A DNA stretch of 64,000 bases from the NCBI RefSeq assembly GCF_006715305.1, contig NZ_VFMY01000001.1, positions 3,410,001 through 3,474,000 on the forward strand. Direction: 5' to 3'. Position numbers and translations under genes: made by a program. The stretch comes from Arthrobacter sp. SLBN-100. Its GTDB lineage: Bacteria > Actinomycetota > Actinomycetes > Actinomycetales > Micrococcaceae. Under the pieces are notes generated by a model. The model was given only the letters and a program-made list of their open reading frames with translations, did not search any database and was not told the origin of the DNA. Numbering within the stretch: the stretch's first letter is position 1; every line of letters begins with the position of its first letter. Shown in pieces: positions 1 to 64,000 of the stretch.

Positions 1-443
1 TGGTGATGGCTGAAGTGGTGACTCCGGGGTGGTCTCCGGACGGGGCGGCCTTCCGGTACGAGGAAGTGCGGCTCCGGAACGCGATCCATGTTGAGGCGGA
101 CGAAGGCACCCGGGTCATGGCGCTCGACAACCTGCTGATCCGGCCGCCGTCGGGGGACGTCACAGGGCTGGGGTTCATGGAGGGGTTCAGCCACCTCGGG
201 TCCCTGATTGTTGCCGACCCCCGTGTGGACCAGGCGCTCGCCGATGAGCTGCACCACTTGACGTCGAAAAACGATGCCTTGACCGGAATTTCACTGACCC
301 GCACCGTCCAAGGAACCACCGGACTGGTCCTGCGCTCGCTTTCCAACAGCACCGGAGAACTGAACCTCCTGCTTGGCGCCTGCACAGCCCTCCTCCGCAA
401 GCGGTGGTACGGGCAGGAGCCATTGAACCTGAGGAAGCACTGA
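1..443 (+). CDS. ureD: Urease accessory protein UreD, C-terminal part (cut by window start)
   Basis: The reading frame is open from the first base and ends with TGA at 441-443, so only the C-terminal ~146 residues are present. The segment GFMEGFSHLGSLIVADP and the ending SLSNSTGELNLLLGACTALLR-KRWYG resemble the C-terminal half of actinobacterial UreD/UreH. This family is a chaperone that, with UreF and UreG, delivers nickel to apo-urease in the cytoplasm. The other urease genes would be expected just upstream, outside the window. No further ure gene follows, so ureD is probably last in its operon. The assignment rests on family resemblance of a fragment. The ATG near position 6 is internal and should not be taken as the start. 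Confidence 0.75.
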   Translation, partial: VMAEVVTPGWSPDGAAFRYEEVRLRNAIHVEADEGTRVMALDNLLIRPPSGDVTGLGFMEGFSHLGSLIVADPRVDQALADELHHLTSKNDALTGISLTRTVQGTTGLVLRSLSNSTGELNLLLGACTALLRKRWYGQEPLNLRKH

Positions 444-507
444 TGACTGCGGCGTTGAAGGGGCGGCTGACGGGTGGCTCCAGACCATAAGAAGGGGCGA
501 AGCAAGC

Positions 508-526
508 GGGCACGGGGGCGGTGCCC
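508..526. terminator. Weak hairpin between convergent genes
   Basis: GGGCAC (508-513) and GTGCCC (521-526) can pair around a 7-nt loop. The hairpin lies between ureD (+) and the convergent hexapeptide-repeat gene (-). A perfect 12-bp palindrome, CCTGCCGGCAGG, follows at 547-558. No T-tract is present, so the terminator role is tentative. Confidence 0.3.
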
Positions 527-559
527 AGCCGGGCAGGAGCCTCCGCCCTGCCGGCAGGC

Positions 560-1012
560 TCAGGCCGCCATCCGGCCCTTGCTCTTCCGGTGCGGCCGGT
601 TCTTCGCCTGGTCCCGGACTCGCACGCCCGGATCCATTGGGACGTGACCGCCGTCGGGAACTGTAGTATCCGTGTGCAGGTGGACGCCATGTTCAATCAG
701 GACGCTGGAGCCAATCCGCGAGTGGCTCCCGATATGCACCCGGCTTCCGATCACCGTCCCACGGCCGATCCGCACGCCATCACCGATCACCGCGCGCTCG
801 CCAATGGTCGCATCGCGGTCAATCCAGCTGCCGTGCCCAACCCGGCACCCCGAGCCGATCCGGGCGCCGTACTCTACATACGTCATCGGACCGATGCGTG
901 CGCTGTCGGCGACTGTGGCGCCCGGAGCGATAAGCCCGCCGCCGTTGGCATGGCGGGCATAGCGGGTGACCTTCCCGGCGTCGTCTTCAACTGATACAAA
1001 CTTCGCGTTCAT
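560..1012 (-). CDS. Hexapeptide-repeat (left-handed beta-helix) protein
   Basis: A 150-residue protein. Residues ~28-115 are a continuous series of hexapeptide turns ([IV]-G-x4, for example ARIGSG, ATIGER, VRIGRG, SRIGSS), the pattern that forms a left-handed parallel beta-helix in acyl- and nucleotidyltransferases and gamma-carbonic anhydrases. About ten or more turns are visible. There is no N-terminal nucleotidyltransferase or acceptor domain, so the substrate cannot be assigned. The C-terminal ~25 residues are basic and polar (RDQAKNRPHRKSKGRM). It may be a small transferase, a structural protein or a regulator. The gene stands alone, convergent with ureD. Confidence 0.75.
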   Translation of the reverse strand: MNAKFVSVEDDAGKVTRYARHANGGGLIAPGATVADSARIGPMTYVEYGARIGSGCRVGHGSWIDRDATIGERAVIGDGVRIGRGTVIGSRVHIGSHSRIGSSVLIEHGVHLHTDTTVPDGGHVPMDPGVRVRDQAKNRPHRKSKGRMAA

Positions 1013-1105
1013 TCAATCCCTCGCTTGAAGGCGCGGACTCTTCCGCACACTCAGTTAACGGTCCACAACTCAAAGGGATTCCCGCGAAATGCGAAGGACG
1101 GCAGG

Positions 1106-1765
1106 CTACGCCACCAGGTTGGCAGCGGCAGTGTCCATGTGTGCCCGAATGGTCTTGCGGGCCAGGGATGCGTCACCGGTTTCGATCGCCGCAACGATTT
1201 CATGGTGGCGGTCCACGCTCATGTTTTTGACGCCCTTCTCCAGCCCGGCGAACATGATGGACATCCGGATGGAGCCTTCCAGCGATTCCCATGTGTGCAG
1301 CAGGGTCTCGTTCTCCGTGAGCCGGCACAGGGTGCGGTGGAACTCCAGGTCCGATTCAACGCGCTCCTGCAGGCCTGCCTTCTCCGCCGCCTTCATCCCA
1401 TCGATGGCTGAGCGCAGGGAACCAATGACATGCTGCCGGTCCGGCAGCTCGCACAGCGTCCGGGCGGCCAGGGATTCCAGCGCGGCGCGGACAGCGTAGA
1501 TGTCCCGGATTTCCTTTTCATCCAGGTGGCGGACCGAAAGCCTGCCACGGGGCCCGGCTGACAGCAGGCCTTCCTGCTCCAGTTGCCGAAGTGCCTCGCG
1601 GAGGGTGCCGCGGCTGATCTGCAGCATGTCCGAAAGTTCGGTCTCCACCAGGTGCCGGCCAGGTTCCAGCTCACCGCTGGTGATGGCGGTCCTCAGCGCC
1701 GAGAGCGCCTGCTCGCGCAGGCTTTTCTTCTGCAGTCCCAGCAGCGGTGCTGTCACTCCGGCCAT
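1106..1765 (-). CDS. GntR-family (FCD) transcriptional regulator of the adjacent tetrose/polyol locus
   Basis: A 219-residue GntR/FadR-type repressor. The N-terminal winged helix spans residues ~10-75 (SLREQALSALRTAITSGEL, then LQISRGTLREALRQLEQEGLL). The C-terminal all-helical FCD ligand domain has a conserved Asp/His pattern (ESDLEFHRTL; DRHHEIVAAI) that usually binds a metal and a small acid or sugar acid. I use the ATG at 1765 rather than a start 34 codons earlier: GAGGA lies 8-9 nt before it, and the homology begins there. The longer frame would also run through a hairpin and an operator-like palindrome. It lies downstream of the transketolase genes on the same strand. Its predicted operator at 1789-1801 matches three copies in the divergent promoter at 5.2 kb, supporting local regulation. 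Confidence 0.88.
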   Translation of the reverse strand: MAGVTAPLLGLQKKSLREQALSALRTAITSGELEPGRHLVETELSDMLQISRGTLREALRQLEQEGLLSAGPRGRLSVRHLDEKEIRDIYAVRAALESLAARTLCELPDRQHVIGSLRSAIDGMKAAEKAGLQERVESDLEFHRTLCRLTENETLLHTWESLEGSIRMSIMFAGLEKGVKNMSVDRHHEIVAAIETGDASLARKTIRAHMDTAAANLVA

Positions 1766-1788
1766 GGTGTCTGTCCTCAATGTTCTAA

Positions 1789-1801
1789 GTCGACTGTTTA
1801 C
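1789..1801 (+). promoter_or_regulatory. Predicted GntR operator, autoregulatory copy
   Basis: GTCGACTGTTTAC lies 24 bp upstream of the GntR start codon. It overlaps a 7-bp inverted repeat (CGACTGT-TT-ACAGTCG, 1791-1806). The 13-mer matches the sites at 5219, 5269 and 5289 in the divergent transporter/isomerase promoter and is proposed as the binding site of this regulator. Confidence 0.6.
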
Positions 1802-1823
1802 AGTCGTAGTTTCGATAATACGG

Positions 1824-1864
1824 CAGAAGCACGGCGCCGGGCGGGACCTGGTACCGTGCTTCTG
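1824..1864 (-). terminator. Hairpin between transketolase subunit and GntR genes
   Basis: A perfect 11-bp inverted repeat, CAGAAGCACGG (1824-1834) and CCGTGCTTCTG (1854-1864), with a 19-nt loop. It begins 13 nt beyond the end of the transketolase C-subunit gene. There is no long T-tract, so termination may be partial or factor-assisted. It separates the catabolic operon from the regulator gene, which would then use its own promoter. Confidence 0.6.
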
Positions 1865-1876
1865 CATCGATCAGAC

Positions 1877-2908
1877 CTAGCCGAGTTCGGCGAGGACCTT
1901 CGCGACGATCCTGTCCACGGCCAGGCCGTAGCGGTCATGCAGTGTGGGCAGTGCGCCGGCGTCCAGGAACTGGTCCGGGAGGGCGACCGGGACCACGCGC
2001 TTGCCCACTCCGGCGGTGACGACGGCCGAGGCCACGGTTTCGAACAGGCCGCCCACCACGGAGTGGTTTTCCAGCGTGACGGCCAGCCGGTCGGTGTTGA
2101 TCTGGGCGAGGACGGTTTCGGCGTCGAACGGCTTAATGGTGGGGGTATGCACGACGGCGACGTCCACGTTGTGTGCCGCGAGGGCCTTGGCTGCCTGCAG
2201 GGCGCGCATGGTCATCAGGCCCGAGGAGATGAAAACAACGTCGTTGCCGCCGCGCAGCACCTTGGCCTTGCCCAGTTCGAACGTGTAGCCGTACTCGTCC
2301 AGAACGGTGGGGACATTGCCGCGGAGCAGGCGCAGGTAAGTTGGTCCCTCCGAAGCTGCCAGCTGGGGGACCGCCTGCTCGATGTCCACTGAGTCGCAGG
2401 GGTCAACGATGGTCAGGTTGGGCATGCCGCGGAAGATCGCCATGTCCTCCGTGGCCTGGTGGCTGGGACCGTATCCGGTTGTCAGGCCCGGCAGTCCGCC
2501 CACGATGTTCACGTTCAGGTTCGGTTCGGCCGCGTCCAGGCAGAGGAAATCGTAGGCGCGCCGGGCGGCGAACACCGAGTAGGTGGACGCGAACGGCACC
2601 AACCCGGTTTCAGCCAGGCCGGCGGCGGCGCCGAAGAGCAATTGTTCGGCCATGCCCATCTGGAAGAACCGCTCAGGGAAGGCCTTGGCGAAGATGTGCA
2701 TGTCCGTGTACTTGCCCAGGTCCGCTGTCAGGCCCACGATCTTGTCGTTCTCCTGCGCGGCCTTCACCAGCGCGTGCCCGAACGGCGCGGAGCTGGTCTT
2801 CTGGCCGGGATCGGCAAAGGAGGCGATCATGGCCGAGGTCTTCAGCTTAGGCTTGGCCGCTGTTGCAATGGCTGCAGGTGCCGAAACGGCCGTGGTGGTG
2901 GTGCTCAT
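1877..2908 (-). CDS. Transketolase C-terminal subunit (pyrimidine-binding and C-terminal domains)
   Basis: A 343-residue second half of a split transketolase. After a ~40-residue Ala/Thr-rich leader it carries the transketolase pyrimidine-binding domain, with the catalytic Glu in QMGMAEQLLFGAAAG, and then the C-terminal transketolase domain (GLMTMRALQAAKAL, ENHSVVGGLFETVA). It should pair with the upstream-encoded subunit to bind thiamine diphosphate and move two-carbon units between ketose and aldose phosphates. The ATG at 2908 overlaps the TGA of the N-subunit gene (ATGA), a translational-coupling arrangement that fits a 1:1 complex. A longer in-frame start exists but would lie inside the partner gene. 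The context suggests erythrose 4-phosphate or a related tetrose or apulose phosphate as substrate. That is inference. Confidence 0.9.
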   Translation of the reverse strand: MSTTTTAVSAPAAIATAAKPKLKTSAMIASFADPGQKTSSAPFGHALVKAAQENDKIVGLTADLGKYTDMHIFAKAFPERFFQMGMAEQLLFGAAAGLAETGLVPFASTYSVFAARRAYDFLCLDAAEPNLNVNIVGGLPGLTTGYGPSHQATEDMAIFRGMPNLTIVDPCDSVDIEQAVPQLAASEGPTYLRLLRGNVPTVLDEYGYTFELGKAKVLRGGNDVVFISSGLMTMRALQAAKALAAHNVDVAVVHTPTIKPFDAETVLAQINTDRLAVTLENHSVVGGLFETVASAVVTAGVGKRVVPVALPDQFLDAGALPTLHDRYGLAVDRIVAKVLAELG

Positions 2909-3837
2909 GCTGAAGCCTTTCCTTCGTATCCGGCCGTGAGCTGCTCGCGGCAGGTCTGCCATTCGTGTTCTTCGATGCGCATGAAGTGCGCCTTCTCGCG
3001 GTTCTCCAGCAGGGGTACGCCGCGGCCCACCTTCGTGTCACACAGGATCACCGAGGGACGTCCGACGGCGGCGGCCTGGGCTGCGGCGTTGTCGAACGCT
3101 GCCAGCAGCGCGCCGACGTCGTTCCCGTCCACGCGCTGGGTGTACCAGCCGAACGATTCCCACTTTTCGGTGACGGGTTCGGTGCGCAGCACCGTGTCCG
3201 TTTTGCCGTCCGCCTGCAGGGCGTTGATGTCCACCATCGCCGTGAGGTTCCCGAGTTGGTGGTGGTGGGCGCCCATGGCCGCTTCCCAGGTGGAGCCCTC
3301 GTCCAGTTCGCCGTCGGAGAGGAAGTTGAACACCCGGGCGTTGGAGCCCTGGTAGCGCAGGCCCAGGGCCATGCCGACGGCGATGGTCAGGCCGTGTCCC
3401 AGGGAGCCGCCGGAGATTTCCATGCCGGGAGTGTAGGTGGACATCCCGGACATCGGCAGGCGGGAATCGTCCGAACCGTAAGTTGCCAGCTCTTCGACCG
3501 GGACGATCCCGGCTTCGGCCAGCGCCGCGTAGTGGCCGATTGCGTAGTGGCCGGTGGAGAGCAGGAACCTGTCCCTGGCTTCCCAATGCGGATCTTCTGC
3601 CTTGAACCGGAGCTGGTCACCGTAGACGGTGGCGAGCATGTCCGCGGCGCCCAGGGCCTGGCCCACATAGCCTTGGCCCTGGACCTCGCCCATGTTCAGG
3701 GCGTGGTGCCGGATCCGGTAGGCGGCGGCGCTGGTCTTCCCGATGCGGTCCTGGGCCATCTGGCTTTCCACAGCCGGGGTCTGGACGGTATCCGTTGGCA
3801 TTGCATGCTCCGTGTTCGTTTCGTGCGTGAGGGTCAT
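2905..3837 (-). CDS. Transketolase N-terminal (thiamine diphosphate-binding) subunit
   Basis: A 310-residue first half of a split transketolase. Visible motifs are GHYAIGHYAALAEAG near residue 95, SGGSLGHGLTIAVGMALGLR near 143, and the ThDP/metal motif SDGELDEGSTWEAAM near 173. Full-length transketolases are ~650-700 residues, and the two subunits together match that. The start ATG at 3837 overlaps the transporter stop (TAATG), so transporter, N-subunit and C-subunit form one transcript. In-frame alternative starts exist within the first 30 residues. Split transketolases of this type are known in dedicated sugar-catabolic operons, for example apulose-4-phosphate transketolase AptAB, separate from the housekeeping Tkt. 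The precise substrate is not determined by the sequence. Confidence 0.9.
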   Translation of the reverse strand: MTLTHETNTEHAMPTDTVQTPAVESQMAQDRIGKTSAAAYRIRHHALNMGEVQGQGYVGQALGAADMLATVYGDQLRFKAEDPHWEARDRFLLSTGHYAIGHYAALAEAGIVPVEELATYGSDDSRLPMSGMSTYTPGMEISGGSLGHGLTIAVGMALGLRYQGSNARVFNFLSDGELDEGSTWEAAMGAHHHQLGNLTAMVDINALQADGKTDTVLRTEPVTEKWESFGWYTQRVDGNDVGALLAAFDNAAAQAAAVGRPSVILCDTKVGRGVPLLENREKAHFMRIEEHEWQTCREQLTAGYEGKASA

Positions 3838-5174
3838 TAGACGCTTACCGTGTTGGGGGTGCTTTTGGTGGCTTCGTCAGCCAGCTGGCGTTCCCGCTTT
3901 CCCCAGGTTTCGCGGGTGGCTACAGCAGACCACAGCCCGATGGCGGCGTACAGGCCGAACAGCAGTGCCGGGCCCATCCAGCCGAAGCTGACGAACAGCA
4001 GGGTGGTGACGAACGGGGTGAAGCCGGACACCATGGCGGAGATCTGGTACGCCAGGGAAGCACCTGAGGCGCGGGTTTTCGCCTGGAACAGCTCGGGGAA
4101 CCAGGAGCCCTGGGCGCCGGCGAGCGAGTTCTGGCAGACGGCGTAGGAGATGGCGACCGTGGCGATGATGAAGATGAACAGCCCGGTGTTCACCAGCAGG
4201 AACATGGGAACCGCGAAGAGTACGGCGAAGGCGCAGGACCAGATGTACAGCGGCCGGCGGCCGATCCTGTCAGTCAGGCGGGCCCAGGCCATGGTGGCGA
4301 AGATGCCGATGGCTGAGGCGATGCAGAGGGCGATGAGGGTCTCGCTCTTGTCCGCCAGCTTTTCGGTGTGCAGGTACGAAATCATGTACGTGATGGACAC
4401 GGCGTAGCCGGCTGTTTCGGCGACGCGCAGGCCGATGCCGCGGACGATGTTGCGCCAGTCCGTCTTGATGACCTCAATGATGGGAGACTTCACGATGTCG
4501 CCGCTGTCCTTGACCTCGTCGAAGACGGGGCTTTCCGGAACCTTTGCACGGATGATCAGGCCCACCACCACCAGCACGATGCTGGCCAGGAACGGAACGC
4601 GCCAGGCGAGCTCGCCGCCGAGGTTGACGCTGACCAGGAAGACCAGGTTGGCCAGCAGGAGGCCTACCGGGAAGCCGGCCTGGACGATGCCGGTGAACTT
4701 GCCCTTGGACTTCCACGGCGCGTGCTCGTAGCTCATCAGGATGGCGCCGCCCCATTCGGCACCAAAGGCCAGGCCCTGGACAATGCGGACGAACACCAGC
4801 AGCGCCGGAGCCAGCAGGCCCACCTGGCTGTAGGTGGGGAGCAGGCCGATCAGGAACGTAGCCACGCCCATCAGGATCAGCGAGGCGACCAGCACAGGCT
4901 TGCGGCCTACCTTGTCACCGAGGTGTCCGCCGATGATGCCGCCCAGCGGGCGGGCGGCGAAGCCCACACCCAGGGTGGCGAAGGCAGCCAGGGTGCCGGT
5001 GACGGGATCGCCCGTGGGGAAGAAGGCGGTTCCAAAATACAGCGCAGCAGCGGTGCCGAAACCGATGAAGTCGTACGTCTCGATCACTGCGCCCACACCG
5101 GAGCCGATGGCGACGCGCCTGGCGTCCTTGGTGCCGTGGACCGGCCCGCGCATAGTCAGAGCATCTTTGCTCAT
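3837..5174 (-). CDS. MHS-family (major facilitator) metabolite:proton symporter
   Basis: A 445-residue MFS permease with about 12 predicted membrane segments. It has the signature of the metabolite:H+ symporter subfamily (ShiA, KgtP, ProP, CitH): ETYDFIGFGTAAALYF in helix 1 and ARPLGGIIGGHLGDKVGRKP in the loop 2-3 region. The start at ATG 5174 is preceded by GGGAACC and agrees with subfamily length; a 43-codon upstream extension would cross operator sites. It heads the operon with the split transketolase and faces the isomerase-dehydrogenase-kinase operon, so it probably imports the polyol, ketose or acid sugar that those enzymes degrade. MHS members mostly carry carboxylates or zwitterions, which is a mild argument for an acidic substrate. 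Confidence 0.88.
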   Translation of the reverse strand: MSKDALTMRGPVHGTKDARRVAIGSGVGAVIETYDFIGFGTAAALYFGTAFFPTGDPVTGTLAAFATLGVGFAARPLGGIIGGHLGDKVGRKPVLVASLILMGVATFLIGLLPTYSQVGLLAPALLVFVRIVQGLAFGAEWGGAILMSYEHAPWKSKGKFTGIVQAGFPVGLLLANLVFLVSVNLGGELAWRVPFLASIVLVVVGLIIRAKVPESPVFDEVKDSGDIVKSPIIEVIKTDWRNIVRGIGLRVAETAGYAVSITYMISYLHTEKLADKSETLIALCIASAIGIFATMAWARLTDRIGRRPLYIWSCAFAVLFAVPMFLLVNTGLFIFIIATVAISYAVCQNSLAGAQGSWFPELFQAKTRASGASLAYQISAMVSGFTPFVTTLLFVSFGWMGPALLFGLYAAIGLWSAVATRETWGKRERQLADEATKSTPNTVSV

Positions 5175-5218
5175 GGTGGTTCCCTTTCGGAGAGCGGCGT
5201 CATTGGGGGTAGGCCGCT

Positions 5219-5231
5219 GTCGACCGTTAAC
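5219..5231 (+). promoter_or_regulatory. Predicted GntR operator copy 1 in the divergent promoter
   Basis: GTCGACCGTTAAC lies 45 bp upstream of the transporter start codon. It differs at only two positions from the copy in front of the GntR gene. Confidence 0.6.
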
Positions 5232-5268
5232 AAATGATAGACCCAGTGTGACGCGGATCATGACCGGT

Positions 5269-5281
5269 GTCAACAGTCGAC
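5269..5281 (-). promoter_or_regulatory. Predicted GntR operator copy 2 in the divergent promoter
   Basis: On the minus strand it reads GTCGACTGTTGAC, 12 of 13 identical to the autoregulatory site at 1789. It lies between the two divergent operons. Confidence 0.6.
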
Positions 5282-5288
5282 TCTGGAG

Positions 5289-5301
5289 GTTGACTGTCAA
5301 C
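5289..5301 (+). promoter_or_regulatory. Predicted GntR operator copy 3, most symmetric
   Basis: GTTGACTGTCAAC has perfect 6-bp arms around a central T. Its centre lies 20 bp (two helical turns) from the centre of copy 2, so two dimers could bind the same DNA face and control both divergent operons. Confidence 0.6.
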
Positions 5302-5373
5302 ACTGCGTCAGTCTACTGTGGTCCTCATCACTACCGCTCGGTATGAGCCGCGCACTACAGAACCAAGGGATCA

Positions 5374-6201
5374 ATGATGTTCCATTCCAGACTCGGGTGC
5401 TCATCCATCAGCTTCCGCCACCAGGAGCTCATCGCTGCCCTGGGAACCATGAGCGAACTGGGGTTCGAGGAGATTGACCTGGGTGCCCTTCCGGGCGTCT
5501 GCGACCACGTCCCCTACAACCTCGACCCGGTGGCCGTCGCCACTGTTTCCACGCAGGTTGCTGCATCCGGGCTCCGGGTGCGCTCCGTGAACGGCGACAT
5601 CGGGGACCTTAATGCAGTGCTCGACGGCGACGGCCGGGCAGCGAGGCAGCGGCACCTGGACGCCTTGCTCACCCTGACGGCTGACACCGGAGCCAGGGCG
5701 CTGGTGCTGCCCTGCGGCGCACTGGACCATGCCCCCGTCCGGAGCGTGGGGGAGGACCTGGACACCATCGCCGGGCAACTCATCCAGGCACACGAACGGG
5801 CTGCGGGGTTCGGCGTCGAACTGTGGACCGAGTCGCTGCACTTCCTGCGGTTCTGCTGGAACCTGGAACGCGCGGGACTGCTGGCTGACCGGCTGGCGGG
5901 ATCCGGCGTCGGAATTGTTATGGATTTCAGCCACATCGTGGCGGCCGGCGAGGACCCGCTGCAGTACCTCAAGCGGCACCGCGGGCGCATCTCCCACGTC
6001 CACCTGCGGGACGCCGTGCCGGGGAACATTAACCTCAGCATCGGCAACGGCAACACTGACTTTGCCGGCGGGCTGAAGCGGCTCGCGGCAGACGGCTACG
6101 CCGGGCACTTCTCGCTGGAGCTGGAAACCCGGGACGTCACCCACGACGAACGGCCGGCTGCCGCAGCCAAAGCGGCAAGCTTCATTACCGACCTCATCTG
6201 A
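5374..6201 (+). CDS. Sugar phosphate isomerase/epimerase (xylose-isomerase-like TIM barrel)
   Basis: A 275-residue AP-endonuclease-2/xylose-isomerase-like TIM barrel. Likely metal or active-site positions lie in LWTESLHFLRF (~residue 151), IVMDFSHI (~187), HVHLRDAVPG (~211) and FSLELETRD (~249), which give the expected Glu/Asp/His set. The family includes hydroxypyruvate isomerase, OtnI, L-erythrulose-phosphate isomerase (LerI), D-apiose isomerase and tagatose epimerases, so the fold alone does not fix the substrate. AAGGGATCA precedes tandem ATGs at 5374 and 5377. It opens the plus-strand operon with dehydrogenase, kinase and RpiB-like genes, opposite the transporter. An isomerase acting on a tetrulose or its phosphate is the best guess. 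Confidence 0.82.
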   Translation: MMFHSRLGCSSISFRHQELIAALGTMSELGFEEIDLGALPGVCDHVPYNLDPVAVATVSTQVAASGLRVRSVNGDIGDLNAVLDGDGRAARQRHLDALLTLTADTGARALVLPCGALDHAPVRSVGEDLDTIAGQLIQAHERAAGFGVELWTESLHFLRFCWNLERAGLLADRLAGSGVGIVMDFSHIVAAGEDPLQYLKRHRGRISHVHLRDAVPGNINLSIGNGNTDFAGGLKRLAADGYAGHFSLELETRDVTHDERPAAAAKAASFITDLI

Positions 6202-6299
6202 CCCTCGATTGCTGCCTAACTGCCCTTTTGACCCCTCAAAACGGCGCCTGCGGAGCAATCGATCCAACCCACCACACTGAACAAAACCCAAGGAGCATC

Positions 6300-7073
6300 A
6301 TGACCACCATCCAGCGCACCGCCGTCCTCACCGGGGCAACCTCGGACCGGGGCATCGGCCTCACCACAGCCCGCCGCTACGCCAGCCAGGGTTGGGCCGT
6401 GGTCATCCTGGACCTCGATGGCGAGAAGTCCGCAAAGGTTGCCGCCGAGATCGGCAACGAGTTCAACGTTCCTGCCTTCGGCCACGAAATCGACGTCGCC
6501 AACGAGGCCTCCGTGACGGCCGCCCAGGCAGCCGTCGCCGCGGAGGTCGCCGCAGGGAACCTGCCTCCCGTCGGTGCCCTGGCCAATATCGCCGGCATCA
6601 CCTCCCCGCTTCCGTTCCTCGAGACCACCCTTGAGCTGTGGCACAAGGTGATGGACGTGAACGCCACCGGCACCTACCTTGTCACCAAGGCCTTCCTGCC
6701 GGACATGATCGAGAACGGCTGGGGCCGGATCGTCAACATGTCCTCAGTCTCCGCCCAGCGCGGCGGCGGCGTCTTCGGCAAGGTCCCCTACTCCGCCGCC
6801 AAGGCCGCCATCCTCGGCTTCACCAAGGCCCTGGCCCGCGAGCTCGGCACCACCGGCGTCACCGTCAATGCCATCACGCCCGGCGCCGTGGACACCAACA
6901 TCCGCGTGGGCAGCACCGAGGAGCAGGAAGCGGCGATCAACGCCGGCATCCCGCTGGGCCGCAACGCCACCACCGAGGAAGTGGCAGCCGTGATCACGTT
7001 CCTGTCTTCCGAGGACTCGGCCTACCTCACGGGCACCACCGTCGACATCAACGGCGGAAGCCACCTGCACTAA
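6300..7073 (+). CDS. SDR dehydrogenase, probable polyol (tetritol) dehydrogenase
   Basis: A 257-residue classical short-chain dehydrogenase. It has the cofactor motif TGATSDRGIG (residues ~10-19), an acidic residue after beta-2 (LDLDGEKS) favouring NAD+, NIAGIT as a variant of NNAG, MSSVSAQ with the catalytic Ser, and PYSAAKAAILG with Tyr-x3-Lys. It ends TTVDINGGSHLH, a typical SDR C-terminus. AAGGAG directly precedes ATG 6300; a longer frame from 6228 has no such site. Placed between an isomerase and a DhaK-type kinase, it most likely oxidises a sugar alcohol to a ketose, as DthD does for D-threitol to D-erythrulose in mycobacteria. The substrate call is contextual. Confidence 0.82.
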   Translation: MTTIQRTAVLTGATSDRGIGLTTARRYASQGWAVVILDLDGEKSAKVAAEIGNEFNVPAFGHEIDVANEASVTAAQAAVAAEVAAGNLPPVGALANIAGITSPLPFLETTLELWHKVMDVNATGTYLVTKAFLPDMIENGWGRIVNMSSVSAQRGGGVFGKVPYSAAKAAILGFTKALARELGTTGVTVNAITPGAVDTNIRVGSTEEQEAAINAGIPLGRNATTEEVAAVITFLSSEDSAYLTGTTVDINGGSHLH

Positions 7074-7116
7074 AAGTCCCGCGCCCCAAGAAACCACGGA
7101 TGCCAGAGAGCCCATA

Positions 7117-8868
7117 ATGACAAAGATCTTCAACGACCCCTCAGATTTCGCCGAGGAAGCCCTGGCCGGCTTCTGCGACGTCCACTCTGACCTGGTCCGC
7201 CGCGTTCCGGGCGGTGCCGTCCGGAGCCGCCGGCCCGTGCAGCCCAAGGTGGCTGTCCTGGCCGGCGGCGGATCGGGGCACTACCCGGCCTTCGCGGGCC
7301 TGATCGGGCAGGGACTTGCGGACGGGGCAGTAGTGGGCAACATCTTCACCTCTCCTTCCGCCCAGCAGGCATATGCCGTGGCCAAAGCCGCAGAGTCCGG
7401 CGCGGGCGTCGTTTTCACCTACGGCAACTACGCCGGCGACGTGATGAACTTCGGCATGGCCAGCGAACGGCTGGCGGCCGAGGGCGTCGCGGTGGAGAAC
7501 GTACTGGTTACGGACGACATCGCCAGCGCTCCGCCGTCGGAAGCGGACAAACGCCGGGGCATCGCCGGCGACTTCACGGTCTTCAAGATCATGGGCGCCG
7601 CCGCCGAAGCTGGCTCGGACCTGGCCGACGTCGTCCGACTGGGCCGCAAGGCCAACGCCCGCACCCGCACTATCGGCAGCGCCTTCTCCGGCTGCACCTT
7701 CCCGGGCGCTTCCTCCCCGTTGTTCTCGCTTCCGGACGGGCAGATGGGGCTGGGCCTCGGGATCCACGGCGAGCCGGGACTCCTCGACACCGACCTGCCG
7801 TCTGCGAAGGACCTGGGCCGGGAGCTGGTAACCCGGCTGCTGGCGGAGACGCCGGAGGGTGCCGGGACACGGATCGCCGTCATCCTCAACGGGCTGGGTT
7901 CCACCAAGCACGAAGAGCTCTTCGTGCTGTGGGGAACGGTGGCCCCGCTGCTCCGCGGCGCCGGCTACACCCTGGTGATGCCCGAGGTAGGCGAGCTGGT
8001 CACCAGCCTGGACATGGCCGGCGTCTCGCTCACGGTCACCTGGCTTGACGGGGAGCTCGAGCCGCTGTGGACTGCTCCTGCGGAGACACCCGCCTACCGC
8101 CGCGGAAACACGTCCCGGGAGGCAGGTGCGTTGGCGGCTGAAGGAACATTCGACGGCGGCGCGGACCTTGCCGCGTTCGATGCCACGGCAGGCTCCCGGG
8201 ATTATGCCGGCGCCTGTGTTGCGGCGCTGGAAGCAGCCAAGTCCTCGATCCACGATGCCGAGGAGCAACTTGGCAGGCTGGACGCGGTCGCAGGCGACGG
8301 CGACCACGGCCGGGGGATGGTCCGTGGAATTGATGCCGCAGCCGCCGCAGCTTCCATCGTCCTGGGGCAAGGGGGCGGGGCCGGTGACGTGCTCGCTGCA
8401 GCCGGCGACGCCTGGGCCGACAAGGCAGGCGGAACCTCAGGTGTCCTCTGGGGCGCCGGGTTGCGGGCCTTCGGTGAATGCGTGGGGAATACCGGCGCCC
8501 CCGATGCACTGGAACTTGCCGTGGCAGTGACGGCGTTTGCGGACCGGATCGTCCAGCTGGGCAAGGCGGAAACCGGCGACAAAACCATGGTGGACGCCCT
8601 GCTGCCCTTTGCTGCCAGCTTCAGCCGCCTCGTGGCGGAGGGCCAGCCGTCCGGCAACGCGTGGCAGGAGTCGGCCGTGCGCGCCACGGAAGCTGCCGCG
8701 GCCACCGCAGGCCTGCTGCCCCTGAAGGGCCGCGCCCGCCCGCTGGCCGAAAAAAGCCTCGGAACGCCGGACCCCGGCGCCACGTCGCTGGCCATGGTGT
8801 TCGCCGTTATGGGGTCGCATTTCACCGCCCTGCCGGCAGTAAAAGAAACCGTTGGAGCTGAATCATGA
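7117..8868 (+). CDS. ATP-dependent dihydroxyacetone-type kinase (DhaK-DhaL fusion), probable tetrulose kinase
   Basis: A 583-residue single-chain DAK. Residues ~1-330 form the DhaK domain with LAGGGSGHYPAFAGLIG (~residue 48) and the substrate-binding His in GLGIHGEPG (~218). The C-terminal ~200 residues are the DhaL ATP-binding domain with AVAGDGDHGRGM (~388) and GGTSGVLWGAGLRAFG. This fused form uses ATP, unlike the PTS-dependent DhaKLM complex. In the DhaK motif the usual GHEPAH is GHYPAF, a change near the active site that may widen specificity beyond dihydroxyacetone. Relatives next to RpiB-like isomerases phosphorylate erythrulose (DerK/LerK type), which suits this operon. The TGA overlaps the next ATG (ATGA). 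Confidence 0.85.
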   Translation: MTKIFNDPSDFAEEALAGFCDVHSDLVRRVPGGAVRSRRPVQPKVAVLAGGGSGHYPAFAGLIGQGLADGAVVGNIFTSPSAQQAYAVAKAAESGAGVVFTYGNYAGDVMNFGMASERLAAEGVAVENVLVTDDIASAPPSEADKRRGIAGDFTVFKIMGAAAEAGSDLADVVRLGRKANARTRTIGSAFSGCTFPGASSPLFSLPDGQMGLGLGIHGEPGLLDTDLPSAKDLGRELVTRLLAETPEGAGTRIAVILNGLGSTKHEELFVLWGTVAPLLRGAGYTLVMPEVGELVTSLDMAGVSLTVTWLDGELEPLWTAPAETPAYRRGNTSREAGALAAEGTFDGGADLAAFDATAGSRDYAGACVAALEAAKSSIHDAEEQLGRLDAVAGDGDHGRGMVRGIDAAAAAASIVLGQGGGAGDVLAAAGDAWADKAGGTSGVLWGAGLRAFGECVGNTGAPDALELAVAVTAFADRIVQLGKAETGDKTMVDALLPFAASFSRLVAEGQPSGNAWQESAVRATEAAAATAGLLPLKGRARPLAEKSLGTPDPGATSLAMVFAVMGSHFTALPAVKETVGAES

Positions 8869-9356
8869 GCAGGGAAGGACAATCCGTGGGACTTCGACTC
8901 ATTGTCGGCGCCGACGAAGCAGGTGTTGACTACAAGGACCGCGTGCTGGAGGACCTCCGGCAGGATCCGCGGGTCAGCGAGGTCATCGACATCGGCGTGA
9001 ACCGCAGTGATGCCCGGGAGGAGTTCACCAGACCCTACCCGTACGTGGGGATCGCTGCCGGGGAAATGATCCGGGACGGCGCCGCGGATCGTGCGATTCT
9101 TTTTTGCGGCACTGGAATCGGGGTAGCCATCGCAGCCAACAAAGTCGAAGGAATCAGGGCCACCGCCGCCCACGATTCGTTTTCCGTGGAACGTTCCATC
9201 CTTTCCAACGACTGCCAGGTCGTCACCATGGGCCAGCGTGTAGTGGGCATCGAACTCGCGCGCCGGCTGGCCAGGGAGTGGATCGGCTACACCTTCGACC
9301 CGGCTTCCGCCTCAGCGGGCAAGGTCAAGGTTCTGACGGACTTCGAAACCTGCTGA
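8865..9356 (+). CDS. RpiB/LacAB-family sugar-phosphate isomerase (DerI/EryI-like)
   Basis: A 163-residue RpiB-fold isomerase. It keeps VGADEAGVDYK at the N-terminus, the active-site Cys in LFCGTGIGVAIAANK (~residue 82) and VTMGQRVVGIELARRLAREW. Between these is AAHDSFSVERSILSNDCQ, as I recall it in D-erythrulose-4-phosphate isomerases rather than true ribose-5-phosphate isomerase B; this is memory, not an alignment. It would convert the kinase product to D-erythrose 4-phosphate, which the split transketolase could then use. Start ATG 8865 overlaps the kinase stop. It is the last gene of the operon. Confidence 0.82.
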   Translation: MSREGQSVGLRLIVGADEAGVDYKDRVLEDLRQDPRVSEVIDIGVNRSDAREEFTRPYPYVGIAAGEMIRDGAADRAILFCGTGIGVAIAANKVEGIRATAAHDSFSVERSILSNDCQVVTMGQRVVGIELARRLAREWIGYTFDPASASAGKVKVLTDFETC

Positions 9357-9430
9357 CCGGCCGGACGGGTTGGAATAATGACATGGCCGGGAAAGTGCGG
9401 TCGAAACAGGGAAATGGCTGGAACAGGCCG

Positions 9431-9694
9431 ATGAAACCGTACCGCTACCATGACTGGTGCCGTCTCATTGGAACGCCCGTCGAGGTCCGAAAGGACTTCG
9501 AGACTGTCCGGACCGGCGTGGTGGACGACGCCATGGAGGATTCCTCAGCCCTGTGGATCGCGGCAGACGCCGGCGGTGGCAGGGCCCTGTTTACTGCCGC
9601 GGAGGGCTTTGAGGTGTGGATCAGCCCGCAGGAGTTAAACGGAAAATTGTGCTTCAAGATGGCGGCCGTGCAACTCTCTGCACCCCGCCGCTGA
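9431..9694 (+). CDS. Conserved hypothetical protein, 87 residues
   Basis: A small soluble protein starting MKPYRYHDWCRLIG and ending MAAVQLSAPRR. No known domain is recognisable. The sequence is compact and mixed, with charged clusters (VEVRKDFETVRTG), which looks like a genuine small folded protein. The codon pattern matches neighbours. An in-frame ATG at 9383 would add 16 residues. Neither start has a strong Shine-Dalgarno sequence, and 9431 is preferred because the basic leader encoded upstream looks non-homologous. It is not obviously linked to the preceding operon. Confidence 0.5.
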   Translation: MKPYRYHDWCRLIGTPVEVRKDFETVRTGVVDDAMEDSSALWIAADAGGGRALFTAAEGFEVWISPQELNGKLCFKMAAVQLSAPRR

Positions 9695-9789
9695 TGGTGA
9701 CACTGATGGGGAACGGCCAAGATGGCCGGCATTCCTGACCGTGCTCGGAAGGGGTAGGTTTCCGGCGGCGTGATTCCTACACTGGGGTG

Positions 9790-10230
9790 ATGATCACAGT
9801 CACCGGAAGCGTGGAAACAAAACTGCCCGCCGACCAGGCCTTCGCCTACATGCGGGAGTTCGAGAACACCAGCGAGTGGGATCCCAGCACCCCGGTCATG
9901 GACAAACTGACCGCTGGCCCGGTGGCTGTAGGGCACCGGTACCACGCAGAGTCCGAGTTCCGGGGGAAGCGGCAGTCCCTCGAATATGAGGTCATCGAAC
10001 TGACGGAGAACCACATCAAGCTCCGTGGCGAGAACAAGACCGTAACAGCTTTCGACTCCATCGACGTTAGTCCTGCCGGGGGCGGCTCGGTGGTCAAATA
10101 CACTGCCGAGTTCAGCATCAAAGGGCCGGCCAAGATCATCCAGCCGCTCCTGAAGCCGGCGTTTATGTCGTTGCGGGACCCGGCACTGAACGGAATCAGG
10201 GACACTCTCAACTCGCGCGCCCGGGCCTAA
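9790..10230 (+). CDS. SRPBCC (START/Bet v1-like) domain protein
   Basis: A 146-residue helix-grip protein. It starts ITVTGSVETKLPADQAFAYM and contains EFENTSEWDPST, the typical beginning of polyketide-cyclase/dehydrase-like SRPBCC proteins. The pattern then continues GHRYHAESEF-GKRQSLEYEVIEL, and the protein ends in the long C-terminal helix (LLKPAFMSLRDPALNGIRDTL). The family binds lipids or hydrophobic ligands in a deep cavity. No catalytic residues can be assigned. An in-frame GTG at 9787 directly precedes ATG 9790. It is monocistronic and convergent with the SDR at 10300. Confidence 0.78.
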   Translation: MITVTGSVETKLPADQAFAYMREFENTSEWDPSTPVMDKLTAGPVAVGHRYHAESEFRGKRQSLEYEVIELTENHIKLRGENKTVTAFDSIDVSPAGGGSVVKYTAEFSIKGPAKIIQPLLKPAFMSLRDPALNGIRDTLNSRARA

Positions 10231-10299
10231 AACCCTGCGCCGTTGAGGTGCCTGACGCAGGTGACCTGCCCAGGTGGCTGAGCAGGCGCCGGTGGGAAT

Positions 10300-11154
10300 T
10301 CAAGAAAGTTCTGCGAGCCGGCTGCACGCCTCCCACAACCGCCGGCGCGCTTCGGGATCCGATCCCATTCCCGGCGTCGGAAGCTCCTTCCGCTTTGCCC
10401 ACAGCTTTCCCGAAACCCCGGCGGTTTCGGGTGCGCTGGAAAGCCAGGTTGCGGTGTCGGCGGCTTTTTCCGCGGGGGCGCCAAAGGTATTGGTGATCCA
10501 GCGGAACGGGCCGCCGACGTCCGCCAACAGGTTTGTGTTTTTGACCAGCCCGGGATGGACGGCGTTTGCCACCACCCCGGTTCCGGAAAGCCGTTCGGCA
10601 AACTCCTGGGTGAGGAGGACGCGGGCCAGCATGGTGGGCGGCGTGGAGCGAAGGTAACTGTACTTACCGTTCGCCGTCTGGAGGTCGTCGAAATTCAGCC
10701 TGGTTTTGCCGTACCTGGAAGCGATGTTTACGATGCGTGCATCTCCACGGGCGCCCGCCCCGCGTTTTAGTGCATCCAGCAGCAGGTTGGTCAGCAGGAA
10801 ATAAGCCATCACGTTCGTCGCGAAAGTCAGCTCGATCCCGTCGGGAGTCACGTGGCGTTCCTTCCGGAACACGCCCGCCGCGTTGACCAGTACATCCAGC
10901 CGTTCGTGTCGGGACAGGAAGTCCGACGCCGCCGACCGGATGGAGGACTGGATCGACAGGTCGCAGGCCAGCGGCTCGAGCCTGGCGCCGGGCACCTGTG
11001 TGCGGATGCATTCCATGGCTTCCTCAGCCCGGGCAATGGAACGTCCGACGACGACAACTGCCGCCCCTTCGCGTGCCAGCCCCGCAGCCACGACCTTCGC
11101 CAGCCCACCAGTCGCACCGGTCACGAGCGCAAGACGCCCATCCATTGCACCCAT
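10300..11154 (-). CDS. Atypical SDR-family protein (retinol-dehydrogenase-like) with altered catalytic motif
   Basis: A 284-residue SDR of the RDH/WWOX type: TGATGGLAKVVAAGLA at residues ~13-28, CDLS near 64, VLVNAAGVFR near 88, and RIVNIASRYGK near 140. Two canonical features are missing. The third glycine of TGxxxGxG is Ala. The usual YxxxK is replaced at KYSYLRSTPPTMLARV, so the expected catalytic lysine is not in place. It may be catalytically impaired, may use another residue, or may serve as a binding protein. The start at 11154 (MGAMDGRL) has a second ATG three codons later. It is divergent from the TetR gene at 11290. Confidence 0.72.
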   Translation of the reverse strand: MGAMDGRLALVTGATGGLAKVVAAGLAREGAAVVVVGRSIARAEEAMECIRTQVPGARLEPLACDLSIQSSIRSAASDFLSRHERLDVLVNAAGVFRKERHVTPDGIELTFATNVMAYFLLTNLLLDALKRGAGARGDARIVNIASRYGKTRLNFDDLQTANGKYSYLRSTPPTMLARVLLTQEFAERLSGTGVVANAVHPGLVKNTNLLADVGGPFRWITNTFGAPAEKAADTATWLSSAPETAGVSGKLWAKRKELPTPGMGSDPEARRRLWEACSRLAELS

Positions 11155-11247
11155 AGCCGCCTCCTCGCCGCTGAAACGCCTTCAGATTACGCCTCACGAG
11201 GGGCTTCTATCACCGCAAGTCAGGAAAGAACGGTAACAGCGGGATTT

Positions 11248-11271
11248 GGTAGGTAGACTGGGCTACCTACC
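11248..11271. promoter_or_regulatory. Predicted TetR operator
   Basis: Perfect 9-bp arms GGTAGGTAG (11248-11256) and CTACCTACC (11263-11271) surround ACTGGG. The site ends 18 bp before the TetR start codon. The position and symmetry indicate autoregulation, and it could also control the divergent SDR gene at 11154. Confidence 0.7.
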
Positions 11272-11289
11272 GCCAGGGAAGGGGCTCCG

Positions 11290-11886
11290 ATGTCCGCGGC
11301 TGACGTATCTCCGCCAACAAAGAAGCGCGCCCGGCAACTGTTGCTCGACGCCGCCGCACGGCTCTTTTATGCCCAAGGCGTCGGTGCCACCGGCATCGAC
11401 GCCATTACGGCGGAGGCTGGAGTGGCAAAAAAGAGCCTCTACAACAACTTCGCTTCCAAGTCGGACCTGGTGGCTGCTTACCTCGAAGCCCGGCATGAGG
11501 AATGGCTCGGCCTGTATCAGGCCCGTGTGGACAGCGCTGCCGGCTCCCGGGAACGGGTGCTGGCCGTTTTTGATGCGTACGTGGATCACGCACACTTCGC
11601 CTACGAGCATGGATTCCGGGGCTGCGGATTGCTTAACGCGGCGGCAGAGCTGCCCGCCGGCAGTCCGGGACGGCTGGCGGTCCGGCGCCATAAGGAAGAA
11701 GTTGAGGCGCTCTTGGCCGGGCACCTGGCGGAGTTGCTCCCGGGGCAAGACGAACGCCGCGCCCGGCTTGGCGCTCATCTGGCCTTCATCCTGGAGGGTG
11801 CCATGGTCCGGGCGGGACTCGAAGGCGGGGACGTCCGCCTGCTGGAGGGCCGAACGATTGCCGAGCAGATTCTGGCGGGGCTGTGA
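11290..11886 (+). CDS. TetR/AcrR-family transcriptional regulator
   Basis: A 198-residue regulator. The N-terminal TetR helix-turn-helix spans residues ~12-58 (LLLDAAARLFYAQG, ITAEAGVAKKSLYNNFASKSDLVAAYL). The variable C-terminal ligand domain has a conserved GFRGCGLLNAAAELP segment typical of one TetR_C subgroup. AGGGAAGGGG precedes ATG 11290. The stop overlaps the GTG of the downstream exporter gene (GTGA), so it probably controls that transporter and itself through the inverted repeat at 11248-11271. The ligand is unknown. Confidence 0.88.
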   Translation: MSAADVSPPTKKRARQLLLDAAARLFYAQGVGATGIDAITAEAGVAKKSLYNNFASKSDLVAAYLEARHEEWLGLYQARVDSAAGSRERVLAVFDAYVDHAHFAYEHGFRGCGLLNAAAELPAGSPGRLAVRRHKEEVEALLAGHLAELLPGQDERRARLGAHLAFILEGAMVRAGLEGGDVRLLEGRTIAEQILAGL

Positions 11887-13073
11887 CGGCTTCCACCGGC
11901 GGCTCCTCCCTGCGGTTTCGGAGGCACCGGCGAAAAGGCCGCATACCCGGGACCGGCCACCTGTCCGGGCCGCGTTGGGGTGCTGTTTTTGTGCTGGCCG
12001 CGTCGGTCCTGTGGGGTACCACCGGAACGGCTGCCACGTTGGCCCCGGCAGCGAGCCCCCTTGCCATTGGTGCTGTGGCGATGGGAGTGGGTGGTCTGCT
12101 CCAGGCCCTGTACGCAGCAAAGCCGATCCGCAGGCAATGGCGGAGGCTTGTGGAGCAATGGCCCCTGGTGTCGTTGGGAGCGCTGGCCGTTGCGGTTTAT
12201 CCCTTGGCCTTTTACACCTCGATGCATCTTGCCGGCGTCGCCGTGGGAACCATGGTTTCCATTGGTTCAGCCCCTGTGGCCGCAGCGGTCATCGAGCGCT
12301 TTGCCGACCAGAAGCCGCTCACCCGCCGGTGGCTGGCCGGGGCGCTGCTCGGCGTCGGCGGCGCCGTGTTGCTTTCCGTTGCCGGCCACCGGCCCGATGC
12401 CAGTGTCGCTGTCGCTGTCGCTGGCGGTGGCGCCGGGCTCGGCCTGGGCACATGGGCTGCGCCAGCGGGAATACTGCTGGGCCTGGTTGCGGGCACCACG
12501 TATGCCGTCTACTCCTGGGCTGCCCACCGCTTGATTGGCGGTGGTGTGTCCTCGCGCGCCACCATGGGCATGGTTTTCGGGGCGGGCGGGGTGCTGCTGA
12601 TGCCCGTTCTCTTCTTTACGGGCCGTCCGCTCACCGAGTCCTGGACGAATTTCGGCGTCGGGGCCTACATGGCCATCGTCCCGATGTTTGCCGGGTACGT
12701 CCTGTTCGGGTGGGGCCTGGCCCGTATCCGCGCGAGCACCGCCACGGGCCTTTCCCTGGTTGAAACGGTGGTGGCAGCAGTTCTCGCCGTCCTGGTGGTG
12801 GGGGAGCGCCTTCCGACGGCGGGGTGGATCGGAGCGGCCGCCGTCCTGGCGGGGCTGGTTTTCCTGCTTCCACGTGCTTCAGGGCAGGGGGAGCAGGAAG
12901 GGGGCGGAGGATTAGTCCGCCTGTCCATGCCGTCCACGGCGATTGATCGTGCGCTTGCCCAGCACGAGGCAGGTGCCCAGGGCCAGCAGGAGGAATCCGG
13001 TGATGCCGGCTCCGACGATGTGGCCGCTGACACCGGCAATAAAGAGCACAAGGCCCAGCAAGCCCGCGGCTGA
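11883..13073 (+). CDS. DMT-superfamily (EamA-type) membrane transporter
   Basis: A 396-residue protein with about ten hydrophobic segments in two EamA repeats (first ~residues 33-165, second ~195-330). Visible patterns include SVLWGTTGTAATLAP in helix 1, SIGSAPVAAAVIERF, and SLVETVVAAVLAVLVVGERL in helix 9. The family exports or imports amino acids, nucleosides, drugs or amines. The GTG start at 11883 overlaps the TetR stop, indicating one operon. The last ~55 residues (from about GGLVRL) are hydrophilic and are encoded by the antisense strand of the DUF3040 gene. They do not resemble EamA proteins and may reflect loss of an earlier stop. Confidence 0.82.
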   Translation: MTASTGGSSLRFRRHRRKGRIPGTGHLSGPRWGAVFVLAASVLWGTTGTAATLAPAASPLAIGAVAMGVGGLLQALYAAKPIRRQWRRLVEQWPLVSLGALAVAVYPLAFYTSMHLAGVAVGTMVSIGSAPVAAAVIERFADQKPLTRRWLAGALLGVGGAVLLSVAGHRPDASVAVAVAGGGAGLGLGTWAAPAGILLGLVAGTTYAVYSWAAHRLIGGGVSSRATMGMVFGAGGVLLMPVLFFTGRPLTESWTNFGVGAYMAIVPMFAGYVLFGWGLARIRASTATGLSLVETVVAAVLAVLVVGERLPTAGWIGAAAVLAGLVFLLPRASGQGEQEGGGGLVRLSMPSTAIDRALAQHEAGAQGQQEESGDAGSDDVAADTGNKEHKAQQARG

Positions 13074-13214
13074 ACCGTAGTAGACCCCTGCCCTGAACCG
13101 ACGCGATGGGTAACCGGACAGCAGTTCCATCGCCAGGTGGGGATCGTCGGCTATCAGCCCGAGCTCCAGCTCCTTGAGGAGCCTCCGCTCCTCTTCGGAC
13201 ATTGGCATTGCCAC
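12912..13214 (-). CDS. DUF3040 small membrane protein
   Basis: A 100-residue protein starting MAMPMSEEERRLLKELELGL. The run SEEERRLLKELELGLIADDP is the hallmark of the actinobacterial DUF3040 family. Two hydrophobic segments follow (~residues 45-65 and 67-85), so it is a two-helix membrane protein with a cytoplasmic helical N-terminus. Function is unknown. Its 3' 162 bp overlap the DMT transporter frame on the opposite strand. An internal ATG at M5 is an alternative start. Confidence 0.82.
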   Translation of the reverse strand: MAMPMSEEERRLLKELELGLIADDPHLAMELLSGYPSRRFRAGVYYGSAAGLLGLVLFIAGVSGHIVGAGITGFLLLALGTCLVLGKRTINRRGRHGQAD

Positions 13215-13302
13215 GCCCTTGAAATCTCAATCGGGACTATCGATATTGACGGTAGGAGCCTCGCCGTGCTCCGTCAAGGGTCCGGCCAGCAGCCGGTGAT
13301 GG

Positions 13303-13836
13303 TCATTCCGTGACGTCGTAGCGCAAGGAGTTTCCCAGGACCCTGACCCCGGCAGTCGGGACATGGGCGGCGGGCCGGGACCGGGGCATCAGGTGTTGCA
13401 CTGGCAGCCCGGCGAGCAGTACGCAGTGGTCCGCGATGAGTCTTCGGTGGCATCTCCACCAGAGCGTCTCGCTGCACATGACGGCGGTAGGGACTTCCTG
13501 GGCCTGAGCCACCAGCACCGCCGCTGCGGCGCGGAAATCCGCAGTGCGCATGTAGGAGGCGTAGGCCCGGAAGGAGTCATTCCGCAAGGCCGTATCCGGC
13601 GGTTCCGGTGGAAGCTTACGAAATCCGCCCAGCCGCTGTTCCCAGCGGTAACTGATTCCTGCTTCCGGCAGCCATTCCGCCATCAGATCCTTGCCGAAGT
13701 GTGGGTACCTGCGGCTGCCCGGCCCGATGCGTACGTCCACCAAGGACACCACACCGGCGGCTCGCAGCATCGCCTCGAACCCGTCCTGGGAAGCCGTCCC
13801 GTGGCCCACCGTATAAAGAACGCCCACGGGAGCCAT
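13303..13836 (-). CDS. DUF488 family protein
   Basis: A 177-residue protein. It has the DUF488 features LYTVGHGT near the N-terminus, LVDVRIGPGSRRYPHF, ISYRWEQRLGGFRKLPPEP, and the C-terminal MCSETLWWRCHRRLIAD, equivalent to the conserved CxExxxxxCHR motif. The Cys/His cluster suggests metal or nucleic-acid binding, but no reaction is established for the family. A GTG at 13875 could extend the protein by 13 residues. I prefer ATG 13836 because homology to LYTVGH begins right after it. Neither has a clear ribosome-binding site. The gene is monocistronic. Confidence 0.78.
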   Translation of the reverse strand: MAPVGVLYTVGHGTASQDGFEAMLRAAGVVSLVDVRIGPGSRRYPHFGKDLMAEWLPEAGISYRWEQRLGGFRKLPPEPPDTALRNDSFRAYASYMRTADFRAAAAVLVAQAQEVPTAVMCSETLWWRCHRRLIADHCVLLAGLPVQHLMPRSRPAAHVPTAGVRVLGNSLRYDVTE

Positions 13837-13906
13837 GATAGGCAGCCGGGGAACTTTGGCAGTGCGGACCTCCACTCAGGCGGCCCGACGACGGGACTGG
13901 ACTGGA

Positions 13907-14953
13907 CTAACGCCGTCGTAATTCTGCGAACTCAAGGGATGGAACGATGGCGCCCGCGTCCCGCTCCATAAAGTTCGTGCCGGGCGGCACCACGTCGTCA
14001 ATCGCATCCAGGACCGACTCGCCGAGCTGGACGTCTGCCGCCTTCAGGTAGGCCGCGAGGTGCTCCTCGCTGCGGGGCCCGATGATCACACTGCTGATGG
14101 CCGGGTGCGTCAGGGCGAAGCCAATGGAGAGGTCTACCAGCGAGAGCTCCAGCTTGTCGGCGAGCCGCGCCAGGGCATCCGCCGCATGCAGCTTCCGCTC
14201 GCTGGCCGGACCTGAGATGTCGTAACGGCCGGGAAGTGAATGCACCCGGGTAGGCGCCTTTCCCGACTCAAGCACAAAACTGCCTGACAGCCACCCTCCG
14301 GCCAGCGGACCGTAGGCCAGCACGCCGAGCCCGTATTGCTGGGCGATCGGGAAGACGTCGCGTTCGTTGGCGCGCACCAGCATGGAGTAGGGCACCTGGT
14401 TGCCGAGCGGCGGAATCAAGTGGTTGGTGGTGGCGAGCCATTGGGCCTCCACCAGCTGCGCCGGGGTGAACACCGACGTGCCGTAGTAGAGGATCTTTCC
14501 CTGCTTGATCAGGTCGTTGAGGGTGGTGATCGTCTCGAGGACATCGGTGTTGTAGTCGGGCCGGTGCGCCTGGTACAGGTCGATCCGGTCAGTCTGCAGG
14601 CGGCGGAGGCTGCCCTCAACGGCCTGGATGATCCAGCGCCGGGAGTTGCCGGAATGGGCAGGATTGGGGCTCATCTGGCCATGGAACTTGGTGGCCAGGA
14701 AAACGTCGTCCCGGAGGCCGCGCAGTGCACGCCCCACAACCTGCTCCGACTCTCCCTGCGAGTAGACGTCGGCGGTGTCGATTGAGGTGATGCCGGCGTC
14801 CAGCGCCGAGTGGATGATCCGGATGCTTTCCTCGGCTCCGGTGGGGGCGCCGGGCGGCCCACCGGTTCCCTCGCCGAAGTTCATGGTGCCCAGGGTAAGC
14901 GGGCTGATCGGAGTGCCTGACCGTCCGAACAACCGCAGTTCGCTGAGGCTCAT
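13907..14953 (-). CDS. Aldo/keto reductase
   Basis: A 348-residue AKR of the AKR11/12-like (YajO/Tas) group. SIDTADVYSQGESEQVVGRAL holds the catalytic Asp and Tyr, FLATKFHG the Lys and DLYQAHRPD the His, completing the D-Y-K-H tetrad of the (beta/alpha)8 barrel. It ends near SSVIIGPRSEEHLAAYLKA, the NADPH-binding region. It would reduce aldehydes or ketones with NADPH; the substrate is unknown. ATG 14953 is preceded by GAGGAGACC. In-frame sequence upstream to 15421 lacks homology and is excluded. Confidence 0.88.
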   Translation of the reverse strand: MSLSELRLFGRSGTPISPLTLGTMNFGEGTGGPPGAPTGAEESIRIIHSALDAGITSIDTADVYSQGESEQVVGRALRGLRDDVFLATKFHGQMSPNPAHSGNSRRWIIQAVEGSLRRLQTDRIDLYQAHRPDYNTDVLETITTLNDLIKQGKILYYGTSVFTPAQLVEAQWLATTNHLIPPLGNQVPYSMLVRANERDVFPIAQQYGLGVLAYGPLAGGWLSGSFVLESGKAPTRVHSLPGRYDISGPASERKLHAADALARLADKLELSLVDLSIGFALTHPAISSVIIGPRSEEHLAAYLKAADVQLGESVLDAIDDVVPPGTNFMERDAGAIVPSLEFAELRRR

Positions 14954-15152
14954 CTTTTCCGGTCTCCTCACAATTTTTCCGGCACGCTGCTTCTGGCACA
15001 TGCCCTTGGTCGTCATGAGGCTACACAGATCGGCGATGCACCGGCAGAGCTGCGCCTTAGTGCTTCTCTTTTCGACTTCTGGAGTAACCCTCAGGGCCCG
15101 GTGTGACGTTTTATGGAGCGCCCGAAAGGGGCTGCATCGCATATATTGAGGC

Positions 15153-15887
15153 ATGGCCACTCCCAGCAGCGACGAGCAATTCGTCAAGCTGCACGACATG
15201 ATCATCGGAAGCGCCAATGTGAGCGCGTTCCTTGTCGAGCTGTCCGTCCTGGCTGCCTCCACGCTGGGTGAGACAGCAGGTTCACACATCGAGTGCGGGG
15301 TCACCCTCCGGCAGCGCAAGCGCAATGCCACCGTGGCCGGAAGCAGCCCGCGCGCAACCCGGCTGGACAAGCTCGAGCAGGATCTGGGGCAGGGGCCGTG
15401 CCTGACGGCCCTGGAAATCATGAAGCCCGTGATCCTCGCGGACGTGGCAACAGATTCCCGCTGGCCTGCTTATCAGAAGCTGCTGAAGGAAAACGGCTGT
15501 GGCAGCGTACTGGGAGTTCCTCTCGCGCTCGATGATAACCACGCAGCCGCACTCAACTTCTTCGCTTCCCAACCAGGCGTATTCACGGACGCCGTGGTCC
15601 ATCGGGCAGAGGGTTTTGCCGAACTGGCGGGACGGGCAGTGCGGCTGGCGCTGAGGATTGCCGATGCCCAGAACCTGGCGGAGGACCTCACTGCAGCCTT
15701 GGAACACCGCACGGTCATCAATTTGGCCTGCGGCGTAGTGATGGCTCAAAACAGGTGCTCCCAGGAAGAAGCGATGGCGGTGCTTACCAAGGCTTCCAGC
15801 CACCGGAACCGGAAACTGCGTGATCTCGCCGGGGACATCCTGGGCCAGGTCAGCTCCGGTGCCGTCAGCACTCACTTTGAGCCCTGA
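15153..15887 (+). CDS. GAF and ANTAR domain RNA-binding regulator
   Basis: A 244-residue protein. Residues ~25-165 form a GAF sensor domain (LGETAGSHIECGVTL, LGQGPCLTAL, VLGVPLALDDN, a pattern common in actinobacterial GAF-ANTAR proteins). Residues ~175-235 are the ANTAR domain (LAEDLTAALEHRTVINLACGVVMAQNRCSQEEAMAVL). ANTAR domains bind paired hairpins in nascent RNA and prevent termination. The GAF domain probably senses a small molecule or redox state. The targets are not evident; no dual-hexaloop hairpin is obvious beside the gene. It is divergent from the AKR gene. Confidence 0.88.
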   Translation: MATPSSDEQFVKLHDMIIGSANVSAFLVELSVLAASTLGETAGSHIECGVTLRQRKRNATVAGSSPRATRLDKLEQDLGQGPCLTALEIMKPVILADVATDSRWPAYQKLLKENGCGSVLGVPLALDDNHAAALNFFASQPGVFTDAVVHRAEGFAELAGRAVRLALRIADAQNLAEDLTAALEHRTVINLACGVVMAQNRCSQEEAMAVLTKASSHRNRKLRDLAGDILGQVSSGAVSTHFEP

Positions 15888-15913
15888 TACAGCCACCCGT
15901 TGATGGCCGCCAG

Positions 15914-15946
15914 GAGCAGGCGGTGCCGCGCGGGCACCGCCTGCTC
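15914..15946. terminator. Bidirectional terminator hairpin
   Basis: A perfect 14-bp stem (15914-15927 with 15933-15946) and a 5-nt loop lie between the convergent ANTAR gene and the rhamnosidase gene. There is no clear T-tract. Strength and position support shared termination. Confidence 0.75.
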
Positions 15947-15980
15947 GGGGGGCGTCAGGGGGCAGGGGAAGCCGGACTGC

Positions 15981-18563
15981 TTACATAACGCCCGCTACGG
16001 TGTACTCGAAGTGACCGGGCCCCACCTCGGCAGGCTCCTGCCCGGGAAGTTCCAGCAGCGCGGTTGTCCCTGTTGGAACCTCGATCTCCACCCTGTGCCC
16101 GGACCCGGTGGTCCGCCATGAGATGGAGGCCCGCCCGTACGGGGTTTCGTGTGTTGCGGAAGCCCAAGTGAGCCCGCCTCCCGGCTGCGGCCGGAAGAGG
16201 ATCCGCCGGTAGCCCGGCTCAAGGGGCGCGAGGCCGGCCACTGAGCGGTGCATCCAGTCAGCCACGGCACCAAGGGCGTAGTGGTTAAAGGATGTCATCT
16301 CGCCCGGGTTGACTGTCCCGTCCGGGAGCAGGGAATCCCAGCGTTCCCAGATAGTGGTCCCGCCCTGCGTTACGGAATAGAGCCAGGATGGGCACTCTTT
16401 TTCCAGGAGCAGGTCATAAGCGGTGTCCAGCTCTCCAACACCGGTGAGTGCATCGGCGATTACAGGGGTGCCAGCGAAACCAGTGGCAATGCGGTTGCCC
16501 GCCTCCCGGACCAGTTCGGCGAGGCGTTTTCCGGCAAGCTGGCGGAGTTCTTCGCTGGGAAACAGGTCGAAGACGAGGGCAAGGGCGTAAGCGGTCTGTG
16601 CATCGCTGGTCATGCGCCCGTCCGGCAGGATGTACTCGCTGGCGAAGGCTTTTGAAGCCGCGCTGGCCAGGTCCAGGTAGTGAAGTTCGTCGTCCGGCTT
16701 TCCCAGCACACCGGCGATCTTTGCAAGATGCCCCGCTGACCAGGCGAAGTAGGCGCTGGCCACCAGGTGGCGGTCCGTCCGTGCCTCACTGGGTTTTTCC
16801 GGCGGCGCACTCGGGTCCAGCCAGTCCCCAAGCTGGAAGCCGGTGTTCCAGAGGTGGCTTTCGCCCGCGAGGGAGTCCAGCAGGTCCACCCAGGACTTGG
16901 CGCTCTGGTACTGGTCCGCCAGGATCTTCGAGTCGCTGAACCGCTCATACAGGACCCAGGGCGTGAGGACGGCAACGTCACCCCACACAGCACCTGGCCG
17001 TACCGGCGACCAGTAGTCGCCGCCAGGAATGACAGGCACGTACCACGGCACAGTCCCGTCCGGCGCTTGTTCCACGGCTACATCCTTCAGCCAGGAGGAG
17101 AGCATCCCCGAGCAGTCATAGAGAAACGTTGCGGTCGGGGCGAAAACCTGAAGATCCCCGGTCCAGCCCAGCCGCTCATCCCGCTGGGGGCAGTCAGTGG
17201 GAATGTCCACGAAGTTGCCCTTCATGCTCCAGAGCACGTTCTCATGAAGCCGATTAAGGTCCGGGTTCGAGCACTCAAACCACCCGGTACGCGCCATGTC
17301 CGTGTGATAAACCCGGGCCACCACGTTCGCGGCAACCTCCCCGCCGGTCCACCCGTCAATTTCCGCGTACCGGAAGCCATGGAGTGTGAACCGGGGCTCC
17401 CACGTTTCGGGCGCGCCTCCTGCCAGCGTGTAGATGTCCGTGGCAGACGCGCCCCGCAGGGGGCGGGTGTAGAGCTCGCCGTCCTGGAGGACCTCAGCGT
17501 GGCGGATAGTGACTTTGCGTCCCGCCTCGCCCTGGACGTTGATCCGCAGGCGGCCCACGAGATTCTGGCCGAAATCAAGGATCAGTTTTCCCGATGGCGA
17601 CACCGAGACCTGCACGGGCGGCACTTCATCCGTGCACCGTACCGGCGGTCCCTCCGGGGCCACCAAAGTAGCCGTGTCCCGCTGGACCTTGACCACGGGC
17701 TGCCACCGGTCGTCGTCAAATCCAGGACTACTCCAGCCAGCCGGCAGTTGGCGGGCGTCGTAGTCCTCACCCTCGTAAAGGCCCGTAAACAGAATCGGCC
17801 CGAAGGAAGCTTTCCACTGGCCGTCCGTGCCCACGACGGTGACGGAGCCGTCGTCGTGCGTCATGTGCAGTTGCGCCAGGAGTGCGGCCTTGTCGCCATA
17901 GAGGTTCCGGTGCCCGCCGTTGAATCCGAAGCGGCCGCGGTACCAGCCGTCCGCCAGCCACGCACCCATGGCGTTGTCACCTTCTGCAAGCTGTCCCGTG
18001 ACGTCGTACGTGTAGTAGCGCAGGCGTTCGCCATAGACGGTCCAGCCGGGCGACAGAGCGTCCGCTCCGACCCTGGTTCCATTGATTTCCATTTCGTAGA
18101 GTCCATGCGCCGTGACATAGAGGCGGGCCGCGGCAACAGGCTTGGGCACCTGGAAACTGCGCCGCAGCAGCGGAGGCCGGCGGTCGGAGTCCCGGTCCTC
18201 GTTCCATGCCGGAGTGATGGCTGTGGCCGCCCAGTCGCCGGGCAAAAGCAGGCCGGGCTCGACGGCGGCGTCAGGGCTCCATGCGCTGGGCGCCGCGTCC
18301 GGCGTCCCCCAGACCCGTACGCTGACCTCTGCCCGCTCGGCCGAAGCCAGCGGCCGGCCCCGCCACGGCTGAAGCACGGACTCAGGGGTCTCGAAGCGCT
18401 CACTGATCCACTGGCCACCGGCTGTTGTGATGGACACTTGGTAGGCCGTCTGGGCCCAGCCGGCCTCGGCGCGGGTTTTCCAGGAGAGACGGGGCGTTCC
18501 GGTCCCGATGCCCAAGGCACCGGGAAGATGCTCGAAGGTCACGGGGTGGACATTGGCGGTCAT
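15981..18563 (-). CDS. Alpha-L-rhamnosidase, glycoside hydrolase family 78
   Basis: An 860-residue GH78 enzyme. N-terminal beta-sandwich domains (~1-340) include LYVTAHGLYEMEINGTRVG. The (alpha/alpha)6 barrel follows with the signature DIPTDCPQRDERLGWTGD near residue 455, whose acidic residues are catalytic in this family. The C-terminus has MTSFNHYALGAVADWMHR and a beta-domain. There is no signal peptide, so it should act in the cytoplasm on rhamnosides delivered by the adjacent ABC importer. It releases L-rhamnose from glycosides such as flavonoid or pectic oligosaccharides. ATG 18563 is used; a longer upstream frame runs into the permease gene and is not homologous. It is the promoter-distal gene of the transporter operon. 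Confidence 0.92.
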   Translation of the reverse strand: MTANVHPVTFEHLPGALGIGTGTPRLSWKTRAEAGWAQTAYQVSITTAGGQWISERFETPESVLQPWRGRPLASAERAEVSVRVWGTPDAAPSAWSPDAAVEPGLLLPGDWAATAITPAWNEDRDSDRRPPLLRRSFQVPKPVAAARLYVTAHGLYEMEINGTRVGADALSPGWTVYGERLRYYTYDVTGQLAEGDNAMGAWLADGWYRGRFGFNGGHRNLYGDKAALLAQLHMTHDDGSVTVVGTDGQWKASFGPILFTGLYEGEDYDARQLPAGWSSPGFDDDRWQPVVKVQRDTATLVAPEGPPVRCTDEVPPVQVSVSPSGKLILDFGQNLVGRLRINVQGEAGRKVTIRHAEVLQDGELYTRPLRGASATDIYTLAGGAPETWEPRFTLHGFRYAEIDGWTGGEVAANVVARVYHTDMARTGWFECSNPDLNRLHENVLWSMKGNFVDIPTDCPQRDERLGWTGDLQVFAPTATFLYDCSGMLSSWLKDVAVEQAPDGTVPWYVPVIPGGDYWSPVRPGAVWGDVAVLTPWVLYERFSDSKILADQYQSAKSWVDLLDSLAGESHLWNTGFQLGDWLDPSAPPEKPSEARTDRHLVASAYFAWSAGHLAKIAGVLGKPDDELHYLDLASAASKAFASEYILPDGRMTSDAQTAYALALVFDLFPSEELRQLAGKRLAELVREAGNRIATGFAGTPVIADALTGVGELDTAYDLLLEKECPSWLYSVTQGGTTIWERWDSLLPDGTVNPGEMTSFNHYALGAVADWMHRSVAGLAPLEPGYRRILFRPQPGGGLTWASATHETPYGRASISWRTTGSGHRVEIEVPTGTTALLELPGQEPAEVGPGHFEYTVAGVM

Positions 18564-18606
18564 AGAGGCCTTCTTCCAGGCAGGGGTGATGAACGGACGG
18601 CGGGGA

Positions 18607-18650
18607 AGCCCCGCAGGGGATTGATGACCCGGCTCACCAGGAGCGGGGCT
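18607..18650 (-). terminator. Intercistronic hairpin between permease and rhamnosidase
   Basis: AGCCCCGC (18607-18614) pairs with GCGGGGCT (18643-18650) in the 98-bp gap before the rhamnosidase. The 8-bp stem has a long loop, so termination may be partial or the stem may be an mRNA-stability element. Confidence 0.35.
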
Positions 18651-18661
18651 CTTTGCGGCGG

Positions 18662-19492
18662 CTAGCCCTTGACGGCGCCGGCGGTCATGCCGGCAACGAT
18701 CTGGCGGTTGAAGAACAGGTACATGACCAACGGCGGGATGGTGATCAGCAGGATGTTCATAAAGAGCAGGTTGTAGGCAGTGGTGAACTGGCTCTGGAAG
18801 TTGAAGAGGGTCAGCTGCACCGTGGCGTTGGCATCCCCGGGAAGGAAGTACAGCGGGTGCTGGAAGTCGTTGAAGACGGCCACCGACTGGACCACGATGA
18901 CGGTGACGATGACTGAACGCAGCAGTGGGAAGATCACCCTGAAGAACAGCCGCACCGGGCCGCACCCGTCGATGACCGCGGCTTCGTCCAGCTCCCGGGG
19001 GATGGTGGAGATGAAGGCGCGGAACAACATGATGCAGAAGGAGAGGCCGAAGGCCACCTCGATGAGGATCAGGCCGGGCAGCGTCTTGAACAGTCCCAAA
19101 CCCTGAAGTACCCAGATGGTGGGAACGACGGCGGGCGGGATGATGAGGCCCGAAAGGATCAGGAAGTTGATAAGGGGGTTCCAGCGGCTGCGGCGGCGCT
19201 GCAGGACCCAGGCCACCATCGCGGCCAGGATCACCATGATGGCCACGCTGGCAACCGTGAGGATGGTGCTGTTGATGAACGCCGTGACCAGCATGAACCG
19301 CCGGGCGGACAGGACTTCCTGGAAGTTCTCAACCAGGGCGAAGTTGGTGGGCCAGGAAAATTCAAGCCGGTTGGCCTCCCGGCGGTCCTTCATGGCGGTC
19401 AAGACCATAAAGAGCAGGGGGACGACAAACAGCACAACGGTGACGGCGATGGCCAGGATGCCGAGGCCGTAGCGTTTCAGGGCGGCGGTCAT
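18662..19492 (-). CDS. Sugar ABC transporter permease (MalG/CUT1 type)
   Basis: A 276-residue inner-membrane permease with six predicted helices. The conserved EAA loop for ATPase contact is ELDEAAVIDGCGPVRLFFRVIFPLL (~residues 175-200). Length and topology match carbohydrate CUT1 MalG-type subunits. The ATG at 19492 overlaps the stop of the MalF-type subunit gene (ATGA). No ATP-binding subunit is encoded in the operon, so it probably uses a shared MsiK-type ATPase encoded elsewhere, as is common in actinobacteria. With the linked rhamnosidase, the likely cargo is a rhamnose-containing oligosaccharide or glycoside. Confidence 0.9.
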   Translation of the reverse strand: MTAALKRYGLGILAIAVTVVLFVVPLLFMVLTAMKDRREANRLEFSWPTNFALVENFQEVLSARRFMLVTAFINSTILTVASVAIMVILAAMVAWVLQRRRSRWNPLINFLILSGLIIPPAVVPTIWVLQGLGLFKTLPGLILIEVAFGLSFCIMLFRAFISTIPRELDEAAVIDGCGPVRLFFRVIFPLLRSVIVTVIVVQSVAVFNDFQHPLYFLPGDANATVQLTLFNFQSQFTTAYNLLFMNILLITIPPLVMYLFFNRQIVAGMTAGAVKG

Positions 19493-20415
19493 GCCTCCAC
19501 CTCCTTGCGGTTCAGGAACATGGACAGGGGGACAATGATCGCGGTGACAATCAGGAACAGCACTACGTTGCCGGCGGTGGAGAGCCCGTAGAAACCTGCC
19601 TGGTACTGCTTGTAGATCACAGAAGCGATCACGTCCGAGGTGAAGCCCGGGCCGCCCTTGGTCATGGCCCAGATCAGGTCGAAGGAACGTAAACCGCCAA
19701 TGAGGGAGAGGATGATTACGGTTGCTGTTGCCGGCCGGGCCAGCGGTACGGTAATGCTCCAGAAGCTTTTGAAGGAGCTGGCGCCGTCCATCTTTGCGGC
19801 CTCAAAATACTCCGCGGGAATGGAGACTATGCCGGCGATGAAGATGACTGTTGCCAGGCCGACGCCCTTCCAGACGTCCACAAAGGCCACCGACAGCAGT
19901 GCCCAGGCCGGATCGGTAAGCCATTTGGGGCCCTCGATGCCTACCAGCGCCAGGGCATCGTTGATCATGCCTTTGGAAGGGTCCATCAGCACGGTGAAGA
20001 CGATGCCGACGCCGATGCTGCTCAGCAGGACAGGAAAGAAGATTACCGAACGCAGGTAGCCGCGGGCGATGATCTGGGATGTGAGCAGCACGGCCAGCAG
20101 CATTCCGAGGATGACCTTGAGGCTGGAGGTTACAACCCCATAGATGAAGGTGTTGGTCAAACCCTTGAGGAGTGCGGGCTCGGAGAAAAACTGGACGAAG
20201 TTGTCCACGCCGATCCACGTGAACTCCGTCAGGTTCCACCGCGTGAAGCTGAAGAAGAAGGACGCGAAGGTGGGCACCAGAAACAGGGTGGCGTAGATCA
20301 GGGCGGCGGGCAGGTAAAACCAGTACGGATAGGGCGATTTGCCCCCAGTCCTCTTTGCTGTGCCGGAGCGCAGGACCCGCCCGGCGGGAACGGCGAGTGT
20401 GGTGTCGGTTGTCAT
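19489..20415 (-). CDS. Sugar ABC transporter permease (MalF/CUT1 type)
   Basis: A 308-residue membrane protein with six main helices and a short N-terminal cytoplasmic tail. The EAA loop is EYFEAAKMDGASSFKSFWSITVPLARP near residue 210. FLVPTFASFFFSFTRWNL in the first periplasmic transition is typical of MalF-type CUT1 permeases. ATG 20415 is preceded by GGAGATATTGAT; a 17-codon upstream extension runs into the preceding hairpin and is rejected. It forms a heterodimer with the next gene product to build the uptake channel. Confidence 0.9.
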   Translation of the reverse strand: MTTDTTLAVPAGRVLRSGTAKRTGGKSPYPYWFYLPAALIYATLFLVPTFASFFFSFTRWNLTEFTWIGVDNFVQFFSEPALLKGLTNTFIYGVVTSSLKVILGMLLAVLLTSQIIARGYLRSVIFFPVLLSSIGVGIVFTVLMDPSKGMINDALALVGIEGPKWLTDPAWALLSVAFVDVWKGVGLATVIFIAGIVSIPAEYFEAAKMDGASSFKSFWSITVPLARPATATVIILSLIGGLRSFDLIWAMTKGGPGFTSDVIASVIYKQYQAGFYGLSTAGNVVLFLIVTAIIVPLSMFLNRKEVEA

Positions 20416-20431
20416 ATCAATATCTCCAGGC

Positions 20432-20465
20432 TGCCGTCCGGCCCGGTCACCCGGGCCGGACGGCA
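20432..20465. terminator. Strong intercistronic hairpin after the binding-protein gene
   Basis: A perfect 15-bp GC-rich stem (20432-20446 with 20451-20465) closed by TCAC lies between the solute-binding protein stop and the permease start. No T-run follows. It may stabilise the upstream mRNA or attenuate transcription so that binding protein exceeds permease. Confidence 0.65.
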
Positions 20466-20480
20466 ATTGGTATCGGAGGG

Positions 20481-21794
20481 TTAGTTCCAGCCAGGCAGGT
20501 TGAGCTGCTGTGCCTGCTTCTTGACATCCTCGTCATAGAGGGCGGCGCCGTCCTTGGCGGAACGGATGCCCGATCCCACCTCGACGGTGATTTGTTCAAG
20601 GGCCGGGCCCTTGACAGGGGAAAGGAATTCCAGGGCGGGGCTGTTCTTGCTCTCGTCCTCGAAGAACGGCAGCATGTCCTTCACCGCGGTGGGGACGTCA
20701 TCAGGCAGGTCGCAGCCTTCCACCAGGTAGGGGCCGTTCGCGCCCACGGCTTCCGTCTGGGAATCGCAGCCTTCCTTGCTCGCGATAAAGGCCAGGAACT
20801 TCTTGGCCTCCTCCACATTCTTGGTGGATTTGGGGAGGTAGACGCCACCCGGCAGCCATACCGTAAGCGGGTTCTTGGCGGCGTCTTCCCCCGGGAGCGG
20901 GAAGAGCCCGATGTCATTGAGCTGGTCCGGGAAGCTGACCTTCAACTCCGGGAGGGCAAAGCTGAGGATGGGGTACTGGGCACCCTCGCCGTTGGCGAGC
21001 TTTTCCAAAGCCTGGGCGTAGCTGGTGGATGCAAAGTCCTCGTTGAAAAGCCCGGCCTTGAAGGCTTCCTCCAAGTGCTCAAAGCCTTTGATTGCAGCGG
21101 GATCGGTGCCGTACTTGACCTTATTTGCTGTGTAATCCTCGGCGAAGGTGGGGTTTGCGGCTGCGACATTGGCGAAGTCACCGAGGACGAACAGCTGTGA
21201 GGTCCACGTGGTCTGGTACGACTGGATGATGGCAGCGGTTCCGGAATCCTTGATCGTGCGGCTGTTCTCCATGAACTCGTCCCACGTCTTGGGAGCTGAG
21301 AGTCCAAGCTTCTCGTATACCTTCTTGTTGTAAAGCACGGCGCCGGCCGAGCCGGTGCCCACAGGCACTCCGTACACTTCGCTTCCGGCGGTCACTACTG
21401 GCTTGAAGGACTCAGAAACATTGCCCATGTAGGAGTCGCCGGTGAGGGGTACAAGGTTCTGTTCCGGGTTGATCTGCTGGAACAGGGAGCCGGTGTTGTA
21501 CGAGAAGACATCCGCCATATCCCCGGTGGCGAGCTTGGTTTTGACGATGTTGTCCCCGTCGCCGCCCTGCGGCCGGGTCTCGATCTCAACCTTGATGTCC
21601 GGGTTGGCTGCATTGAAGTCCTCGGCAAGCTTCTCCGCGTACGTAATGGTGTTTTGTGTGTTATCGACAAGCCAGGTGATGGTCTTGGCGTCCGTGCTGC
21701 CGCCTCCACCGGCGGAACAACCGGTGAGGACCAGCGCTGCTGCTGTGACACTTCCAGCAAGGACGGACCAGCGCCGTCTGGGGGTGATGTTCAT
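20481..21794 (-). CDS. Sugar ABC transporter substrate-binding lipoprotein
   Basis: A 437-residue extracellular solute-binding protein family 1 member. The N-terminus is a lipoprotein signal: MNITPRRRWSVLAG, a hydrophobic core, and lipobox LTGC with Cys at residue 26, followed by a Gly/Ser linker. The mature part has typical CUT1 features (AEKLAEDFNAANPDIKVEIETRPQGG; VLYNKKVYEKLGLSAPKTWDEF; PGGVYLPKSTKNVEEAKKFL). It would be anchored to the outer face of the membrane and capture the rhamnoside or oligosaccharide for the two permeases. It is the first gene of the operon, preceded by GAGGTAAAG and a promoter region shared with the divergent LacI regulator. Confidence 0.92.
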   Translation of the reverse strand: MNITPRRRWSVLAGSVTAAALVLTGCSAGGGGSTDAKTITWLVDNTQNTITYAEKLAEDFNAANPDIKVEIETRPQGGDGDNIVKTKLATGDMADVFSYNTGSLFQQINPEQNLVPLTGDSYMGNVSESFKPVVTAGSEVYGVPVGTGSAGAVLYNKKVYEKLGLSAPKTWDEFMENSRTIKDSGTAAIIQSYQTTWTSQLFVLGDFANVAAANPTFAEDYTANKVKYGTDPAAIKGFEHLEEAFKAGLFNEDFASTSYAQALEKLANGEGAQYPILSFALPELKVSFPDQLNDIGLFPLPGEDAAKNPLTVWLPGGVYLPKSTKNVEEAKKFLAFIASKEGCDSQTEAVGANGPYLVEGCDLPDDVPTAVKDMLPFFEDESKNSPALEFLSPVKGPALEQITVEVGSGIRSAKDGAALYDEDVKKQAQQLNLPGWN

Positions 21795-21834
21795 CTTTAC
21801 CTCCTCGTAAAGCCGCAGGTCCTGCCGGCCCTGT

Positions 21835-21844
21835 GGAACGTTTC
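21835..21844. promoter_or_regulatory. LacI-type near-palindrome upstream of the binding-protein gene
   Basis: GGAACGTTTC has the central ACGT common in LacI-family operators and lies 40 bp upstream of the binding-protein start. It could be a third operator, or a site for a global LacI-family regulator. The evidence is sequence similarity only. Confidence 0.4.
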
Positions 21845-21893
21845 AAACAAAGCTTTCAGCAAATTCAAGCTTCTATTGGTGGTGCGAAAGGTG

Positions 21894-21909
21894 TGTAGAT
21901 CGGTCTACG
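21894..21909. promoter_or_regulatory. Predicted operator 1 of the LacI regulator
   Basis: TGTAGATCGGTCTACG: near-perfect TGTAGA/TCTACA arms around 4 bp. It is paired with the copy centred 57 bp away. Confidence 0.65.
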
Positions 21910-21950
21910 CATTTACTGTAAGGGAACTCACATGGCAGCGCAAGGATTTC

Positions 21951-21966
21951 TGTAGATCAGTCTACA
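21951..21966. promoter_or_regulatory. Predicted operator 2 of the LacI regulator
   Basis: TGTAGATCAGTCTACA has perfect 6-bp arms around TCAG. It is 31 bp upstream of the regulator start, so repression of both the regulator and the divergent ABC operon, perhaps with looping to site 1, is plausible. Confidence 0.65.
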
Positions 21967-21997
21967 ATTTCTTGTGGGGCTACCTGAGGGCGGAAAA

Positions 21998-23062
21998 GTG
22001 GACGGACAGCACAAGCGGGCAACTATCACTGACGTTGCCGCGCATGCCGGTGTATCCCGGGCTGCCGTTTCCAAGGTCCTTCGCGGGGCATACGGCGTCA
22101 GTGACGTGATGAGAAAGCGCGTCGAGGAGTCCATGGAGACTTTGGGGTACCGTCCCTCAGCCCTTGCGCGCGGAATGCGAGGCCGCAGCTTCACTCTGGG
22201 GGTCTTCGTGGTGGACCTTTCCAATACTTTTGTTACCGTCCTCATCGAAGGTATCCGCGCCGAAGCGGAGAGCCGCGGCTATCAGGTGTTCATCGGTGAA
22301 GCAGATACGGGGCTGGCGCAGCAAAAGCGGATGATCGAGGCAATGATGGACAGGAAGATGGATGGCCTGGTCCTGATCGCCCCCTTCGGCCCTGAAGAGG
22401 AGCTAGAAATGATCGGCCGAAGTATCCCCACAGTTGTGCTTGGCCGGCACGGCCCCGGGCGCGGCTATGACACTGTTGCAAGTGACGACATTGCCGGCAG
22501 TGCGCTGATCGTTGACCACCTGGCGTCCCTGGGCCATCGGAGGATTGCCCATCTCAAACACGTTGGCCGGGAGAAAAACGAAAGCACGATGCCACAGTCG
22601 GTCCGGGCTGAAGGTTATGTGCAGGCGATGATGCGTAACGGGCTGGAGGTGGACGTGATCGAATCGCGGTGGAATCACGAGGGCGGTGCCGCAGCTGTGG
22701 ACTTGATGCTCGAGCGGGACACTAGACCCACCGCTGTCCACACCGGAACTGATATGGCGGCCTTTGGTGTTTTGGCGCGATTCTATGAGCTGGGCCTGCC
22801 GATTCCGGAAACCCTTTCCGTGGTTGGCTACGACAACGCCCGTGCAGCCTCCCTGCCACAGGTTGCGCTCACTACCGTGGACCAGTCCGGATTCGAGATG
22901 GGCGCCTTAGCCACGAGACTGCTGGTGGAGCGCATCGACGGACGCCGCGAAGAAGTATCTACCTTGGTGCAGCCAACCCTGATGATCCGGAAAACCACCG
23001 GCCCCCCGCCCAAGGTGCATGGCCTGGCAAATGAACCACTCGTCCAGGAGGCAAAGGGATAG
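21998..23062 (+). CDS. LacI-family transcriptional regulator of the rhamnoside operon
   Basis: A 354-residue LacI/GalR repressor. The N-terminal helix-turn-helix is ATITDVAAHAGVSRAAVSKVLRG (residues ~8-30), with a hinge helix near RPSALARGMRGR. A periplasmic-binding-protein-like sugar domain follows (TLGVFVVDLSNTFVTVLIEGI; PTAVHTGTDMAAFGVL; LSVVGYDNARAASLPQVALTTVDQ). GTG 21998 is chosen because GAGGG lies ~10 nt upstream; a GTG at 21974 would add eight residues of no homology. It is divergent from the ABC operon, with paired inverted repeats between them. The inducer is probably rhamnose or a rhamnoside. Confidence 0.88.
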   Translation: MDGQHKRATITDVAAHAGVSRAAVSKVLRGAYGVSDVMRKRVEESMETLGYRPSALARGMRGRSFTLGVFVVDLSNTFVTVLIEGIRAEAESRGYQVFIGEADTGLAQQKRMIEAMMDRKMDGLVLIAPFGPEEELEMIGRSIPTVVLGRHGPGRGYDTVASDDIAGSALIVDHLASLGHRRIAHLKHVGREKNESTMPQSVRAEGYVQAMMRNGLEVDVIESRWNHEGGAAAVDLMLERDTRPTAVHTGTDMAAFGVLARFYELGLPIPETLSVVGYDNARAASLPQVALTTVDQSGFEMGALATRLLVERIDGRREEVSTLVQPTLMIRKTTGPPPKVHGLANEPLVQEAKG

Positions 23063-23235
23063 TGGTGCACCGGTCGGCCGCCGTGCGACTCCATGCGACT
23101 CAAACCAGCCTGGGTTTCACCTGTGCGCCGGCCTGCAATAATCTGAACCAACGGTTGTGCGCGGGGTGCAAACGCCCGGTGCAACAGGCAGCACTGTAAG
23201 TTCGGGCCACATCACAGCAGACGAGGCGGACACGA

Positions 23236-25473
23236 ATGACGGCTTCAGACCAGCAGCACTTCCCACCATCGCCGGCGCCCAAGGATATGCCGGGCTTCCC
23301 ACCCGCTGCCCGTGAAGCTGCTGGCAGGGAGGCCGTTGATCCGCACCTGCTCCAGCAGTTGGCGGATGCGCATGGGGTGGGAACCTCCTTTCAGGGCTGG
23401 GACGGGCTGCCGCACGCTGTTGCCATGGACACCTTGATCAAGGTCCTCGCCTCCCTCGGGGTGCAGGCGCACACCAACCAGCTCATCGAAGAGGCCCTGG
23501 CGGAAGCGGAACTCGCGCCCTGGCGGCGCATGCTGCCACCCGCCGTCGTCATCCAGCAGGGTGAACCGGCGCAGGTTCCGGTCCACGTGCGCGACGGCGC
23601 CACAGCGCGGCTGAGCATCACCCTTGAAGGCGGCGCCGGGTCCATGGACGCGGCGCAGCAGGATCTTTGGATGCAGCCACGGGATGTCGACGGCGTTGCG
23701 ACCGGACGTGCCACCTTCGCGCTCCCGCCGGACTTGCCGCTCGGATGGCATACCCTCCATGCCGAATCCGAAGGTGCCACCGCACCCGCCACCCTGGTGG
23801 TGGTGCCTGCGCGGCTTACCACGGCAGCGCCACTGGAAGAGCGCCGGGGCTGGGGACTGGCTACCCAGCTCTATTCCGTACGCTCAAAACGGTCCTGGGG
23901 CATCGGCGACTTCTCCGACCTGGCTGACCTGGCCGCCCTCAGCGGCAGCCGCGGGGCGGACTACGTCCTGGTTAACCCGTTGCACGCTGCCGAGCCGGTT
24001 CCGCCCGTGCAGCCGTCACCGTATTCGCCGTCCACCCGGCGGTTCTTCAACCCGCTGTACATCCGCATCGAGGCGATCCCCGAGCTGGCGTACCTCAAGC
24101 CGCGCAAGCGCGCCGCGGTGGAGAAGCTCCGCGAGGAGGTGGCCGGGCTGAACAGGGAGGGCGCCCGCCTGGACCGCGACGCCGTCTACGCGGCGAAGCT
24201 GCAGGCACTTGAGCTGCTCTACCATGCCCGCCGCCCGCCGGCCCGGCAGGCTGCCTTCGACGAGTTCTGCCGCATCTCCGGCCAAGGGCTTGACGACTTT
24301 GCCCTGTGGTCCGCGATCCGGGAGGACCTGCCGGCAGGGGACCCGTTCTGGTCTGATCCCGCCTGCGCACTCGGCACGCCGCAGAGCGAGGCGCTCCGCG
24401 AGCGGCTGGCAGACCGTATCGGGTTTTACCGCTGGCTCCAGTGGATCTGCGACGAACAGCTCGAAGATGCCCAGCGAGCCGCGCTCCGTGCCGGAATGCG
24501 GCTTGGCGTGGTCCACGACCTCGCCGTCGGCGTGGACCACAGCAGCGCTGACGCATGGACACTCCGCGACGTGCTTGCTCCGGGCACCAGCGTGGGTGCG
24601 CCGCCGGACATGTACAACCAGCAGGGCCAGGACTGGGGCCAGCCGCCTTGGCATCCTGCCCGCCTGGCGGAGGCGGGCTACATCCCGTTCCGGAACATGC
24701 TGGCCACCGTGCTGCGCCATGCCGGCGGCGTCCGGGTGGACCACATCCTGGGTCTCTTCCGGCTGTGGTGGATCCCGGCCGGAAACGCTCCGGGGGACGG
24801 CGCGTACGTGAAATACGACCACGAGGCATTGATTGGCATCCTGGCCCTCGAGGCGCAGCGTGCGGGAGCCGTGGTGATCGGGGAGGACTTGGGCACCTTC
24901 GAGCCGTGGGTCCGGGACTACCTTGCCGCCCGCGGCATCCTGGGCACCTCCATCCTTTGGTTTGAGTACGACGGCGATTCGCCCCTTGCGCCCGAAAGGT
25001 ACCGCACGCAGGCACTCGCCAGCGTCAACACCCACGACCTTCCGCCCACCGCCGGCTACCTCGCCGGGGATCACGTGGCTTTGCGCAGCGGGCTGGGCCT
25101 GCTGGAGCGTTCGGAAGCCGAGGAGCGGGCCGAGCACAACGCCGCACTGGAAAAGATGTTTGCGCTGCTGCGGGAGCGCGGCCACCTGCCCGAAGACGGA
25201 GCGGGCGGGCAAGCCGGGAGTGAAGAAGGGACCATCGAGGCGCTGCACCTGCTGCTGGCCCAGGCGCCGTCGGTGCTGCTTGGCGTTGCCCTGGTGGACG
25301 CCGTGGGCGAGCGGCGGGTCCAGAACCAGCCCGGGACCACCGAAGCGCTCTACCCGAACTGGCAGGTTCCGCTGGGCGGCCCGGACGGCCGGCCTGTTTT
25401 CCTGGATGATCTTCCCGCAAACCCGCGGTTCAACTCGCTGCTGGCTGCGGTGGAAGGGGCCCTGCACGGCTAG
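23236..25473 (+). CDS. malQ: 4-alpha-glucanotransferase (amylomaltase), GH77
   Basis: A 745-residue MalQ of the long actinobacterial form. N-terminal beta-sandwich regions (~1-195) precede the GH77 barrel, which begins GWGLATQLYSVRSKRSWGIGDFSDLADL. Catalytic motifs are VRVDHILGLFRLWWIP (nucleophile Asp, ~residue 502), VVIGEDLGTFEPWVRDYL (acid/base Glu, ~543) and SVNTHDLPPTAGYLAGD (~600). It transfers alpha-1,4-glucan segments between maltodextrins in the cytoplasm, working with maltodextrin phosphorylase. ATG 23236 follows GAGGCGGACACGA. It neighbours a secreted amylase gene, suggesting shared starch use, although the two are separated and convergent. Confidence 0.92.
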   Translation: MTASDQQHFPPSPAPKDMPGFPPAAREAAGREAVDPHLLQQLADAHGVGTSFQGWDGLPHAVAMDTLIKVLASLGVQAHTNQLIEEALAEAELAPWRRMLPPAVVIQQGEPAQVPVHVRDGATARLSITLEGGAGSMDAAQQDLWMQPRDVDGVATGRATFALPPDLPLGWHTLHAESEGATAPATLVVVPARLTTAAPLEERRGWGLATQLYSVRSKRSWGIGDFSDLADLAALSGSRGADYVLVNPLHAAEPVPPVQPSPYSPSTRRFFNPLYIRIEAIPELAYLKPRKRAAVEKLREEVAGLNREGARLDRDAVYAAKLQALELLYHARRPPARQAAFDEFCRISGQGLDDFALWSAIREDLPAGDPFWSDPACALGTPQSEALRERLADRIGFYRWLQWICDEQLEDAQRAALRAGMRLGVVHDLAVGVDHSSADAWTLRDVLAPGTSVGAPPDMYNQQGQDWGQPPWHPARLAEAGYIPFRNMLATVLRHAGGVRVDHILGLFRLWWIPAGNAPGDGAYVKYDHEALIGILALEAQRAGAVVIGEDLGTFEPWVRDYLAARGILGTSILWFEYDGDSPLAPERYRTQALASVNTHDLPPTAGYLAGDHVALRSGLGLLERSEAEERAEHNAALEKMFALLRERGHLPEDGAGGQAGSEEGTIEALHLLLAQAPSVLLGVALVDAVGERRVQNQPGTTEALYPNWQVPLGGPDGRPVFLDDLPANPRFNSLLAAVEGALHG

Positions 25474-25521
25474 GGAATGCCAGCCAGGTCAGGCGGCCAG
25501 GTCAACAGTCAGGAGAAGTCG

Positions 25522-26430
25522 ATGGGTGAAGGACCAGTACTCGTTGTAGGCGGCACCGGCATGCTCGGCGGCCAGGTGGTCACGGAGCTGTTGAACCGGG
25601 GGAAGCAGGTGCGTGCCCTGGTGCGCCCGGGCTCGGATGCGTCCCGGCTGGAGTCATCGGGCGTGGAGATCGCCCGCGGGGACATGATGGACCCGGACTC
25701 GTTGCTTCGGGCGATGACCGGTGCGGACGCGGTGGTTACCTCGGCTGCCGGCTATACCAGGCACCGGAAGGGCGACAACCCGAAAATCGACACGGTAGGC
25801 AATTCAAACCTCGCTGATGCTGCCAAGCGTGCCGGGGTACGCAGGTTTGTGCTCACCAGCATCTTGACCTGCGACCAGACGCCGGACGTGCCGCATTTTT
25901 GGCACAAACGGCTGATGGAGGACAGGCTGCAGGCCCTGGGCGTCCCGTTTGTGGCATTACGTCCCGGGGCTTTCCTGGACCAGGTGACCCGGTTTGGCGG
26001 CGACCCCATCAGCAAGCACAGGGTCAGATGGTTCGGCTCGGCAGGAATCCCGCTGTCCTTTGTGCTCACCTCGGATCTTGCGGGATACCTCGCGGCCGCC
26101 GTGGATGCTCCGGGCGTGGAGGGCCAGCGGATCGATATCGGCTGGGACCGGCCCATCTCCATGCAGGAGTTCGCCGACATCGCGGAGCGGTTGACCGGTG
26201 AGGAGATCCGGGTGCAGTCCGTTCCCCTTGGCCTGCTGAGGGGAGCCGGGGTCCTGCTGGGGCCGGTCAACCCCATGGCAAAGGACCTGGCTGCCATGAT
26301 GGGCTGGTTCCAGACTGGCAAGTACGTTGCCGACACAAGGCGGCAGGTCGAGGTTTTTGGTGCTCCCCCCACCGCAGAGGACGCGGTGCGGCGGGTCATC
26401 ATTAGCCTGGGGCACGCTGTGAAGAGCTAG
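25522..26430 (+). CDS. NAD(P)-binding atypical SDR (NmrA-like)
   Basis: A 302-residue protein with an N-terminal Rossmann motif VLVVGGTGMLGGQVVTELL, ALVRPGSDASRLE after beta-2, and GADAVVTSAAGY. This organisation belongs to NmrA/SDR_a5-like proteins that bind NAD(P) and act as redox sensors or reductases. The classical YxxxK is not evident. AGGAG lies 7 nt before ATG 25522, excluding the 15 extra upstream codons. It sits directly after malQ but is probably functionally separate. A strong hairpin follows at 26460. Confidence 0.82.
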   Translation: MGEGPVLVVGGTGMLGGQVVTELLNRGKQVRALVRPGSDASRLESSGVEIARGDMMDPDSLLRAMTGADAVVTSAAGYTRHRKGDNPKIDTVGNSNLADAAKRAGVRRFVLTSILTCDQTPDVPHFWHKRLMEDRLQALGVPFVALRPGAFLDQVTRFGGDPISKHRVRWFGSAGIPLSFVLTSDLAGYLAAAVDAPGVEGQRIDIGWDRPISMQEFADIAERLTGEEIRVQSVPLGLLRGAGVLLGPVNPMAKDLAAMMGWFQTGKYVADTRRQVEVFGAPPTAEDAVRRVIISLGHAVKS

Positions 26431-26459
26431 CTGACTCGCGAGCATCTACACAAAAGGCG

Positions 26460-26508
26460 GGGCCGCTTAGCGCCTGTCCGGGAATGCCGGATGGATGCTA
26501 AGCGGCCC
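26460..26508. terminator. Bidirectional terminator
   Basis: A perfect 12-bp stem GGGCCGCTTAGC (26460-26471) and GCTAAGCGGCCC (26497-26508), with an inner CCGG/CCGG pair, lies between the convergent NmrA-like and amylase genes. Confidence 0.75.
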
Positions 26509-26520
26509 TGCCCGCCCGCC

Positions 26521-26553
26521 CCCTGGCCTCGCAAGCTCGGTCAGGGAACCCTG
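26521..26553 (+). repeat. Dispersed 33-bp intergenic repeat, copy 1
   Basis: The core CCTCGCAAGCTCGG with flanks matches the reverse complement of 44169-44201 at 30 of 33 positions. It is intergenic, next to the amylase stop. It resembles REP-like sequences of Micrococcales. Confidence 0.65.
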
Positions 26554-26574
26554 CGGCCGAGGCCCGCGCTGCTG

Positions 26575-29500
26575 CTAGCTTGCGGTGACCAGGTGGGTGA
26601 AGTGGTCGTAGCGGAAGGTGACGCCGCCGCCGTCGTGCTCAAACGGGATATTGCCGCCGTTCGGCACGCCGTTGGCGCCGTAGTTCACATTCCAGGACCG
26701 GTCCATGGCCGCCTTGAACTCGTAAGTGCCTGCCGGCAGGTTCATAACCGTCAGCTTCCACACAAGGTCGGTAGGGTCCAGTGCCAGCTGTGCCTGGTCG
26801 CATTCGGGCAGCCAATCGCCGATGCAGCCCAGCTCGGACCCCAGGTTGCCGGCAACCGAAACGGCCTGCGGCTGCTGCGACGCGTACACCGCGCTGATCA
26901 CATGCGTTCTGTTGTCATAGCGGAACGTGACCGCTCCGCCCGCATGGTCCAGCACGATGTTTGATCCGTTCAAGGCACCGTCGGCTCCGTAGCTCACATC
27001 CCAGTTGCCGTTGAGTGCGGCCTTGTACTCGTACTTGCCGGCGGGAAGATCAACGGTGAGGCGCCAGATGTTGTCCGCGGGATCCAGGACCATCGTGGCC
27101 TGGGTGCACGCAAGGTCCCACGGCTCAGCGCAGCCCATGGCCTGGTTCAGGGAGCCTGCCACAGTGACCGAATCCGGCTGCGGCGCGTCGCCTACCGTGA
27201 CGGTCCGGACGCCGCTGGAGACGTTGAAACCGGTGCCCGCCGTGCTGGCGCGGTACCGCAGTTGCGTGCCGTCCGCGAGGCCCGACACGTCGTCGGTCAC
27301 CGAGTACACCGGCGAAGAGCCGTCCGAACCCACCGCGGTCCAGTCCCCGCCGGCGACGCTTCGCTCAAACAACATCACGTGGCTGGCCTTTTCCGGGTCT
27401 ACCGTCGCACTAAGCTCCACGGAGCCCTTCACACTGCTGCCCTCAACGGGCTTCTGGAGCGTGGGGACGGGCGCGGGAACTGCGGCGTTGCGGGGTTGGG
27501 AAGTGGCCGCGTGGCCGCCGTTGTCCAGGACGGCGGCCCGGTACTCCACGGGAGTGCCGGCATCCAAGGCTGCTACCTCGTGGAACACCTGGTAAGGCGC
27601 GGTGTCGTCCGTGCCGATGGCCTGCCACCCTCCGCCTGCCGTCCTGGCCTCGAAGGTGACCTCATAGAATGAGGAGCCGCCGACGTCGGCCGTCACCTTA
27701 AGCCGCCCGTTGTCACCTTGCGCCGCGGCCGGTTCCTGGAGGACGACGGCGGGCGCCGCCTGGGAGTGCGGAATCCGGCCGGAGGACTGGTAAACCACGG
27801 CGGAAAGCGGGGGAACAGTGACCGTGAGCTTGCCGTCCACGGCCGTTTTGGCCTCGTCCGCTCCTTCACCGTAAATCCTGGTGTAGGTGCGCTTCGCGAT
27901 GTACGTAGGCACCTCCGCCGTCTGCGGCTGCTCGCCGTTGTTCAATGCCACGACGTACTCACGCTGGTCCTCGGCGTCCGTGCGGGAGAAGGCGTAGATG
28001 CCTGGGCCCTCCGCGGCGTACCGGTGCTGGTGCGCGCCGTCGCGCAGTGCGGGGTGCTCCTTGGTCAGTTCCGCAAGCTGGCTGATTTTGCCGTAAAGCG
28101 GGTGCCCGGTGTTGAAGTTGTCCGTGGCATGTGTTGCATCGGTGCCCAGCAGGTCGTCGTCAAGGTACTCCAGCACCTTGCTCGCGAAGAGCGTCTGCCG
28201 GGCATCCTGGTCGCCCCCGGGGCCGGTGAAACCCTGTTCGTCACCGTAGTAGATCACGGGGTTGCCGCGGGAGAGGTACATCAGCTCGTGGGCCAGCTGG
28301 TCGCGGGCCACCTGCTCGGCGTCGGTTGATCCGGGGTTGTCCGCGGCGATGAAGCTGCCGATCCGGCCCATGTCGTGGTTGCCCAGGAAGGTGGGGAGCT
28401 GGTAGACGTTCGAATCGGCGTCGGTGTACCAGTCGTCGCCCGCGAAGAACGTTTCCAGCGCGGCTGCGTCCTCGCCCTTGGAAGCGAAGTTGCGCGCCGC
28501 GTCCTGGAAGGGGAAGTCCAGCACTGCCTGCATGTTGTTCCGGGTGGTGAACTGCGAGGTGAAGCTCTTGGTGGTGTCGAAGACCTCGCCGAACATAAAG
28601 AACTCGTCCTTGCCCTGCTCCTTGGCGTAGGTGAGGACGTCGGGGCCGAATTCCTGCCAGAACCCGTCGTTGACGTGCTTCATGGTGTCGATCCGGAAGC
28701 CGTCCACGCCGAAGTCGCGAATCCAGGTTTCGTAGATGTTCTTCATTCCGTCCACTACCTTGGGGTGCTCGGTGAAGAGGTCGTCCAGGCCGAAGAAATC
28801 ACCATAGAAGGAGTCCTCGCCCACAAATGTGGTGTCGCCGCGGTTGTGGTACAGCGTGGGATCGTTCAGCCAGGCCGGGACCTTCAGGTTTTCTTCGCCC
28901 GGTTCCAGGACGGGTTTGTAGGGGAACGATGTGGCTGCGCCGAGTTTGGGAAAGCTTTCGGCGCCCGCGTAGTCCCGGTCGTCGAATTCGGCACCTTCCG
29001 CCGTCTCGTACGGCACGGCATCCTTGGAGATATAGCCCTTCCGCGCGCCTTCCTTGTAGCCGATGACGTCCGCGGTGTGGTTGGTGATGATGTCGAAGTA
29101 CACCTTCATGCCGCGGCTGTGGGCCTCGTCAATGAGTGCCTTGAGTTCGTCATTCGTGCCAAGGTGCGGATCGATCTGGGTGAAGTCCGTGACCCAGTAT
29201 CCGTGGTAGCCGGCCGACTTGTCCTCGGGCTGTACCGCTTTGTTCTTGAAGCTGGGAGTCAGCCAGATGGAGGTGGTGCCCAGGCCCTGGATGTAGTCGA
29301 TCTTGTCCAGCAGGCCGGCCAGATCGCCGCCGTTGTAGAACCCCTTCCTGGTGGGATCGAAGCCGGACACCATCGGATCACTGCCCAGGCCGCCGTCGTC
29401 GTTTATGGGGCTCCCGTTGCTGAAGCGGTCAGCCATGACGAAGTAGAAGTTTTCGTCCGTGACGGGCCCTCGCAAGCTGTGCAGGGCCGACGTCTGGCCT

Positions 29501-29760
29501 TGGTTCTTGTTGGCTTGTCCCTCCGCCCCTGGATCTTTGGCGCCCGGGGCGGCCTGAGCGGGAAGAACAGAGGCAGAAACGGCGACTATCGCAGCCGCAA
29601 GGGCAGCCGCTGTGCGCGTTGTGGTCCTCGGGGCGGTTTGAGCCCGCGTGCCCCTTTTACTTCGGCTGGGCGTTTGAGGAGGTGTGATGGTTGGAGTGGC
29701 GGTTGTTCCGGTGGTCGTTTTGGCGCGTAGGGATGCGCGCGGAAGGGTGCGGAATTTCAA
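26575..29760 (-). CDS. Secreted alpha-amylase/pullulanase-type GH13 enzyme with two X25 modules
   Basis: About 1061 residues. A long basic leader and hydrophobic segment (TAAALAAAIVAVSASVLPAQA) form a signal peptide ending in a likely AxA site. The GH13 barrel follows: DIITNHT (region I), GFRIDTMKHV (nucleophile Asp), FMFGEVFD (acid/base Glu) and FLGNHDMGR (transition-state Asp). After a beta-domain come two Ig-like stretches and two tandem ~95-residue X25-type modules (VAGSLNQAMGCAEPWDLAC and VAGNLGSELGCIGDWLPEC) that bind starch in pullulanases. It acts extracellularly on starch. I favour TTG 29760, which has AGGAAAGG 7 nt upstream; ATG 29823 lacks such a site. A LacI-type operator precedes it. 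Confidence 0.85.
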   Translation of the reverse strand: MKFRTLPRASLRAKTTTGTTATPTITPPQTPSRSKRGTRAQTAPRTTTRTAAALAAAIVAVSASVLPAQAAPGAKDPGAEGQANKNQGQTSALHSLRGPVTDENFYFVMADRFSNGSPINDDGGLGSDPMVSGFDPTRKGFYNGGDLAGLLDKIDYIQGLGTTSIWLTPSFKNKAVQPEDKSAGYHGYWVTDFTQIDPHLGTNDELKALIDEAHSRGMKVYFDIITNHTADVIGYKEGARKGYISKDAVPYETAEGAEFDDRDYAGAESFPKLGAATSFPYKPVLEPGEENLKVPAWLNDPTLYHNRGDTTFVGEDSFYGDFFGLDDLFTEHPKVVDGMKNIYETWIRDFGVDGFRIDTMKHVNDGFWQEFGPDVLTYAKEQGKDEFFMFGEVFDTTKSFTSQFTTRNNMQAVLDFPFQDAARNFASKGEDAAALETFFAGDDWYTDADSNVYQLPTFLGNHDMGRIGSFIAADNPGSTDAEQVARDQLAHELMYLSRGNPVIYYGDEQGFTGPGGDQDARQTLFASKVLEYLDDDLLGTDATHATDNFNTGHPLYGKISQLAELTKEHPALRDGAHQHRYAAEGPGIYAFSRTDAEDQREYVVALNNGEQPQTAEVPTYIAKRTYTRIYGEGADEAKTAVDGKLTVTVPPLSAVVYQSSGRIPHSQAAPAVVLQEPAAAQGDNGRLKVTADVGGSSFYEVTFEARTAGGGWQAIGTDDTAPYQVFHEVAALDAGTPVEYRAAVLDNGGHAATSQPRNAAVPAPVPTLQKPVEGSSVKGSVELSATVDPEKASHVMLFERSVAGGDWTAVGSDGSSPVYSVTDDVSGLADGTQLRYRASTAGTGFNVSSGVRTVTVGDAPQPDSVTVAGSLNQAMGCAEPWDLACTQATMVLDPADNIWRLTVDLPAGKYEYKAALNGNWDVSYGADGALNGSNIVLDHAGGAVTFRYDNRTHVISAVYASQQPQAVSVAGNLGSELGCIGDWLPECDQAQLALDPTDLVWKLTVMNLPAGTYEFKAAMDRSWNVNYGANGVPNGGNIPFEHDGGGVTFRYDHFTHLVTAS

Positions 29761-29875
29761 GGAAGAGACCTTTCCTGGTAGCTGCGCTGCTGTACAGGCT
29801 TGCCGGGGCAAGGGGTGCGGCAAGAGGATGCCGGGGCCAGGAAGGCCGCCCTGTCCCTGTGAAGCACGTCATAAC

Positions 29876-29889
29876 TGTAAGCGCTTGCA
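29876..29889. promoter_or_regulatory. LacI/MalR-type operator in the amylase promoter
   Basis: TGTAAGCGCTTGCA is a 14-bp near-palindrome with central GCGC, typical of actinobacterial MalR or catabolite LacI-family operators. It lies ~116 bp upstream of the proposed amylase start and probably mediates maltose/starch control. Confidence 0.65.
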
Positions 29890-29995
29890 CTGAATAACTC
29901 CAGCGTTTAGGAAAACAGCCTGTGTCCCAGCATCACTGCTCTGCACCCCAGCATTGTGCCGCAGAGTCAGCCATAAGCGGTGGCGGGACTTACCG

Positions 29996-31042
29996 TCAGA
30001 GAGCCGGCACCAGGGCCGTGGGTGACGGCGTCTGCAGGTCGTGGACCAGGGGTCCGGGCAGCCCACTGGCAGGGTCCAGCTCGAAAGTGGCGATGTTGTC
30101 CGACCGTTCGTGGGCCACATGGAGCCAGTTTCTCCGGACGATGTGGTGGCGCGGCCAGTTCCCTCCGCTGGGAAAGTCGTGGACGGGCAGCAGCTCCGTC
30201 CCTTCGGCAGCCACGTCCAGCACGCTCACAAGGTTGGAACCGCGCACCCCGACGTAAGCGTGCCTTCCCTCCTGGTCGAGGCAGATCTCCGCTGCGGAGT
30301 CATCGCGCATGTTGCCGCCGGCGGTTGCCGGACCCCGGAAAACGAGTTCAAATGTCCCGGCCTCGGGCCGGACCACGAAGACCTCGACGGAGTATTCAGA
30401 AACCACAAAGACGTTGCCGCTGGCGTGCTGCACCAAGTGGCGGGGCCCGCAGCCGAAGGGGAGGGCCACCTCGTGGTCCGCTTCCAGTCCTGATCCCGGC
30501 ACATAGTTCCAGATACGGAGGGTGTCGTGCCCCAGGTCTGTTGTCATGATCCGGCCGTCCTGCAGCATGAGGCTGGCGTGGGCGCGGCTCTGACGGGGCT
30601 TACCTGGAGTCTGGATGGAGTGCGGATCCGCTGAGGCGGGGGCGGGGAAGCGTGCCGTGATGCCGCCGTCGGAATCGAGTTCGTAGAGCAGCACCTGGCC
30701 GTCGCCCCAGCAAGCTGCGGTGAGGAAGCGCCCCTGGGGGCCTACCGCCACGTGGCAGGTTGCTTCCCCGGCTGGTTGGGGCTCGCCAAGCGGCTCAAGC
30801 CCGAAATCGCCCTTCCGCCGGAAGGCACGTACCATCTTGCGCTGCTCCGCCACCGCGTACACCACGGGCAGGGCGGGATGGACAGCAACGAACGACGGCG
30901 AATCCGCCTTGGCTGCCGTACCCAGCCATTCCAGCGTCCCGTCAGGGTGGGCGGACAAGGCGCCGATCCCTTCAGCCCGGCCGCCGCCGTCAGGGGTGTA
31001 CGTGCCGGTCCAGATGATGGGGTGCTGGGCGGGGGAAGTCAT
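29996..31042 (-). CDS. Lactonase-family beta-propeller protein (6-phosphogluconolactonase-like)
   Basis: A 348-residue seven-bladed beta-propeller of the YbhE/Pgl-muconate cycloisomerase-like lactonase family. Repeats such as SPSFVAVHPALPVVYAV, CHVAVGPQGRFLTAACWGDGQVLLYEL, RHLVQHASGNVFVVSEYSVEVF and GNWPRHHIVRRNWLHVAHE mark the blades. Members hydrolyse 6-phosphogluconolactone in the pentose phosphate pathway, but many paralogues have other or unknown substrates. There is no signal peptide. AGGATTGACAT precedes ATG 31042. It is convergent with nothing and likely monocistronic. The exact substrate is unproven. Confidence 0.82.
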   Translation of the reverse strand: MTSPAQHPIIWTGTYTPDGGGRAEGIGALSAHPDGTLEWLGTAAKADSPSFVAVHPALPVVYAVAEQRKMVRAFRRKGDFGLEPLGEPQPAGEATCHVAVGPQGRFLTAACWGDGQVLLYELDSDGGITARFPAPASADPHSIQTPGKPRQSRAHASLMLQDGRIMTTDLGHDTLRIWNYVPGSGLEADHEVALPFGCGPRHLVQHASGNVFVVSEYSVEVFVVRPEAGTFELVFRGPATAGGNMRDDSAAEICLDQEGRHAYVGVRGSNLVSVLDVAAEGTELLPVHDFPSGGNWPRHHIVRRNWLHVAHERSDNIATFELDPASGLPGPLVHDLQTPSPTALVPAL

Positions 31043-31247
31043 ATGTCAATCCTGCCAATAAAGTGCCCCCAATCGGTGGAACTACGGTTTAGCATTGGAT
31101 TCCAGCCATGGCAAAAGGAGGTGAGTCCGATTCGTGCTTCATCAGTTTCGGGTACTCCTTTCCAACGCCGCCCGGGCCGCCAAGGCTAGTCTGGACAAGC
31201 CCCTGGAAGACGCGTGAGTGCCCGCTGGCTCACCGAAAGGCGTTCCC
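31043..31247 (+). promoter_or_regulatory. Leader region with an unused strong Shine-Dalgarno sequence
   Basis: The gap between the divergent lactonase and methyltransferase genes contains AAAAGGAGGTGAG (31113-31125), an excellent ribosome-binding site. No ATG follows at normal spacing. A GTG at 31134 opens a 27-codon frame that ends in TGA at 31215-31217 (…SLDKPLEDA), and an ATT at 31130 opens an 18-codon frame. Either could be a leader peptide upstream of the methyltransferase gene. This is not established. Confidence 0.35.
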
Positions 31248-32069
31248 ATGCCGCGCCCCGAACCACTTGCCCGTCCCCTTTTTGCCGAAATTGTCACCCT
31301 GCTCAGGGCGGCTGGCTGCGTTTTCGCGGAAGAAGAAGCCCAGCTGCTGGTGTCCGAAGCGTCCAGTGCCACGAAGCTCACCGAGTGGATCAGCCGGCGC
31401 CTTGCGGGTGAGCCACTTGAATATATTGTTGGCTGGGCCAGTTTTTGTGGTCTGCGCATTGCCGTCGATCCCGGTGTCTTTGTGCCGCGCCGGCGCACGC
31501 AACTAGTTGTTTCGGAGGCCGTTACGCTGCTGCGGCAAAGCCTCCCGGCAGGCGCGAAGCCCGGCGTCGTTGTTGATCTCTGCTGTGGATCCGGAGCCGT
31601 GGGTGTGGCGGTTGCTTCCCAAATGCAGGTCAAGGAACTTCACGCTGCCGATATCGACTCCATGGCCGTAGAATGCGCGCGCCGGAACCTCGCGATTGTG
31701 CGCGGGCAGGTCCATCAAGGCGATCTCTATGGCGGGCTTCCTTCCCGGCTCCGGGGGCAGGTGAAGCTCATCGTGGTGAACGCTCCGTACGTACCCACGG
31801 ACGTGCTGCCGACCATGCCGTCCGAGGCCCGGATCCATGAGCCGCGACTCTCGCTCGACGGAGGGCCGGACGGTTTGAGCCTCCACCGCCGGGTCCTCGG
31901 CGAAGCCCCGGATTGGTTGGCTCCGGACGGTCATCTTGTCATCGAAACCAGTGAGCGTCAGGCAGCTGGAACGGCTGGCATCGTGGCCGCGGCAGGACTG
32001 GCCGCGCGAACTGTTCACTCCGAGGACCTGGACGGAACGGTAGTCGTCGGCACCCTGCCCCTTAGGTAG
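31248..32069 (+). CDS. PrmC/HemK-like protein-(glutamine-N5) methyltransferase homologue with NAPY motif
   Basis: A 273-residue SAM-dependent methyltransferase resembling release-factor methyltransferase. The N-terminal helical domain contains LAGEPLEYIVGWASFCGL. The SAM motif I is VVDLCCGSGAVGVAVA (~residue 112), an acidic residue follows in HAADID, and the catalytic motif is VNAPYVPTDVLP (~178). Canonical PrmC uses NPPY; here it is NAPY. A distinct actinobacterial group annotated as putative N5-glutamine methyltransferase shares this change, so it is probably a paralogue with another target rather than the true PrmC. AAAGG precedes ATG 31248; an earlier start at 31218 is less likely. Confidence 0.8.
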   Translation: MPRPEPLARPLFAEIVTLLRAAGCVFAEEEAQLLVSEASSATKLTEWISRRLAGEPLEYIVGWASFCGLRIAVDPGVFVPRRRTQLVVSEAVTLLRQSLPAGAKPGVVVDLCCGSGAVGVAVASQMQVKELHAADIDSMAVECARRNLAIVRGQVHQGDLYGGLPSRLRGQVKLIVVNAPYVPTDVLPTMPSEARIHEPRLSLDGGPDGLSLHRRVLGEAPDWLAPDGHLVIETSERQAAGTAGIVAAAGLAARTVHSEDLDGTVVVGTLPLR

Positions 32070-32261
32070 CGACAGCAGCTTTCGGCGTCCCTTTTGCTGC
32101 CGGCGGTAGCGGCATCCGGCGAACGGGGTTGGAAACCCTGTGGTTTTCGGCCAGGCGCCTTCCCCCGATTTCCTCCTAAAGATGGTCGATGCCTCGTTGG
32201 ACCGGTGAACGGCTTTACGGGACCGCGTACGATTCCAAAACGTTCCCGGCTTCTGCAGACG

Positions 32262-32275
32262 CCCCTTATAAGGGG
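32262..32275. terminator. Perfect 14-bp palindrome in the convergent gap
   Basis: CCCCTTATAAGGGG lies in the 266-bp gap between the methyltransferase and the HNH gene, with GC-rich flanks that extend pairing loosely. It may form a terminator hairpin or be a protein site. The rest of the gap shows no gene. Confidence 0.4.
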
Positions 32276-32335
32276 TCCCGGCGTTCAGCCGTGCTGGATG
32301 CAGTGCTGTGGCCGGCAGCGGGGCGGTCGCGCGGT

Positions 32336-34519
32336 TTATTCGCGGGGTGTTGGTGGTGGGGGTGGTTTGAAGTAGTGGTTTTGTTGGGGTTTTTGGTGGG
32401 GGTCGAGGTGTTTTGGGGGTGTGAACCAGGGGGTGCCGTTGGTGGTGGTGATGGTCCATTGTTCTTTGTGGATGAGGTGGTGGTGGCCGCTGCAGAGGAG
32501 GACGCCGTTGTCCAGGTTGGTGGGGCCGCCTTGGGACCAGTAGGTGATGTGGTGGGCTTCGCACCAGGGTGCGGGGATGGTGCAGTGGGGGAAGGCGCAG
32601 CCTTGGTCGCGGGCGGTGAGGGCGGTGCGTTGGGCTGGGGTGAAGAGCCGGGTTTTGCGGCCGAGGTCCAGGAGTTCGCCGTGGGTGCCGAGGAGGGCGG
32701 GGATGATGTCGGCGTCGCAGGCGATTTTGCGCAGGGTGGCGGCGGCGATGGGGCCGGTGAACGCGAAGTTCCCGGTGCCTGTTCCGGCGCTGGTTTGGGT
32801 TCCGATGCTGGTTTGGGTTCCGGTCCTGGCTTCCGTGCCGGTGCCGGTGCCGGTGCCCGTGCCCGTGCCGGCGTCGGCTTCGGCTTCGGTGCCGGCGGGG
32901 CCTGGCTCTTCTCGGTTCCCTGCCCCTGGGTGTGCCCCGGTGGGGGTGCTGGTGTGGTGGGGGAGGAGGTCGTGGTAGTTGATGGTGGCGATGATTTGGG
33001 GGCGGTTGCCGCCGGTGGCGGGCAGGCTGTTGGTGGCCAGGGCTACTTTGGCGGCGCCGACGAGGCCATCGAGTTGTTTTTGCGGCCGGGTGCGGCGGTC
33101 CAGGTCCGGGCCGGGGTTGTTCTTGTTCCAGACCCCGTCCTGGCTGGTGCGGTCCTTTTCTGCGGTGCCGCCGTCGTTGATGCCGCCGTTGGTGCCCGTG
33201 GCTGCTGCAGGGGTGGTGCCGGTGGCGCTCGGGTCTGCGGTGCCGGTGGTGCGGGGGTTGGTGGCGGTGTTCATGACGGTGAGGAGGTGTTCGTATTGGT
33301 CGGTGGTTGCGTAGATTTCGAGGTGGTGCAGGCCGTGGCGGGGTTTGCGGATGAACGCGCCTTGGGTGTGGCGGAGGGCTTCTTCGCTGGGTTCGGTGCC
33401 GTCGGCGTCGATGGTGTCGGCCCAGCGGCGGGCGGCGCGGGCGAGGAAGTCGGGGTCGGCGGTCGCCGCGGTGGTGGTGAGGTTCTGTTCGATGAGGGCC
33501 AGTTTCTCGGGTGTGGTGAGGTGCTGGAGCCGGTTCAGGGTCAGGGCGATGATTGTCCCGGCCCGGGACGAGGCCAGGGGGACGCCGGCGCTCTCTTCGC
33601 CGTCGGCTTGCGGGGTGAGGGCGGCGGCGAGGTGTTCGCGGGGCGCGGGGATGGTGTCGCCGGTGAGGGTGGTGGCGGGCAGGATGTCTGTTGCGAGGGT
33701 GAGGCGGCGGTTGGCTTCGCTTTTGCCGATCCGGAGCCGCTGCCGGAGGAACTCGGCGGTGTTGGCGCAGCCGTCATCGGCCGGTGAGGTGATCACCGGG
33801 CCCTGGCTGCCGGTCGCCGTCCCGGTTCCAGTCCCCGCCCCGATTCCGGCTTCCGTTTCGGTGTGGGCGGCGCTGGCGGTTGAACCGGGCGCTGCGGGTT
33901 GGCCGGGCCAGGCGATGTCTGTTTCGTTCAGGGTTTCGACGCCGTTGTCCCAGCCGGTGACCCAGCCTTTGCCGGTGCGGGAGCGGCTGGCGCGGGCTGC
34001 GTCCGCGGCGGCAATGGCCCGGGTGCGGGTCCGATCCACGGTCCCGGCAGAGAGGACCTGCAGGTACTCCACGCCGCGGGAGAGTTCCTCTACCTGACCG
34101 GCATATTTGGCGGCTTCAACATAATCGGCCCCGGCGAGGGCAGCTGGTGCGGCGGCAGCGGCCTCGGCCAGGAGCCTGCCGATCTCCCCAAGGCTCAGCG
34201 GCTCCCCGGCATGCACGACCGTACCCGGCTGGAGTGATGCCGGATCAAGGGGCTCAGCTGCTGCCGTTGGAGGTTCTTCGGGCGGCGTTGCTTCGACCTG
34301 CGCGGACGCTTCTGGTGCGGAATCTACTAGTTCGGATTCTGTTGGCCCGGACCCTGCTGGTGCGGACTCAGCCGGCGCGGACCCGGCCGGTACGGCGCGA
34401 AGGGGCCAGCCGGGACTAAGCCCAAGGCCGTCGTCGTGGGTTCCGGAGTCACCATGAACCAGCCCAGGCACGGCGGCAGAGCCGCCGAACTCCGCAAGCT
34501 GATCCGCAATGGCTTCCAT
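32336..34519 (-). CDS. DUF222 and HNH endonuclease domain protein
   Basis: A 727-residue member of the actinobacterial DUF222-HNH (13E12-type) family. A variable acidic, Pro/Ala/Ser-rich N-terminal region (~25-100) precedes DUF222. The C-terminal HNH nuclease is DQGCAFPHCTIPAPWCEAHHI, then GVLLCSGHHHLIHKEQW, with paired Cys and the HH/H metal ligands. Between them a Gly/Thr dipeptide-rich linker (~30-40 residues) is encoded by CCGGTG-like repeats at about 32770-32915. Function is unknown; these genes are multicopy in the phylum. ATG 34519 is preferred because upstream in-frame sequence is repeat-derived. The long N-terminal spacer is codon-biased like the genome. Confidence 0.82.
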   Translation of the reverse strand: MEAIADQLAEFGGSAAVPGLVHGDSGTHDDGLGLSPGWPLRAVPAGSAPAESAPAGSGPTESELVDSAPEASAQVEATPPEEPPTAAAEPLDPASLQPGTVVHAGEPLSLGEIGRLLAEAAAAAPAALAGADYVEAAKYAGQVEELSRGVEYLQVLSAGTVDRTRTRAIAAADAARASRSRTGKGWVTGWDNGVETLNETDIAWPGQPAAPGSTASAAHTETEAGIGAGTGTGTATGSQGPVITSPADDGCANTAEFLRQRLRIGKSEANRRLTLATDILPATTLTGDTIPAPREHLAAALTPQADGEESAGVPLASSRAGTIIALTLNRLQHLTTPEKLALIEQNLTTTAATADPDFLARAARRWADTIDADGTEPSEEALRHTQGAFIRKPRHGLHHLEIYATTDQYEHLLTVMNTATNPRTTGTADPSATGTTPAAATGTNGGINDGGTAEKDRTSQDGVWNKNNPGPDLDRRTRPQKQLDGLVGAAKVALATNSLPATGGNRPQIIATINYHDLLPHHTSTPTGAHPGAGNREEPGPAGTEAEADAGTGTGTGTGTGTEARTGTQTSIGTQTSAGTGTGNFAFTGPIAAATLRKIACDADIIPALLGTHGELLDLGRKTRLFTPAQRTALTARDQGCAFPHCTIPAPWCEAHHITYWSQGGPTNLDNGVLLCSGHHHLIHKEQWTITTTNGTPWFTPPKHLDPHQKPQQNHYFKPPPPPTPRE

Positions 34520-34585
34520 AGGTCCACTCTGCCAAAGGGCACCGACAAAAGTGCCTCCCGGAAGAGCTATGTGGATAACCTGCTC

Positions 34586-34630
34586 AAGGGTTTCGAAGGC
34601 AAGGGTTTGGAAGGCAACGGTTTGGAAAGC
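34586..34630. repeat. Three tandem 15-bp repeats upstream of the HNH gene
   Basis: Three adjoining 15-bp units, the first AAGGGTTTCGAAGGC, at 34586-34600, 34601-34615 and 34616-34630, with 2 to 4 changes between units. They lie 67-111 bp upstream of the HNH start codon and would encode 5-residue repeats if translation began further upstream. Confidence 0.7.
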
Positions 34631-34789
34631 GACTGCGCTGCCGGTCAGCTCAGGGCGCCTCGTTAAACGCCGCTGGCCGCCGCGTCCCCCAAGGATCGCG
34701 ACGGCCAGCAAAACCATCCAGTTGTAGCACATGAGAGCGGCTGGCCCCTTGTCACAGGGGGAATGCCGCGTCATGAGCAGCCGCGTTGC

Positions 34790-35275
34790 TTACGCTTTGG
34801 ACTCCGTTTCGCCGCTGGAGGTATCCAGGTTGAGCGTCTCGGGGTGCGTGCTGTGCGCCGGGATGTGGCTGTCGTCCAGGCCAGCGGCCGAGGAAGGAGT
34901 GCCTGCCGGAGATGCCGTGCCAGTGGTGCCGGCGGTGCCCGAAGTGCCAAGCCCGCTTGAAGTGCCTGCAGGAGCACCAGCTGAAGTTCCGCCGGCGGGC
35001 GTTGCGGACTTGCCCTCGCCGGACGAGCCTTCCCGGTGCATGGCGGAGCCAATCACGGTGCCTGCACGGCGGGCCGCCTCTGTCAGTTGATCCGCAACTT
35101 CGGGGGCTTTTTCTTTGATCGCCTCGGTGGCTACGTTCACTTTGTCCTGGACAGGCTTGCTGTCCCAGATGCCGGCAGCCCGCGCCTTGAGCTTGTCGTA
35201 GGCCGCCCGGCCGGACCGCGATCCGAGAACGTACCCTGCGGCGATTCCGACGCCCAAAAGAAGTTTGTTTTTCAT
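34790..35275 (-). CDS. YtxH-like envelope/stress protein
   Basis: A 161-residue protein. The N-terminus MKNKLLLGVGIAAGYVLGSRSGRAAYDKLK has a short glycine-rich transmembrane segment followed by a basic GSRSGR stretch, as in YtxH/general-stress proteins. An amphipathic Ala/Lys/Glu helix follows (KVNVATEAIKEKAPEVADQLTEAARRAG). The C-terminal ~70 residues are a low-complexity Gly/Thr/Ser/Ala/Pro tail. It is probably anchored in the membrane. GGAG is 10 nt before ATG 35275, so the 16-codon upstream extension is rejected. It is downstream of the GlsB-like gene on the same strand, with a terminator between them. Confidence 0.72.
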   Translation of the reverse strand: MKNKLLLGVGIAAGYVLGSRSGRAAYDKLKARAAGIWDSKPVQDKVNVATEAIKEKAPEVADQLTEAARRAGTVIGSAMHREGSSGEGKSATPAGGTSAGAPAGTSSGLGTSGTAGTTGTASPAGTPSSAAGLDDSHIPAHSTHPETLNLDTSSGETESKA

Positions 35276-35344
35276 GATGAACTCCTGCTCCGTGAGAAGG
35301 TTTTCAGTTCCGGCCCGAGACAATCTCAGAGGCCGGGAAAGGGA

Positions 35345-35379
35345 AAACCGGCCCGGGGATGGTGTCCCCAGGCCGGTTT
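35345..35379 (-). terminator. Intrinsic terminator after the GlsB-like gene
   Basis: A two-part stem: AAACCGGCC (35345-35353) pairs with GGCCGGTTT (35371-35379), and GGGGA (35355-35359) with TCCCC (35365-35369). On the minus strand it is followed by TTTTCCCTTTCCC. It separates the two small stress genes. Confidence 0.75.
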
Positions 35380-35396
35380 CCTGGCTGGTGTGCCAG

Positions 35397-35663
35397 TTAG
35401 CGGCGAGCGCCGCGGTTCGTGACCAGGCCGTAGACCAGCAGCACGATGAGTGCGCCGCCGATGGCCAGCAGCCACGTCTGCAGGGAGAAGAACTCCTGCA
35501 GTCCGGTGCCGAAGATCATTCCGCCGATCCAGCCGCCGAGGAGTGCTCCAACGACGCCCAGCACGAGGGTGACGAGCCAGCCGCCGCCCTGCCTGCCGGG
35601 AAGGATCGCCTTAGCGATCGCACCAGCAATAAGTCCGAGAATCAAGAATGCAATAAATCCCAT
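35397..35663 (-). CDS. GlsB/YeaQ/YmgE family stress-response membrane protein
   Basis: An 88-residue membrane protein with three hydrophobic segments. It has the family signature GFIAFLILGLIAGAIAKAILPGRQGGGWLVTLVLGVVGALLGGWI: a helix, a basic PGRQGGG turn and a glycine-zipper helix. The family (transglycosylase-associated) is induced by stress in many bacteria; its molecular role is unclear. GAGGAACGAAAA precedes ATG 35663. A 20-bp inverted repeat lies 67-86 bp upstream and is shared in part with another gene in this window. Confidence 0.88.
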   Translation of the reverse strand: MGFIAFLILGLIAGAIAKAILPGRQGGGWLVTLVLGVVGALLGGWIGGMIFGTGLQEFFSLQTWLLAIGGALIVLLVYGLVTNRGARR

Positions 35664-35729
35664 TTTTCGTTCCTCTTCCTAAGTAAAGGAGGCCTCCGGA
35701 TCCCGGAAGCACTTCATCCTTCTGCCTCA

Positions 35730-35749
35730 ATAGTAATCATGCTTACTAT
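35730..35749. promoter_or_regulatory. Inverted repeat upstream of the GlsB-like gene
   Basis: ATAGTAA-TCATGC-TTACTAT. The right half CATGCTTACTA recurs exactly at about 49782-49792 upstream of another small-protein gene, at a similar distance. It is proposed as a binding site for a common stress regulator. Confidence 0.55.
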
Positions 35750-35796
35750 CCATTTGCCAACCCCAGCGATCAGAAGAAGCGCACTTCAGGCCCGTT

Positions 35797-36630
35797 TTAG
35801 TGGCCGGTGACGTCCGAATTGTTGCCCGCACCGGGGCCCTCGTCGAGGATGGATAATTCCGCGAGATCCTGCGGATCCAAGGCGAAATCGAAGATGTCCA
35901 GGTTCTCCTGCATCCGGTCCGGATTGCCCGTTTTCGGAATCGTTACAAGTCCGTGCTGAATATGCCACCGCAGGACCAGTTGACCGGGTGTTTTTCCATG
36001 TTTTTCGGCCAGTTGGGACAGGATGGGAGCGTCGAGCAGGCCCGCCCCGGATCCACCCAGCGGGCTGTAGGACTCGGTAACAATTCCATGCTTTTCGTGG
36101 AACTCCCGCTCCGCCGCCCGGGTCACGGCCGGACTGAGCTGGATCTGGTTCACTGCCGGCACCACCTCCGTCTCGGCCATCAGCCGCTCAAGGTGGGCCG
36201 GCTTGAAGTTGGAAACACCGATGGAACGCACCTTGCCCTCCGCCTGCAACCGCTCAAAGGTCTTCCAAGTGGACACGTATTCATCGCGCTGGGGCAGCGG
36301 CCAATGGATCAGGAGCAGGTCCACGTAGTCGAGCCCCAGCCGCTCCAGCGCCCCGTCCAGCCCCTCAATGGCGCGATCGTTGCCCTGATACTGCCCATCC
36401 AGCTTGGTGGTGATGAACAGCTCCCCACGGTCCACCCCGCTGGCCCGGACGCCGTTTCCCACGCCACGCTCGTTGCCGTATTTCACGGCAGTATCGATGT
36501 GCCTGTACCCGGCTTCCAGGGCCTGTACGACGGCGGTGGCCGCCTGATCGTCGTCCAGCGGCCAGGTGCCGAGGCCGAGTTGGGGGATGGAGTAGCCGTC
36601 ATTGAGTTTGATCAACGGTGCAAGTGTCAT
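35797..36630 (-). CDS. Aldo/keto reductase (2,5-diketogluconate reductase-like)
   Basis: A 277-residue AKR5-like enzyme. GYRHIDTAVKYGNERGVG holds the catalytic Asp and Tyr, FITTKLDG the Lys, and LLLIHWPLPQ the His. The C-terminal NADPH-contacting region is VTIPKTGNPDRMQENLDIFDF. The classic IPKS is IPKT here. It reduces small aldehydes and ketones with NADPH. ATG 36630 is preceded by GGGAGAGAC. It is one of three AKRs within 4 kb and, with the 273-residue AKR at 39011, shares the same subfamily. Confidence 0.88.
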   Translation of the reverse strand: MTLAPLIKLNDGYSIPQLGLGTWPLDDDQAATAVVQALEAGYRHIDTAVKYGNERGVGNGVRASGVDRGELFITTKLDGQYQGNDRAIEGLDGALERLGLDYVDLLLIHWPLPQRDEYVSTWKTFERLQAEGKVRSIGVSNFKPAHLERLMAETEVVPAVNQIQLSPAVTRAAEREFHEKHGIVTESYSPLGGSGAGLLDAPILSQLAEKHGKTPGQLVLRWHIQHGLVTIPKTGNPDRMQENLDIFDFALDPQDLAELSILDEGPGAGNNSDVTGH

Positions 36631-36666
36631 TCCAACAGTCTCTCCCTTATCGAATGATCCTAGCCC

Positions 36667-36822
36667 TCAAACGCCCGCAGAATATTTTCCGTGGACGCCG
36701 GGCGTGCCTGGCTTGGAAGAGGGGCCGACGGCGGAGGCCGGGGCTGCGAGGCAGCCGAAAGTCAGGGCGACTCCAACGGCGGCGACGGAAAAAAGGCGCG
36801 CAGGATTACGGCTCGGATTCAT
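36667..36822 (-). CDS. Putative secreted micropeptide, 51 residues
   Basis: A short frame beginning ATG at 36822 and ending TGA at 36667-36669. AAAGGA sits about 7 nt upstream. The N-terminus is MNPSRNPARLFSVAAVGVAL: a basic start, then a hydrophobic core and ASA before VGPSS, so a signal peptide with cleavage after about residue 31 is likely. The mature peptide would be ~20 residues (VGPSSKPGTPGVHGKYSAGV), Gly/Pro/Ser-rich, with no cysteine. It fills the 327-bp gap between the AKR and epimerase genes. No family is recognised. It could be a signalling peptide, a remnant of a larger exoprotein, or a chance frame, but the start context and signal make chance less likely. Confidence 0.5.
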   Translation of the reverse strand: MNPSRNPARLFSVAAVGVALTFGCLAAPASAVGPSSKPGTPGVHGKYSAGV

Positions 36823-36957
36823 CAGTGAATCCTTTCAATTCTCGGATGGGAAAACGCTTCCCCAGCAACCTAGTGGCGGCGGGCGGGCAACGCAAGCCCT
36901 TGCGGCCGGGCAGGAAGGCGGTATTTAGAACGTTGTATATTCGGGATTGCTGGTGGC

Positions 36958-37986
36958 TCAGGCGCCCGTGCGTGCCCATCCGGTCAGCCGCTCGCTCACG
37001 TCCATAAATTCCTGGTCCACCACTTGGAGATCAGGATTGGCGTCGTACCAGTCCACAATCTCGCGGGCGCCATCAGCAAAGGGGATGGTTGCGCAGTAAT
37101 CAGGCACAAGGGATTTGATCTTGGTGTTGTCAAAAACCACCGAGTGGGAGCGGTCACCCAGGAGGTTCGCTCCCAACTCTTCGCTGTGGGCGGCGATGGT
37201 TTCCGAAGCGACGTGGACCAGGTCCAATTCCGTTACCCCGGCTGCCCTGGCGAACAACTGGTAGATCTGGTTCCAGGGCAGGTACTCATCCGATGTGATC
37301 GTGTAGCTCTCACCTACTGCTTGGGGCCGGCCAAGCAGGCCGACGAAGGCTTTGGCGAAGTCGCGGCTGTGGGTCAAGGTCCAGAGCGATGTGCCGTCCC
37401 CGTGCACCATCACCGGGAGCCCGGCGCGCATCCGGTGAATATCGGTCCAGCCGCCCACCATAGCGATCTTGGTGCGGTCGTAGGTGTGGGACGGCCGCAC
37501 GACGGTGACCGGGAAGTCCTGCTCGCGGTAGGCCTCGAACAGCAGTTCCTCGCAGGCAATTTTGTCCCTCGAATACTGCCAGAACGGGTTCTTCAACGGC
37601 GTGGATTCCCGGATCGGCAGACGGGTTGGTGGCTTCTGGTAGGCGGACGCCGAACTGATGAAGACGTACTGTCCGGCTCGGCCGGCGAACAGGTCCAGGC
37701 TGGCCTTGGCCTGGTCAGGTGTGTAGGTGATGAAGTCCGCAACGGCGTCGAACTCCCGGCCGGCCAGCGCTTCCCGGACCGCCGAGGCGTCCCGGACGTC
37801 CGCTGACAGGATTTCCGCCCCTTCGGGGACCGGCCTGGTGGACCGGCCCCGGTTGAGGATTGTCAGCCGGTGGCCCAGCGCGACGGCGCGTTGTGCCGCC
37901 GCCGCGCTGATGACCCCGGTGCCGCCAATGAAAAGAATGCTTTTCCGCGCCACAGTATCGGCCTCGAGAACGAGTGGGTTCACCAC
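36958..37986 (-). CDS. NAD-dependent epimerase/dehydratase family protein
   Basis: A 342-residue extended SDR. SILFIGGTGVISAAAAQRAVALG is the cofactor motif, with Val-Ile in place of the second half of GxxGxxG. LTILNRGRS follows beta-2, FISSASAYQKPP holds the Ser, and FWQYSRDKIACEELL holds Tyr-x3-Lys. Similar proteins act on nucleotide sugars, but many are uncharacterised or RNA-binding (CSP41-like). The GTG at 37986 overlaps the upstream AKR gene by 7 bp, so the two are translationally coupled. A GTG at 37950 is an alternative start. The substrate is unknown. Confidence 0.82.
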   Translation of the reverse strand: MVNPLVLEADTVARKSILFIGGTGVISAAAAQRAVALGHRLTILNRGRSTRPVPEGAEILSADVRDASAVREALAGREFDAVADFITYTPDQAKASLDLFAGRAGQYVFISSASAYQKPPTRLPIRESTPLKNPFWQYSRDKIACEELLFEAYREQDFPVTVVRPSHTYDRTKIAMVGGWTDIHRMRAGLPVMVHGDGTSLWTLTHSRDFAKAFVGLLGRPQAVGESYTITSDEYLPWNQIYQLFARAAGVTELDLVHVASETIAAHSEELGANLLGDRSHSVVFDNTKIKSLVPDYCATIPFADGAREIVDWYDANPDLQVVDQEFMDVSERLTGWARTGA

Positions 37987-38951
37987 GCGTAGTCTTCCGG
38001 TGCTGTCTTGTGCCCGGGAAAGATGTCATCCAGCCGCTTGAGGGCATCGGCGTCGAGCGTGACGTCCAGAGCCCGGACTGCGGCGTCGAGCTGTTCCTGC
38101 GTCCGCGGTCCCACGATAGGCGCCGTGACCGCGGGCTGGTGCAGCAGCCAGGCGAGGGCGATGTCACCGGGTTCCTGTCCCAGCTCATCGGCAAAGTCCT
38201 CGTACTGCTGGATCTGGTCCTGGTGCTTCTTGAGCGTCTCGGCGGCGCGGCCCTCGGTCCGCCGGACGCCTTGCTGCTCCTTCTTCAACACGCCCCCGAG
38301 GAGACCGCCCTGGAGCGGGGACCAGGGGATGAGCCCCAGCCCGTACTGCTGGGCCGCCGGGACGACCTCAAGTTCCACCTGCCGCATGAACAGGTTGTAG
38401 ATGGATTGCTCGCTGACAAGGCCGGTGTAGTTCCGCCGCCGCGCCGCTTCCTGCGCCTGGGCGATGTGCCACCCTGCGAAGTTGCTGCTGCCTGAGTACA
38501 GGATTTTCCCCTGTTGCACCGCGACTTCGATGGCCTGCCAGATCTCGTCCCACGGGGTGTCCCGGTCAATGTGGTGGAACTGGTAGATGTCGATGTAGTC
38601 CGTTTGCAGCCGCTTCAGGCTTGCGTCCAGGGCACGGCGGATGTTCAGCGCTGACAGCTTCGATTCATTGGGCCGGTCCGTCATGGTGCCGTAGAGCTTG
38701 GTGGCCAGCACAGTGTGCTCGCGGCGCTCGCCGCCCTTGGCGAACCAGCGGCCGATGATTTCTTCGGTCCAGCCTCGGTGCCCGGCACCGCCGTACACAT
38801 TGGCCGTATCAAAGAAGTTGATGCCGTTATCGTGAGCGGAGTCCATGATGCTGTGCGCATCGGCTTCCTCCGTCTGCGGGCCGAAGTTCATGGTGCCCAG
38901 GCAGAGCCGGGAGACCTTCAGGCCTGAGCGGCCAAGGTGGGTGTACTGCAT
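37980..38951 (-). CDS. Aldo/keto reductase (YghZ/Tas-like)
   Basis: A 323-residue AKR. INFFDTANVYGGAGHRGWTEE contains the catalytic Asp and Tyr, VLATKLYG the Lys, and DIYQFHHIDRDTPWDE the His. The cofactor segment is APIVGPRTQEQLDAAVRAL. It is closest to actinobacterial L-glyceraldehyde-3-phosphate reductase/Tas-like AKRs that act on aldehydes. AAAGGATTGAACG precedes ATG 38951. It is coupled to the epimerase downstream. The 273-residue AKR lies upstream on the same strand with a dispersed repeat in the gap. Confidence 0.88.
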   Translation of the reverse strand: MQYTHLGRSGLKVSRLCLGTMNFGPQTEEADAHSIMDSAHDNGINFFDTANVYGGAGHRGWTEEIIGRWFAKGGERREHTVLATKLYGTMTDRPNESKLSALNIRRALDASLKRLQTDYIDIYQFHHIDRDTPWDEIWQAIEVAVQQGKILYSGSSNFAGWHIAQAQEAARRRNYTGLVSEQSIYNLFMRQVELEVVPAAQQYGLGLIPWSPLQGGLLGGVLKKEQQGVRRTEGRAAETLKKHQDQIQQYEDFADELGQEPGDIALAWLLHQPAVTAPIVGPRTQEQLDAAVRALDVTLDADALKRLDDIFPGHKTAPEDYAW

Positions 38952-38982
38952 CGTTCAATCCTTTCGGTGGTACAGCTTGCCG

Positions 38983-39012
38983 AACCGGTGGTTGAGCCTG
39001 TCGAAACCGGTT
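38983..39012. repeat. GTGGTTGAGCCTG-type intergenic repeat
   Basis: A 30-bp imperfect inverted element framed by AACCGG and CCGGTT, containing GTGGTTGAGCCTG (38988-39000), which recurs at 44144-44156. Sequences of this kind are common between genes in Arthrobacter and relatives. It reaches into the stop codon of the AKR gene at 39011. Confidence 0.65.
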
Positions 39013-39832
39013 AGAGCTGGGTGAAGGAGGCGACGGCGGGATCCGAACCTTGTCGCGCTCCGGACTCGAGGGCTGTGATGGCCGCGAGTTCCTCGCTGGA
39101 AAGCGTGAGGGCCGAGGCAGCGAAGTTTTCCCGGATCCGCGTGGCCTGGCTGGACTTGGGAATCACGATGTTCCCGGCGGCCAGGTGCCAGGCGAGGACC
39201 ACCTGGGCCGTGGTGGCGTTGTGGGCATCGGCGATGGCGGTCACAGCATTGCCGTTCAGGTCCGCGCCGCGGCCCAGCGGGCTGTACGCTTCCACGGCAA
39301 TGCCCAGGTTCCTGCACTTGTCCGCCAGTTCCGCCTGCTGGTAGCTGGGGTGCAGCTCGATCTGGTTGACGGCCGGGACTATTTCTGCGGACTCCAGCAG
39401 CTTGTCCAGGTGGTCTGCGAGGAAGTTGGATACGCCGATTGCACGGATCTCGTTGTTTTCATACAGCCGCTCCATCTCCTTCCAAGCCTGGACATACAGC
39501 CCTTGGGACGGGACCGGCCAGTGGATGAGGTACAGGTCCACATAGTCGAGGCCGAGCTCCTTGCGGCTGTTCTGAAATGCCGCTTGGGCCCGGTCCTGTT
39601 CGCCGTTCCGGAGCTTGGTGGTGACAAAGATGTCCTCACGCGGAATACCAGCGGCCGCGATCGCGGCTCCCACTCCGGCCTCGTTGCGGTAAGCGGCGGC
39701 AGTGTCGATGTGGCGGTATCCGGCCTCGAAGGCGTCCTCCACGGCCCGCTGCGTGTCTTCCGGCGGTACCTGGAAAACGCCGAAACCCAGCTGGGGGATG
39801 GTGACGCCGTTGTTGAGTGTCAGCTCTGACAT
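39011..39832 (-). CDS. Aldo/keto reductase (2,5-diketogluconate reductase-like)
   Basis: A 273-residue AKR5-like enzyme. GYRHIDTAAAYRNEAGVG holds the Asp and Tyr, FVTTKLRNGE the Lys, LYLIHWPVPS the His, and IVIPKSSQATRIRENF is the canonical IPKS NADPH motif. AAGGAG precedes ATG 39832. It faces the MmyB-type regulator gene across a 210-bp promoter with an inverted repeat. Such regulator-oxidoreductase pairs are common in actinobacteria, and the regulator probably controls this AKR. The substrate is unknown. Confidence 0.9.
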   Translation of the reverse strand: MSELTLNNGVTIPQLGFGVFQVPPEDTQRAVEDAFEAGYRHIDTAAAYRNEAGVGAAIAAAGIPREDIFVTTKLRNGEQDRAQAAFQNSRKELGLDYVDLYLIHWPVPSQGLYVQAWKEMERLYENNEIRAIGVSNFLADHLDKLLESAEIVPAVNQIELHPSYQQAELADKCRNLGIAVEAYSPLGRGADLNGNAVTAIADAHNATTAQVVLAWHLAAGNIVIPKSSQATRIRENFAASALTLSSEELAAITALESGARQGSDPAVASFTQL

Positions 39833-39988
39833 GGTGTGCTCCTTGGAACGATATGGGGATGGAACGTGCTGGTGCTGGGAATGGGTGCCGGGTGCTCGAC
39901 GGAGGAGAAAGCGGTTTCCGCCGGCTCATCCCTGAGCCTATGCATTTATCGCCACCAAGTCAGCACGCAAGGCTGTTCCTGTTTTTCC

Positions 39989-40005
39989 TAGGACTGCCAG
40001 TCCTA
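39989..40005. promoter_or_regulatory. Predicted operator between the AKR and MmyB-type regulator genes
   Basis: TAGGACT-GCC-AGTCCTA: perfect 7-bp arms. It lies 38 bp upstream of the regulator start codon in the divergent promoter, a typical autoregulatory position. Confidence 0.65.
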
Positions 40006-40042
40006 CCTTCGTTGTAGAGCAGGGTCCTGATCGCGGGGCACA

Positions 40043-40960
40043 ATGGTCTGCATGGGTCAAAGCGCCGAGTTCGGAAAATTCCTCAAAGCCATGCGGTCCC
40101 GGCTGAGCCCGGAGGTTGCCGGGACCGGCCCCAGCACGGGCGCCCGAAGGGTTCCGGGCCTCCGGCGGGAGGAAGTGGCGCGCTTGGCCGGGGTCAGCAC
40201 TGACTATTACGTCAGGCTGGAGCAGGGCCGCAACATCCATCCGTCACGGACTGTCCTGGATGCGGTGGCCCGGGCGCTGCGCCTGGACAGCAGCGAGCAC
40301 GCGCACATGATGGACCTGCTGGAGAACTGCGCCGGCGCTCCCCGCGAGCCCGGCACGGCTGCTGCCCAAGGGGTCCGGCCGGCTCTCCGGCAGCTCCTTG
40401 ACGCGGTGGGGGAGGTGCCCGCGATGGTGCTGGGCCGTCGCAGCGACGTCCTGGCGGGCAACAGGATGGCATTCCTGCTGTTCACCGAATTTCCGGCCCT
40501 GCCGCCCGTGGAGCGGAACCTCACCCGCTGGACCATCCTGGACCCGGCCGCCCGGGAGCTTTTCCGCGACTGGAAGACAGTGGCCGCGGAAGCCGCAGGA
40601 GCCCTCCGCCTCGACGTCGGCCGGCACCCCAACGACGCACAGGCCAATCAGCTGGTGGGGGAACTGGCAGTCAACAGCGAACACTTCCGCCAGTGGTGGG
40701 CCGGGCACCGGGTGGCCACCCGCTCCGCCGGCACCGTCCGGCTGCACCATCCAGCCGTGGGGGACCTGGAACTGAACTTTGAAAACCTTGTCCTGCCGGA
40801 GGACCCCGACCAGACACTGAGGGTCTATTCCGCCCGGCCCGGCTCGCCGTCGTCAGACGCCCTGGCACTGCTGGGCAGCCTCGGCGCGGAGCCTGCAGCC
40901 GGGCAGCCGCCCGTCATCCCGGTGGACGCCCCGGCCGCCGTCCTGGAGAGCGGGGATTAG
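40043..40960 (+). CDS. XRE-type regulator with MmyB-like ligand domain
   Basis: A 305-residue regulator. The N-terminal helix-turn-helix is VPGLRREEVARLAGVSTDYYVRLEQGRNIHPS (~residues 38-68). The C-terminal MmyB-like PAS-type domain (~110-275) contains PAMVLGRRSDVLAGNRMAFLLF, NLTRWTILDPAARELFRDW and LHHPAVGDLELNFENLVLP. The family usually represses an adjacent oxidoreductase gene and binds a fatty acid or other hydrophobic ligand in the PAS-like domain. Two in-frame ATGs (40043 and 40052) are possible starts. It is divergent from the AKR at 39832. Confidence 0.88.
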   Translation: MVCMGQSAEFGKFLKAMRSRLSPEVAGTGPSTGARRVPGLRREEVARLAGVSTDYYVRLEQGRNIHPSRTVLDAVARALRLDSSEHAHMMDLLENCAGAPREPGTAAAQGVRPALRQLLDAVGEVPAMVLGRRSDVLAGNRMAFLLFTEFPALPPVERNLTRWTILDPAARELFRDWKTVAAEAAGALRLDVGRHPNDAQANQLVGELAVNSEHFRQWWAGHRVATRSAGTVRLHHPAVGDLELNFENLVLPEDPDQTLRVYSARPGSPSSDALALLGSLGAEPAAGQPPVIPVDAPAAVLESGD

Positions 40961-41091
40961 CTGCGCGCCGGGGTCAGCGCTGTACATTTGGCCAGCCGCG
41001 CGCGCTGATTCTGGCCAGGAGCCCATTGGGAAGCTGCTGCCGCCTTCCTAGGCTGGAAGCACGAACTGCTTACCCAAGGATGGTCTCAACG

Positions 41092-41307
41092 ATGAAACGC
41101 ATCGCACTGCTCAAGGAACGCCAGGCCTCGCCGGCCGGCACTCCCTCCACCGCCACCGGCTCGCACTGCCCGGTCTCCGGCCTCTGGAGCCCTGACCATG
41201 ACCCGCACACAGTGCTGTCCTTCTTCGAGGGCCACGTGTTTCCAGCGTTCGACGGCGTCCCCACCGTGTGGCGGCGGCGTTCAGCCGGCACTGTCTCACC
41301 CAACTAG
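41092..41307 (+). CDS. Conserved small hypothetical protein, 71 residues
   Basis: Starts MKRIALLKERQASPAG and contains TGSHCPVSGLWSP, then TVLSFFEGHVFPAFDGVPTVW. The pattern of a CPxSGxW motif followed by a glycine turn and a VPTVW-like end is seen in small actinobacterial or proteobacterial proteins of unknown function that form a mini beta-fold; I know no role. ATG 41092 is preferred over a start 22 codons upstream. It is convergent with the dodecin gene across a strong terminator. Confidence 0.6.
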   Translation: MKRIALLKERQASPAGTPSTATGSHCPVSGLWSPDHDPHTVLSFFEGHVFPAFDGVPTVWRRRSAGTVSPN

Positions 41308-41324
41308 GTCCCGGTTAAAACAAA

Positions 41325-41382
41325 ACTGGCCCGCAATTAACGTCCCCACGACGGGTTTTCACGACGTTAACTGCGGGCCAGT
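41325..41382. terminator. Long bidirectional terminator
   Basis: Arms of 20 bp with one mismatch (41325-41344 and 41363-41382) and an 18-nt loop lie between the convergent 71-residue and dodecin genes. Confidence 0.8.
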
Positions 41383-41393
41383 CGGGTTTAGGC

Positions 41394-41606
41394 TTAGTGC
41401 TCTTCCAACCGGAAACCGAGCTTCATGGTCACCTGCCAGTCGGCGATCTTGCCCTCTTCCAGGTGCCCCCGGATTTCCTTGACTTCGAACCAGTCAAGGT
41501 TGCGCAGTGTCTGGGAGGCCTTGGCAATACCGTTGCGGACGGCGTCGTCCACCCCCTGATCCGACGTGCCGACAATTTCGGAAATGCTGTACGTGTGGTT
41601 GGACAA
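41394..41606 (-). CDS. Dodecin, flavin-storage protein
   Basis: A 70-residue protein matching dodecin along its length: SISEIVGTSDQGVDDAVRNGIAKASQTLRNLDWFEVKEIRG, then WQVTMKLGFRLEEH. The conserved Trp in LDWFEV stacks on flavin or CoA in the dodecameric shell. It buffers riboflavin/FMN or protects against light-driven radicals in the cytoplasm. It is monocistronic, with GAGGAGCG before ATG 41606 and a strong terminator downstream. Confidence 0.9.
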   Translation of the reverse strand: MSNHTYSISEIVGTSDQGVDDAVRNGIAKASQTLRNLDWFEVKEIRGHLEEGKIADWQVTMKLGFRLEEH

Positions 41607-41744
41607 GTTCGCTCCTCGTGATTGCCTTGGGGCTCCCGGTTGCGGGCCGTTCTTGAAGACTAGTGGCAGGCCAAGAGCGTTGACCAGCCCTTATCCGGAT
41701 GTTCCGTTGGAAGCCACAGCCGCGCCCGGGGGCTAAGGCAGCTG

Positions 41745-42449
41745 CTATTTCGCCTCGAGCACCAGGTTCTTGAGGTCGTCCAGGGTCTGCTGCATGTGCG
41801 CGTCCATCGCTTCGCGTGAGCGTGCAGCATCCCGGGATTCCAGCGCTTCGGCGATGTTCTGGTGATGCCCGATGGCGTGCACCTGGATCTCGGGCACCGC
41901 TGACGTTTCAGTCCGCCGCTTTTCCAGGACCCGGTGGAGCGGTTCGAAGAGAACGGCCACAAAAACGTTCTCGGAGGAGTGCAGGATCAGGTCGTGGAAA
42001 GCGAGGTCCGCTTCCACAAACGCGGCAACGTCATTCACCTCGTGGGCGGCGCGCATGGCGGCCACGTGGCCGAAGAGCGCCTGGATATCAGCGTCAGTGA
42101 TCCGTCCGGCCGCGAGTTCACAGGCCCCCGTCTCCAGCATGCGCCGGAGTTCGATGAGCTGGACGGAAGCCTCTGCTTCGTTTTTGCCTTCGGAGGCAGC
42201 GCGCAGGACAGCCTCCAGGGAGGCCCACCGGTTGAGCGGGTTCACGAAGGTGCCGCGGCCGCGCTCCACACTGAGGATCCGCTGCGCCTCAAGTGTCTTC
42301 ATGGCCTCGCGGACGGTCATCCGGCTGACTTCGTGCCTCGCGCTGAGCTCGTGCTCTCCGGGAACGGTGGCGCCGGGCGGAAATTCTCCTGCAATGATGC
42401 GGTCCAGGAGCTCGTCGGCCACCTGCCCTACCAGCGACTTCCTTGCCAT
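41745..42449 (-). CDS. GntR-family (FCD) regulator of the acid-sugar operon
   Basis: A 234-residue repressor. The N-terminal winged helix (KSLVGQVADELLDRIIAGEF; HEVSRMTVREAMKTLEAQRIL) is followed by a C-terminal FCD domain with a metal-binding pattern (EADLAFHDLILHSSEN; HHQNIAEAL). It is divergent from the kinase gene, with two TGTCAGACA-containing sites in the shared promoter. By analogy with regulators of threonate and galactonate genes it probably senses an aldonic acid or its oxo form. Confidence 0.88.
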   Translation of the reverse strand: MARKSLVGQVADELLDRIIAGEFPPGATVPGEHELSARHEVSRMTVREAMKTLEAQRILSVERGRGTFVNPLNRWASLEAVLRAASEGKNEAEASVQLIELRRMLETGACELAAGRITDADIQALFGHVAAMRAAHEVNDVAAFVEADLAFHDLILHSSENVFVAVLFEPLHRVLEKRRTETSAVPEIQVHAIGHHQNIAEALESRDAARSREAMDAHMQQTLDDLKNLVLEAK

Positions 42450-42480
42450 GCTGCTGCCCCCATCACTGCCTTTGTGGATA

Positions 42481-42489
42481 TGTCAGACA
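42481..42489. promoter_or_regulatory. Predicted GntR operator 1
   Basis: TGTCAGACA, identical to the core of operator 2, lies 32 bp upstream of the GntR start codon. Confidence 0.55.
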
Positions 42490-42539
42490 AGTCTACTTGC
42501 GCGTTTTTATGTCGTGTGCCACACTGACATTCAAATGCA

Positions 42540-42554
42540 AGATGTCAGACATCT
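42540..42554. promoter_or_regulatory. Predicted GntR operator 2
   Basis: AGATGTCAGACATCT has perfect 7-bp arms around a central A. Its centre is 62 bp from that of operator 1, between the divergent regulator and kinase genes. Confidence 0.68.
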
Positions 42555-42610
42555 TACAGTTTCCTTTACATCAGGATCCGCCCCCGGATCCATACACAAC
42601 GGAGTGCAGC

Positions 42611-44140
<1,530 letters not shown>

Positions 44141-44143
44141 CCC

Positions 44144-44156
44144 GTGGTTGAGCCTG
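44144..44156 (+). repeat. GTGGTTGAGCCTG intergenic repeat
   Basis: Identical to 13 bp at 38988-39000. Here it lies just after the kinase stop codon and next to the 33-bp repeat, suggesting a composite element. Confidence 0.6.
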
Positions 44157-44168
44157 GGCCCACACGTG

Positions 44169-44201
44169 CAGGGTCCCCTGGCCGAGCTTGCGAGGCTAGG
44201 G
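44169..44201 (-). repeat. Dispersed 33-bp intergenic repeat, copy 2
   Basis: The reverse complement of this stretch matches 26521-26553 at 30 of 33 positions. Its central part can fold (CCTGGCC with GGCTAGG). It lies within the acid-sugar operon, between kinase and dehydrogenase genes. Confidence 0.65.
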
Positions 44202-44274
44202 GGCACGTGGGGAGCGAAACCAATCACCGGCACAACCCCAATCACCACCCGCCAGAAATTCAATGGAGAACACC

Positions 44275-45174
44275 ATGACCAGCAACTACACCGTCACCGT
44301 TCTGGGCCTTGGCGCCATGGGCCTGCCCATGGCCACCCGCCTCGCATCCCAGCTGACCGTCCACGGCTTCGACATCGCCGAGTCCCGCCTTAAGCTCGCC
44401 GAAGAAGCCGGTATCGCCACCTTCAGCACCGCCCGTGAAGCCGCCAAGGGCGCAGACGCAGTGCTCCTGGCCGTCCGCAACGGCGAACAGCTCAACGACG
44501 TCCTCTTCGGCGAGAACGGCGTGGCCTCGGTGCTGGAGGCGGGCGGCGTCGTCATCCTCGGCAGCACCGTGGGCACCGATGCCATCCCGGCCACCGTGGC
44601 CAAGCTGGCCGAATACGGAGTCGAGCTCGTTGACGCCCCGCTGTCCGGCGGCCCCAAGCGCGCCGGCGAAGGCGACCTGCTGATCGTCGTCGGTGCTTCC
44701 CCCGAGGCCCGCGAAAAGGCAGCTCCCGCGCTGGAACTCCTGGCTTCCACCCTCACTGTTGTGGGCGATAAACCCGGCGATGGCCAGGCCCTGAAGACCG
44801 TGAACCAGCTGCTCTGCGGCGTCCACATCGCCGCTGCTGCCGAGGCCATGGCCCTTGCCGACGCACTGGGGCTGGACCAGGCCAAGACCCTGGCCGCCCT
44901 CGAAGCCGGTGCTGCGGGCTCATTTATGCTCTCCAACCGCGGCCCGCGCATCCTTGAGGCCTACAACGAGGAAGGCGCCGAGGTCCTCTCCCGCCTGGAC
45001 ATCTTCGTCAAGGACATGGGCATCGTGGGCAAGGCGACCCGCGCCGCCGGCCTTGCAGCGCCCGTTGCCGCCGCCGCGGAGCAGCTCTACCTGCTGGGAC
45101 AGGCCCAGGGCCTCGCCGCCGCCGATGACTCCGCCGTCATCAAGGTGGTCGCCCCCACCAAGCGCACCAAGTAG
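44275..45174 (+). CDS. NAD-dependent dehydrogenase, LtnD/3-hydroxyisobutyrate dehydrogenase family
   Basis: A 299-residue beta-hydroxyacid dehydrogenase. VLGLGAMGLPMATRLA is the NAD(P) motif, DAPLSGGPKRAGEGDL the substrate motif, and GQALKTVNQLLCGVH carries the catalytic Lys near residue 172. L-threonate 2-dehydrogenase LtnD is in this family. In context it should oxidise C2 of a tetronate (L-threonate or D-erythronate), giving the oxo-acid that feeds the kinase. GGAG lies 7 nt before ATG 44275; another ATG 12 bp upstream overlaps that site and is less likely. A terminator-like hairpin lies between it and the permease gene. Confidence 0.88.
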   Translation: MTSNYTVTVLGLGAMGLPMATRLASQLTVHGFDIAESRLKLAEEAGIATFSTAREAAKGADAVLLAVRNGEQLNDVLFGENGVASVLEAGGVVILGSTVGTDAIPATVAKLAEYGVELVDAPLSGGPKRAGEGDLLIVVGASPEAREKAAPALELLASTLTVVGDKPGDGQALKTVNQLLCGVHIAAAAEAMALADALGLDQAKTLAALEAGAAGSFMLSNRGPRILEAYNEEGAEVLSRLDIFVKDMGIVGKATRAAGLAAPVAAAAEQLYLLGQAQGLAAADDSAVIKVVAPTKRTK

Positions 45175-45197
45175 CAAATCGCCCCTCAAAAGAAGCC

Positions 45198-45229
45198 CGA
45201 CGACGGCGGTCCCCCCTCCGCCGTCGTCG
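45198..45229 (+). terminator. Internal hairpin between dehydrogenase and permease genes
   Basis: CGACGACGGCGG (45198-45209) pairs perfectly with CCGCCGTCGTCG (45218-45229), with an 8-nt pyrimidine-rich loop. No T-run follows. It could reduce expression of permease and aldolase or separate mRNA stability zones. Confidence 0.6.
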
Positions 45230-45279
45230 TATCCACCCAGTTCGCTAGGCTTAACTAGCGATGTCAAAGGAGACACACG

Positions 45280-46698
45280 ATGAGCGCATTAGCTCTTCTG
45301 GCCATAGCAGTGGCGGGCGTCGCCCTGCTGCTCGTGGCCGTCATCAAGTTCAAGATTCCCGCGTTCCTTGCCCTGCTCGTGGTCAGCGTGGCAGTCGCCC
45401 TGGTGGCAGGTATCCCGCTGCCGGACATCATCAAAACCGTTACTGAAGGCATGGGCGGAACCCTTGGATCCGTGGCCATCCTGGTTGGCCTGGGCGCGAT
45501 GCTGGGCAAAATGATCGAGATTTCCGGCGGCGCACAGTCCCTTGCCGGCAAATTCACCCAACTGCTCGGCCCCCGCAGGGTCATCGCCGCCCTGACGTCC
45601 GCAGCCTTCCTGCTGGCCATCCCGGTCTTCTTCGACGTCGGATTCATCATCCTCATCCCCATCATCTACGGCTTCGCCAAGGCTGCAGGGGTCAACCCCG
45701 TCAAGATCGGCCTGCCCGTCGGGGCGATCATGCTGGCCATCCACGTTGTTGTTCCGCCGCACCCCGGCGTGGTGGGCGGTGCCGGTATCCTCGGCGCGGA
45801 CATCGGCTGGGCCACCATCATCGGACTCACCCTTTGCATCCCCGTGGGCGTCCTGGGTTACTTCGTTGCCCGCAGGCTCAACCGCCGCGACTTCGCCATG
45901 CTGCCCGCCACCGCCGAGCAGTTCCGCCTCTTTGGCACCGGCACTTCGCAGGTAGAGCGGGAAGCAGCCCAGGGCTCGTCCAACGTCGCCGTCAAGACCG
46001 AGGTCAAGACGGCCCCCAGCCCGGCCATGATCATCTCCCTGATTGTCCTTCCGATCCTCATGATCATGGTGGGAACTGTCGGCGCTGTCATCCTGCCCAA
46101 GGACAGCTTTGCTTCGCAGCTTGCCGCTTTTGTCGGAGCTCCGCTGATCGCCCTCCTCACTGCCCTGGGCCTGGCCTACTACTTCCTGGGCATCCGCCGC
46201 GGCTGGTCCTCGCAGCACACCGGCGAAGTCATGGACTCCGCACTGGCCCCCACCGCGATCGTCATCCTGGTCACCGGCGCCGGCGGCGTCTTCGGCAAGG
46301 TGCTCACCGTCTCCGGCATCGGCAAAGCCCTCGCGGAAGGCCTGCAGACTGCCGGCCTCCCGGTCATCGTGATGGCCTTCGTCCTCGCGGCCATCCTGCG
46401 CGCATCCCAGGGGTCCGCTACGGTGGCCATCATCACCACTTCCGGCCTGCTGGCAGCATCCGTGGCCGACGGCGGCTTCTCACCTTTCCAGACCGCACTC
46501 ATCCTTGTTGCCATGGGCTTCGGCGCGTTTGGCCTCAGCCACGTCAATGACTCCGGTTTCTGGATCGTCACCCGCTTCCTGGGCCTCTCGGTGGCAGACG
46601 GGCTCAAGACCTGGACGGTGCTCACCACCATCCTGGGCGTTGCAGGGTTCGCGCTCACCTTCCTGGTCTGGATCCTCACCGGCGGACTCACCGTCTGA
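45280..46698 (+). CDS. GntP-family sugar-acid permease
   Basis: A 472-residue membrane protein with about 12-14 hydrophobic segments. GntP features are visible: GMGGTLGSVAILVGLGAMLGKMIEISGGA, HVVVPPHPGVVGGAGILGADIGW, ILRASQGSATVAIITT and HVNDSGFWIVTRFLG. The family imports gluconate and other aldonates by proton symport. The operon points to threonate, erythronate or a related four-carbon acid. AAAGGAGACACACG precedes ATG 45280. Its stop overlaps the aldolase start (TGATG). Confidence 0.92.
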   Translation: MSALALLAIAVAGVALLLVAVIKFKIPAFLALLVVSVAVALVAGIPLPDIIKTVTEGMGGTLGSVAILVGLGAMLGKMIEISGGAQSLAGKFTQLLGPRRVIAALTSAAFLLAIPVFFDVGFIILIPIIYGFAKAAGVNPVKIGLPVGAIMLAIHVVVPPHPGVVGGAGILGADIGWATIIGLTLCIPVGVLGYFVARRLNRRDFAMLPATAEQFRLFGTGTSQVEREAAQGSSNVAVKTEVKTAPSPAMIISLIVLPILMIMVGTVGAVILPKDSFASQLAAFVGAPLIALLTALGLAYYFLGIRRGWSSQHTGEVMDSALAPTAIVILVTGAGGVFGKVLTVSGIGKALAEGLQTAGLPVIVMAFVLAAILRASQGSATVAIITTSGLLAASVADGGFSPFQTALILVAMGFGAFGLSHVNDSGFWIVTRFLGLSVADGLKTWTVLTTILGVAGFALTFLVWILTGGLTV

Positions 46699-47549
46699 TG
46701 CGCACCCGACTCGACCACCTGGTCACTGCCGCCCTCCAGCACGGGTCCGCCGTCCCGGCCTTCACCTGCTACGACTTCACCACCGCGCTGGCCGTGGTGG
46801 CCGCTGCGGAGGAAGCCGGCCGGGGCGTGATCCTGCTGGTGGCTCCCAAGACCGCGGCCACGCCCAACGGACTGCGCCTCATCGGAGCCCTCCGCGGCCT
46901 CGCCGACGCCGCGGCAGTTCCGGTCGCAGTGCAGCTTGACCACGCAACCGACCTGGAAGTGATGGCCGACGCCGTCGCGGCGGGGGCGGATTCCGTCCTC
47001 GCCGACGGTTCCTCCCTCCCTTACGAGGACAACATCGCGCTGGTCCAGGCGGCCCGCGGGGTGCTGGGACCGGACGTGGTGCTGGAAGCCGAGCTGGGCG
47101 GCCTGGCAGGAGACGAGGACCGCGCCTTCGGCGAGGACCAGTCCGGTGTGTCCGTGGCCGGCCTGACGGATTCGGCGCAGGTGGAGGACTTCGTGTCCCG
47201 GACCGGCGCGGAGCTGCTGGCGGTCGCCGTCGGAAATGTCCACGGCAAGTACAAGGGGGAGCCGCAGCTGCGCTGGGATGTCCTGCAGGATATTGCCGTG
47301 CGGACCCATATTCCGCTGGTGCTCCACGGCGCCTCCGGTATTCCTGCCGGGGAGCTGGTGAAGGCGGCGTCCATGAACGTCGGCAAGGTCAACTTCAACA
47401 CCGAGCTCCGCACCGGCGTCCTGGCCACGCTGCAGGAGCAGCTGCCGGCCCACCGGTCCGACGGCGAAAACCTCCAGGGGCTCCTGGGTCACTGGAACCG
47501 CTCCGCGGGCAGCTTCGCAAGCACCGCATTGGCGACGCTCACGCGCTGA
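46698..47549 (+). CDS. Class II (zinc) ketose-bisphosphate aldolase-like enzyme
   Basis: A 283-residue class II FBA-type TIM barrel. VAVQLDHATD (~residue 76) has the catalytic Asp and a zinc-ligand His. Further features are LEAELGGLAG (~133), AVAVGNVHGKYKG (second zinc His, ~180), LVLHGASGIP (third zinc His) and VGKVNFNTELR (phosphate binding). It should cleave or decarboxylate the phosphorylated oxo-acid made by the kinase, releasing dihydroxyacetone phosphate. In the known threonate pathway that step is done by OtnC, of a different aldolase family, so this enzyme may replace it. ATG 46698 overlaps the permease stop. A strong terminator follows. Confidence 0.88.
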   Translation: MRTRLDHLVTAALQHGSAVPAFTCYDFTTALAVVAAAEEAGRGVILLVAPKTAATPNGLRLIGALRGLADAAAVPVAVQLDHATDLEVMADAVAAGADSVLADGSSLPYEDNIALVQAARGVLGPDVVLEAELGGLAGDEDRAFGEDQSGVSVAGLTDSAQVEDFVSRTGAELLAVAVGNVHGKYKGEPQLRWDVLQDIAVRTHIPLVLHGASGIPAGELVKAASMNVGKVNFNTELRTGVLATLQEQLPAHRSDGENLQGLLGHWNRSAGSFASTALATLTR

Positions 47550-47561
47550 AATTTTCCCGCA

Positions 47562-47606
47562 GGGGGAGGCCAGGATCAAGCAATGGTCCTGGCCTCCCCC
47601 TTTTTT
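47562..47606 (+). terminator. Intrinsic terminator of the acid-sugar operon
   Basis: A perfect 14-bp stem (47562-47575 with 47587-47600), an 11-nt loop and a TTTTTT tail at 47601-47606. It is the clearest rho-independent terminator in the window. Confidence 0.92.
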
Positions 47607-47767
47607 GCCTTCCTGGCCGCCGGGGCCTTCATCGGTGTCGGATGCCTGGCTCCGGGACCTGAGGGTCCGGCCTGTTCTGTGGCCGGCTGGACCCTGGTTT
47701 TCAGTTGCTGTGGAGGAGGGGGCGCCCGGGCATTGCCAGCGGGGTGAAGTAGTGCCAGTGTCGAACC

Positions 47768-48121
47768 ATGACCGAGAACAGGATGTCCACAGAGGATAGG
47801 TTCACCCCGGATGTAACCCTGAGGCGCAATGACGCGCAACACCGTTACGAGTTGCTGGTGGGCGGCAAACTTGCCGTGCAGTCCTTCTACCGGGATCTGC
47901 CCGGCCACATCGACTTCAGCCACACCGAAACGTCACCGGATTTTGAAGGCCAGGGCCTGGGGAAGGTCCTCGCCCACTTTGCGCTGGACGATGTGGTGGC
48001 AGCAGGTAAGCGGATCATCCCGCACTGCCCGTTCATCGCCGCCTACCTTCGCAAGCACGAGGGCTATGAGCAGTGCGTCGATTGGCCGGAGCGGCCGGCC
48101 AGCACCGGTTTAGGAGCTTGA
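47768..48121 (+). CDS. GNAT-like N-acetyltransferase (Acetyltransf_CG type)
   Basis: A 117-residue protein with the short GNAT fold of the YidJ/GTLF3B-like group: YELLVGGKLAVQSFYRDLPGHIDFSHTETSPDFEGQGLGKVLAHFALD, where EGQGLGKVL is the acetyl-CoA pyrophosphate loop, then KRIIPHCPFIAAYLRKHEGYEQCV. Length and motif order match this family, whose substrates are mostly unknown. ATG 47768 and ATG 47783 are both possible. It is monocistronic. Confidence 0.85.
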   Translation: MTENRMSTEDRFTPDVTLRRNDAQHRYELLVGGKLAVQSFYRDLPGHIDFSHTETSPDFEGQGLGKVLAHFALDDVVAAGKRIIPHCPFIAAYLRKHEGYEQCVDWPERPASTGLGA

Positions 48122-48299
48122 TCCGGCCCCGGTAGCTGCTTCCTTCATTCCTGCCTGCTTTCCTGCCGGGAAACCGGGGCTGCGCGTTATTGTGCCGCAG
48201 CGCCGGGTAATTCCTCATCAGCGGGTCTTGCAGAAGGCGCGGGCATCATGAATGCGCACGCTTTTTTTGTGCTGCGCAAAAACCGGGAAGGAATCCGGG

Positions 48300-49259
48300 A
48301 TGAACCACCTGGAGCAACTGTTTGATGTTGCTGTTATTGGCGGCGGGCCGGCAGGGCTGAGTGCGGGAGTTGCCCTGGCCAGGGCGTTGCGCTCGGTCCT
48401 CGTGATCGACGCCGGCGGGCAGCGGAACCTGCGGGCGGAAGGCGTGCACGGTTTCCTGACGCGCGAAGGAGTGAGTCCCAAGGAGCTGCTGGCCGCGGGA
48501 CGCGCAGAACTGGAAGGCTATGGCGGGACGGCGGTGACCGGTTATGTGACGTCTGCCCGCCGGGAGGGAGGGAACTTTGTGCTCTCGCTCGAGGACGGTT
48601 CCACCTGCACTGCCCGCCGTCTGCTGATCACATCGGGGATCGAGGATGAGCTTCCGGACCTGCCGGGCATGCGCGAGCGTTGGGGCCGGGACGTCCTGTA
48701 CTGCCCCTACTGCCACGGCTGGGAGATCCGGAACCAAAAGGTGGGCGTGTTGGCTTCCGATTCCCATGCCGTGCTCCAGGCCCTGACCTTCCGGCAATGG
48801 AGCCACGACGTGACCCTCCTGCTCAACAGCGGACTGACGCTTAGCCCGGGTCACCGGGAACAGCTGGACGCCCGGTCCGTCAAGGTGGTCGATGGCAGGG
48901 TGCGCGGGCTGGTGGTCCAGGACGACAGGCTCCGGGCGGTCACCCTTGACGACGGTTCGGCGATACCGCTGGAGGTGCTCGTGGTGAGCCCCGCAACCGT
49001 CAGCAGGGCGAACATGCTTCAGGCCCTCGGGCTGGAACCGGACGGCCTGGACGAGGGGCCGGGCACCCGCCTGGAGACCGACGAATCGGGATTGACGTCC
49101 TGTCCTGGAGTGTGGGCCGCCGGGAATGCCACGGATGTTTCGGCGCAGGTGATGACCGCGGCGGCCGCCGGACTGAAAGCGGCCGCCGCCATCAACGCGG
49201 ACCTGGTGCTGGAAGATACGCGGCTGGCAGTGGAGGCTGCCAAGGCTCCCGGGCGTTAG
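48300..49259 (+). CDS. Thioredoxin reductase-like FAD/NAD(P)-dependent oxidoreductase
   Basis: A 319-residue flavoprotein. FDVAVIGGGPAGLSAGVALARA binds FAD. VLYCPYCHGWEIRNQKVGVLA carries a CPYC redox pair (~residue 138) and the NADPH-domain start. WAAGNATDVSAQVMTAAAAG is the second FAD motif. The CPYC pair is where thioredoxin reductase has CxTC. Members act on holomycin-type dithiols, bacillithiol or mycothiol disulfides, or unknown disulfides. AAGGA precedes ATG 48300, so the 16 upstream codons are excluded. No thioredoxin gene is adjacent, so the partner is unknown. Confidence 0.88.
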   Translation: MNHLEQLFDVAVIGGGPAGLSAGVALARALRSVLVIDAGGQRNLRAEGVHGFLTREGVSPKELLAAGRAELEGYGGTAVTGYVTSARREGGNFVLSLEDGSTCTARRLLITSGIEDELPDLPGMRERWGRDVLYCPYCHGWEIRNQKVGVLASDSHAVLQALTFRQWSHDVTLLLNSGLTLSPGHREQLDARSVKVVDGRVRGLVVQDDRLRAVTLDDGSAIPLEVLVVSPATVSRANMLQALGLEPDGLDEGPGTRLETDESGLTSCPGVWAAGNATDVSAQVMTAAAAGLKAAAAINADLVLEDTRLAVEAAKAPGR

Positions 49260-49300
49260 CCCGGCCGGCCAGGGGTGTGCCCGGGGCTGGCTGCCTTTGC

Positions 49301-49332
49301 CGGCCTGGCTACATGGCGGCCTGGCTACATGC
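49301..49332 (+). repeat. Tandem 16-bp duplication
   Basis: CGGCCTGGCTACATG occurs at 49301-49315 and 49317-49331 in the short gap after the reductase gene, differing only at the joining base. It looks like a recent slippage duplication. Confidence 0.7.
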
Positions 49333-49345
49333 GGCTGCGGGTGGG

Positions 49346-49693
49346 TCAGCTGGCCAAGGCGTGTGCCGTTGCCGCGGGGACATCAATGGTGAAGCCGCAG
49401 GCGCAGCGGTAGGTTTCGACGCTGGCGCCTAACGGGTCGGCAGGGGACGGAGAGCCGACGGTGAGCGGGGAACCGGCGCCGACGGGAATAACGGTGGCGC
49501 CATCAACGTGCACCGGCTGGAACAGGGGTGTCTCGTCCGGGTCCACGCGCTTCATAGGGGTTCGGCAATGCATTTTTGAACTGAACGTCTCCAGCAAACC
49601 CATGTCTGCAGGACGGATGGAGCTCACGGGAGCCCCTGCTTCTGCTGCCTTTTCCATGGGGGCCGGAAACTGGTTCTGTATAGCGGTGGTCAT
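49346..49693 (-). CDS. Conserved small hypothetical protein, 115 residues
   Basis: Starts MTTAIQNQFPAPMEKAAEAG and ends ETYRCACGFTIDVPAATAHALAS. The C-terminus has a CxC pair and a short hydrophobic end; no domain is recognised. AAGGA is 8 nt before ATG 49693. The in-frame region up to 49780 is rejected. About 90 bp upstream lies a sequence sharing CATGCTTACTA with the GlsB-like gene promoter, hinting at stress or growth-phase control. Confidence 0.62.
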   Translation of the reverse strand: MTTAIQNQFPAPMEKAAEAGAPVSSIRPADMGLLETFSSKMHCRTPMKRVDPDETPLFQPVHVDGATVIPVGAGSPLTVGSPSPADPLGASVETYRCACGFTIDVPAATAHALAS

Positions 49694-49774
49694 GATGTTC
49701 GTCCTTGGGCTTCTTACGGTCCTGCCGGCATTGGCAGGCCGCCGCGACTGCTTGCGGAGGTTCACTTGCCCCAT

Positions 49775-49796
49775 AAGCAAAGCATGCTTACTAATC
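49775..49796. promoter_or_regulatory. CATGCTTACTA motif upstream of the 115-residue protein gene
   Basis: The sequence AAGCATGCTTACTAA includes the palindrome AAGCATGCTT, and its CATGCTTACTA is identical to part of the inverted repeat at 35730-35749. Both sites lie ~70-100 bp upstream of minus-strand small genes. Confidence 0.5.
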
Positions 49797-49852
49797 CCGA
49801 AACAAATCCACGTGTTTCCCAGGTCACATCACCAGTTCCCCCCGGCTGACCC

Positions 49853-50203
49853 TTAGCGATGCCGGGCAAACCTCCGCTGCCACTGGAGTGCATGCCAGAA
49901 CAGCAGGCAAATGACGGTGATGGTGCCGCTCAGCACCGCATAGGGGGCAAAGGTAAAAATCACGAAAGACGCCGGCATCGATCCACTTGACGGCCCAACC
50001 GCCAAGCTGGTGGTGAGGAAAGCGAAGATTATGCCGCCCACAAGCACGGCTGCAACGGCCCACAAAGCTACGATGAACGGATTTATCGCGGCCGTGAGCC
50101 ACCTGCTGGACTGGTCCTCCGCCGCCGCGTGGTCTTCATCGACCACCGGATTTCCGTCCCTGTCCACTTCCCGGAACCCGATCGTGCCTGCTGGCTGCTC
50201 CAT
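49853..50203 (-). CDS. Small membrane protein, 116 residues, unknown function
   Basis: Starts MEQPAGTIGFREVDRDGNPVVDEDH, a hydrophilic N-terminus. Two hydrophobic segments follow (~residues 42-65 and ~80-105), then a basic end, WQRRFARHR. No family can be named. AGGGGGAAAC directly precedes ATG 50203; a longer frame to 50341 has no homology and is discarded. It is convergent with nothing and divergent from the siderophore operon. Confidence 0.65.
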   Translation of the reverse strand: MEQPAGTIGFREVDRDGNPVVDEDHAAAEDQSSRWLTAAINPFIVALWAVAAVLVGGIIFAFLTTSLAVGPSSGSMPASFVIFTFAPYAVLSGTITVICLLFWHALQWQRRFARHR

Positions 50204-50422
50204 GTTTCCCCCTATGGATCTGCAGCCCGGCCGGCTGCCTGTACTCCACCCTAGTCCTCGTTCTGCCGCCCCGACTTGCCGCGACCGCCCGTGGCAGCGG
50301 CGGGGCATTCTGCAGCAGGAGGAGCGTGGGCTGCCAGTCAATGACGCGCGCAGAAGCTGGAATCCGGCAAAATTCCGGCCCTGTAGATAAATACATCACG
50401 AAAGTTTGATTAAAAGGCTGCC

Positions 50423-50441
50423 CTAAGTAAGGCTTGCCTTT
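50423..50441. promoter_or_regulatory. Iron-box-like site upstream of the siderophore operon
   Basis: The sequence CTAAGTAAGGCTTGCCTTT matches the IdeR/DmdR consensus (AGGCTAACCT core) at about 12 of 19 positions. It is positioned 36 bp before the first gene. Repression by iron-loaded IdeR/DtxR is inferred. Confidence 0.6.
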
Positions 50442-50476
50442 GCAATGGAGTGAACCGCCGAAATAAAGGATGACCA

Positions 50477-52072
50477 GTGCCGCTAATGCCCCGCCTTGAT
50501 GAGTTGGAAGTGGACGAACCGCGAGAGGACCAGGACTGCCCGGGCCAGGATTTCGGCTCCCGGGTGGAGCTCGCGCTCGCGGCCAGCAACCACCTTCTCA
50601 ACGCACGCAATTCACCCCGTTACGTGGCGCAGGTGCTGCAGGGCGTCACGGCCGTGGCCACCAAACTGGAGCGGACCACGCGGCCTTTCTCCGGCGTCGG
50701 GCCTTCCGAGCTGAAGGCCCGCGTGGCAGCGGTGGACCTGGAAACACCCCTGCCGGACACGGCAGCAGCCTTGCAGGAACTCGAAGACGTGTACCTGCGC
50801 GACGCCGTCTATTTCCACGACGCCAAGTACGCCGCCCACCTCAACTGCCCCGTGGTGATTCCGGCGCTGGTGGGCGAGGCCGTCCTGTCCGCGGTGAACT
50901 CCTCGCTGGACACCTGGGACCAGAGCGCCGGGGCCACCATGATCGAGCGGCGCCTCATCGACTGGGCCGCCGCCCGGCTGCACCTCGGCGAAGCCGCCGA
51001 CGGCATCTTCACCTCCGGCGGCAGCCAGTCGAACCTCCAGGCCCTGCTGATCGCCCGCAACCACGCCGTCGCCGGCCTCCGCCAGGACCCCGCGCGCACG
51101 GGGCTTCGGCTGCCGGCCCTGCTGGACACGCTGCGGATCTTCACCTCGGAGGACAGCCACTTCAGCATCCAGAAGTCGGCATCGATGCTGGGACTGGGGT
51201 TCGACGCCGTCGTCACCGTCCCCTGCACTGGTGACCACCGGATGGACCCCGCCGCCCTCGCAGAAGCCATGGCGGCAGCGCGCGGCGCCGGGTTGGCCCC
51301 CATGGCCGTGGTGGCCACCGCAGGCACCACAGACTTCGGCGCGGTGGACCCGCTCGCCGAGCCCGCGGCACTGGCCAGGGCCTACGGCGCCTGGTTCCAC
51401 ATCGATGCCGCATACGGCGGCGGCCTGATGGTCTCCGGCCGATACCGGCATCTCCTGGACGGAACCAGGCTCGCGGACTCGGTCACCGTTGACTTCCACA
51501 AGACGTTCTTCCAGCCAGTGAGCTCAAGCGCCCTCCTGGTCCGCGACCGGACCATGCTGCGACACATCACCTACTACGCCGATTACCTGAACCCGGAAAG
51601 CGCGGCACTCGCTGAAATTCCCAACCAGGTGGACAAGAGCATCCAGACCACCCGCCGGTTCGACGCACTGAAGCTGTGGCTTACCCTGCGGATCATGGGC
51701 GCGGACGCCATCGGTGCCCTGTTCGACGAAGCGATCGACCTCGCTGCCCGTGTGGGCACGCTCCTTGCTGCCGAGGACGACTTCGAACTCGCCGCGCCGC
51801 CGCAGCTGTCCACCCTGGTCTTCCGGTACCGGCCCCGCTTAGAAGGCGGCGGGCGGCTCTCGGAAGAGGACTCCGACGCCCTCAACCCGGCCATCCGCGC
51901 CGCCGTCTTCGCCTCCGGGGAAGCGGTTGTTGCGGGCACCAAGGTGGGCGGCCGCCACTACCTGAAGTTCACCCTCCTTAATGCCGAGGCAACCCTCGAG
52001 GACATTGCCCAGATCATCAACCTCCTGCGCCGCACGGGCGCCGGGCTGCTGCGGAGCGAGGTATCCGCATGA
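50477..52072 (+). CDS. desA: PLP-dependent decarboxylase, siderophore type (DesA-like)
   Basis: A 531-residue group II decarboxylase. TSGGSQSNLQALLIARNHA (~residue 177), VVATAGTTDFGAVDPL (~277), WFHIDAAYGG (~307) and SVTVDFHKTFFQPVSSSALL with the PLP Lys (~343) are all present. In desferrioxamine pathways DesA decarboxylates lysine to cadaverine; putrescine-type products are possible. A GTG at 50477 with AAAGGA about 7 nt upstream is the likely start; ATG 50486 is an alternative. It is the first gene of a four-gene operon in DesA-B-C-D order, with an iron-box-like sequence upstream. Its stop overlaps the next start (ATGA). Confidence 0.88.
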   Translation: MPLMPRLDELEVDEPREDQDCPGQDFGSRVELALAASNHLLNARNSPRYVAQVLQGVTAVATKLERTTRPFSGVGPSELKARVAAVDLETPLPDTAAALQELEDVYLRDAVYFHDAKYAAHLNCPVVIPALVGEAVLSAVNSSLDTWDQSAGATMIERRLIDWAAARLHLGEAADGIFTSGGSQSNLQALLIARNHAVAGLRQDPARTGLRLPALLDTLRIFTSEDSHFSIQKSASMLGLGFDAVVTVPCTGDHRMDPAALAEAMAAARGAGLAPMAVVATAGTTDFGAVDPLAEPAALARAYGAWFHIDAAYGGGLMVSGRYRHLLDGTRLADSVTVDFHKTFFQPVSSSALLVRDRTMLRHITYYADYLNPESAALAEIPNQVDKSIQTTRRFDALKLWLTLRIMGADAIGALFDEAIDLAARVGTLLAAEDDFELAAPPQLSTLVFRYRPRLEGGGRLSEEDSDALNPAIRAAVFASGEAVVAGTKVGGRHYLKFTLLNAEATLEDIAQIINLLRRTGAGLLRSEVSA

Positions 52073-53445
52073 GCACCTCCTGCAACGGCCGCATCTACGA
52101 CTTCGCTGCCATCGGCGTCGGACCCTTCAACCTGGGCCTGGCCGCACTCGCCGAGCCGGTGGAAGAGCTGGACGGCGTCTTCCTGGAACGCAGGGAATCC
52201 TTTGACTGGCACCCCGGCATGATGCTGGAGCCGGCCCACCTGCAGGTGCCCTTTATGGCGGACCTCGTCACCCTGGCCGACCCCACCTCGCCATACTCCT
52301 TCCTGAACTTCCTTAAGCAGACCGGCAGGCTGTACCGCTTCTATATCCGCGAGAACTTCTACCCGTTGCGGGCGGAGTACAACCAGTACTGCCAGTGGGT
52401 GGCGGGGCAGTTGCCCGCCGTCCGTTTTGGCACAGCTGTGCTGGATATAACGCACGACGACGGCGTGTACCGGCTTTCCCTCTCGGGACCGGAAGGGCCG
52501 GAGGTACTGCTGGCGCGGCGCCTGGTGCTGGGAACCGGCACCTGCCCGTACGTGCCGGAGGCGGCGGCAGGAATTGTGGCCGACGCAGCTGCAGGCCGCG
52601 GGGGAGTGGTGCTGCACAATGCCGACTACCTGGCGCGGAAGGCGGAACTGCAGCAGCAGCGCAGCATCACTATCCTGGGGAGCGGCCAAAGCGCCGCCGA
52701 GATCTACTACGAGCTGCTCCAGGAATCGGAGGCCCACGGGTACCAGTTGAACTGGGTGACCCGCTCCGGCCGGTTCTTCCCGCTGGAATACACCAAGCTG
52801 ACACTTGAAATGACCTCGCCCGAGTATGTGGACTACTTCCACGGACTCCCGCAGCACCGGCGCGACCACCTCAACAAGACGCAGAAGAACCTCTACAAGG
52901 GAATCAACTCGGACCTGATCGACGCGATCTACGACCTGCTCTACACCAGGAGCATCCCCGGCACAGTGGACACACAACTGCTGACCCACTCCACGCTGAC
53001 GGCCGCACAGTGGGACCCCGACGCCCGCACCCATACCCTGCACCTGCAGCGCGGGGAGCAGGGCACGTCCTACACACTGGACAGCGAAGCCGTGGTGCTG
53101 GCCACCGGCTACGGCTACCAGGAACCCGGATTCCTGGTTGGCATCCAGGACCGGATCGCCCGGGACAGCGCCGGCAGGTTCGCCGTGGACCGGAACTACA
53201 GCACGGGCGTGGAAACTGGCGAAATCTTCGTCCAGAATGCCGAGCTGCACACCCACGGGTTCGTCACCCCGGACCTGGGCATGGGCGCCTACCGCAACTC
53301 CTGCATCCTGCGCGAAATCACCGGCCGCGAGGTGTACCGCGTGGAGCGGAGCATCGCCTTCCAGCAGTTCGGGGCGCCGGTGGACCTAAGTGCACGAGCG
53401 GACCTCAGTACACCGGCGGACGCCGCGGCGGGGGTGCCGGCATGA
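52069..53445 (+). CDS. desB: Cadaverine/lysine N-hydroxylase (DesB-like flavin monooxygenase)
   Basis: A 458-residue FAD/NADPH-dependent N-hydroxylase of the IucD/SidA family. DFAAIGVGPFNLGLAALAE binds FAD, ITILGSGQSAAEIYYELLQ binds NADPH, and VLATGYGY is the conserved ATGY-type motif. It hydroxylates the terminal amine of the diamine produced by the decarboxylase to give N-hydroxycadaverine. It is translationally coupled on both sides, to the decarboxylase (ATGA) and to the acyltransferase (ATGA). Confidence 0.9.
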   Translation: MSTSCNGRIYDFAAIGVGPFNLGLAALAEPVEELDGVFLERRESFDWHPGMMLEPAHLQVPFMADLVTLADPTSPYSFLNFLKQTGRLYRFYIRENFYPLRAEYNQYCQWVAGQLPAVRFGTAVLDITHDDGVYRLSLSGPEGPEVLLARRLVLGTGTCPYVPEAAAGIVADAAAGRGGVVLHNADYLARKAELQQQRSITILGSGQSAAEIYYELLQESEAHGYQLNWVTRSGRFFPLEYTKLTLEMTSPEYVDYFHGLPQHRRDHLNKTQKNLYKGINSDLIDAIYDLLYTRSIPGTVDTQLLTHSTLTAAQWDPDARTHTLHLQRGEQGTSYTLDSEAVVLATGYGYQEPGFLVGIQDRIARDSAGRFAVDRNYSTGVETGEIFVQNAELHTHGFVTPDLGMGAYRNSCILREITGREVYRVERSIAFQQFGAPVDLSARADLSTPADAAAGVPA

Positions 53446-54011
53446 GCTTCACGTTCCGCTGCCTTGACGCAAAGTCCGACGCACCACTCCTCCACAGCTG
53501 GGTCACCCAGCCCTACGCCTCGTTCTGGGGCATGCTGTCCGCCAGCGTCGAGGACGTGGCGGAGGAGTACACCAGGATCCAGGGCAGCGGCCACCACCAC
53601 GCCTTGCTGGGGCTCGACGACGGCGTCCCCGCCTTCCTGACGGAGGAGTACCTTCCTGCGTCCTCACCACTCGCGGCGGTGTACCCCGTCCTCCCCGGGG
53701 ACCTGGGGATGCACCTGCTGGTGGCACCGCCGTCGAACGCCCCGGTGCCCGGCTACACCACAGCTGTGATGGACGCAGTCCTTGACCGGCTGTTCGCCCA
53801 GCCGGGAGTGGACCGGATCGTGGTGGAGCCGGACGCCAGGAACACCAGGATCCACGCACTGAATGAACGGCTGGGCTTCCAGCCTGCCGGGGTGGTGACC
53901 CTCCCGGACAAGGACGCGCTGCTGAGCTTCTGCAGCCGCTCCGACTACCTCGCCGCCCGCACTGCACCAGACACTCTTTCCACACCCACCACCCAGGGAG
54001 CCTCACTGTGA
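53442..54011 (+). CDS. desC: Siderophore acyltransferase (DesC/IucB-like GNAT)
   Basis: A 189-residue GNAT of the IucB/RhbD type: DAPLLHSWVTQPYASFWGM at the N-terminus, DLGMHLLVAPP near residue 85, and VDRIVVEPDARNTRIHALNERLGFQPAG, the acetyl-CoA-type C-terminal signature. It would transfer succinyl or acetyl to the hydroxylamine of the N-hydroxydiamine. ATG 53442 overlaps the hydroxylase stop. Its TGA overlaps the GTG of the synthetase. Confidence 0.9.
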   Translation: MSFTFRCLDAKSDAPLLHSWVTQPYASFWGMLSASVEDVAEEYTRIQGSGHHHALLGLDDGVPAFLTEEYLPASSPLAAVYPVLPGDLGMHLLVAPPSNAPVPGYTTAVMDAVLDRLFAQPGVDRIVVEPDARNTRIHALNERLGFQPAGVVTLPDKDALLSFCSRSDYLAARTAPDTLSTPTTQGASL

Positions 54012-55867
54012 CCGTCCACCTCAATTCCGCCATACCTGCCTTCCCTGCCACCGCCGCGACCGCCAATGCCGCCGCACCGCACCTCGCCGGCGACCGGTGG
54101 GACAACGCGAACCGGCACCTGCTCCGGAAGGCGCTCGCCGAGTTCTCCCACGAACGGATCCTTGCCCCCGAGCCCCTCGACGAAAGGACCGGTACCTACC
54201 GGGTGTGCAGCGGCGACGGCACGCACGAGTACCGCTTCAACGCCCGGATCCTGGAACTGGACCACTGGTCCATCGACGCCGGTTCCATCCGCTGCTTTCA
54301 GGATGGCGCTGAAGCACCGTTGGACGTGCTGGAATTCATCACGGCGTTCCACGGCACCTTGGGCATCAACCTCCAGATGCTCCCGGTCTACCTCGAAGAG
54401 GTCAGCAGCACGCTGGCAAGCCACGCCTACAAGCAGTGGGCCGGCCGGCCCTCGGCCGCCGAACTGGCCGCCGGAGTCACCGGCGGCAGCAACCCGGCCG
54501 TGGACTTCCAGGCGATAGAGCGCAGCATGACCGAAGGCCACCCCTGCTTTGTGGCCAACAACGGCCGCCTCGGCTTCGGCATCACCGATTACCACGCCTT
54601 CGCGCCGGAGACCGGTGCCCCGGTGCAGCTGGAGTGGATCGCCGTACACCGGAGCCATGCTGCCTTCACCGCAACTAACGCACTCGATTACCGGGCGCAC
54701 CTGGACTCCGAACTGGGTCCACTGCTGGGCGATTTCCACGCCGCGCTCCAGGTACAGGGCCTCGACCCGGACCAGTACTTCCTGATGCCCGTGCACCCAT
54801 GGCAGTGGGAGAACAAGCTCACGGTAACGTTCGCGGCGGAGATCGCACGGCAGCGCATTGTGTACCTGGGTACCGGGATGGACAGTTACCAGGCGCAGCA
54901 GTCCATCCGGACCTTCTTCAACACCAGCGCCCCGGGCCGGCACTACGTCAAGACCGCCATGTCCGTGTTGAACATGGGCTTCATGCGCGGACTGTCGCCG
55001 CAGTACATGAAGGCCACGCCGGCCATCAATGACTGGCTGCGGAACCTGATCGAATCGGACGAAGCCCTCCAAGGCCGGGCGTTCACCATGATCGGCGAAC
55101 TCGCCGCGATCGGCTACCACAACGGGTACTACGAGGCCGCCTCCGCCAAGGGTTCGCCGTACCGGAAAATGCTCTCCGCCCTGTGGCGCGAAAGCCCCCT
55201 TCCGCTGCTGCAGGAAGGACAGCAACTGTGCACCATGGCCGCGCTCCTGCATGTGGATGCCGCGGGGAAACCGATGGTCTCCGCGCTGATCGAGCGGTCC
55301 GGGCTGGCCCCGCAGGACTGGCTGCGGCGGTACTTCGAGGCCTACCTGGTTCCGCTGGCGCACTGCCTGTTTAAGTACGAGCTGGCCTTTATGCCGCATG
55401 GTGAGAACGTGATCCTCGTCCTCGAGGATGGCGTACCGGTGCGGGCCATCATGAAGGACATCGCCGAGGAAATCGTGGTGATGGGGGACAGGCTGGACCT
55501 TCCGGAGGAGGTGTCGCGCATCAAGGTGGCCATCCCGGACGGGGAGAAGGTGCTGGCCATCTTCACGGACATCTTCGATTGCATCTTCCGCTTCCTGGCG
55601 GCGCTCCTGGCCGAGGACGGCAAGGTCAGCCAGGAGGAGTTCTGGCGCACCGCGGCCGCCAGCATCAGGGACTACCAGGAGCAGCACCCGGAGCTTGCCG
55701 CCCAGTTCTCCCGCCATAACCTGTTCGCTCCCGACTTTGAGCTGTCCTGCCTGAACCGCCTCCAGATGCGCAACAACCAGCAGATGCTGGACCTGGACGA
55801 CCCCTCCGGTGGACTGCAGATGGCCGGGCGGCTCGCGAACCCGCTGGCGAGGTTCGCGGGGCTGTGA
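54008..55867 (+). CDS. desD: NIS siderophore synthetase (IucA/IucC family, DesD-like)
   Basis: A 619-residue NRPS-independent siderophore synthetase. EGHPCFVANNGRLGFGITDYHAFAPE near residue 178 and FLMPVHPWQWENKL near 258 are IucA/IucC core motifs. KTAMSVLNMGFMRGLSPQYMKATP (~316) and ALCLFKYELAFMPHGENVILVL-like residues (~450-475) form the ATP and C-terminal FhuF-like regions. It condenses and cyclises N-hydroxy-N-succinyl-cadaverine units to desferrioxamine-like trihydroxamates using ATP. The GTG start at 54008 overlaps the previous stop (GTGA). It closes the operon. No exporter or receptor gene is adjacent. Confidence 0.92.
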   Translation: MTVHLNSAIPAFPATAATANAAAPHLAGDRWDNANRHLLRKALAEFSHERILAPEPLDERTGTYRVCSGDGTHEYRFNARILELDHWSIDAGSIRCFQDGAEAPLDVLEFITAFHGTLGINLQMLPVYLEEVSSTLASHAYKQWAGRPSAAELAAGVTGGSNPAVDFQAIERSMTEGHPCFVANNGRLGFGITDYHAFAPETGAPVQLEWIAVHRSHAAFTATNALDYRAHLDSELGPLLGDFHAALQVQGLDPDQYFLMPVHPWQWENKLTVTFAAEIARQRIVYLGTGMDSYQAQQSIRTFFNTSAPGRHYVKTAMSVLNMGFMRGLSPQYMKATPAINDWLRNLIESDEALQGRAFTMIGELAAIGYHNGYYEAASAKGSPYRKMLSALWRESPLPLLQEGQQLCTMAALLHVDAAGKPMVSALIERSGLAPQDWLRRYFEAYLVPLAHCLFKYELAFMPHGENVILVLEDGVPVRAIMKDIAEEIVVMGDRLDLPEEVSRIKVAIPDGEKVLAIFTDIFDCIFRFLAALLAEDGKVSQEEFWRTAAASIRDYQEQHPELAAQFSRHNLFAPDFELSCLNRLQMRNNQQMLDLDDPSGGLQMAGRLANPLARFAGL

Positions 55868-55913
55868 ACCGGTAAAGCCGGACAGCCAAGCTGACGGTGG
55901 CTAGGCTGGCACC

Positions 55914-56705
55914 ATGACTTCAGATATCTCAGGAACAACAGCCCTGGTCACCGGGGCAAGCGCCGGCCTGGGAGCAGAGTTCGCACGCCAGCTCGCTGCC
56001 CAGGGCTGCAACGTGGTGCTGGTGGCGCGGGACCGGGCCCGCCTGGAGGAAACCGCGGCGGGCCTGGAACGGCGCCACGGGATCACGGCGGAGGTGCTCC
56101 CCGCGGACCTGACCGATGACGCGGACGTTGCCGCCGTCGTCGTACGCCTGTCCGATCCCGGGCGGCCGGTGGGGATCCTGGTCAACAACGCCGGGATCGG
56201 GCTGCTGCACAACTTCGAGGACAACCCCATCCAAGAGGAGAAAATGCACCTGAAGCTGCATGTGGAAACGTCCATGGTGCTGGCGCACGCCGCCCTGCAG
56301 GGCATGCTGGAACGTGGCGAGGGCCGGATTATCAACGTGGCCAGCATCGCCGCGTTCCTGCCGCGGGGCACGTACTCGGCGGCGAAAGCCTGGATGGTGA
56401 GCTTCAGCCGTTGGGCCAACCTCGCCTACGCTGGGCGGGGCGTCAAAGTTACGGCGGTCTGTCCCGGCTTTATCCACACGGAATTCCACGACCGCATGGG
56501 TATGGACAAATCCGTGGTTCCGTCATGGACCTGGCTGCGTCCGGCGCGCGTGGTCCGCGAAGGCCTGGCCGACAACGAACGGGGCCTCGCCGTTTCCATC
56601 CCCACCAAGCGCTACAAGCTGGTGGCTGCGTTGGCGCGGATAGCACCGGCGAAACTAGTGGCGGGCCCTCCGCGGAAGCCCAAGGAGGGCAGCAGCGGTC
56701 CGTGA
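55914..56705 (+). CDS. SDR family oxidoreductase
   Basis: A 263-residue classical SDR of the DltE/YqjQ-like group. TALVTGASAGLGAEFARQLAAQG is the cofactor motif. An Arg-rich end of beta-2 (VARDRARLE) favours NADPH. VNNAGIG, NVASIAAF with Ser, and TYSAAKAWMVSFS with Tyr-x3-Lys are all present. The substrate is unknown; the family often acts on fatty-acyl or hydroxysteroid-type ketones. It starts 46 bp after the siderophore operon with its own promoter space. Its 3' end overlaps the convergent FUSC-like gene by 51 bp. Confidence 0.85.
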   Translation: MTSDISGTTALVTGASAGLGAEFARQLAAQGCNVVLVARDRARLEETAAGLERRHGITAEVLPADLTDDADVAAVVVRLSDPGRPVGILVNNAGIGLLHNFEDNPIQEEKMHLKLHVETSMVLAHAALQGMLERGEGRIINVASIAAFLPRGTYSAAKAWMVSFSRWANLAYAGRGVKVTAVCPGFIHTEFHDRMGMDKSVVPSWTWLRPARVVREGLADNERGLAVSIPTKRYKLVAALARIAPAKLVAGPPRKPKEGSSGP

Positions 56706-57746
56706 TCCGGACCGCCGCACGGCCACTACCACCAGGATGCCCACCAGCGCCCCCACCAGGGTCTCCACGCCGCGTTCCAGGATCAGGACAGCGGGGTCGA
56801 TCGGTGCGGCGAGCTGGGTCATCAGCAGGATCACCGGCGTAAAGGAGACCATGGCCAGGCCGTAGTGACGGGCCATAAACAGCTCTGTGGTGAACTGGAA
56901 AAGGATCACCAGGAGGGCCAGCACTAAGGTCTGCTGCCCGGGAATCAGTCCCGCCAGGGTCCACGGCCCGGGAATAAGTACGACGGCGGTGACCGCCAAT
57001 CCCACGAACGTTCCGACGATGCGGTGGATGCCTCGCCGGACGCTGCTGGGCAGGTCGGCGCCGGCAAGGGGAACGGCTGCGGCGGCCATCGCCCAGTGCG
57101 GGTGGCCACTGCCGCTGAGGACCCCCACGGTACCGGCAGCACCCACGGCAAGAACATACCGCGCGGCGTGCACCAGCACTTCCGGGAGGCCGGCAGCCTG
57201 CAGGGCGGGCGCGCCCCGGACGGCACCCCGCTGCCAGGACCTGTGCCGGACCCAGCCGCCGAAACCCACCAGCACGGAAAATGCGGCGGACCCCGCAGCG
57301 ATGAGCAGAGCCACCTGCCAGGGAACCACCACGGGCACCGAGGCGCAGGCACCGAGCGCCAGGATGCCAAAGAACGGCCCGTTCGGCTTGAGCCGCACCC
57401 GGTCCGCGAAAACCGATCCGACGCCGGCCAGAACCGCTTCGACGGCAACGAGCCACCAGGACTGGAGGTGGTTGACGGACAGGAACAGGCCTGCCGCGAC
57501 GCCGCCCAGCAGGACCACCGCGGCCTGGCACTGGTGCAGGAGGCGGAGCTGGTGCGTTTCCGAACGCCCGTACATCCCGGTCAGGGCACCGAAAACGGCA
57601 TACATGATGAGGTCGGTCCGGCCCGCGGCCAGCAGCAGGAGCGAGGGGACGGCGACGCTGATGGCCACGCGCAGGGCGGCGAGGTGGTCGCGGTTCGCCG
57701 GTTCCAGCCGGTGGAGGGCGCGCATCTGCTCCATCAGAAGCTTCAT
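56655..57746 (-). CDS. FUSC-like (aromatic acid exporter) membrane protein
   Basis: A 363-residue membrane protein with two blocks of ~5-6 hydrophobic segments. HLAALRVAISVAVPSLLLLAAG and YAVFGALTGMYGRSE open the first block. ADLPSSVRRGIHRIVGTFVGLAVTAVVL, an FUSC/YccS signature of a helix, a basic RGIHRIVGT turn and a helix, opens the second. The family exports aromatic acids or other compounds, or takes part in envelope stress. GGGAAGG precedes ATG 57746; a 44-codon N-terminal extension is not homologous. Its end overlaps the SDR gene. Confidence 0.8.
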   Translation of the reverse strand: MKLLMEQMRALHRLEPANRDHLAALRVAISVAVPSLLLLAAGRTDLIMYAVFGALTGMYGRSETHQLRLLHQCQAAVVLLGGVAAGLFLSVNHLQSWWLVAVEAVLAGVGSVFADRVRLKPNGPFFGILALGACASVPVVVPWQVALLIAAGSAAFSVLVGFGGWVRHRSWQRGAVRGAPALQAAGLPEVLVHAARYVLAVGAAGTVGVLSGSGHPHWAMAAAAVPLAGADLPSSVRRGIHRIVGTFVGLAVTAVVLIPGPWTLAGLIPGQQTLVLALLVILFQFTTELFMARHYGLAMVSFTPVILLMTQLAAPIDPAVLILERGVETLVGALVGILVVVAVRRSGSRTAAALLGLPRRARH

Positions 57747-57923
57747 GCCGCACCTTCCCTGACTGGATCCCGGATCCCTTAAGGTCCCTTTGGAAAGTAT
57801 CACCGGGGCCGTCTGAAAGCATTTCCTGAAGTGTTCGGGGAAACAAAACGACATCGGCGCGTCAGCTGGCAAGGCCAAGGCCGGCCCCGCGAACGGGGCG
57901 AGCCCGGGTGGCCCTGCACGGCA

Positions 57924-57968
57924 AAGGCCCGCCCCGCGCGCTTCACTTGAAGCTGCAGGACGGGCCTT
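57924..57968 (-). terminator. Terminator-like hairpin downstream of the ProP-like gene
   Basis: AAGGCCCG (57924-57931) and CGGGCCTT (57961-57968) pair, with further internal GC pairing. On the minus strand TTTGCC follows. It is 59 bp downstream of the symporter stop. Confidence 0.5.
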
Positions 57969-58027
57969 GGGAGCGTGGGCCGCTAAATCTGCCCGGTCCG
58001 AATTCTGCCGGCCTGAATGGCTACAAG

Positions 58028-59662
58028 CTAAACGTGGGCGGGGACCTTCCCTGCACTCGAATCGGTGATGTCCTGGGTTTCGAACGGGAGCTCGTCCAGG
58101 TCAATCAGCGGGTTCTCGTCCTGGGTGGCCACCAGTTCGCGGGCTTCCGCCTGGGTATCCACGCTGGGCATGGAGCCGGGCAGCGGCCGCTGGGCCGATT
58201 CCTTCAGGAAGTAGATGGCCACGGCGCCCACCAGCGATGTACCCATGAGGTAGTAGGCAGGCATCATGTCGTTGCCGGTGGCGCTGATCAGGGCTGCCAC
58301 GATGAACGGGGTGGTACCGCCGAAGATCGCCACCGAGAAGTTGTAGGCAATGCCCATGGCGCCGTAGCGGCTGGAGGTGGGGAACTGGGCCGGCAGGGCC
58401 GAGGCCAGGTTGGCAACGTAGAACGTCACCGGGAACGCGATGAGTGCAAGGCCGGCCAGCGTGGACCAGATCTGGCCGACGCCGATCAGCATAAAGGCCG
58501 GGGCTGCCAGGACAACCGTGCTCAGCGCACCGATCCACAGCACTGGCCGGCGGCCGATCCGGTCGGACAGCTTGCCGGTCAGCGGAATGCAGAGGCTCAT
58601 CACCACCAGGACGGGGATGGTCAGCAGGGTGCCGTGCACCTCGTCGTAGCCCTTGGACTCGGTGAGGTAAGTAGGCATGTAGGACGTCAGCGCGTAGCCG
58701 GCGGTATTGGCGGCGGCCACCAGGACCATCGCCACAATGAGGGAGCGCCAGTAGGCCTTCACGATTCCTACCGGCCCCTTTGCCGTTGCCTCGTCCGAGG
58801 CGGCGGCATGCTTGGCGAGGTCTTCCTGCGCATCCAGGGTGGCCTGGAATTGGGGGGACTCCTCGATCTTGCTCCGGAAGTAGATGGCGATCAGGCCCAG
58901 GGGACCCGCCACCAGGAACGGGATGCGCCAGCCCCATTCCTCCATAACACCCTGGCCCAGGGTCAGCTGCAGTGCGGAAACCAAGGCAGCGCCGAGGGCA
59001 AAGCCGAGGTAGCTGCCCATATCCAGGAAGCTCGCGAAGAAGCCGCGGCGCTTGTCCGGGGCATATTCGCTGACGAACGTGGTGGCGCCGGCGTACTCAC
59101 CGCCCGTGGAGAAGCCCTGGATGATCTTCAGCAGCACCAGCAGGCCGGCGGCCCACAGCCCGATCTGCGCATAGCCGGGCAGGAGCCCGATGGCGAACGT
59201 GCTCGCGGCCATCAGCATCAGCGTGGCGGCGAGGATCTTCTGCCGTCCCACCTTGTCGCCCATCCAGCCGAAGATGACTCCGCCCAGGGGACGGGCGATG
59301 AAGGTGGCGGCAAAAGTTCCGAGCAGGAACAGCGTTTGGGTGGTGGGATCCGATTCCGGCAGGAAGACGGGTCCCATAGTGGTGATGAGGTAGCCGAAAA
59401 CGCCTACGTCGTACCATTCCATGGTGTTGCCCACGATGGTTCCGCCCAGTGCTTTCTTGAGCATGGGCTGGTTCACCACGTTGACGTCCGACTCCTTGAG
59501 CCGGCGGCGCCCCAGTTTTTTGGGTTTCCGTGGTGCCGTGGCAGCCGCGGGTGGGGTGCCGGGGGGTGTAACAGGGTTGGTTCCGGAGGCGCTGTACGTG
59601 CCTGCGGAAGAGTCGGTGATGCTTCGGTCTGTGGGCATTTGGGCAACTCCTGTGGAGGTCAT
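58028..59662 (-). CDS. ProP-like MHS-family symporter
   Basis: A 544-residue MFS permease with 12 hydrophobic segments. Helix 1 reads NTMEWYDVGVFGYLITTMGPVF and the loop is ARPLGGVIFGWMGDKVGRQK, as in proline/glycine-betaine transporter ProP. The N-terminus has ~65 extra hydrophilic Thr/Ser/Pro-rich residues before the conserved QPMLKKALGGTIVGN. The C-terminus has ~45 acidic residues (VATQDENPLIDLDELPFETQD) instead of the ProP coiled coil. It probably imports osmolytes or dicarboxylates. An in-frame ATG nine codons in is an alternative start; AGGAGTTGCCCAA precedes that ATG. Confidence 0.85.
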   Translation of the reverse strand: MTSTGVAQMPTDRSITDSSAGTYSASGTNPVTPPGTPPAAATAPRKPKKLGRRRLKESDVNVVNQPMLKKALGGTIVGNTMEWYDVGVFGYLITTMGPVFLPESDPTTQTLFLLGTFAATFIARPLGGVIFGWMGDKVGRQKILAATLMLMAASTFAIGLLPGYAQIGLWAAGLLVLLKIIQGFSTGGEYAGATTFVSEYAPDKRRGFFASFLDMGSYLGFALGAALVSALQLTLGQGVMEEWGWRIPFLVAGPLGLIAIYFRSKIEESPQFQATLDAQEDLAKHAAASDEATAKGPVGIVKAYWRSLIVAMVLVAAANTAGYALTSYMPTYLTESKGYDEVHGTLLTIPVLVVMSLCIPLTGKLSDRIGRRPVLWIGALSTVVLAAPAFMLIGVGQIWSTLAGLALIAFPVTFYVANLASALPAQFPTSSRYGAMGIAYNFSVAIFGGTTPFIVAALISATGNDMMPAYYLMGTSLVGAVAIYFLKESAQRPLPGSMPSVDTQAEARELVATQDENPLIDLDELPFETQDITDSSAGKVPAHV

Positions 59663-60184
59663 TTGCTTGCGACTGGTAGCTGCCCCGCTCCGGGCAGGCC
59701 TTCAATTTTACGCGAAACCCATGGCGCTTGCCCGTTCCATGCCGTAGGATCAACCCTTTTAGGCACCTTTCAAGACGGTTTCGCCGATTTCTTTTCCCTG
59801 CTTTTCCCGCGCCAGCACAGGGATCGGCGAGCTACGCCGCAATCGTTACCGAATTTTTTTCGCGATGACGCCCCGCAGAGTTGTTTTTGCCATGCTTCTG
59901 GCGCAAATAGTGATGCGGCCCACGGGTTCAGGCCGTCTTCGGGGAGCGTCCCGCCCGGGCGGACACGGCCGCCGTCGTTCTTTGCGTTGGCACTCTCCCT
60001 TCCCGGCAGTTTGCGGGGGTTCACAGGGGCCCGGCACTTCCCTAATCTTGACCCATGGGAACAGTCTCTTTTAGCTAGGCGGACGCCTGCGGCCAGCCCA
60101 TTGCCGGCCACCCAACAGTCGTGAAAAGGCCTCGCCGGGCCTGTCTTTGGTAACACTTCATTTCATCGCGGAAAGGAAGAACAA
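59663..60184. other. 522-bp intergenic region without a convincing gene
   Basis: Short frames exist on both strands but none has a good start site or protein-like composition. The region holds the promoters of the ProP-like gene (-) and the 86-residue protein gene (+). The plus-strand promoter TTGACC-17 bp-TTAGCT is annotated separately. Confidence 0.6.
60048..60076 (+). promoter_or_regulatory. Sigma70-like promoter for the 86-residue protein gene
   Basis: TTGACC (60048-60053) and TTAGCT (60071-60076) are separated by exactly 17 bp and lie about 110 bp upstream of the start codon. The match is moderate. Confidence 0.45.
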
Positions 60185-60445
60185 ATGGCTGACGAAATCA
60201 CTGGAAAGAAACTGGCGCCGGAGGTCGCGCAGCATCTGGCGGAGGCAATGAAAGCCCCCGACATGCCAGGGGCTGCAGCTCCGATCTCGCCCATGGGGGC
60301 GGGCGGACCGAGCATCTGGCCGGAGGGCAGCGGGAAGCGGCGGCATCCCAAGGAACGCGGGTCTGGGCACGGCCGCATGGGGGAGGCGGCAGCCGTGACG
60401 GCGGTCCACCGCACCAGCCGCCCACAGATGCCGCACTCATCCTAG
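60185..60445 (+). CDS. Small basic hypothetical protein, 86 residues
   Basis: Starts MADEITGKKLAPEVAQHLAEAMKAPDMPG: an amphipathic N-terminal helix. A Gly/Pro/His/Arg-rich tail follows (GSGKRRHPKERGSGHGRMGE), ending in TSRPQMPHSS. It is probably disordered and basic. GAAAGGAAGAACAA before the ATG is a strong ribosome-binding site, which supports expression. No family is known. It is convergent with ligD across a long hairpin. Confidence 0.6.
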   Translation: MADEITGKKLAPEVAQHLAEAMKAPDMPGAAAPISPMGAGGPSIWPEGSGKRRHPKERGSGHGRMGEAAAVTAVHRTSRPQMPHSS

Positions 60446-60478
60446 GCACCCGCGTTCAGGACAGGCATCCAGTCTCAT

Positions 60479-60536
60479 GACACGGAAACGGCCTGGCGAC
60501 ACCCATATTTGCGTGTCATCAGGCCGTTTCAGTGTC
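60479..60536. terminator. Long bidirectional terminator
   Basis: Arms of 24 bp with three mismatches (60479-60502 and 60513-60536) and a 10-nt loop lie between the convergent 86-residue gene and ligD. Confidence 0.8.
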
Positions 60537-60566
60537 CTGGAAGAATACGTGGATCGCGGGGCCAGC

Positions 60567-63152
60567 TCACACCTCGCGCACAACCTCCGCAGGCTCCTTG
60601 TCCAGCCGCCAGCCGCGCCACACCGGGTGCCGGAGCCGCCCGGTTCCGGTCCACTCGCTGTACGTCACCTCGCCCACCAATTGAGGGCTCACCCAGTGGG
60701 CATCGGCTGCGTCCTCACGCGGGACGTCCTGGAAGGGCGACGTTTTCCGGGCGAGGCCGTCCACGGTTTGCCGGAGTTCCGTCAGTTCGCGGAAGCTGAA
60801 ACCGCTGCCCACCCTGCCGACGTACCTCAGGTTCCGGCCGTCCGGGATCCCGACCAGCAGCGATCCCACCGACCCTGCACGGGCGCCCTTGCCCGGCCGC
60901 CAGCCGCCCACCACAACCTCCTGGGTCTGGTCGAGCTTGAGCTTGATCCAGGTCCGGGTCCGCTGCCCGCTGACATAACGGCTGTCCGTGCGCTTCGCCA
61001 TTACGCCTTCCAGGCCCAGTTCCCGTGCGCTCTCAAGGATGTGTTCAACCGGTTCCTCGAGGACCGTGGACAGGTCCACCGGGCAGTCCGAGGGGCTGAA
61101 GAACTGCTCCAGCCGCCTGCGACGCTTCGTGAGGGGCAGTGCGCGGAGGTCCGTGCCGGTGTCGTAGAGCAGGTCGAAAAGCATCAGCCGGACCGGAATG
61201 GCCTTGCGCGCTTTGGCGACGTCGCCGGGCCGGGTAAGTTTCATCCGCCCCTGGAGCAGCCCGAAGTCAGGCCGGCCTGAGGGGCCGACGGCGATGATCT
61301 CGCCGTCGGCAACGAACGGCCGGGGCGGCCAGCAGTCCCTGTCCGTGAACTCGGGGTACGTCTTGCTGACGTCGTTTCCGTTGCGGCTGAAGATGCGGAT
61401 ACTTTGCTCGTCGGCAACAAGGATGGCGCGGACCCCGTCCCACTTGAGCTCGAACTGCCAGTTGCTGCCGTGCAGGTCCGCGGTTGTCCCGGACGTGGCC
61501 ATCATGGGGCCAAAATCATTGGGTGCTACCGAAGCGGCGGCCCGCTGCGAGTCCGGGGACGGCCCGTCATTCTCCTCTTCAGGCTTATCGTCAGCCTCCT
61601 CGTCAGGTTTGTCGGCATCGGCGTCCAGTTCCTCCGGCTCGTCAACGGCGTTGTCCGGCGCTGCGGCCTCCTCGTCCTCAGGCCCTTGGTCCCCGTCGTC
61701 GGGCACTGCCATAGCCACGGGCGCGTGCCGCCTGCTGTGACGGTCTTTGTCCATGAGGTGGATGAGCCATTGCCCTTCGGCGTCCTTACCCTGGCCGCGG
61801 CCGGTGTGGATGAGCGCGAACTTCTTCGTCCCGCCCAGGCCGCCGTCCTCGGAACCGTGCAAGGTAACGATGACCTCCCTGCCGTTGATCCACTTGTGCA
61901 GTTCATAGGTGCCGTGGTCCCAGATGGTCATTTCGCCGGCACCGTATTCGCCTTTGGGGATGGTTCCGTGAAAGGTGAGGTAGTCCATCGGATGATCCTC
62001 GGTCTGGACGGCCAGGTGGTTCTTGCCGCCAATTTCAGGGACGCCTTTCGGCAAAGCCCAGGACACCAGGACGCCGTCGTGCTCCAGCCGGAGGTCGAAG
62101 TGGAGCCGGCTGGCGTGGTGCTCCTGGATGACAAACGCGTCACCGCCGCCGGCCGCGCCGCTGAACGGTTCCGGTGTGGCTTCAGGATCACGCATGGAGC
62201 GGTACTTGCCCAGGCGCGGGTCGCCGTCGTTATGCTTGTCCGGAACGTCCATGCTTTGGTTCGAGGCGCGGACGACGGCGGCGAATGGGTCAGTGCCTTC
62301 CTGCACCCGGCGCAGCACGGCCTGGTAGTCCAGGTGCTTCAGTCCCGGTGAACTGATTTCCTCCCAGGTCCGTGGAGCGGCCACCATGGGGGTGGGTCGG
62401 CCGCGCAGCGAATAGGGCACGATGGTGGTTTTGGCCGCATTATTCTGGCTCCAGTCCACCAGCACCTTGCCTTGGCGCAGGGACTTTTTCATGTCGCTGA
62501 CGGCCAGGTCGGGATGGTCGGCTTCCAGGGCGCGGGCCAGTTCCCGGGCAAACGCGGAGATCTGGTCGGAGGTCTGGCTCCGGTCCAGCGCTGCATACAA
62601 ATGGATGCCTTTGCTGCCGCTGGTCACCGGGACCGGGTCCAGTCCCACGTCCTCGAGGATGGTGCGTGCCAGTAACGCCACCTCCACGCATTCCTCAAGG
62701 CCGGCGCCGGTGCCGGGGTCGAGGTCCAGGACCAGCCGGTCCGGATTCAGCTGGTTGCCGTGCGAATCCACCTGCCACTGGGGGACGTGGACTTCCAGGG
62801 AGTTGATCTGGCCGAACCAGGTGAGCGTCGCTGCGTCGTTAACCATCGGATAGTGGATGGTCCGGTCCTTGTGGGTGATGGCCGCGCGGGGGAGCCAGCC
62901 GGGGGCGGAGTCCTCAAGGTTTTTCTGGAAGAAGACCTCTCCCGGCTTCTCTGCGGTTCCGACGCCGTTGACCCACCTTTTCCGGGTGGCCGGCCTGTTC
63001 GCTGCGGCGGGGATGAGGACGTGCGCTACGGCGGCGTAGTATGCCAGGATGTCCGCCTTGGTGGTGCCGGTCTCCGGATAGATGACCTTGCCCAGGTTGG
63101 TAAGGGTTAATTCCCGGCCCGCGACCCGGACACGTTCCTTAGCGGCGGCCAC
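60567..63152 (-). CDS. ligD: Multifunctional non-homologous end-joining DNA ligase LigD
   Basis: An 861-residue LigD in mycobacterial domain order. The polymerase/primase domain (~1-300) contains LVLDLDPGTGAGLEE with catalytic Asp and SGSKGIHLYAAL. The 3'-phosphoesterase domain (~340-480) contains FVIQEHHASRLHFDLRLEHDGVL with metal-binding His. The ATP-dependent ligase domain (~560-861) contains motif I FELKWDGVRAI with the adenylated Lys. A ~55-residue acidic Asp/Glu/Pro linker (~485-545) separates the last two. With Ku it repairs double-strand breaks. GGAGGTGA lies upstream of GTG 63152. It is divergent from ku by 40 bp. Confidence 0.95.
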   Translation of the reverse strand: MAAAKERVRVAGRELTLTNLGKVIYPETGTTKADILAYYAAVAHVLIPAAANRPATRKRWVNGVGTAEKPGEVFFQKNLEDSAPGWLPRAAITHKDRTIHYPMVNDAATLTWFGQINSLEVHVPQWQVDSHGNQLNPDRLVLDLDPGTGAGLEECVEVALLARTILEDVGLDPVPVTSGSKGIHLYAALDRSQTSDQISAFARELARALEADHPDLAVSDMKKSLRQGKVLVDWSQNNAAKTTIVPYSLRGRPTPMVAAPRTWEEISSPGLKHLDYQAVLRRVQEGTDPFAAVVRASNQSMDVPDKHNDGDPRLGKYRSMRDPEATPEPFSGAAGGGDAFVIQEHHASRLHFDLRLEHDGVLVSWALPKGVPEIGGKNHLAVQTEDHPMDYLTFHGTIPKGEYGAGEMTIWDHGTYELHKWINGREVIVTLHGSEDGGLGGTKKFALIHTGRGQGKDAEGQWLIHLMDKDRHSRRHAPVAMAVPDDGDQGPEDEEAAAPDNAVDEPEELDADADKPDEEADDKPEEENDGPSPDSQRAAASVAPNDFGPMMATSGTTADLHGSNWQFELKWDGVRAILVADEQSIRIFSRNGNDVSKTYPEFTDRDCWPPRPFVADGEIIAVGPSGRPDFGLLQGRMKLTRPGDVAKARKAIPVRLMLFDLLYDTGTDLRALPLTKRRRRLEQFFSPSDCPVDLSTVLEEPVEHILESARELGLEGVMAKRTDSRYVSGQRTRTWIKLKLDQTQEVVVGGWRPGKGARAGSVGSLLVGIPDGRNLRYVGRVGSGFSFRELTELRQTVDGLARKTSPFQDVPREDAADAHWVSPQLVGEVTYSEWTGTGRLRHPVWRGWRLDKEPAEVVREV

Positions 63153-63192
63153 GGGTCTTCACCTCCGGCGCTGCGTGCTGTTGACTTAGGGA

Positions 63193-64000
63193 ATGAGAGC
63201 CATCTGGAAAGGTGCCATCGCGTTTGGCCTGGTGAACGTTCCCGTGAAGGTCTACAGTGCCACCGAAGATCATGACATCAGTCTGCACCAGGTCCACAAT
63301 GCCGATGGCGGCCGGATCCGGTACCAGCGCAGGTGCGAGGTGTGCAGCCAGGTGATCGACTATTCGGACATCGAGAAGGCCTACGAGGAGGATGGAAAGA
63401 CCGTGGTCCTCTCCAAGGATGAGCTCAAGGCCATTCCCGCCGAGAACAGCCACGAGATCGAAGTGGTGCAGTTCGTCCCGTCCGAGCAGCTTGAACCGAT
63501 GATGTTCGAGAAGAGCTACTACCTGGAGCCCGACTCCAAATCGCCCAAAGCCTACGTTCTGCTCCGCCGTGCGCTGGAGGACACGGACAGGGTGGCAATC
63601 GTCCAGTTCGCGCTGCGCGAGAAGACACGGCTGGGCGCCCTGCGGATCAAGGACGACGTCCTGGTGCTGCAGTCCCTGCTCTGGCCGGACGAGGTGCGCG
63701 AAGCGAACTTCCCGTCCCTGGACGCATCCATCAAGATCTCCCCGCAGGAACGCGACATGTCCGCGGCCCTGGTGGAGTCCATGGCGGCCGATTTCGATCC
63801 GGACCACTTCACCGATGACTACCAGGTGCAGCTGCGCCACCTGATCGAGGCCAAACTCGAGCAGGGCGACGCACTGGACACGGACGAGACCTTTGGTGTG
63901 GAAGCCGGTGAAGGCGGCAAGGGCGAGGTCATCGACCTCATGGAAGCACTGAAGCGGAGCCTGGACCGGAAACGCGGGGGCGGGTCCGCATCTGCTGCCG
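63193..64000 (+). CDS. ku: Ku protein (cut by window end)
   Basis: The frame starts MRAIWKGAIAFGLVNVPVKVYSATE, the conserved start of bacterial Ku, and stays open to the last base, so ~269 residues are visible. RYQRRCEVCSQVIDYSDIEKAYE and SYYLEPDSKSPKAYVLLRRAL are typical of the ring-forming Ku core, which threads onto DNA ends. The visible C-terminus becomes Lys/Arg/Gly-rich (LKRSLDRKRGGGS), as in actinobacterial Ku with basic tails that recruit LigD. It is divergent from ligD, and the 40-bp gap must hold both promoters or leaderless starts. Confidence 0.93.
   Translation, partial: MRAIWKGAIAFGLVNVPVKVYSATEDHDISLHQVHNADGGRIRYQRRCEVCSQVIDYSDIEKAYEEDGKTVVLSKDELKAIPAENSHEIEVVQFVPSEQLEPMMFEKSYYLEPDSKSPKAYVLLRRALEDTDRVAIVQFALREKTRLGALRIKDDVLVLQSLLWPDEVREANFPSLDASIKISPQERDMSAALVESMAADFDPDHFTDDYQVQLRHLIEAKLEQGDALDTDETFGVEAGEGGKGEVIDLMEALKRSLDRKRGGGSASAA

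Follow-up and report, generated by a model that had tools for sequence, protein, structure and literature searches.

A predicted L-threonate operon of Arthrobacter, of the short OtnI-free type and with a candidate GntR operator

L-Threonate is formed when plant vitamin C is broken down, and the D-threonate route consists of DtnK, a DUF1537 kinase, and PdxA2, a last enzyme of the PdxA type. The E. coli genes ygbJKLMN are annotated as putative LtnD, OtnK, OtnC, OtnI and YgbN. A shorter pathway is summarized in PMC12540250 (2025), which, citing Guo et al. 2024, assigns LtnD, 2-OtnK and an F_bP_aldolase-type 2-OtnC to the three steps in Arthrobacter sp. ZBG10 and states that this route skips the isomerase. 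In the same account the Arabidopsis fusion protein AT1G18270 is named LTD and is described as resembling 2-OtnK but not YgbK; what is shown in the plant is that L-threonate dehydrogenase activity depends on LTD, the demonstration being limited to this step, and the full-length protein could not be expressed. By this account, the OtnI-free route and its single-chain land-plant counterpart are already in print, including the use of an F_bP_aldolase, which the initial annotation of the locus described here had regarded as possibly new chemistry of the last step. The idea behind that annotation is right in outline, but it had already been answered there.

The locus lies in a 64-kb stretch of DNA (the window) from the soil bacterium Arthrobacter sp. 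SLBN-100 and holds the five genes originally listed for it, coding for a DUF1537 kinase, a dehydrogenase, a GntP permease, an FBA-type aldolase and a GntR regulator (Table 1), the main Pfam domains of all five proteins scoring well above their cut-offs. It resembles the ZBG10 pathway, as that is described in print, in the same three families, the F_bP_aldolase as last enzyme, the freedom from OtnI and the bacterial group; the regulator, operator and terminator described for the operon do not figure in what is cited here from PMC12540250 on the ZBG10 pathway. Very probably (about 0.85), the operon serves the use of L-threonate by the short route without OtnI and is controlled by its GntR protein, the function of its proteins being predicted from sequence. 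This reading draws on the family scores, the gene order kept in most relatives, the lack of OtnI or OtnC over cut-off, a kinase that matches plant LTD and not YgbK, the ZBG10 route in print, the basic residue at position 184 of the operon aldolases and the conserved palindromes. Counting against it are the dehydrogenase score below its cut-off, the low score of the kinase for its only NCBIfam match, the occurrence of kinase and dehydrogenase with no FBA neighbour, the higher scores of the plant aldolase domains against GatY and KbaY, and the limitation of the plant evidence to the dehydrogenase step.

In the proposed pathway, the GntP permease would import L-threonate, LtnD would oxidize it at C2 to 2-oxo-tetronate, and the DUF1537 kinase would phosphorylate this product at O4 with no prior isomerization, leaving the FBA-fold enzyme to convert 2-oxo-tetronate 4-phosphate into dihydroxyacetone phosphate (DHAP) and CO2. 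With the enediol of the substrate bound to its metal ion, the latter enzyme may relocate the carbonyl (C2 to C3) before it decarboxylates by way of the DHAP enediolate, as in an aldolase, with Lys184, next to a metal ligand, holding the substrate carboxylate.

Table 1. Features of the predicted L-threonate operon, with positions in the window
Feature	Position	Strand	Basis
GntR/FCD transcriptional regulator, probable operon repressor	41745..42449	-	Pfam GntR 71.8 bits, FCD 91 bits; divergent from operon
Distal operator candidate TGTCAGACA	42481..42489	.	Arms conserved across 67 aligned loci
Putative promoter TTGCGC - 17 - CACACT, weak, placed by eye	42497..42525	+	Sequence; similarity by eye in seven rows
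Main operator candidate AAGATGTC-A-GACATCTT	42539..42555	.	Core AGATGTC-N-GACATCT, 42540-42554, conserved in 67 loci
DUF1537 kinase (SBD_N + NBD_C), 2-OtnK type	42611..44140	+	Pfam 149 and 119.5 bits
LtnD-like L-threonate dehydrogenase, HIBADH superfamily (NAD_binding_2 + NAD_binding_11)	44263..45174	+	NCBIfam ThreonDh 243.6 bits (cut-off 350); 35% identical to YgbJ
GntP-family permease, YgbN-like	45280..46698	+	NCBIfam PRK09821 674 bits (cut-off 524); 57% identical to YgbN
Class II FBA-type aldolase, 2-OtnC type (predicted 2-oxo-tetronate 4-phosphate decarboxylase)	46698..47549	+	PF01116 214 bits; class II residues kept; Lys184 after His182-Gly183
Intrinsic terminator, 18-pair stem then T run	47561..47601	+	Hairpin directly after last stop codon

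The genes had been described as coupled, a term that is exact for the last pair only: the stop codon of the permease gene and the start codon of the aldolase gene share one base, whereas the remaining gaps within the operon measure 122 and 105 nt. The likely kinase start is the GTG at 42611, with GGAG a few bases 5' of it in the window and a start codon at that position in 63 of 67 aligned loci; the alternative ATG at 42542 is kept in all 67, but it lies inside the operator. Conservation was assessed in the best 80 of 228 confirmed relatives. In 69 of these the complete set of five is found with order and strands unchanged, which argues that the arrangement is not due to chance; nine gave no permease match at E 1e-15, one has a kinase-dehydrogenase-aldolase set and one a kinase-aldolase pair, the kinase in both of the latter starting less than 200 bases from a contig end. 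The GntR regulator was matched in 78 of the same best 80, and an alpha/beta hydrolase is added in 12. Kinase and dehydrogenase are present with no FBA gene beside them in genomes G106 and G059, and in G037 the contig ends after the permease; the FBA gene thus need not adjoin the other two. A terminator scan gave three terminator-like sites against a shuffled mean of 4.3, a count no higher than chance; their stems have 18, 12 and 5 pairs, and the longest is the one that directly follows the operon.

The dehydrogenase combines the two NAD-binding domains of the LtnD type, and its best NCBIfam model is that for L-threonate dehydrogenase, although the score stays under the cut-off; the permease exceeds the cut-off of its own model. 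In these two proteins the operon is akin to E. coli ygbJKLMN. It differs in its kinase, which has no significant BLASTP similarity to YgbK, in the isomerase gene present in the E. coli set, and in its last enzyme, which is not similar to YgbL, the protein that occupies the decarboxylase place in E. coli.

As judged by sequence, the kinase is the specific link between the operon and plants. In BLASTP comparisons with six LTD-type proteins from plants it is 35-36% identical to their kinase domains (E 5e-75 to 5e-83), and its best E value against the E. coli 3-OtnK YgbK is 0.23; it thus appears nearer to plant LTD than to 3-OtnK, as is reported for 2-OtnK. Its only NCBIfam match is to D-threonate kinase, at 48 bits against a cut-off of 450. 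The D-threonate route shares with the operon a DUF1537 kinase, but one of another branch, and it differs further in its PdxA-type last enzyme and its separate locus. Elsewhere, the genome codes for a 951-aa protein in which DUF1537 and PdxA are fused. A sequence search for a solved structure of the operon kinase found none.

Plants do, as the initial annotation had said, possess a protein in which the dehydrogenase, DUF1537 kinase and F_bP_aldolase domains occur in one chain. This chain differs from the operon in containing two dehydrogenase units, of which the second is 37-39% identical to the operon dehydrogenase in the six plant LTDs, the aldolase domain being 36-40% identical; plant proteins with all three domains match the kinase-plus-aldolase stretch with 34-37% identity and a coverage of about 90%. 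The proposal that the operon is the unfused version of the plant pathway holds for the architecture and for the kinase. It needs qualification as regards the closest relationships: kinases of Chloroflexota and fungi are closer to the plant kinase domains than the operon kinase is, the plant domains falling in another branch, with the fungi and next to Chloroflexota, and the plant aldolase domains are not specifically closer to the operon aldolase than to GatY and KbaY. This is evidence that nearer kin of the plant kinase, in unfused form, exist outside Arthrobacter.

The operon aldolase has the F_bP_aldolase domain of the last enzyme of the three-step pathway. It matches 20 NCBIfam models and exceeds the cut-off of none (best 174.5 of 423 bits), so that it does not score as a curated fructose or tagatose bisphosphate aldolase. 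It was compared with 54 controls, an alignment of 51 loci and three E. coli proteins; the loci were taken by highest PF01116 score in the searches and not at random, and the operon aldolase of a congener (L144) was deliberately excluded. The residues at KbaY positions 82, 83, 180 and 208, which we take to have metal and catalytic roles, are identical in the operon aldolase and in 54/54 controls, and the residues conserved across class II aldolases, presumably with metal, catalytic and phosphate roles, are kept as well. What sets the operon enzymes apart is a basic residue at position 184, adjoining the metal site, which is found in 80/80 operon aldolases and 101/105 fusion proteins but in one control; GatY and KbaY have Met or Leu there. 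The single exception, with Arg, is L143 of G059, a candidate unlinked 2-OtnC near which no other operon gene was found. Tyr25 of the operon aldolase occurs in none of the 54 controls. Two further candidate signature residues were dropped: Asn234, which is also absent from the 54 controls, since four of the five solved aldolases shown carry Asn there, and Arg238, which occurs in 27 of the 54. The solved structures most similar to the operon aldolase in a sequence search are annotated as ordinary class II aldolases.

Enzymes of the IolJ and YdjI types carry out genuine retro-aldol cleavage, with DHAP and an aldehyde acid as the products. The operon might similarly serve other or wider acids, such as D-erythronate or a C5-C6 aldonate, its aldolase releasing DHAP and an aldehyde acid by such a cut. 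This is unlikely, even though the enzyme keeps the residues that do not vary among the panel's ordinary class II aldolases and is about equally similar (34-36%) to GatY, KbaY and YdjI, an annotated octuluronate-1-phosphate aldolase. Guo et al. 2024 also name D-erythronate in their title; however, the resemblance of the kinase to plant LTD kinases and not to YgbK, together with a transporter and a dehydrogenase of the YgbN and YgbJ kind, speaks against this reading.

The genome, rated 99.99% complete, was also searched for the missing members of the four-step LtnD-OtnI-OtnK-OtnC route. No OtnI gene adjoins the operon, and the genome-wide OtnI profile search gave four matches, none over the cut-off (best 145 of 325 bits); likewise, no OtnC of the PF00596 type exceeded its cut-off genome-wide (best 70.8 of 250 bits). 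The two PF00596 proteins of the genome were rejected as OtnC, their top scores being for L-ribulose-5-phosphate 4-epimerase and for the aldolase portion of a RhaD-type bifunctional enzyme. A complete OtnI/OtnC pathway elsewhere, which the initial annotation had named as the finding that would speak against it, was thus not found. Hydroxypyruvate isomerase is paired with a 3-hydroxyacid reductase in glyoxylate routes. A hidden four-step route, in which a hydroxypyruvate-isomerase-like protein coded elsewhere takes the part of OtnI, 3-oxo-tetronate is the substrate of the kinase and decarboxylation is the sole task of the FBA-type enzyme, could draw on 27 PF01261 matches in the genome (26 over cut-off) and on that 145-bit match, but it is very improbable, given that the same protein scores higher, at 242 bits, as hydroxypyruvate isomerase, that the frame next to it resembles, by eye, a 3-hydroxyacid reductase, and that the F_bP_aldolase route omits the isomerase (PMC12540250).

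A common origin of the third enzymes of plants and operon is unproven, because the plant aldolase domains score higher against GatY and KbaY (163-195 bits) than against the operon aldolase (115-147 bits). In the aldolase tree, plant and operon aldolases join at 94/82, with a long-branch warning and an operon stem of 2.07; omitting the plants leaves the operon aldolases on a branch of 55/0. The tree was rejected as proof of common origin.

The region between regulator and kinase contains two operator candidates and a putative promoter. The arms of the AGATGTC-N-GACATCT core are identical across the 67 aligned loci except for one base at 66/67, the centre base is variable and the outermost bases are less conserved (0.54 and 0.87), while the arms of the distal candidate match the window at 0.87 on average, against 0.66 outside the sites. 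The two candidates contain the only occurrences of TGTCNGACA in the window; at least one occurrence is present in 66/66 short and 12/12 long intergenic regions, against a background of 10 in 957 kb for the rest of the 66 loci. The core is the main operator candidate for the GntR regulator, a probable repressor. Each promoter hexamer has three of six consensus bases, the consensus scan did not report the site, and its position and similarity were judged by eye in seven aligned loci. The repressor would sit on the core just downstream of this promoter and be released by a pathway intermediate.

For the bacterial pathway, these analyses add the operator candidate and regulon, the terminator and the residue signature of the aldolase. 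As the full-length plant LTD could not be expressed, according to PMC12540250, the separate bacterial proteins offer a workable substitute for studying the last two steps, and the signature can be mutated as a test of how an aldolase fold becomes a decarboxylase. A wider evolutionary scenario is put forward tentatively and is doubtful as a whole: the FBA fold would have been turned repeatedly into an isomerizing decarboxylase, on one occasion in the Arthrobacter group and on another, independently, in the line leading to the land-plant chain. Both lines would have gained the basic HG-K-Y residue beside the metal ligand, which would grip the carboxylate, with kinase and dehydrogenase retained and third enzymes gained and lost. 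A literature search for the spelling 'oxalyl-threonate', with 'oxalyl-L-threonate' outside its scope, did not find the term. Under the same doubtful scenario, the regulon of Paenarthrobacter-type relatives would reach one step upstream, to an alpha/beta hydrolase freeing threonate from an ester of plant ascorbate breakdown, e.g. oxalyl-threonate, or from threonolactone.

All five gene families named in the initial annotation are present in the window, which spans 3,410,001-3,474,000 on the larger contig of a 4.94 Mb genome that is 99.99% complete (see table). The best NCBIfam model for the dehydrogenase is L-threonate dehydrogenase (243.6 bits, below the cut-off of 350), the permease exceeds the PRK09821 cut-off (674 bits against 524), the sole match of the kinase is a weak one to D-threonate kinase (48 of 450 bits), and the aldolase reaches none of 20 NCBIfam cut-offs, its top score being 174.5 of 423 bits. 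The permease stop and the aldolase start overlap by one base. The operon is real and well conserved, and of an already published kind. In the passages of Yamamoto et al. 2025 (PMC12540250) that concern this route, an OtnI-free bacterial three-step pathway (LtnD, 2-OtnK, 2-OtnC), whose 2-OtnC carries an F_bP_aldolase domain, is credited to Guo et al. 2024, and the compared proteins came from Arthrobacter sp. ZBG10. The operon described here is of the same kind, and the chemistry of the last step, which the initial annotation had thought possibly new, was therefore already in print. The same passages name Arabidopsis AT1G18270 LTD and give it a pair of dehydrogenase units, followed by SBD_N/NBD_C and, at the C-terminus, an F_bP_aldolase; they present its kinase and decarboxylase steps without demonstration, and the sole soluble recombinant domain as inactive. 

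Features of the operon and of a related gene in the same genome
Feature	Position	Strand	Remark
GntR/FCD regulator	within 41745-47549	-	divergent from operon
DUF1537 kinase, then dehydrogenase, GntP permease, class II FBA-type aldolase	within 41745-47549	opposite regulator	dehydrogenase of 3-hydroxyisobutyrate superfamily
TGTCNGACA site, distal	42481-42489		between regulator and kinase
Putative promoter TTGCGC + CACACT	42497-42525		17 bases apart; placed by eye
TGTCNGACA site, proximal	42543-42551		between regulator and kinase
Hairpin, 18-pair stem + T run	47561-47601		3' of aldolase
Second DUF1537 gene, fused to PdxA	L005:7200-10055	-	951 aa; elsewhere in genome

The operon had been set apart from the LtnD-OtnI-OtnK-OtnC route, and no complete OtnI/OtnC route was found elsewhere in the genome. 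None of four OtnI matches passed the cut-off (top 145 against 325 bits), the top one scoring 242 as hydroxypyruvate isomerase (cut-off 353), and the single OtnC match reached 70.8 of 250 bits; the genome's two PF00596 proteins look like L-ribulose-5-phosphate 4-epimerase and a RhaD-type bifunctional enzyme. The PdxA part of the second DUF1537 protein exceeds the general PdxA cut-off (360 against 290) and falls below that for D-threonate 4-phosphate dehydrogenase (336 of 583). We take such a family pair to fit a D-threonate pathway rather than the acid of this operon, and the fusion is possibly for D-threonate. A DeoR-type regulator gene (L005:6305-7144) adjoins it.

When genomes were scanned with the aldolase, 228 relatives were confirmed and the best 80 of them kept; the nearest belong to Arthrobacter and Pseudarthrobacter. 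With matches counted at E 1e-15 or better, the order GntR(-) kinase(+) dehydrogenase(+) permease(+) aldolase(+) is found in 69 of these 80; nine have no permease match at that threshold, one shows kinase-dehydrogenase-aldolase and one kinase-aldolase, the kinase match beginning less than 200 bases from a contig end in both reduced loci. In many of the 69 full loci the permease is 53-57% identical, against 72-97% for their three enzymes, a gap that suggests replacement of the transporter in these loci. Among 197 genomes sampled class-wide (E 1e-30 or better), 8 have a kinase match and 15 an aldolase match; aldolase identity exceeds 39% only in the genome of the window itself (100%) and in a single congener (81%). 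In Pseudarthrobacter phenanthrenivorans SWC37, a kinase-aldolase pair stands at a contig end (L063:194-2666), with neither dehydrogenase nor permease matched within the 9.7 kb examined; the full operon also occurs in this strain, at L067.

The motif TGTCNGACA occurs only twice in the window. Where the intergenic region is short (66 relatives), every one has at least one copy and 44 have two, against a background of 10 in the remaining 957 kb of those loci; the 12 relatives with an extra gene there all have at least one (two in 11), and in the other two of the 80 the contig carries no regulator. The proximal site is part of a longer element, AGATGTC-N-GACATCT, whose arms are identical in 67 aligned loci (window included) save for one base at 66/67; its centre base varies, and agreement outside the two operator candidates is 0.66. 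Since ATG 42542 falls within this element, GTG 42611 is the likelier start of the kinase; 63 of the 67 loci have a start codon there, and GGAG lies just upstream. TTGCGC and CACACT, each with three of six consensus bases and absent from a consensus scan, may form a promoter, and the position of the operator candidate just downstream suggests a repressor that an intermediate of the pathway would release.

The operon had also been read as the unfused plant pathway, a view that stands in part. Plant fusion proteins are 34-37% identical to the joined operon query, with kinase and aldolase scored (best 120 of 282 matches). Domain by domain in six plants, identity is 35-36% for the kinase (E 5e-75 to 5e-83), 37-39% for the dehydrogenase against the second plant unit, and 36-40% for the aldolase (E 4e-33 to 3e-38). 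By these comparisons the kinase is the specific link, because E. coli YgbK gives no significant match to it (best E 0.23) and YgbJ (40-44%) is closer than the operon LtnD to the plant dehydrogenase. The placement of the plant kinases argues against taking the operon simply as the unfused ancestor. A plant kinase query gave at least 120 matches, most of those listed being unnamed; among the named non-plant ones, Chloroflexota and fungi are closest (52-56%). In a tree of rows chosen for matching that query, with YgbK and the genome's own DUF1537-PdxA as outgroup, a single cluster (100/98) unites the plant and fungal kinases with that of one further eukaryote. Its neighbours are Chloroflexota and a planctomycete, and the Arthrobacter kinases lie separately. 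Stand-alone fungal kinases (P0259, P0263, P0272, P0312, P0314, P0337; source names include Penicillium and Aspergillus) group with the plant domain, whereby fungi may also possess the pathway.

The aldolase scores likewise tell against a simple unfused ancestor: for twelve plant domains they are 115-147 bits with the operon enzyme, 163-195 with KbaY and GatY of E. coli, and 156-184 with L115, another actinobacterial PF01116 protein, at identities of 36-42% and 35-41%. Plant and operon aldolases join at 94/82 in a tree for which the program issued a long-branch warning. Aligned with KbaY, the operon enzyme retains Asp81, His82, His182, His210, Ser213, Asn232 and Thr235, presumably the metal, catalytic and phosphate residues. 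Directly after His182-Gly183, position 184 is always basic in the 80 operon aldolases, with Lys in 76 and Arg in 4. Of 105 listed fusion proteins above 850 aa (a redundant set, mostly plants, some unnamed), 101 have Lys there and the other four Thr or Ile. A basic residue occurs at this position in only one of 54 controls and in none of five solved aldolases compared. Tyr25 is common to 10 operon and 12 plant rows at 90% or more in the panel, and absent from all 54 controls. The basic residue could, we infer, hold the carboxylate of 2-oxo-tetronate 4-phosphate. The sole control with such a residue (Arg) is L143 (G059:C1:3552400-3553239), in whose genome no aldolase adjoins the kinase and dehydrogenase.

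In 12 of the best 80 of 228 relatives (L087, L089, L091, L095-L099, L101, L102, L105, L107), the regulator and the kinase are separated by about 1 kb that holds a gene for an alpha/beta hydrolase, on the same strand as the regulator; in 11 of the 12 the motif flanks this gene. The enzyme may free threonate from an ester or a lactone. Elsewhere among the Actinobacteria the kinase has different neighbours. Genome G106 has kinase-dehydrogenase-permease with no adjacent aldolase. In G059 a 786 aa GntR-FCD-DUF1537 fusion is followed by the dehydrogenase and an aldo/keto reductase; the 786 aa chain at L130:6330-8690 (-) joins a regulator to its own pathway's kinase, and P0011, named Phycicoccus flavus, is a 738 aa chain of this type. 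G154 has a DUF1537 kinase alongside an HpcH/HpaI aldolase and an SDR; at L132:6578-9580 an HpcH/HpaI-type aldolase and a short-chain dehydrogenase come immediately after the kinase, which is a relative of the operon kinase with other partners. At L133 matches are limited to the kinase and a GntR gene. In P0001-P0010, P0013, P0014 and P0037 (732-803 aa), LtnD-type and DUF1537 parts are fused with the aldolase absent.
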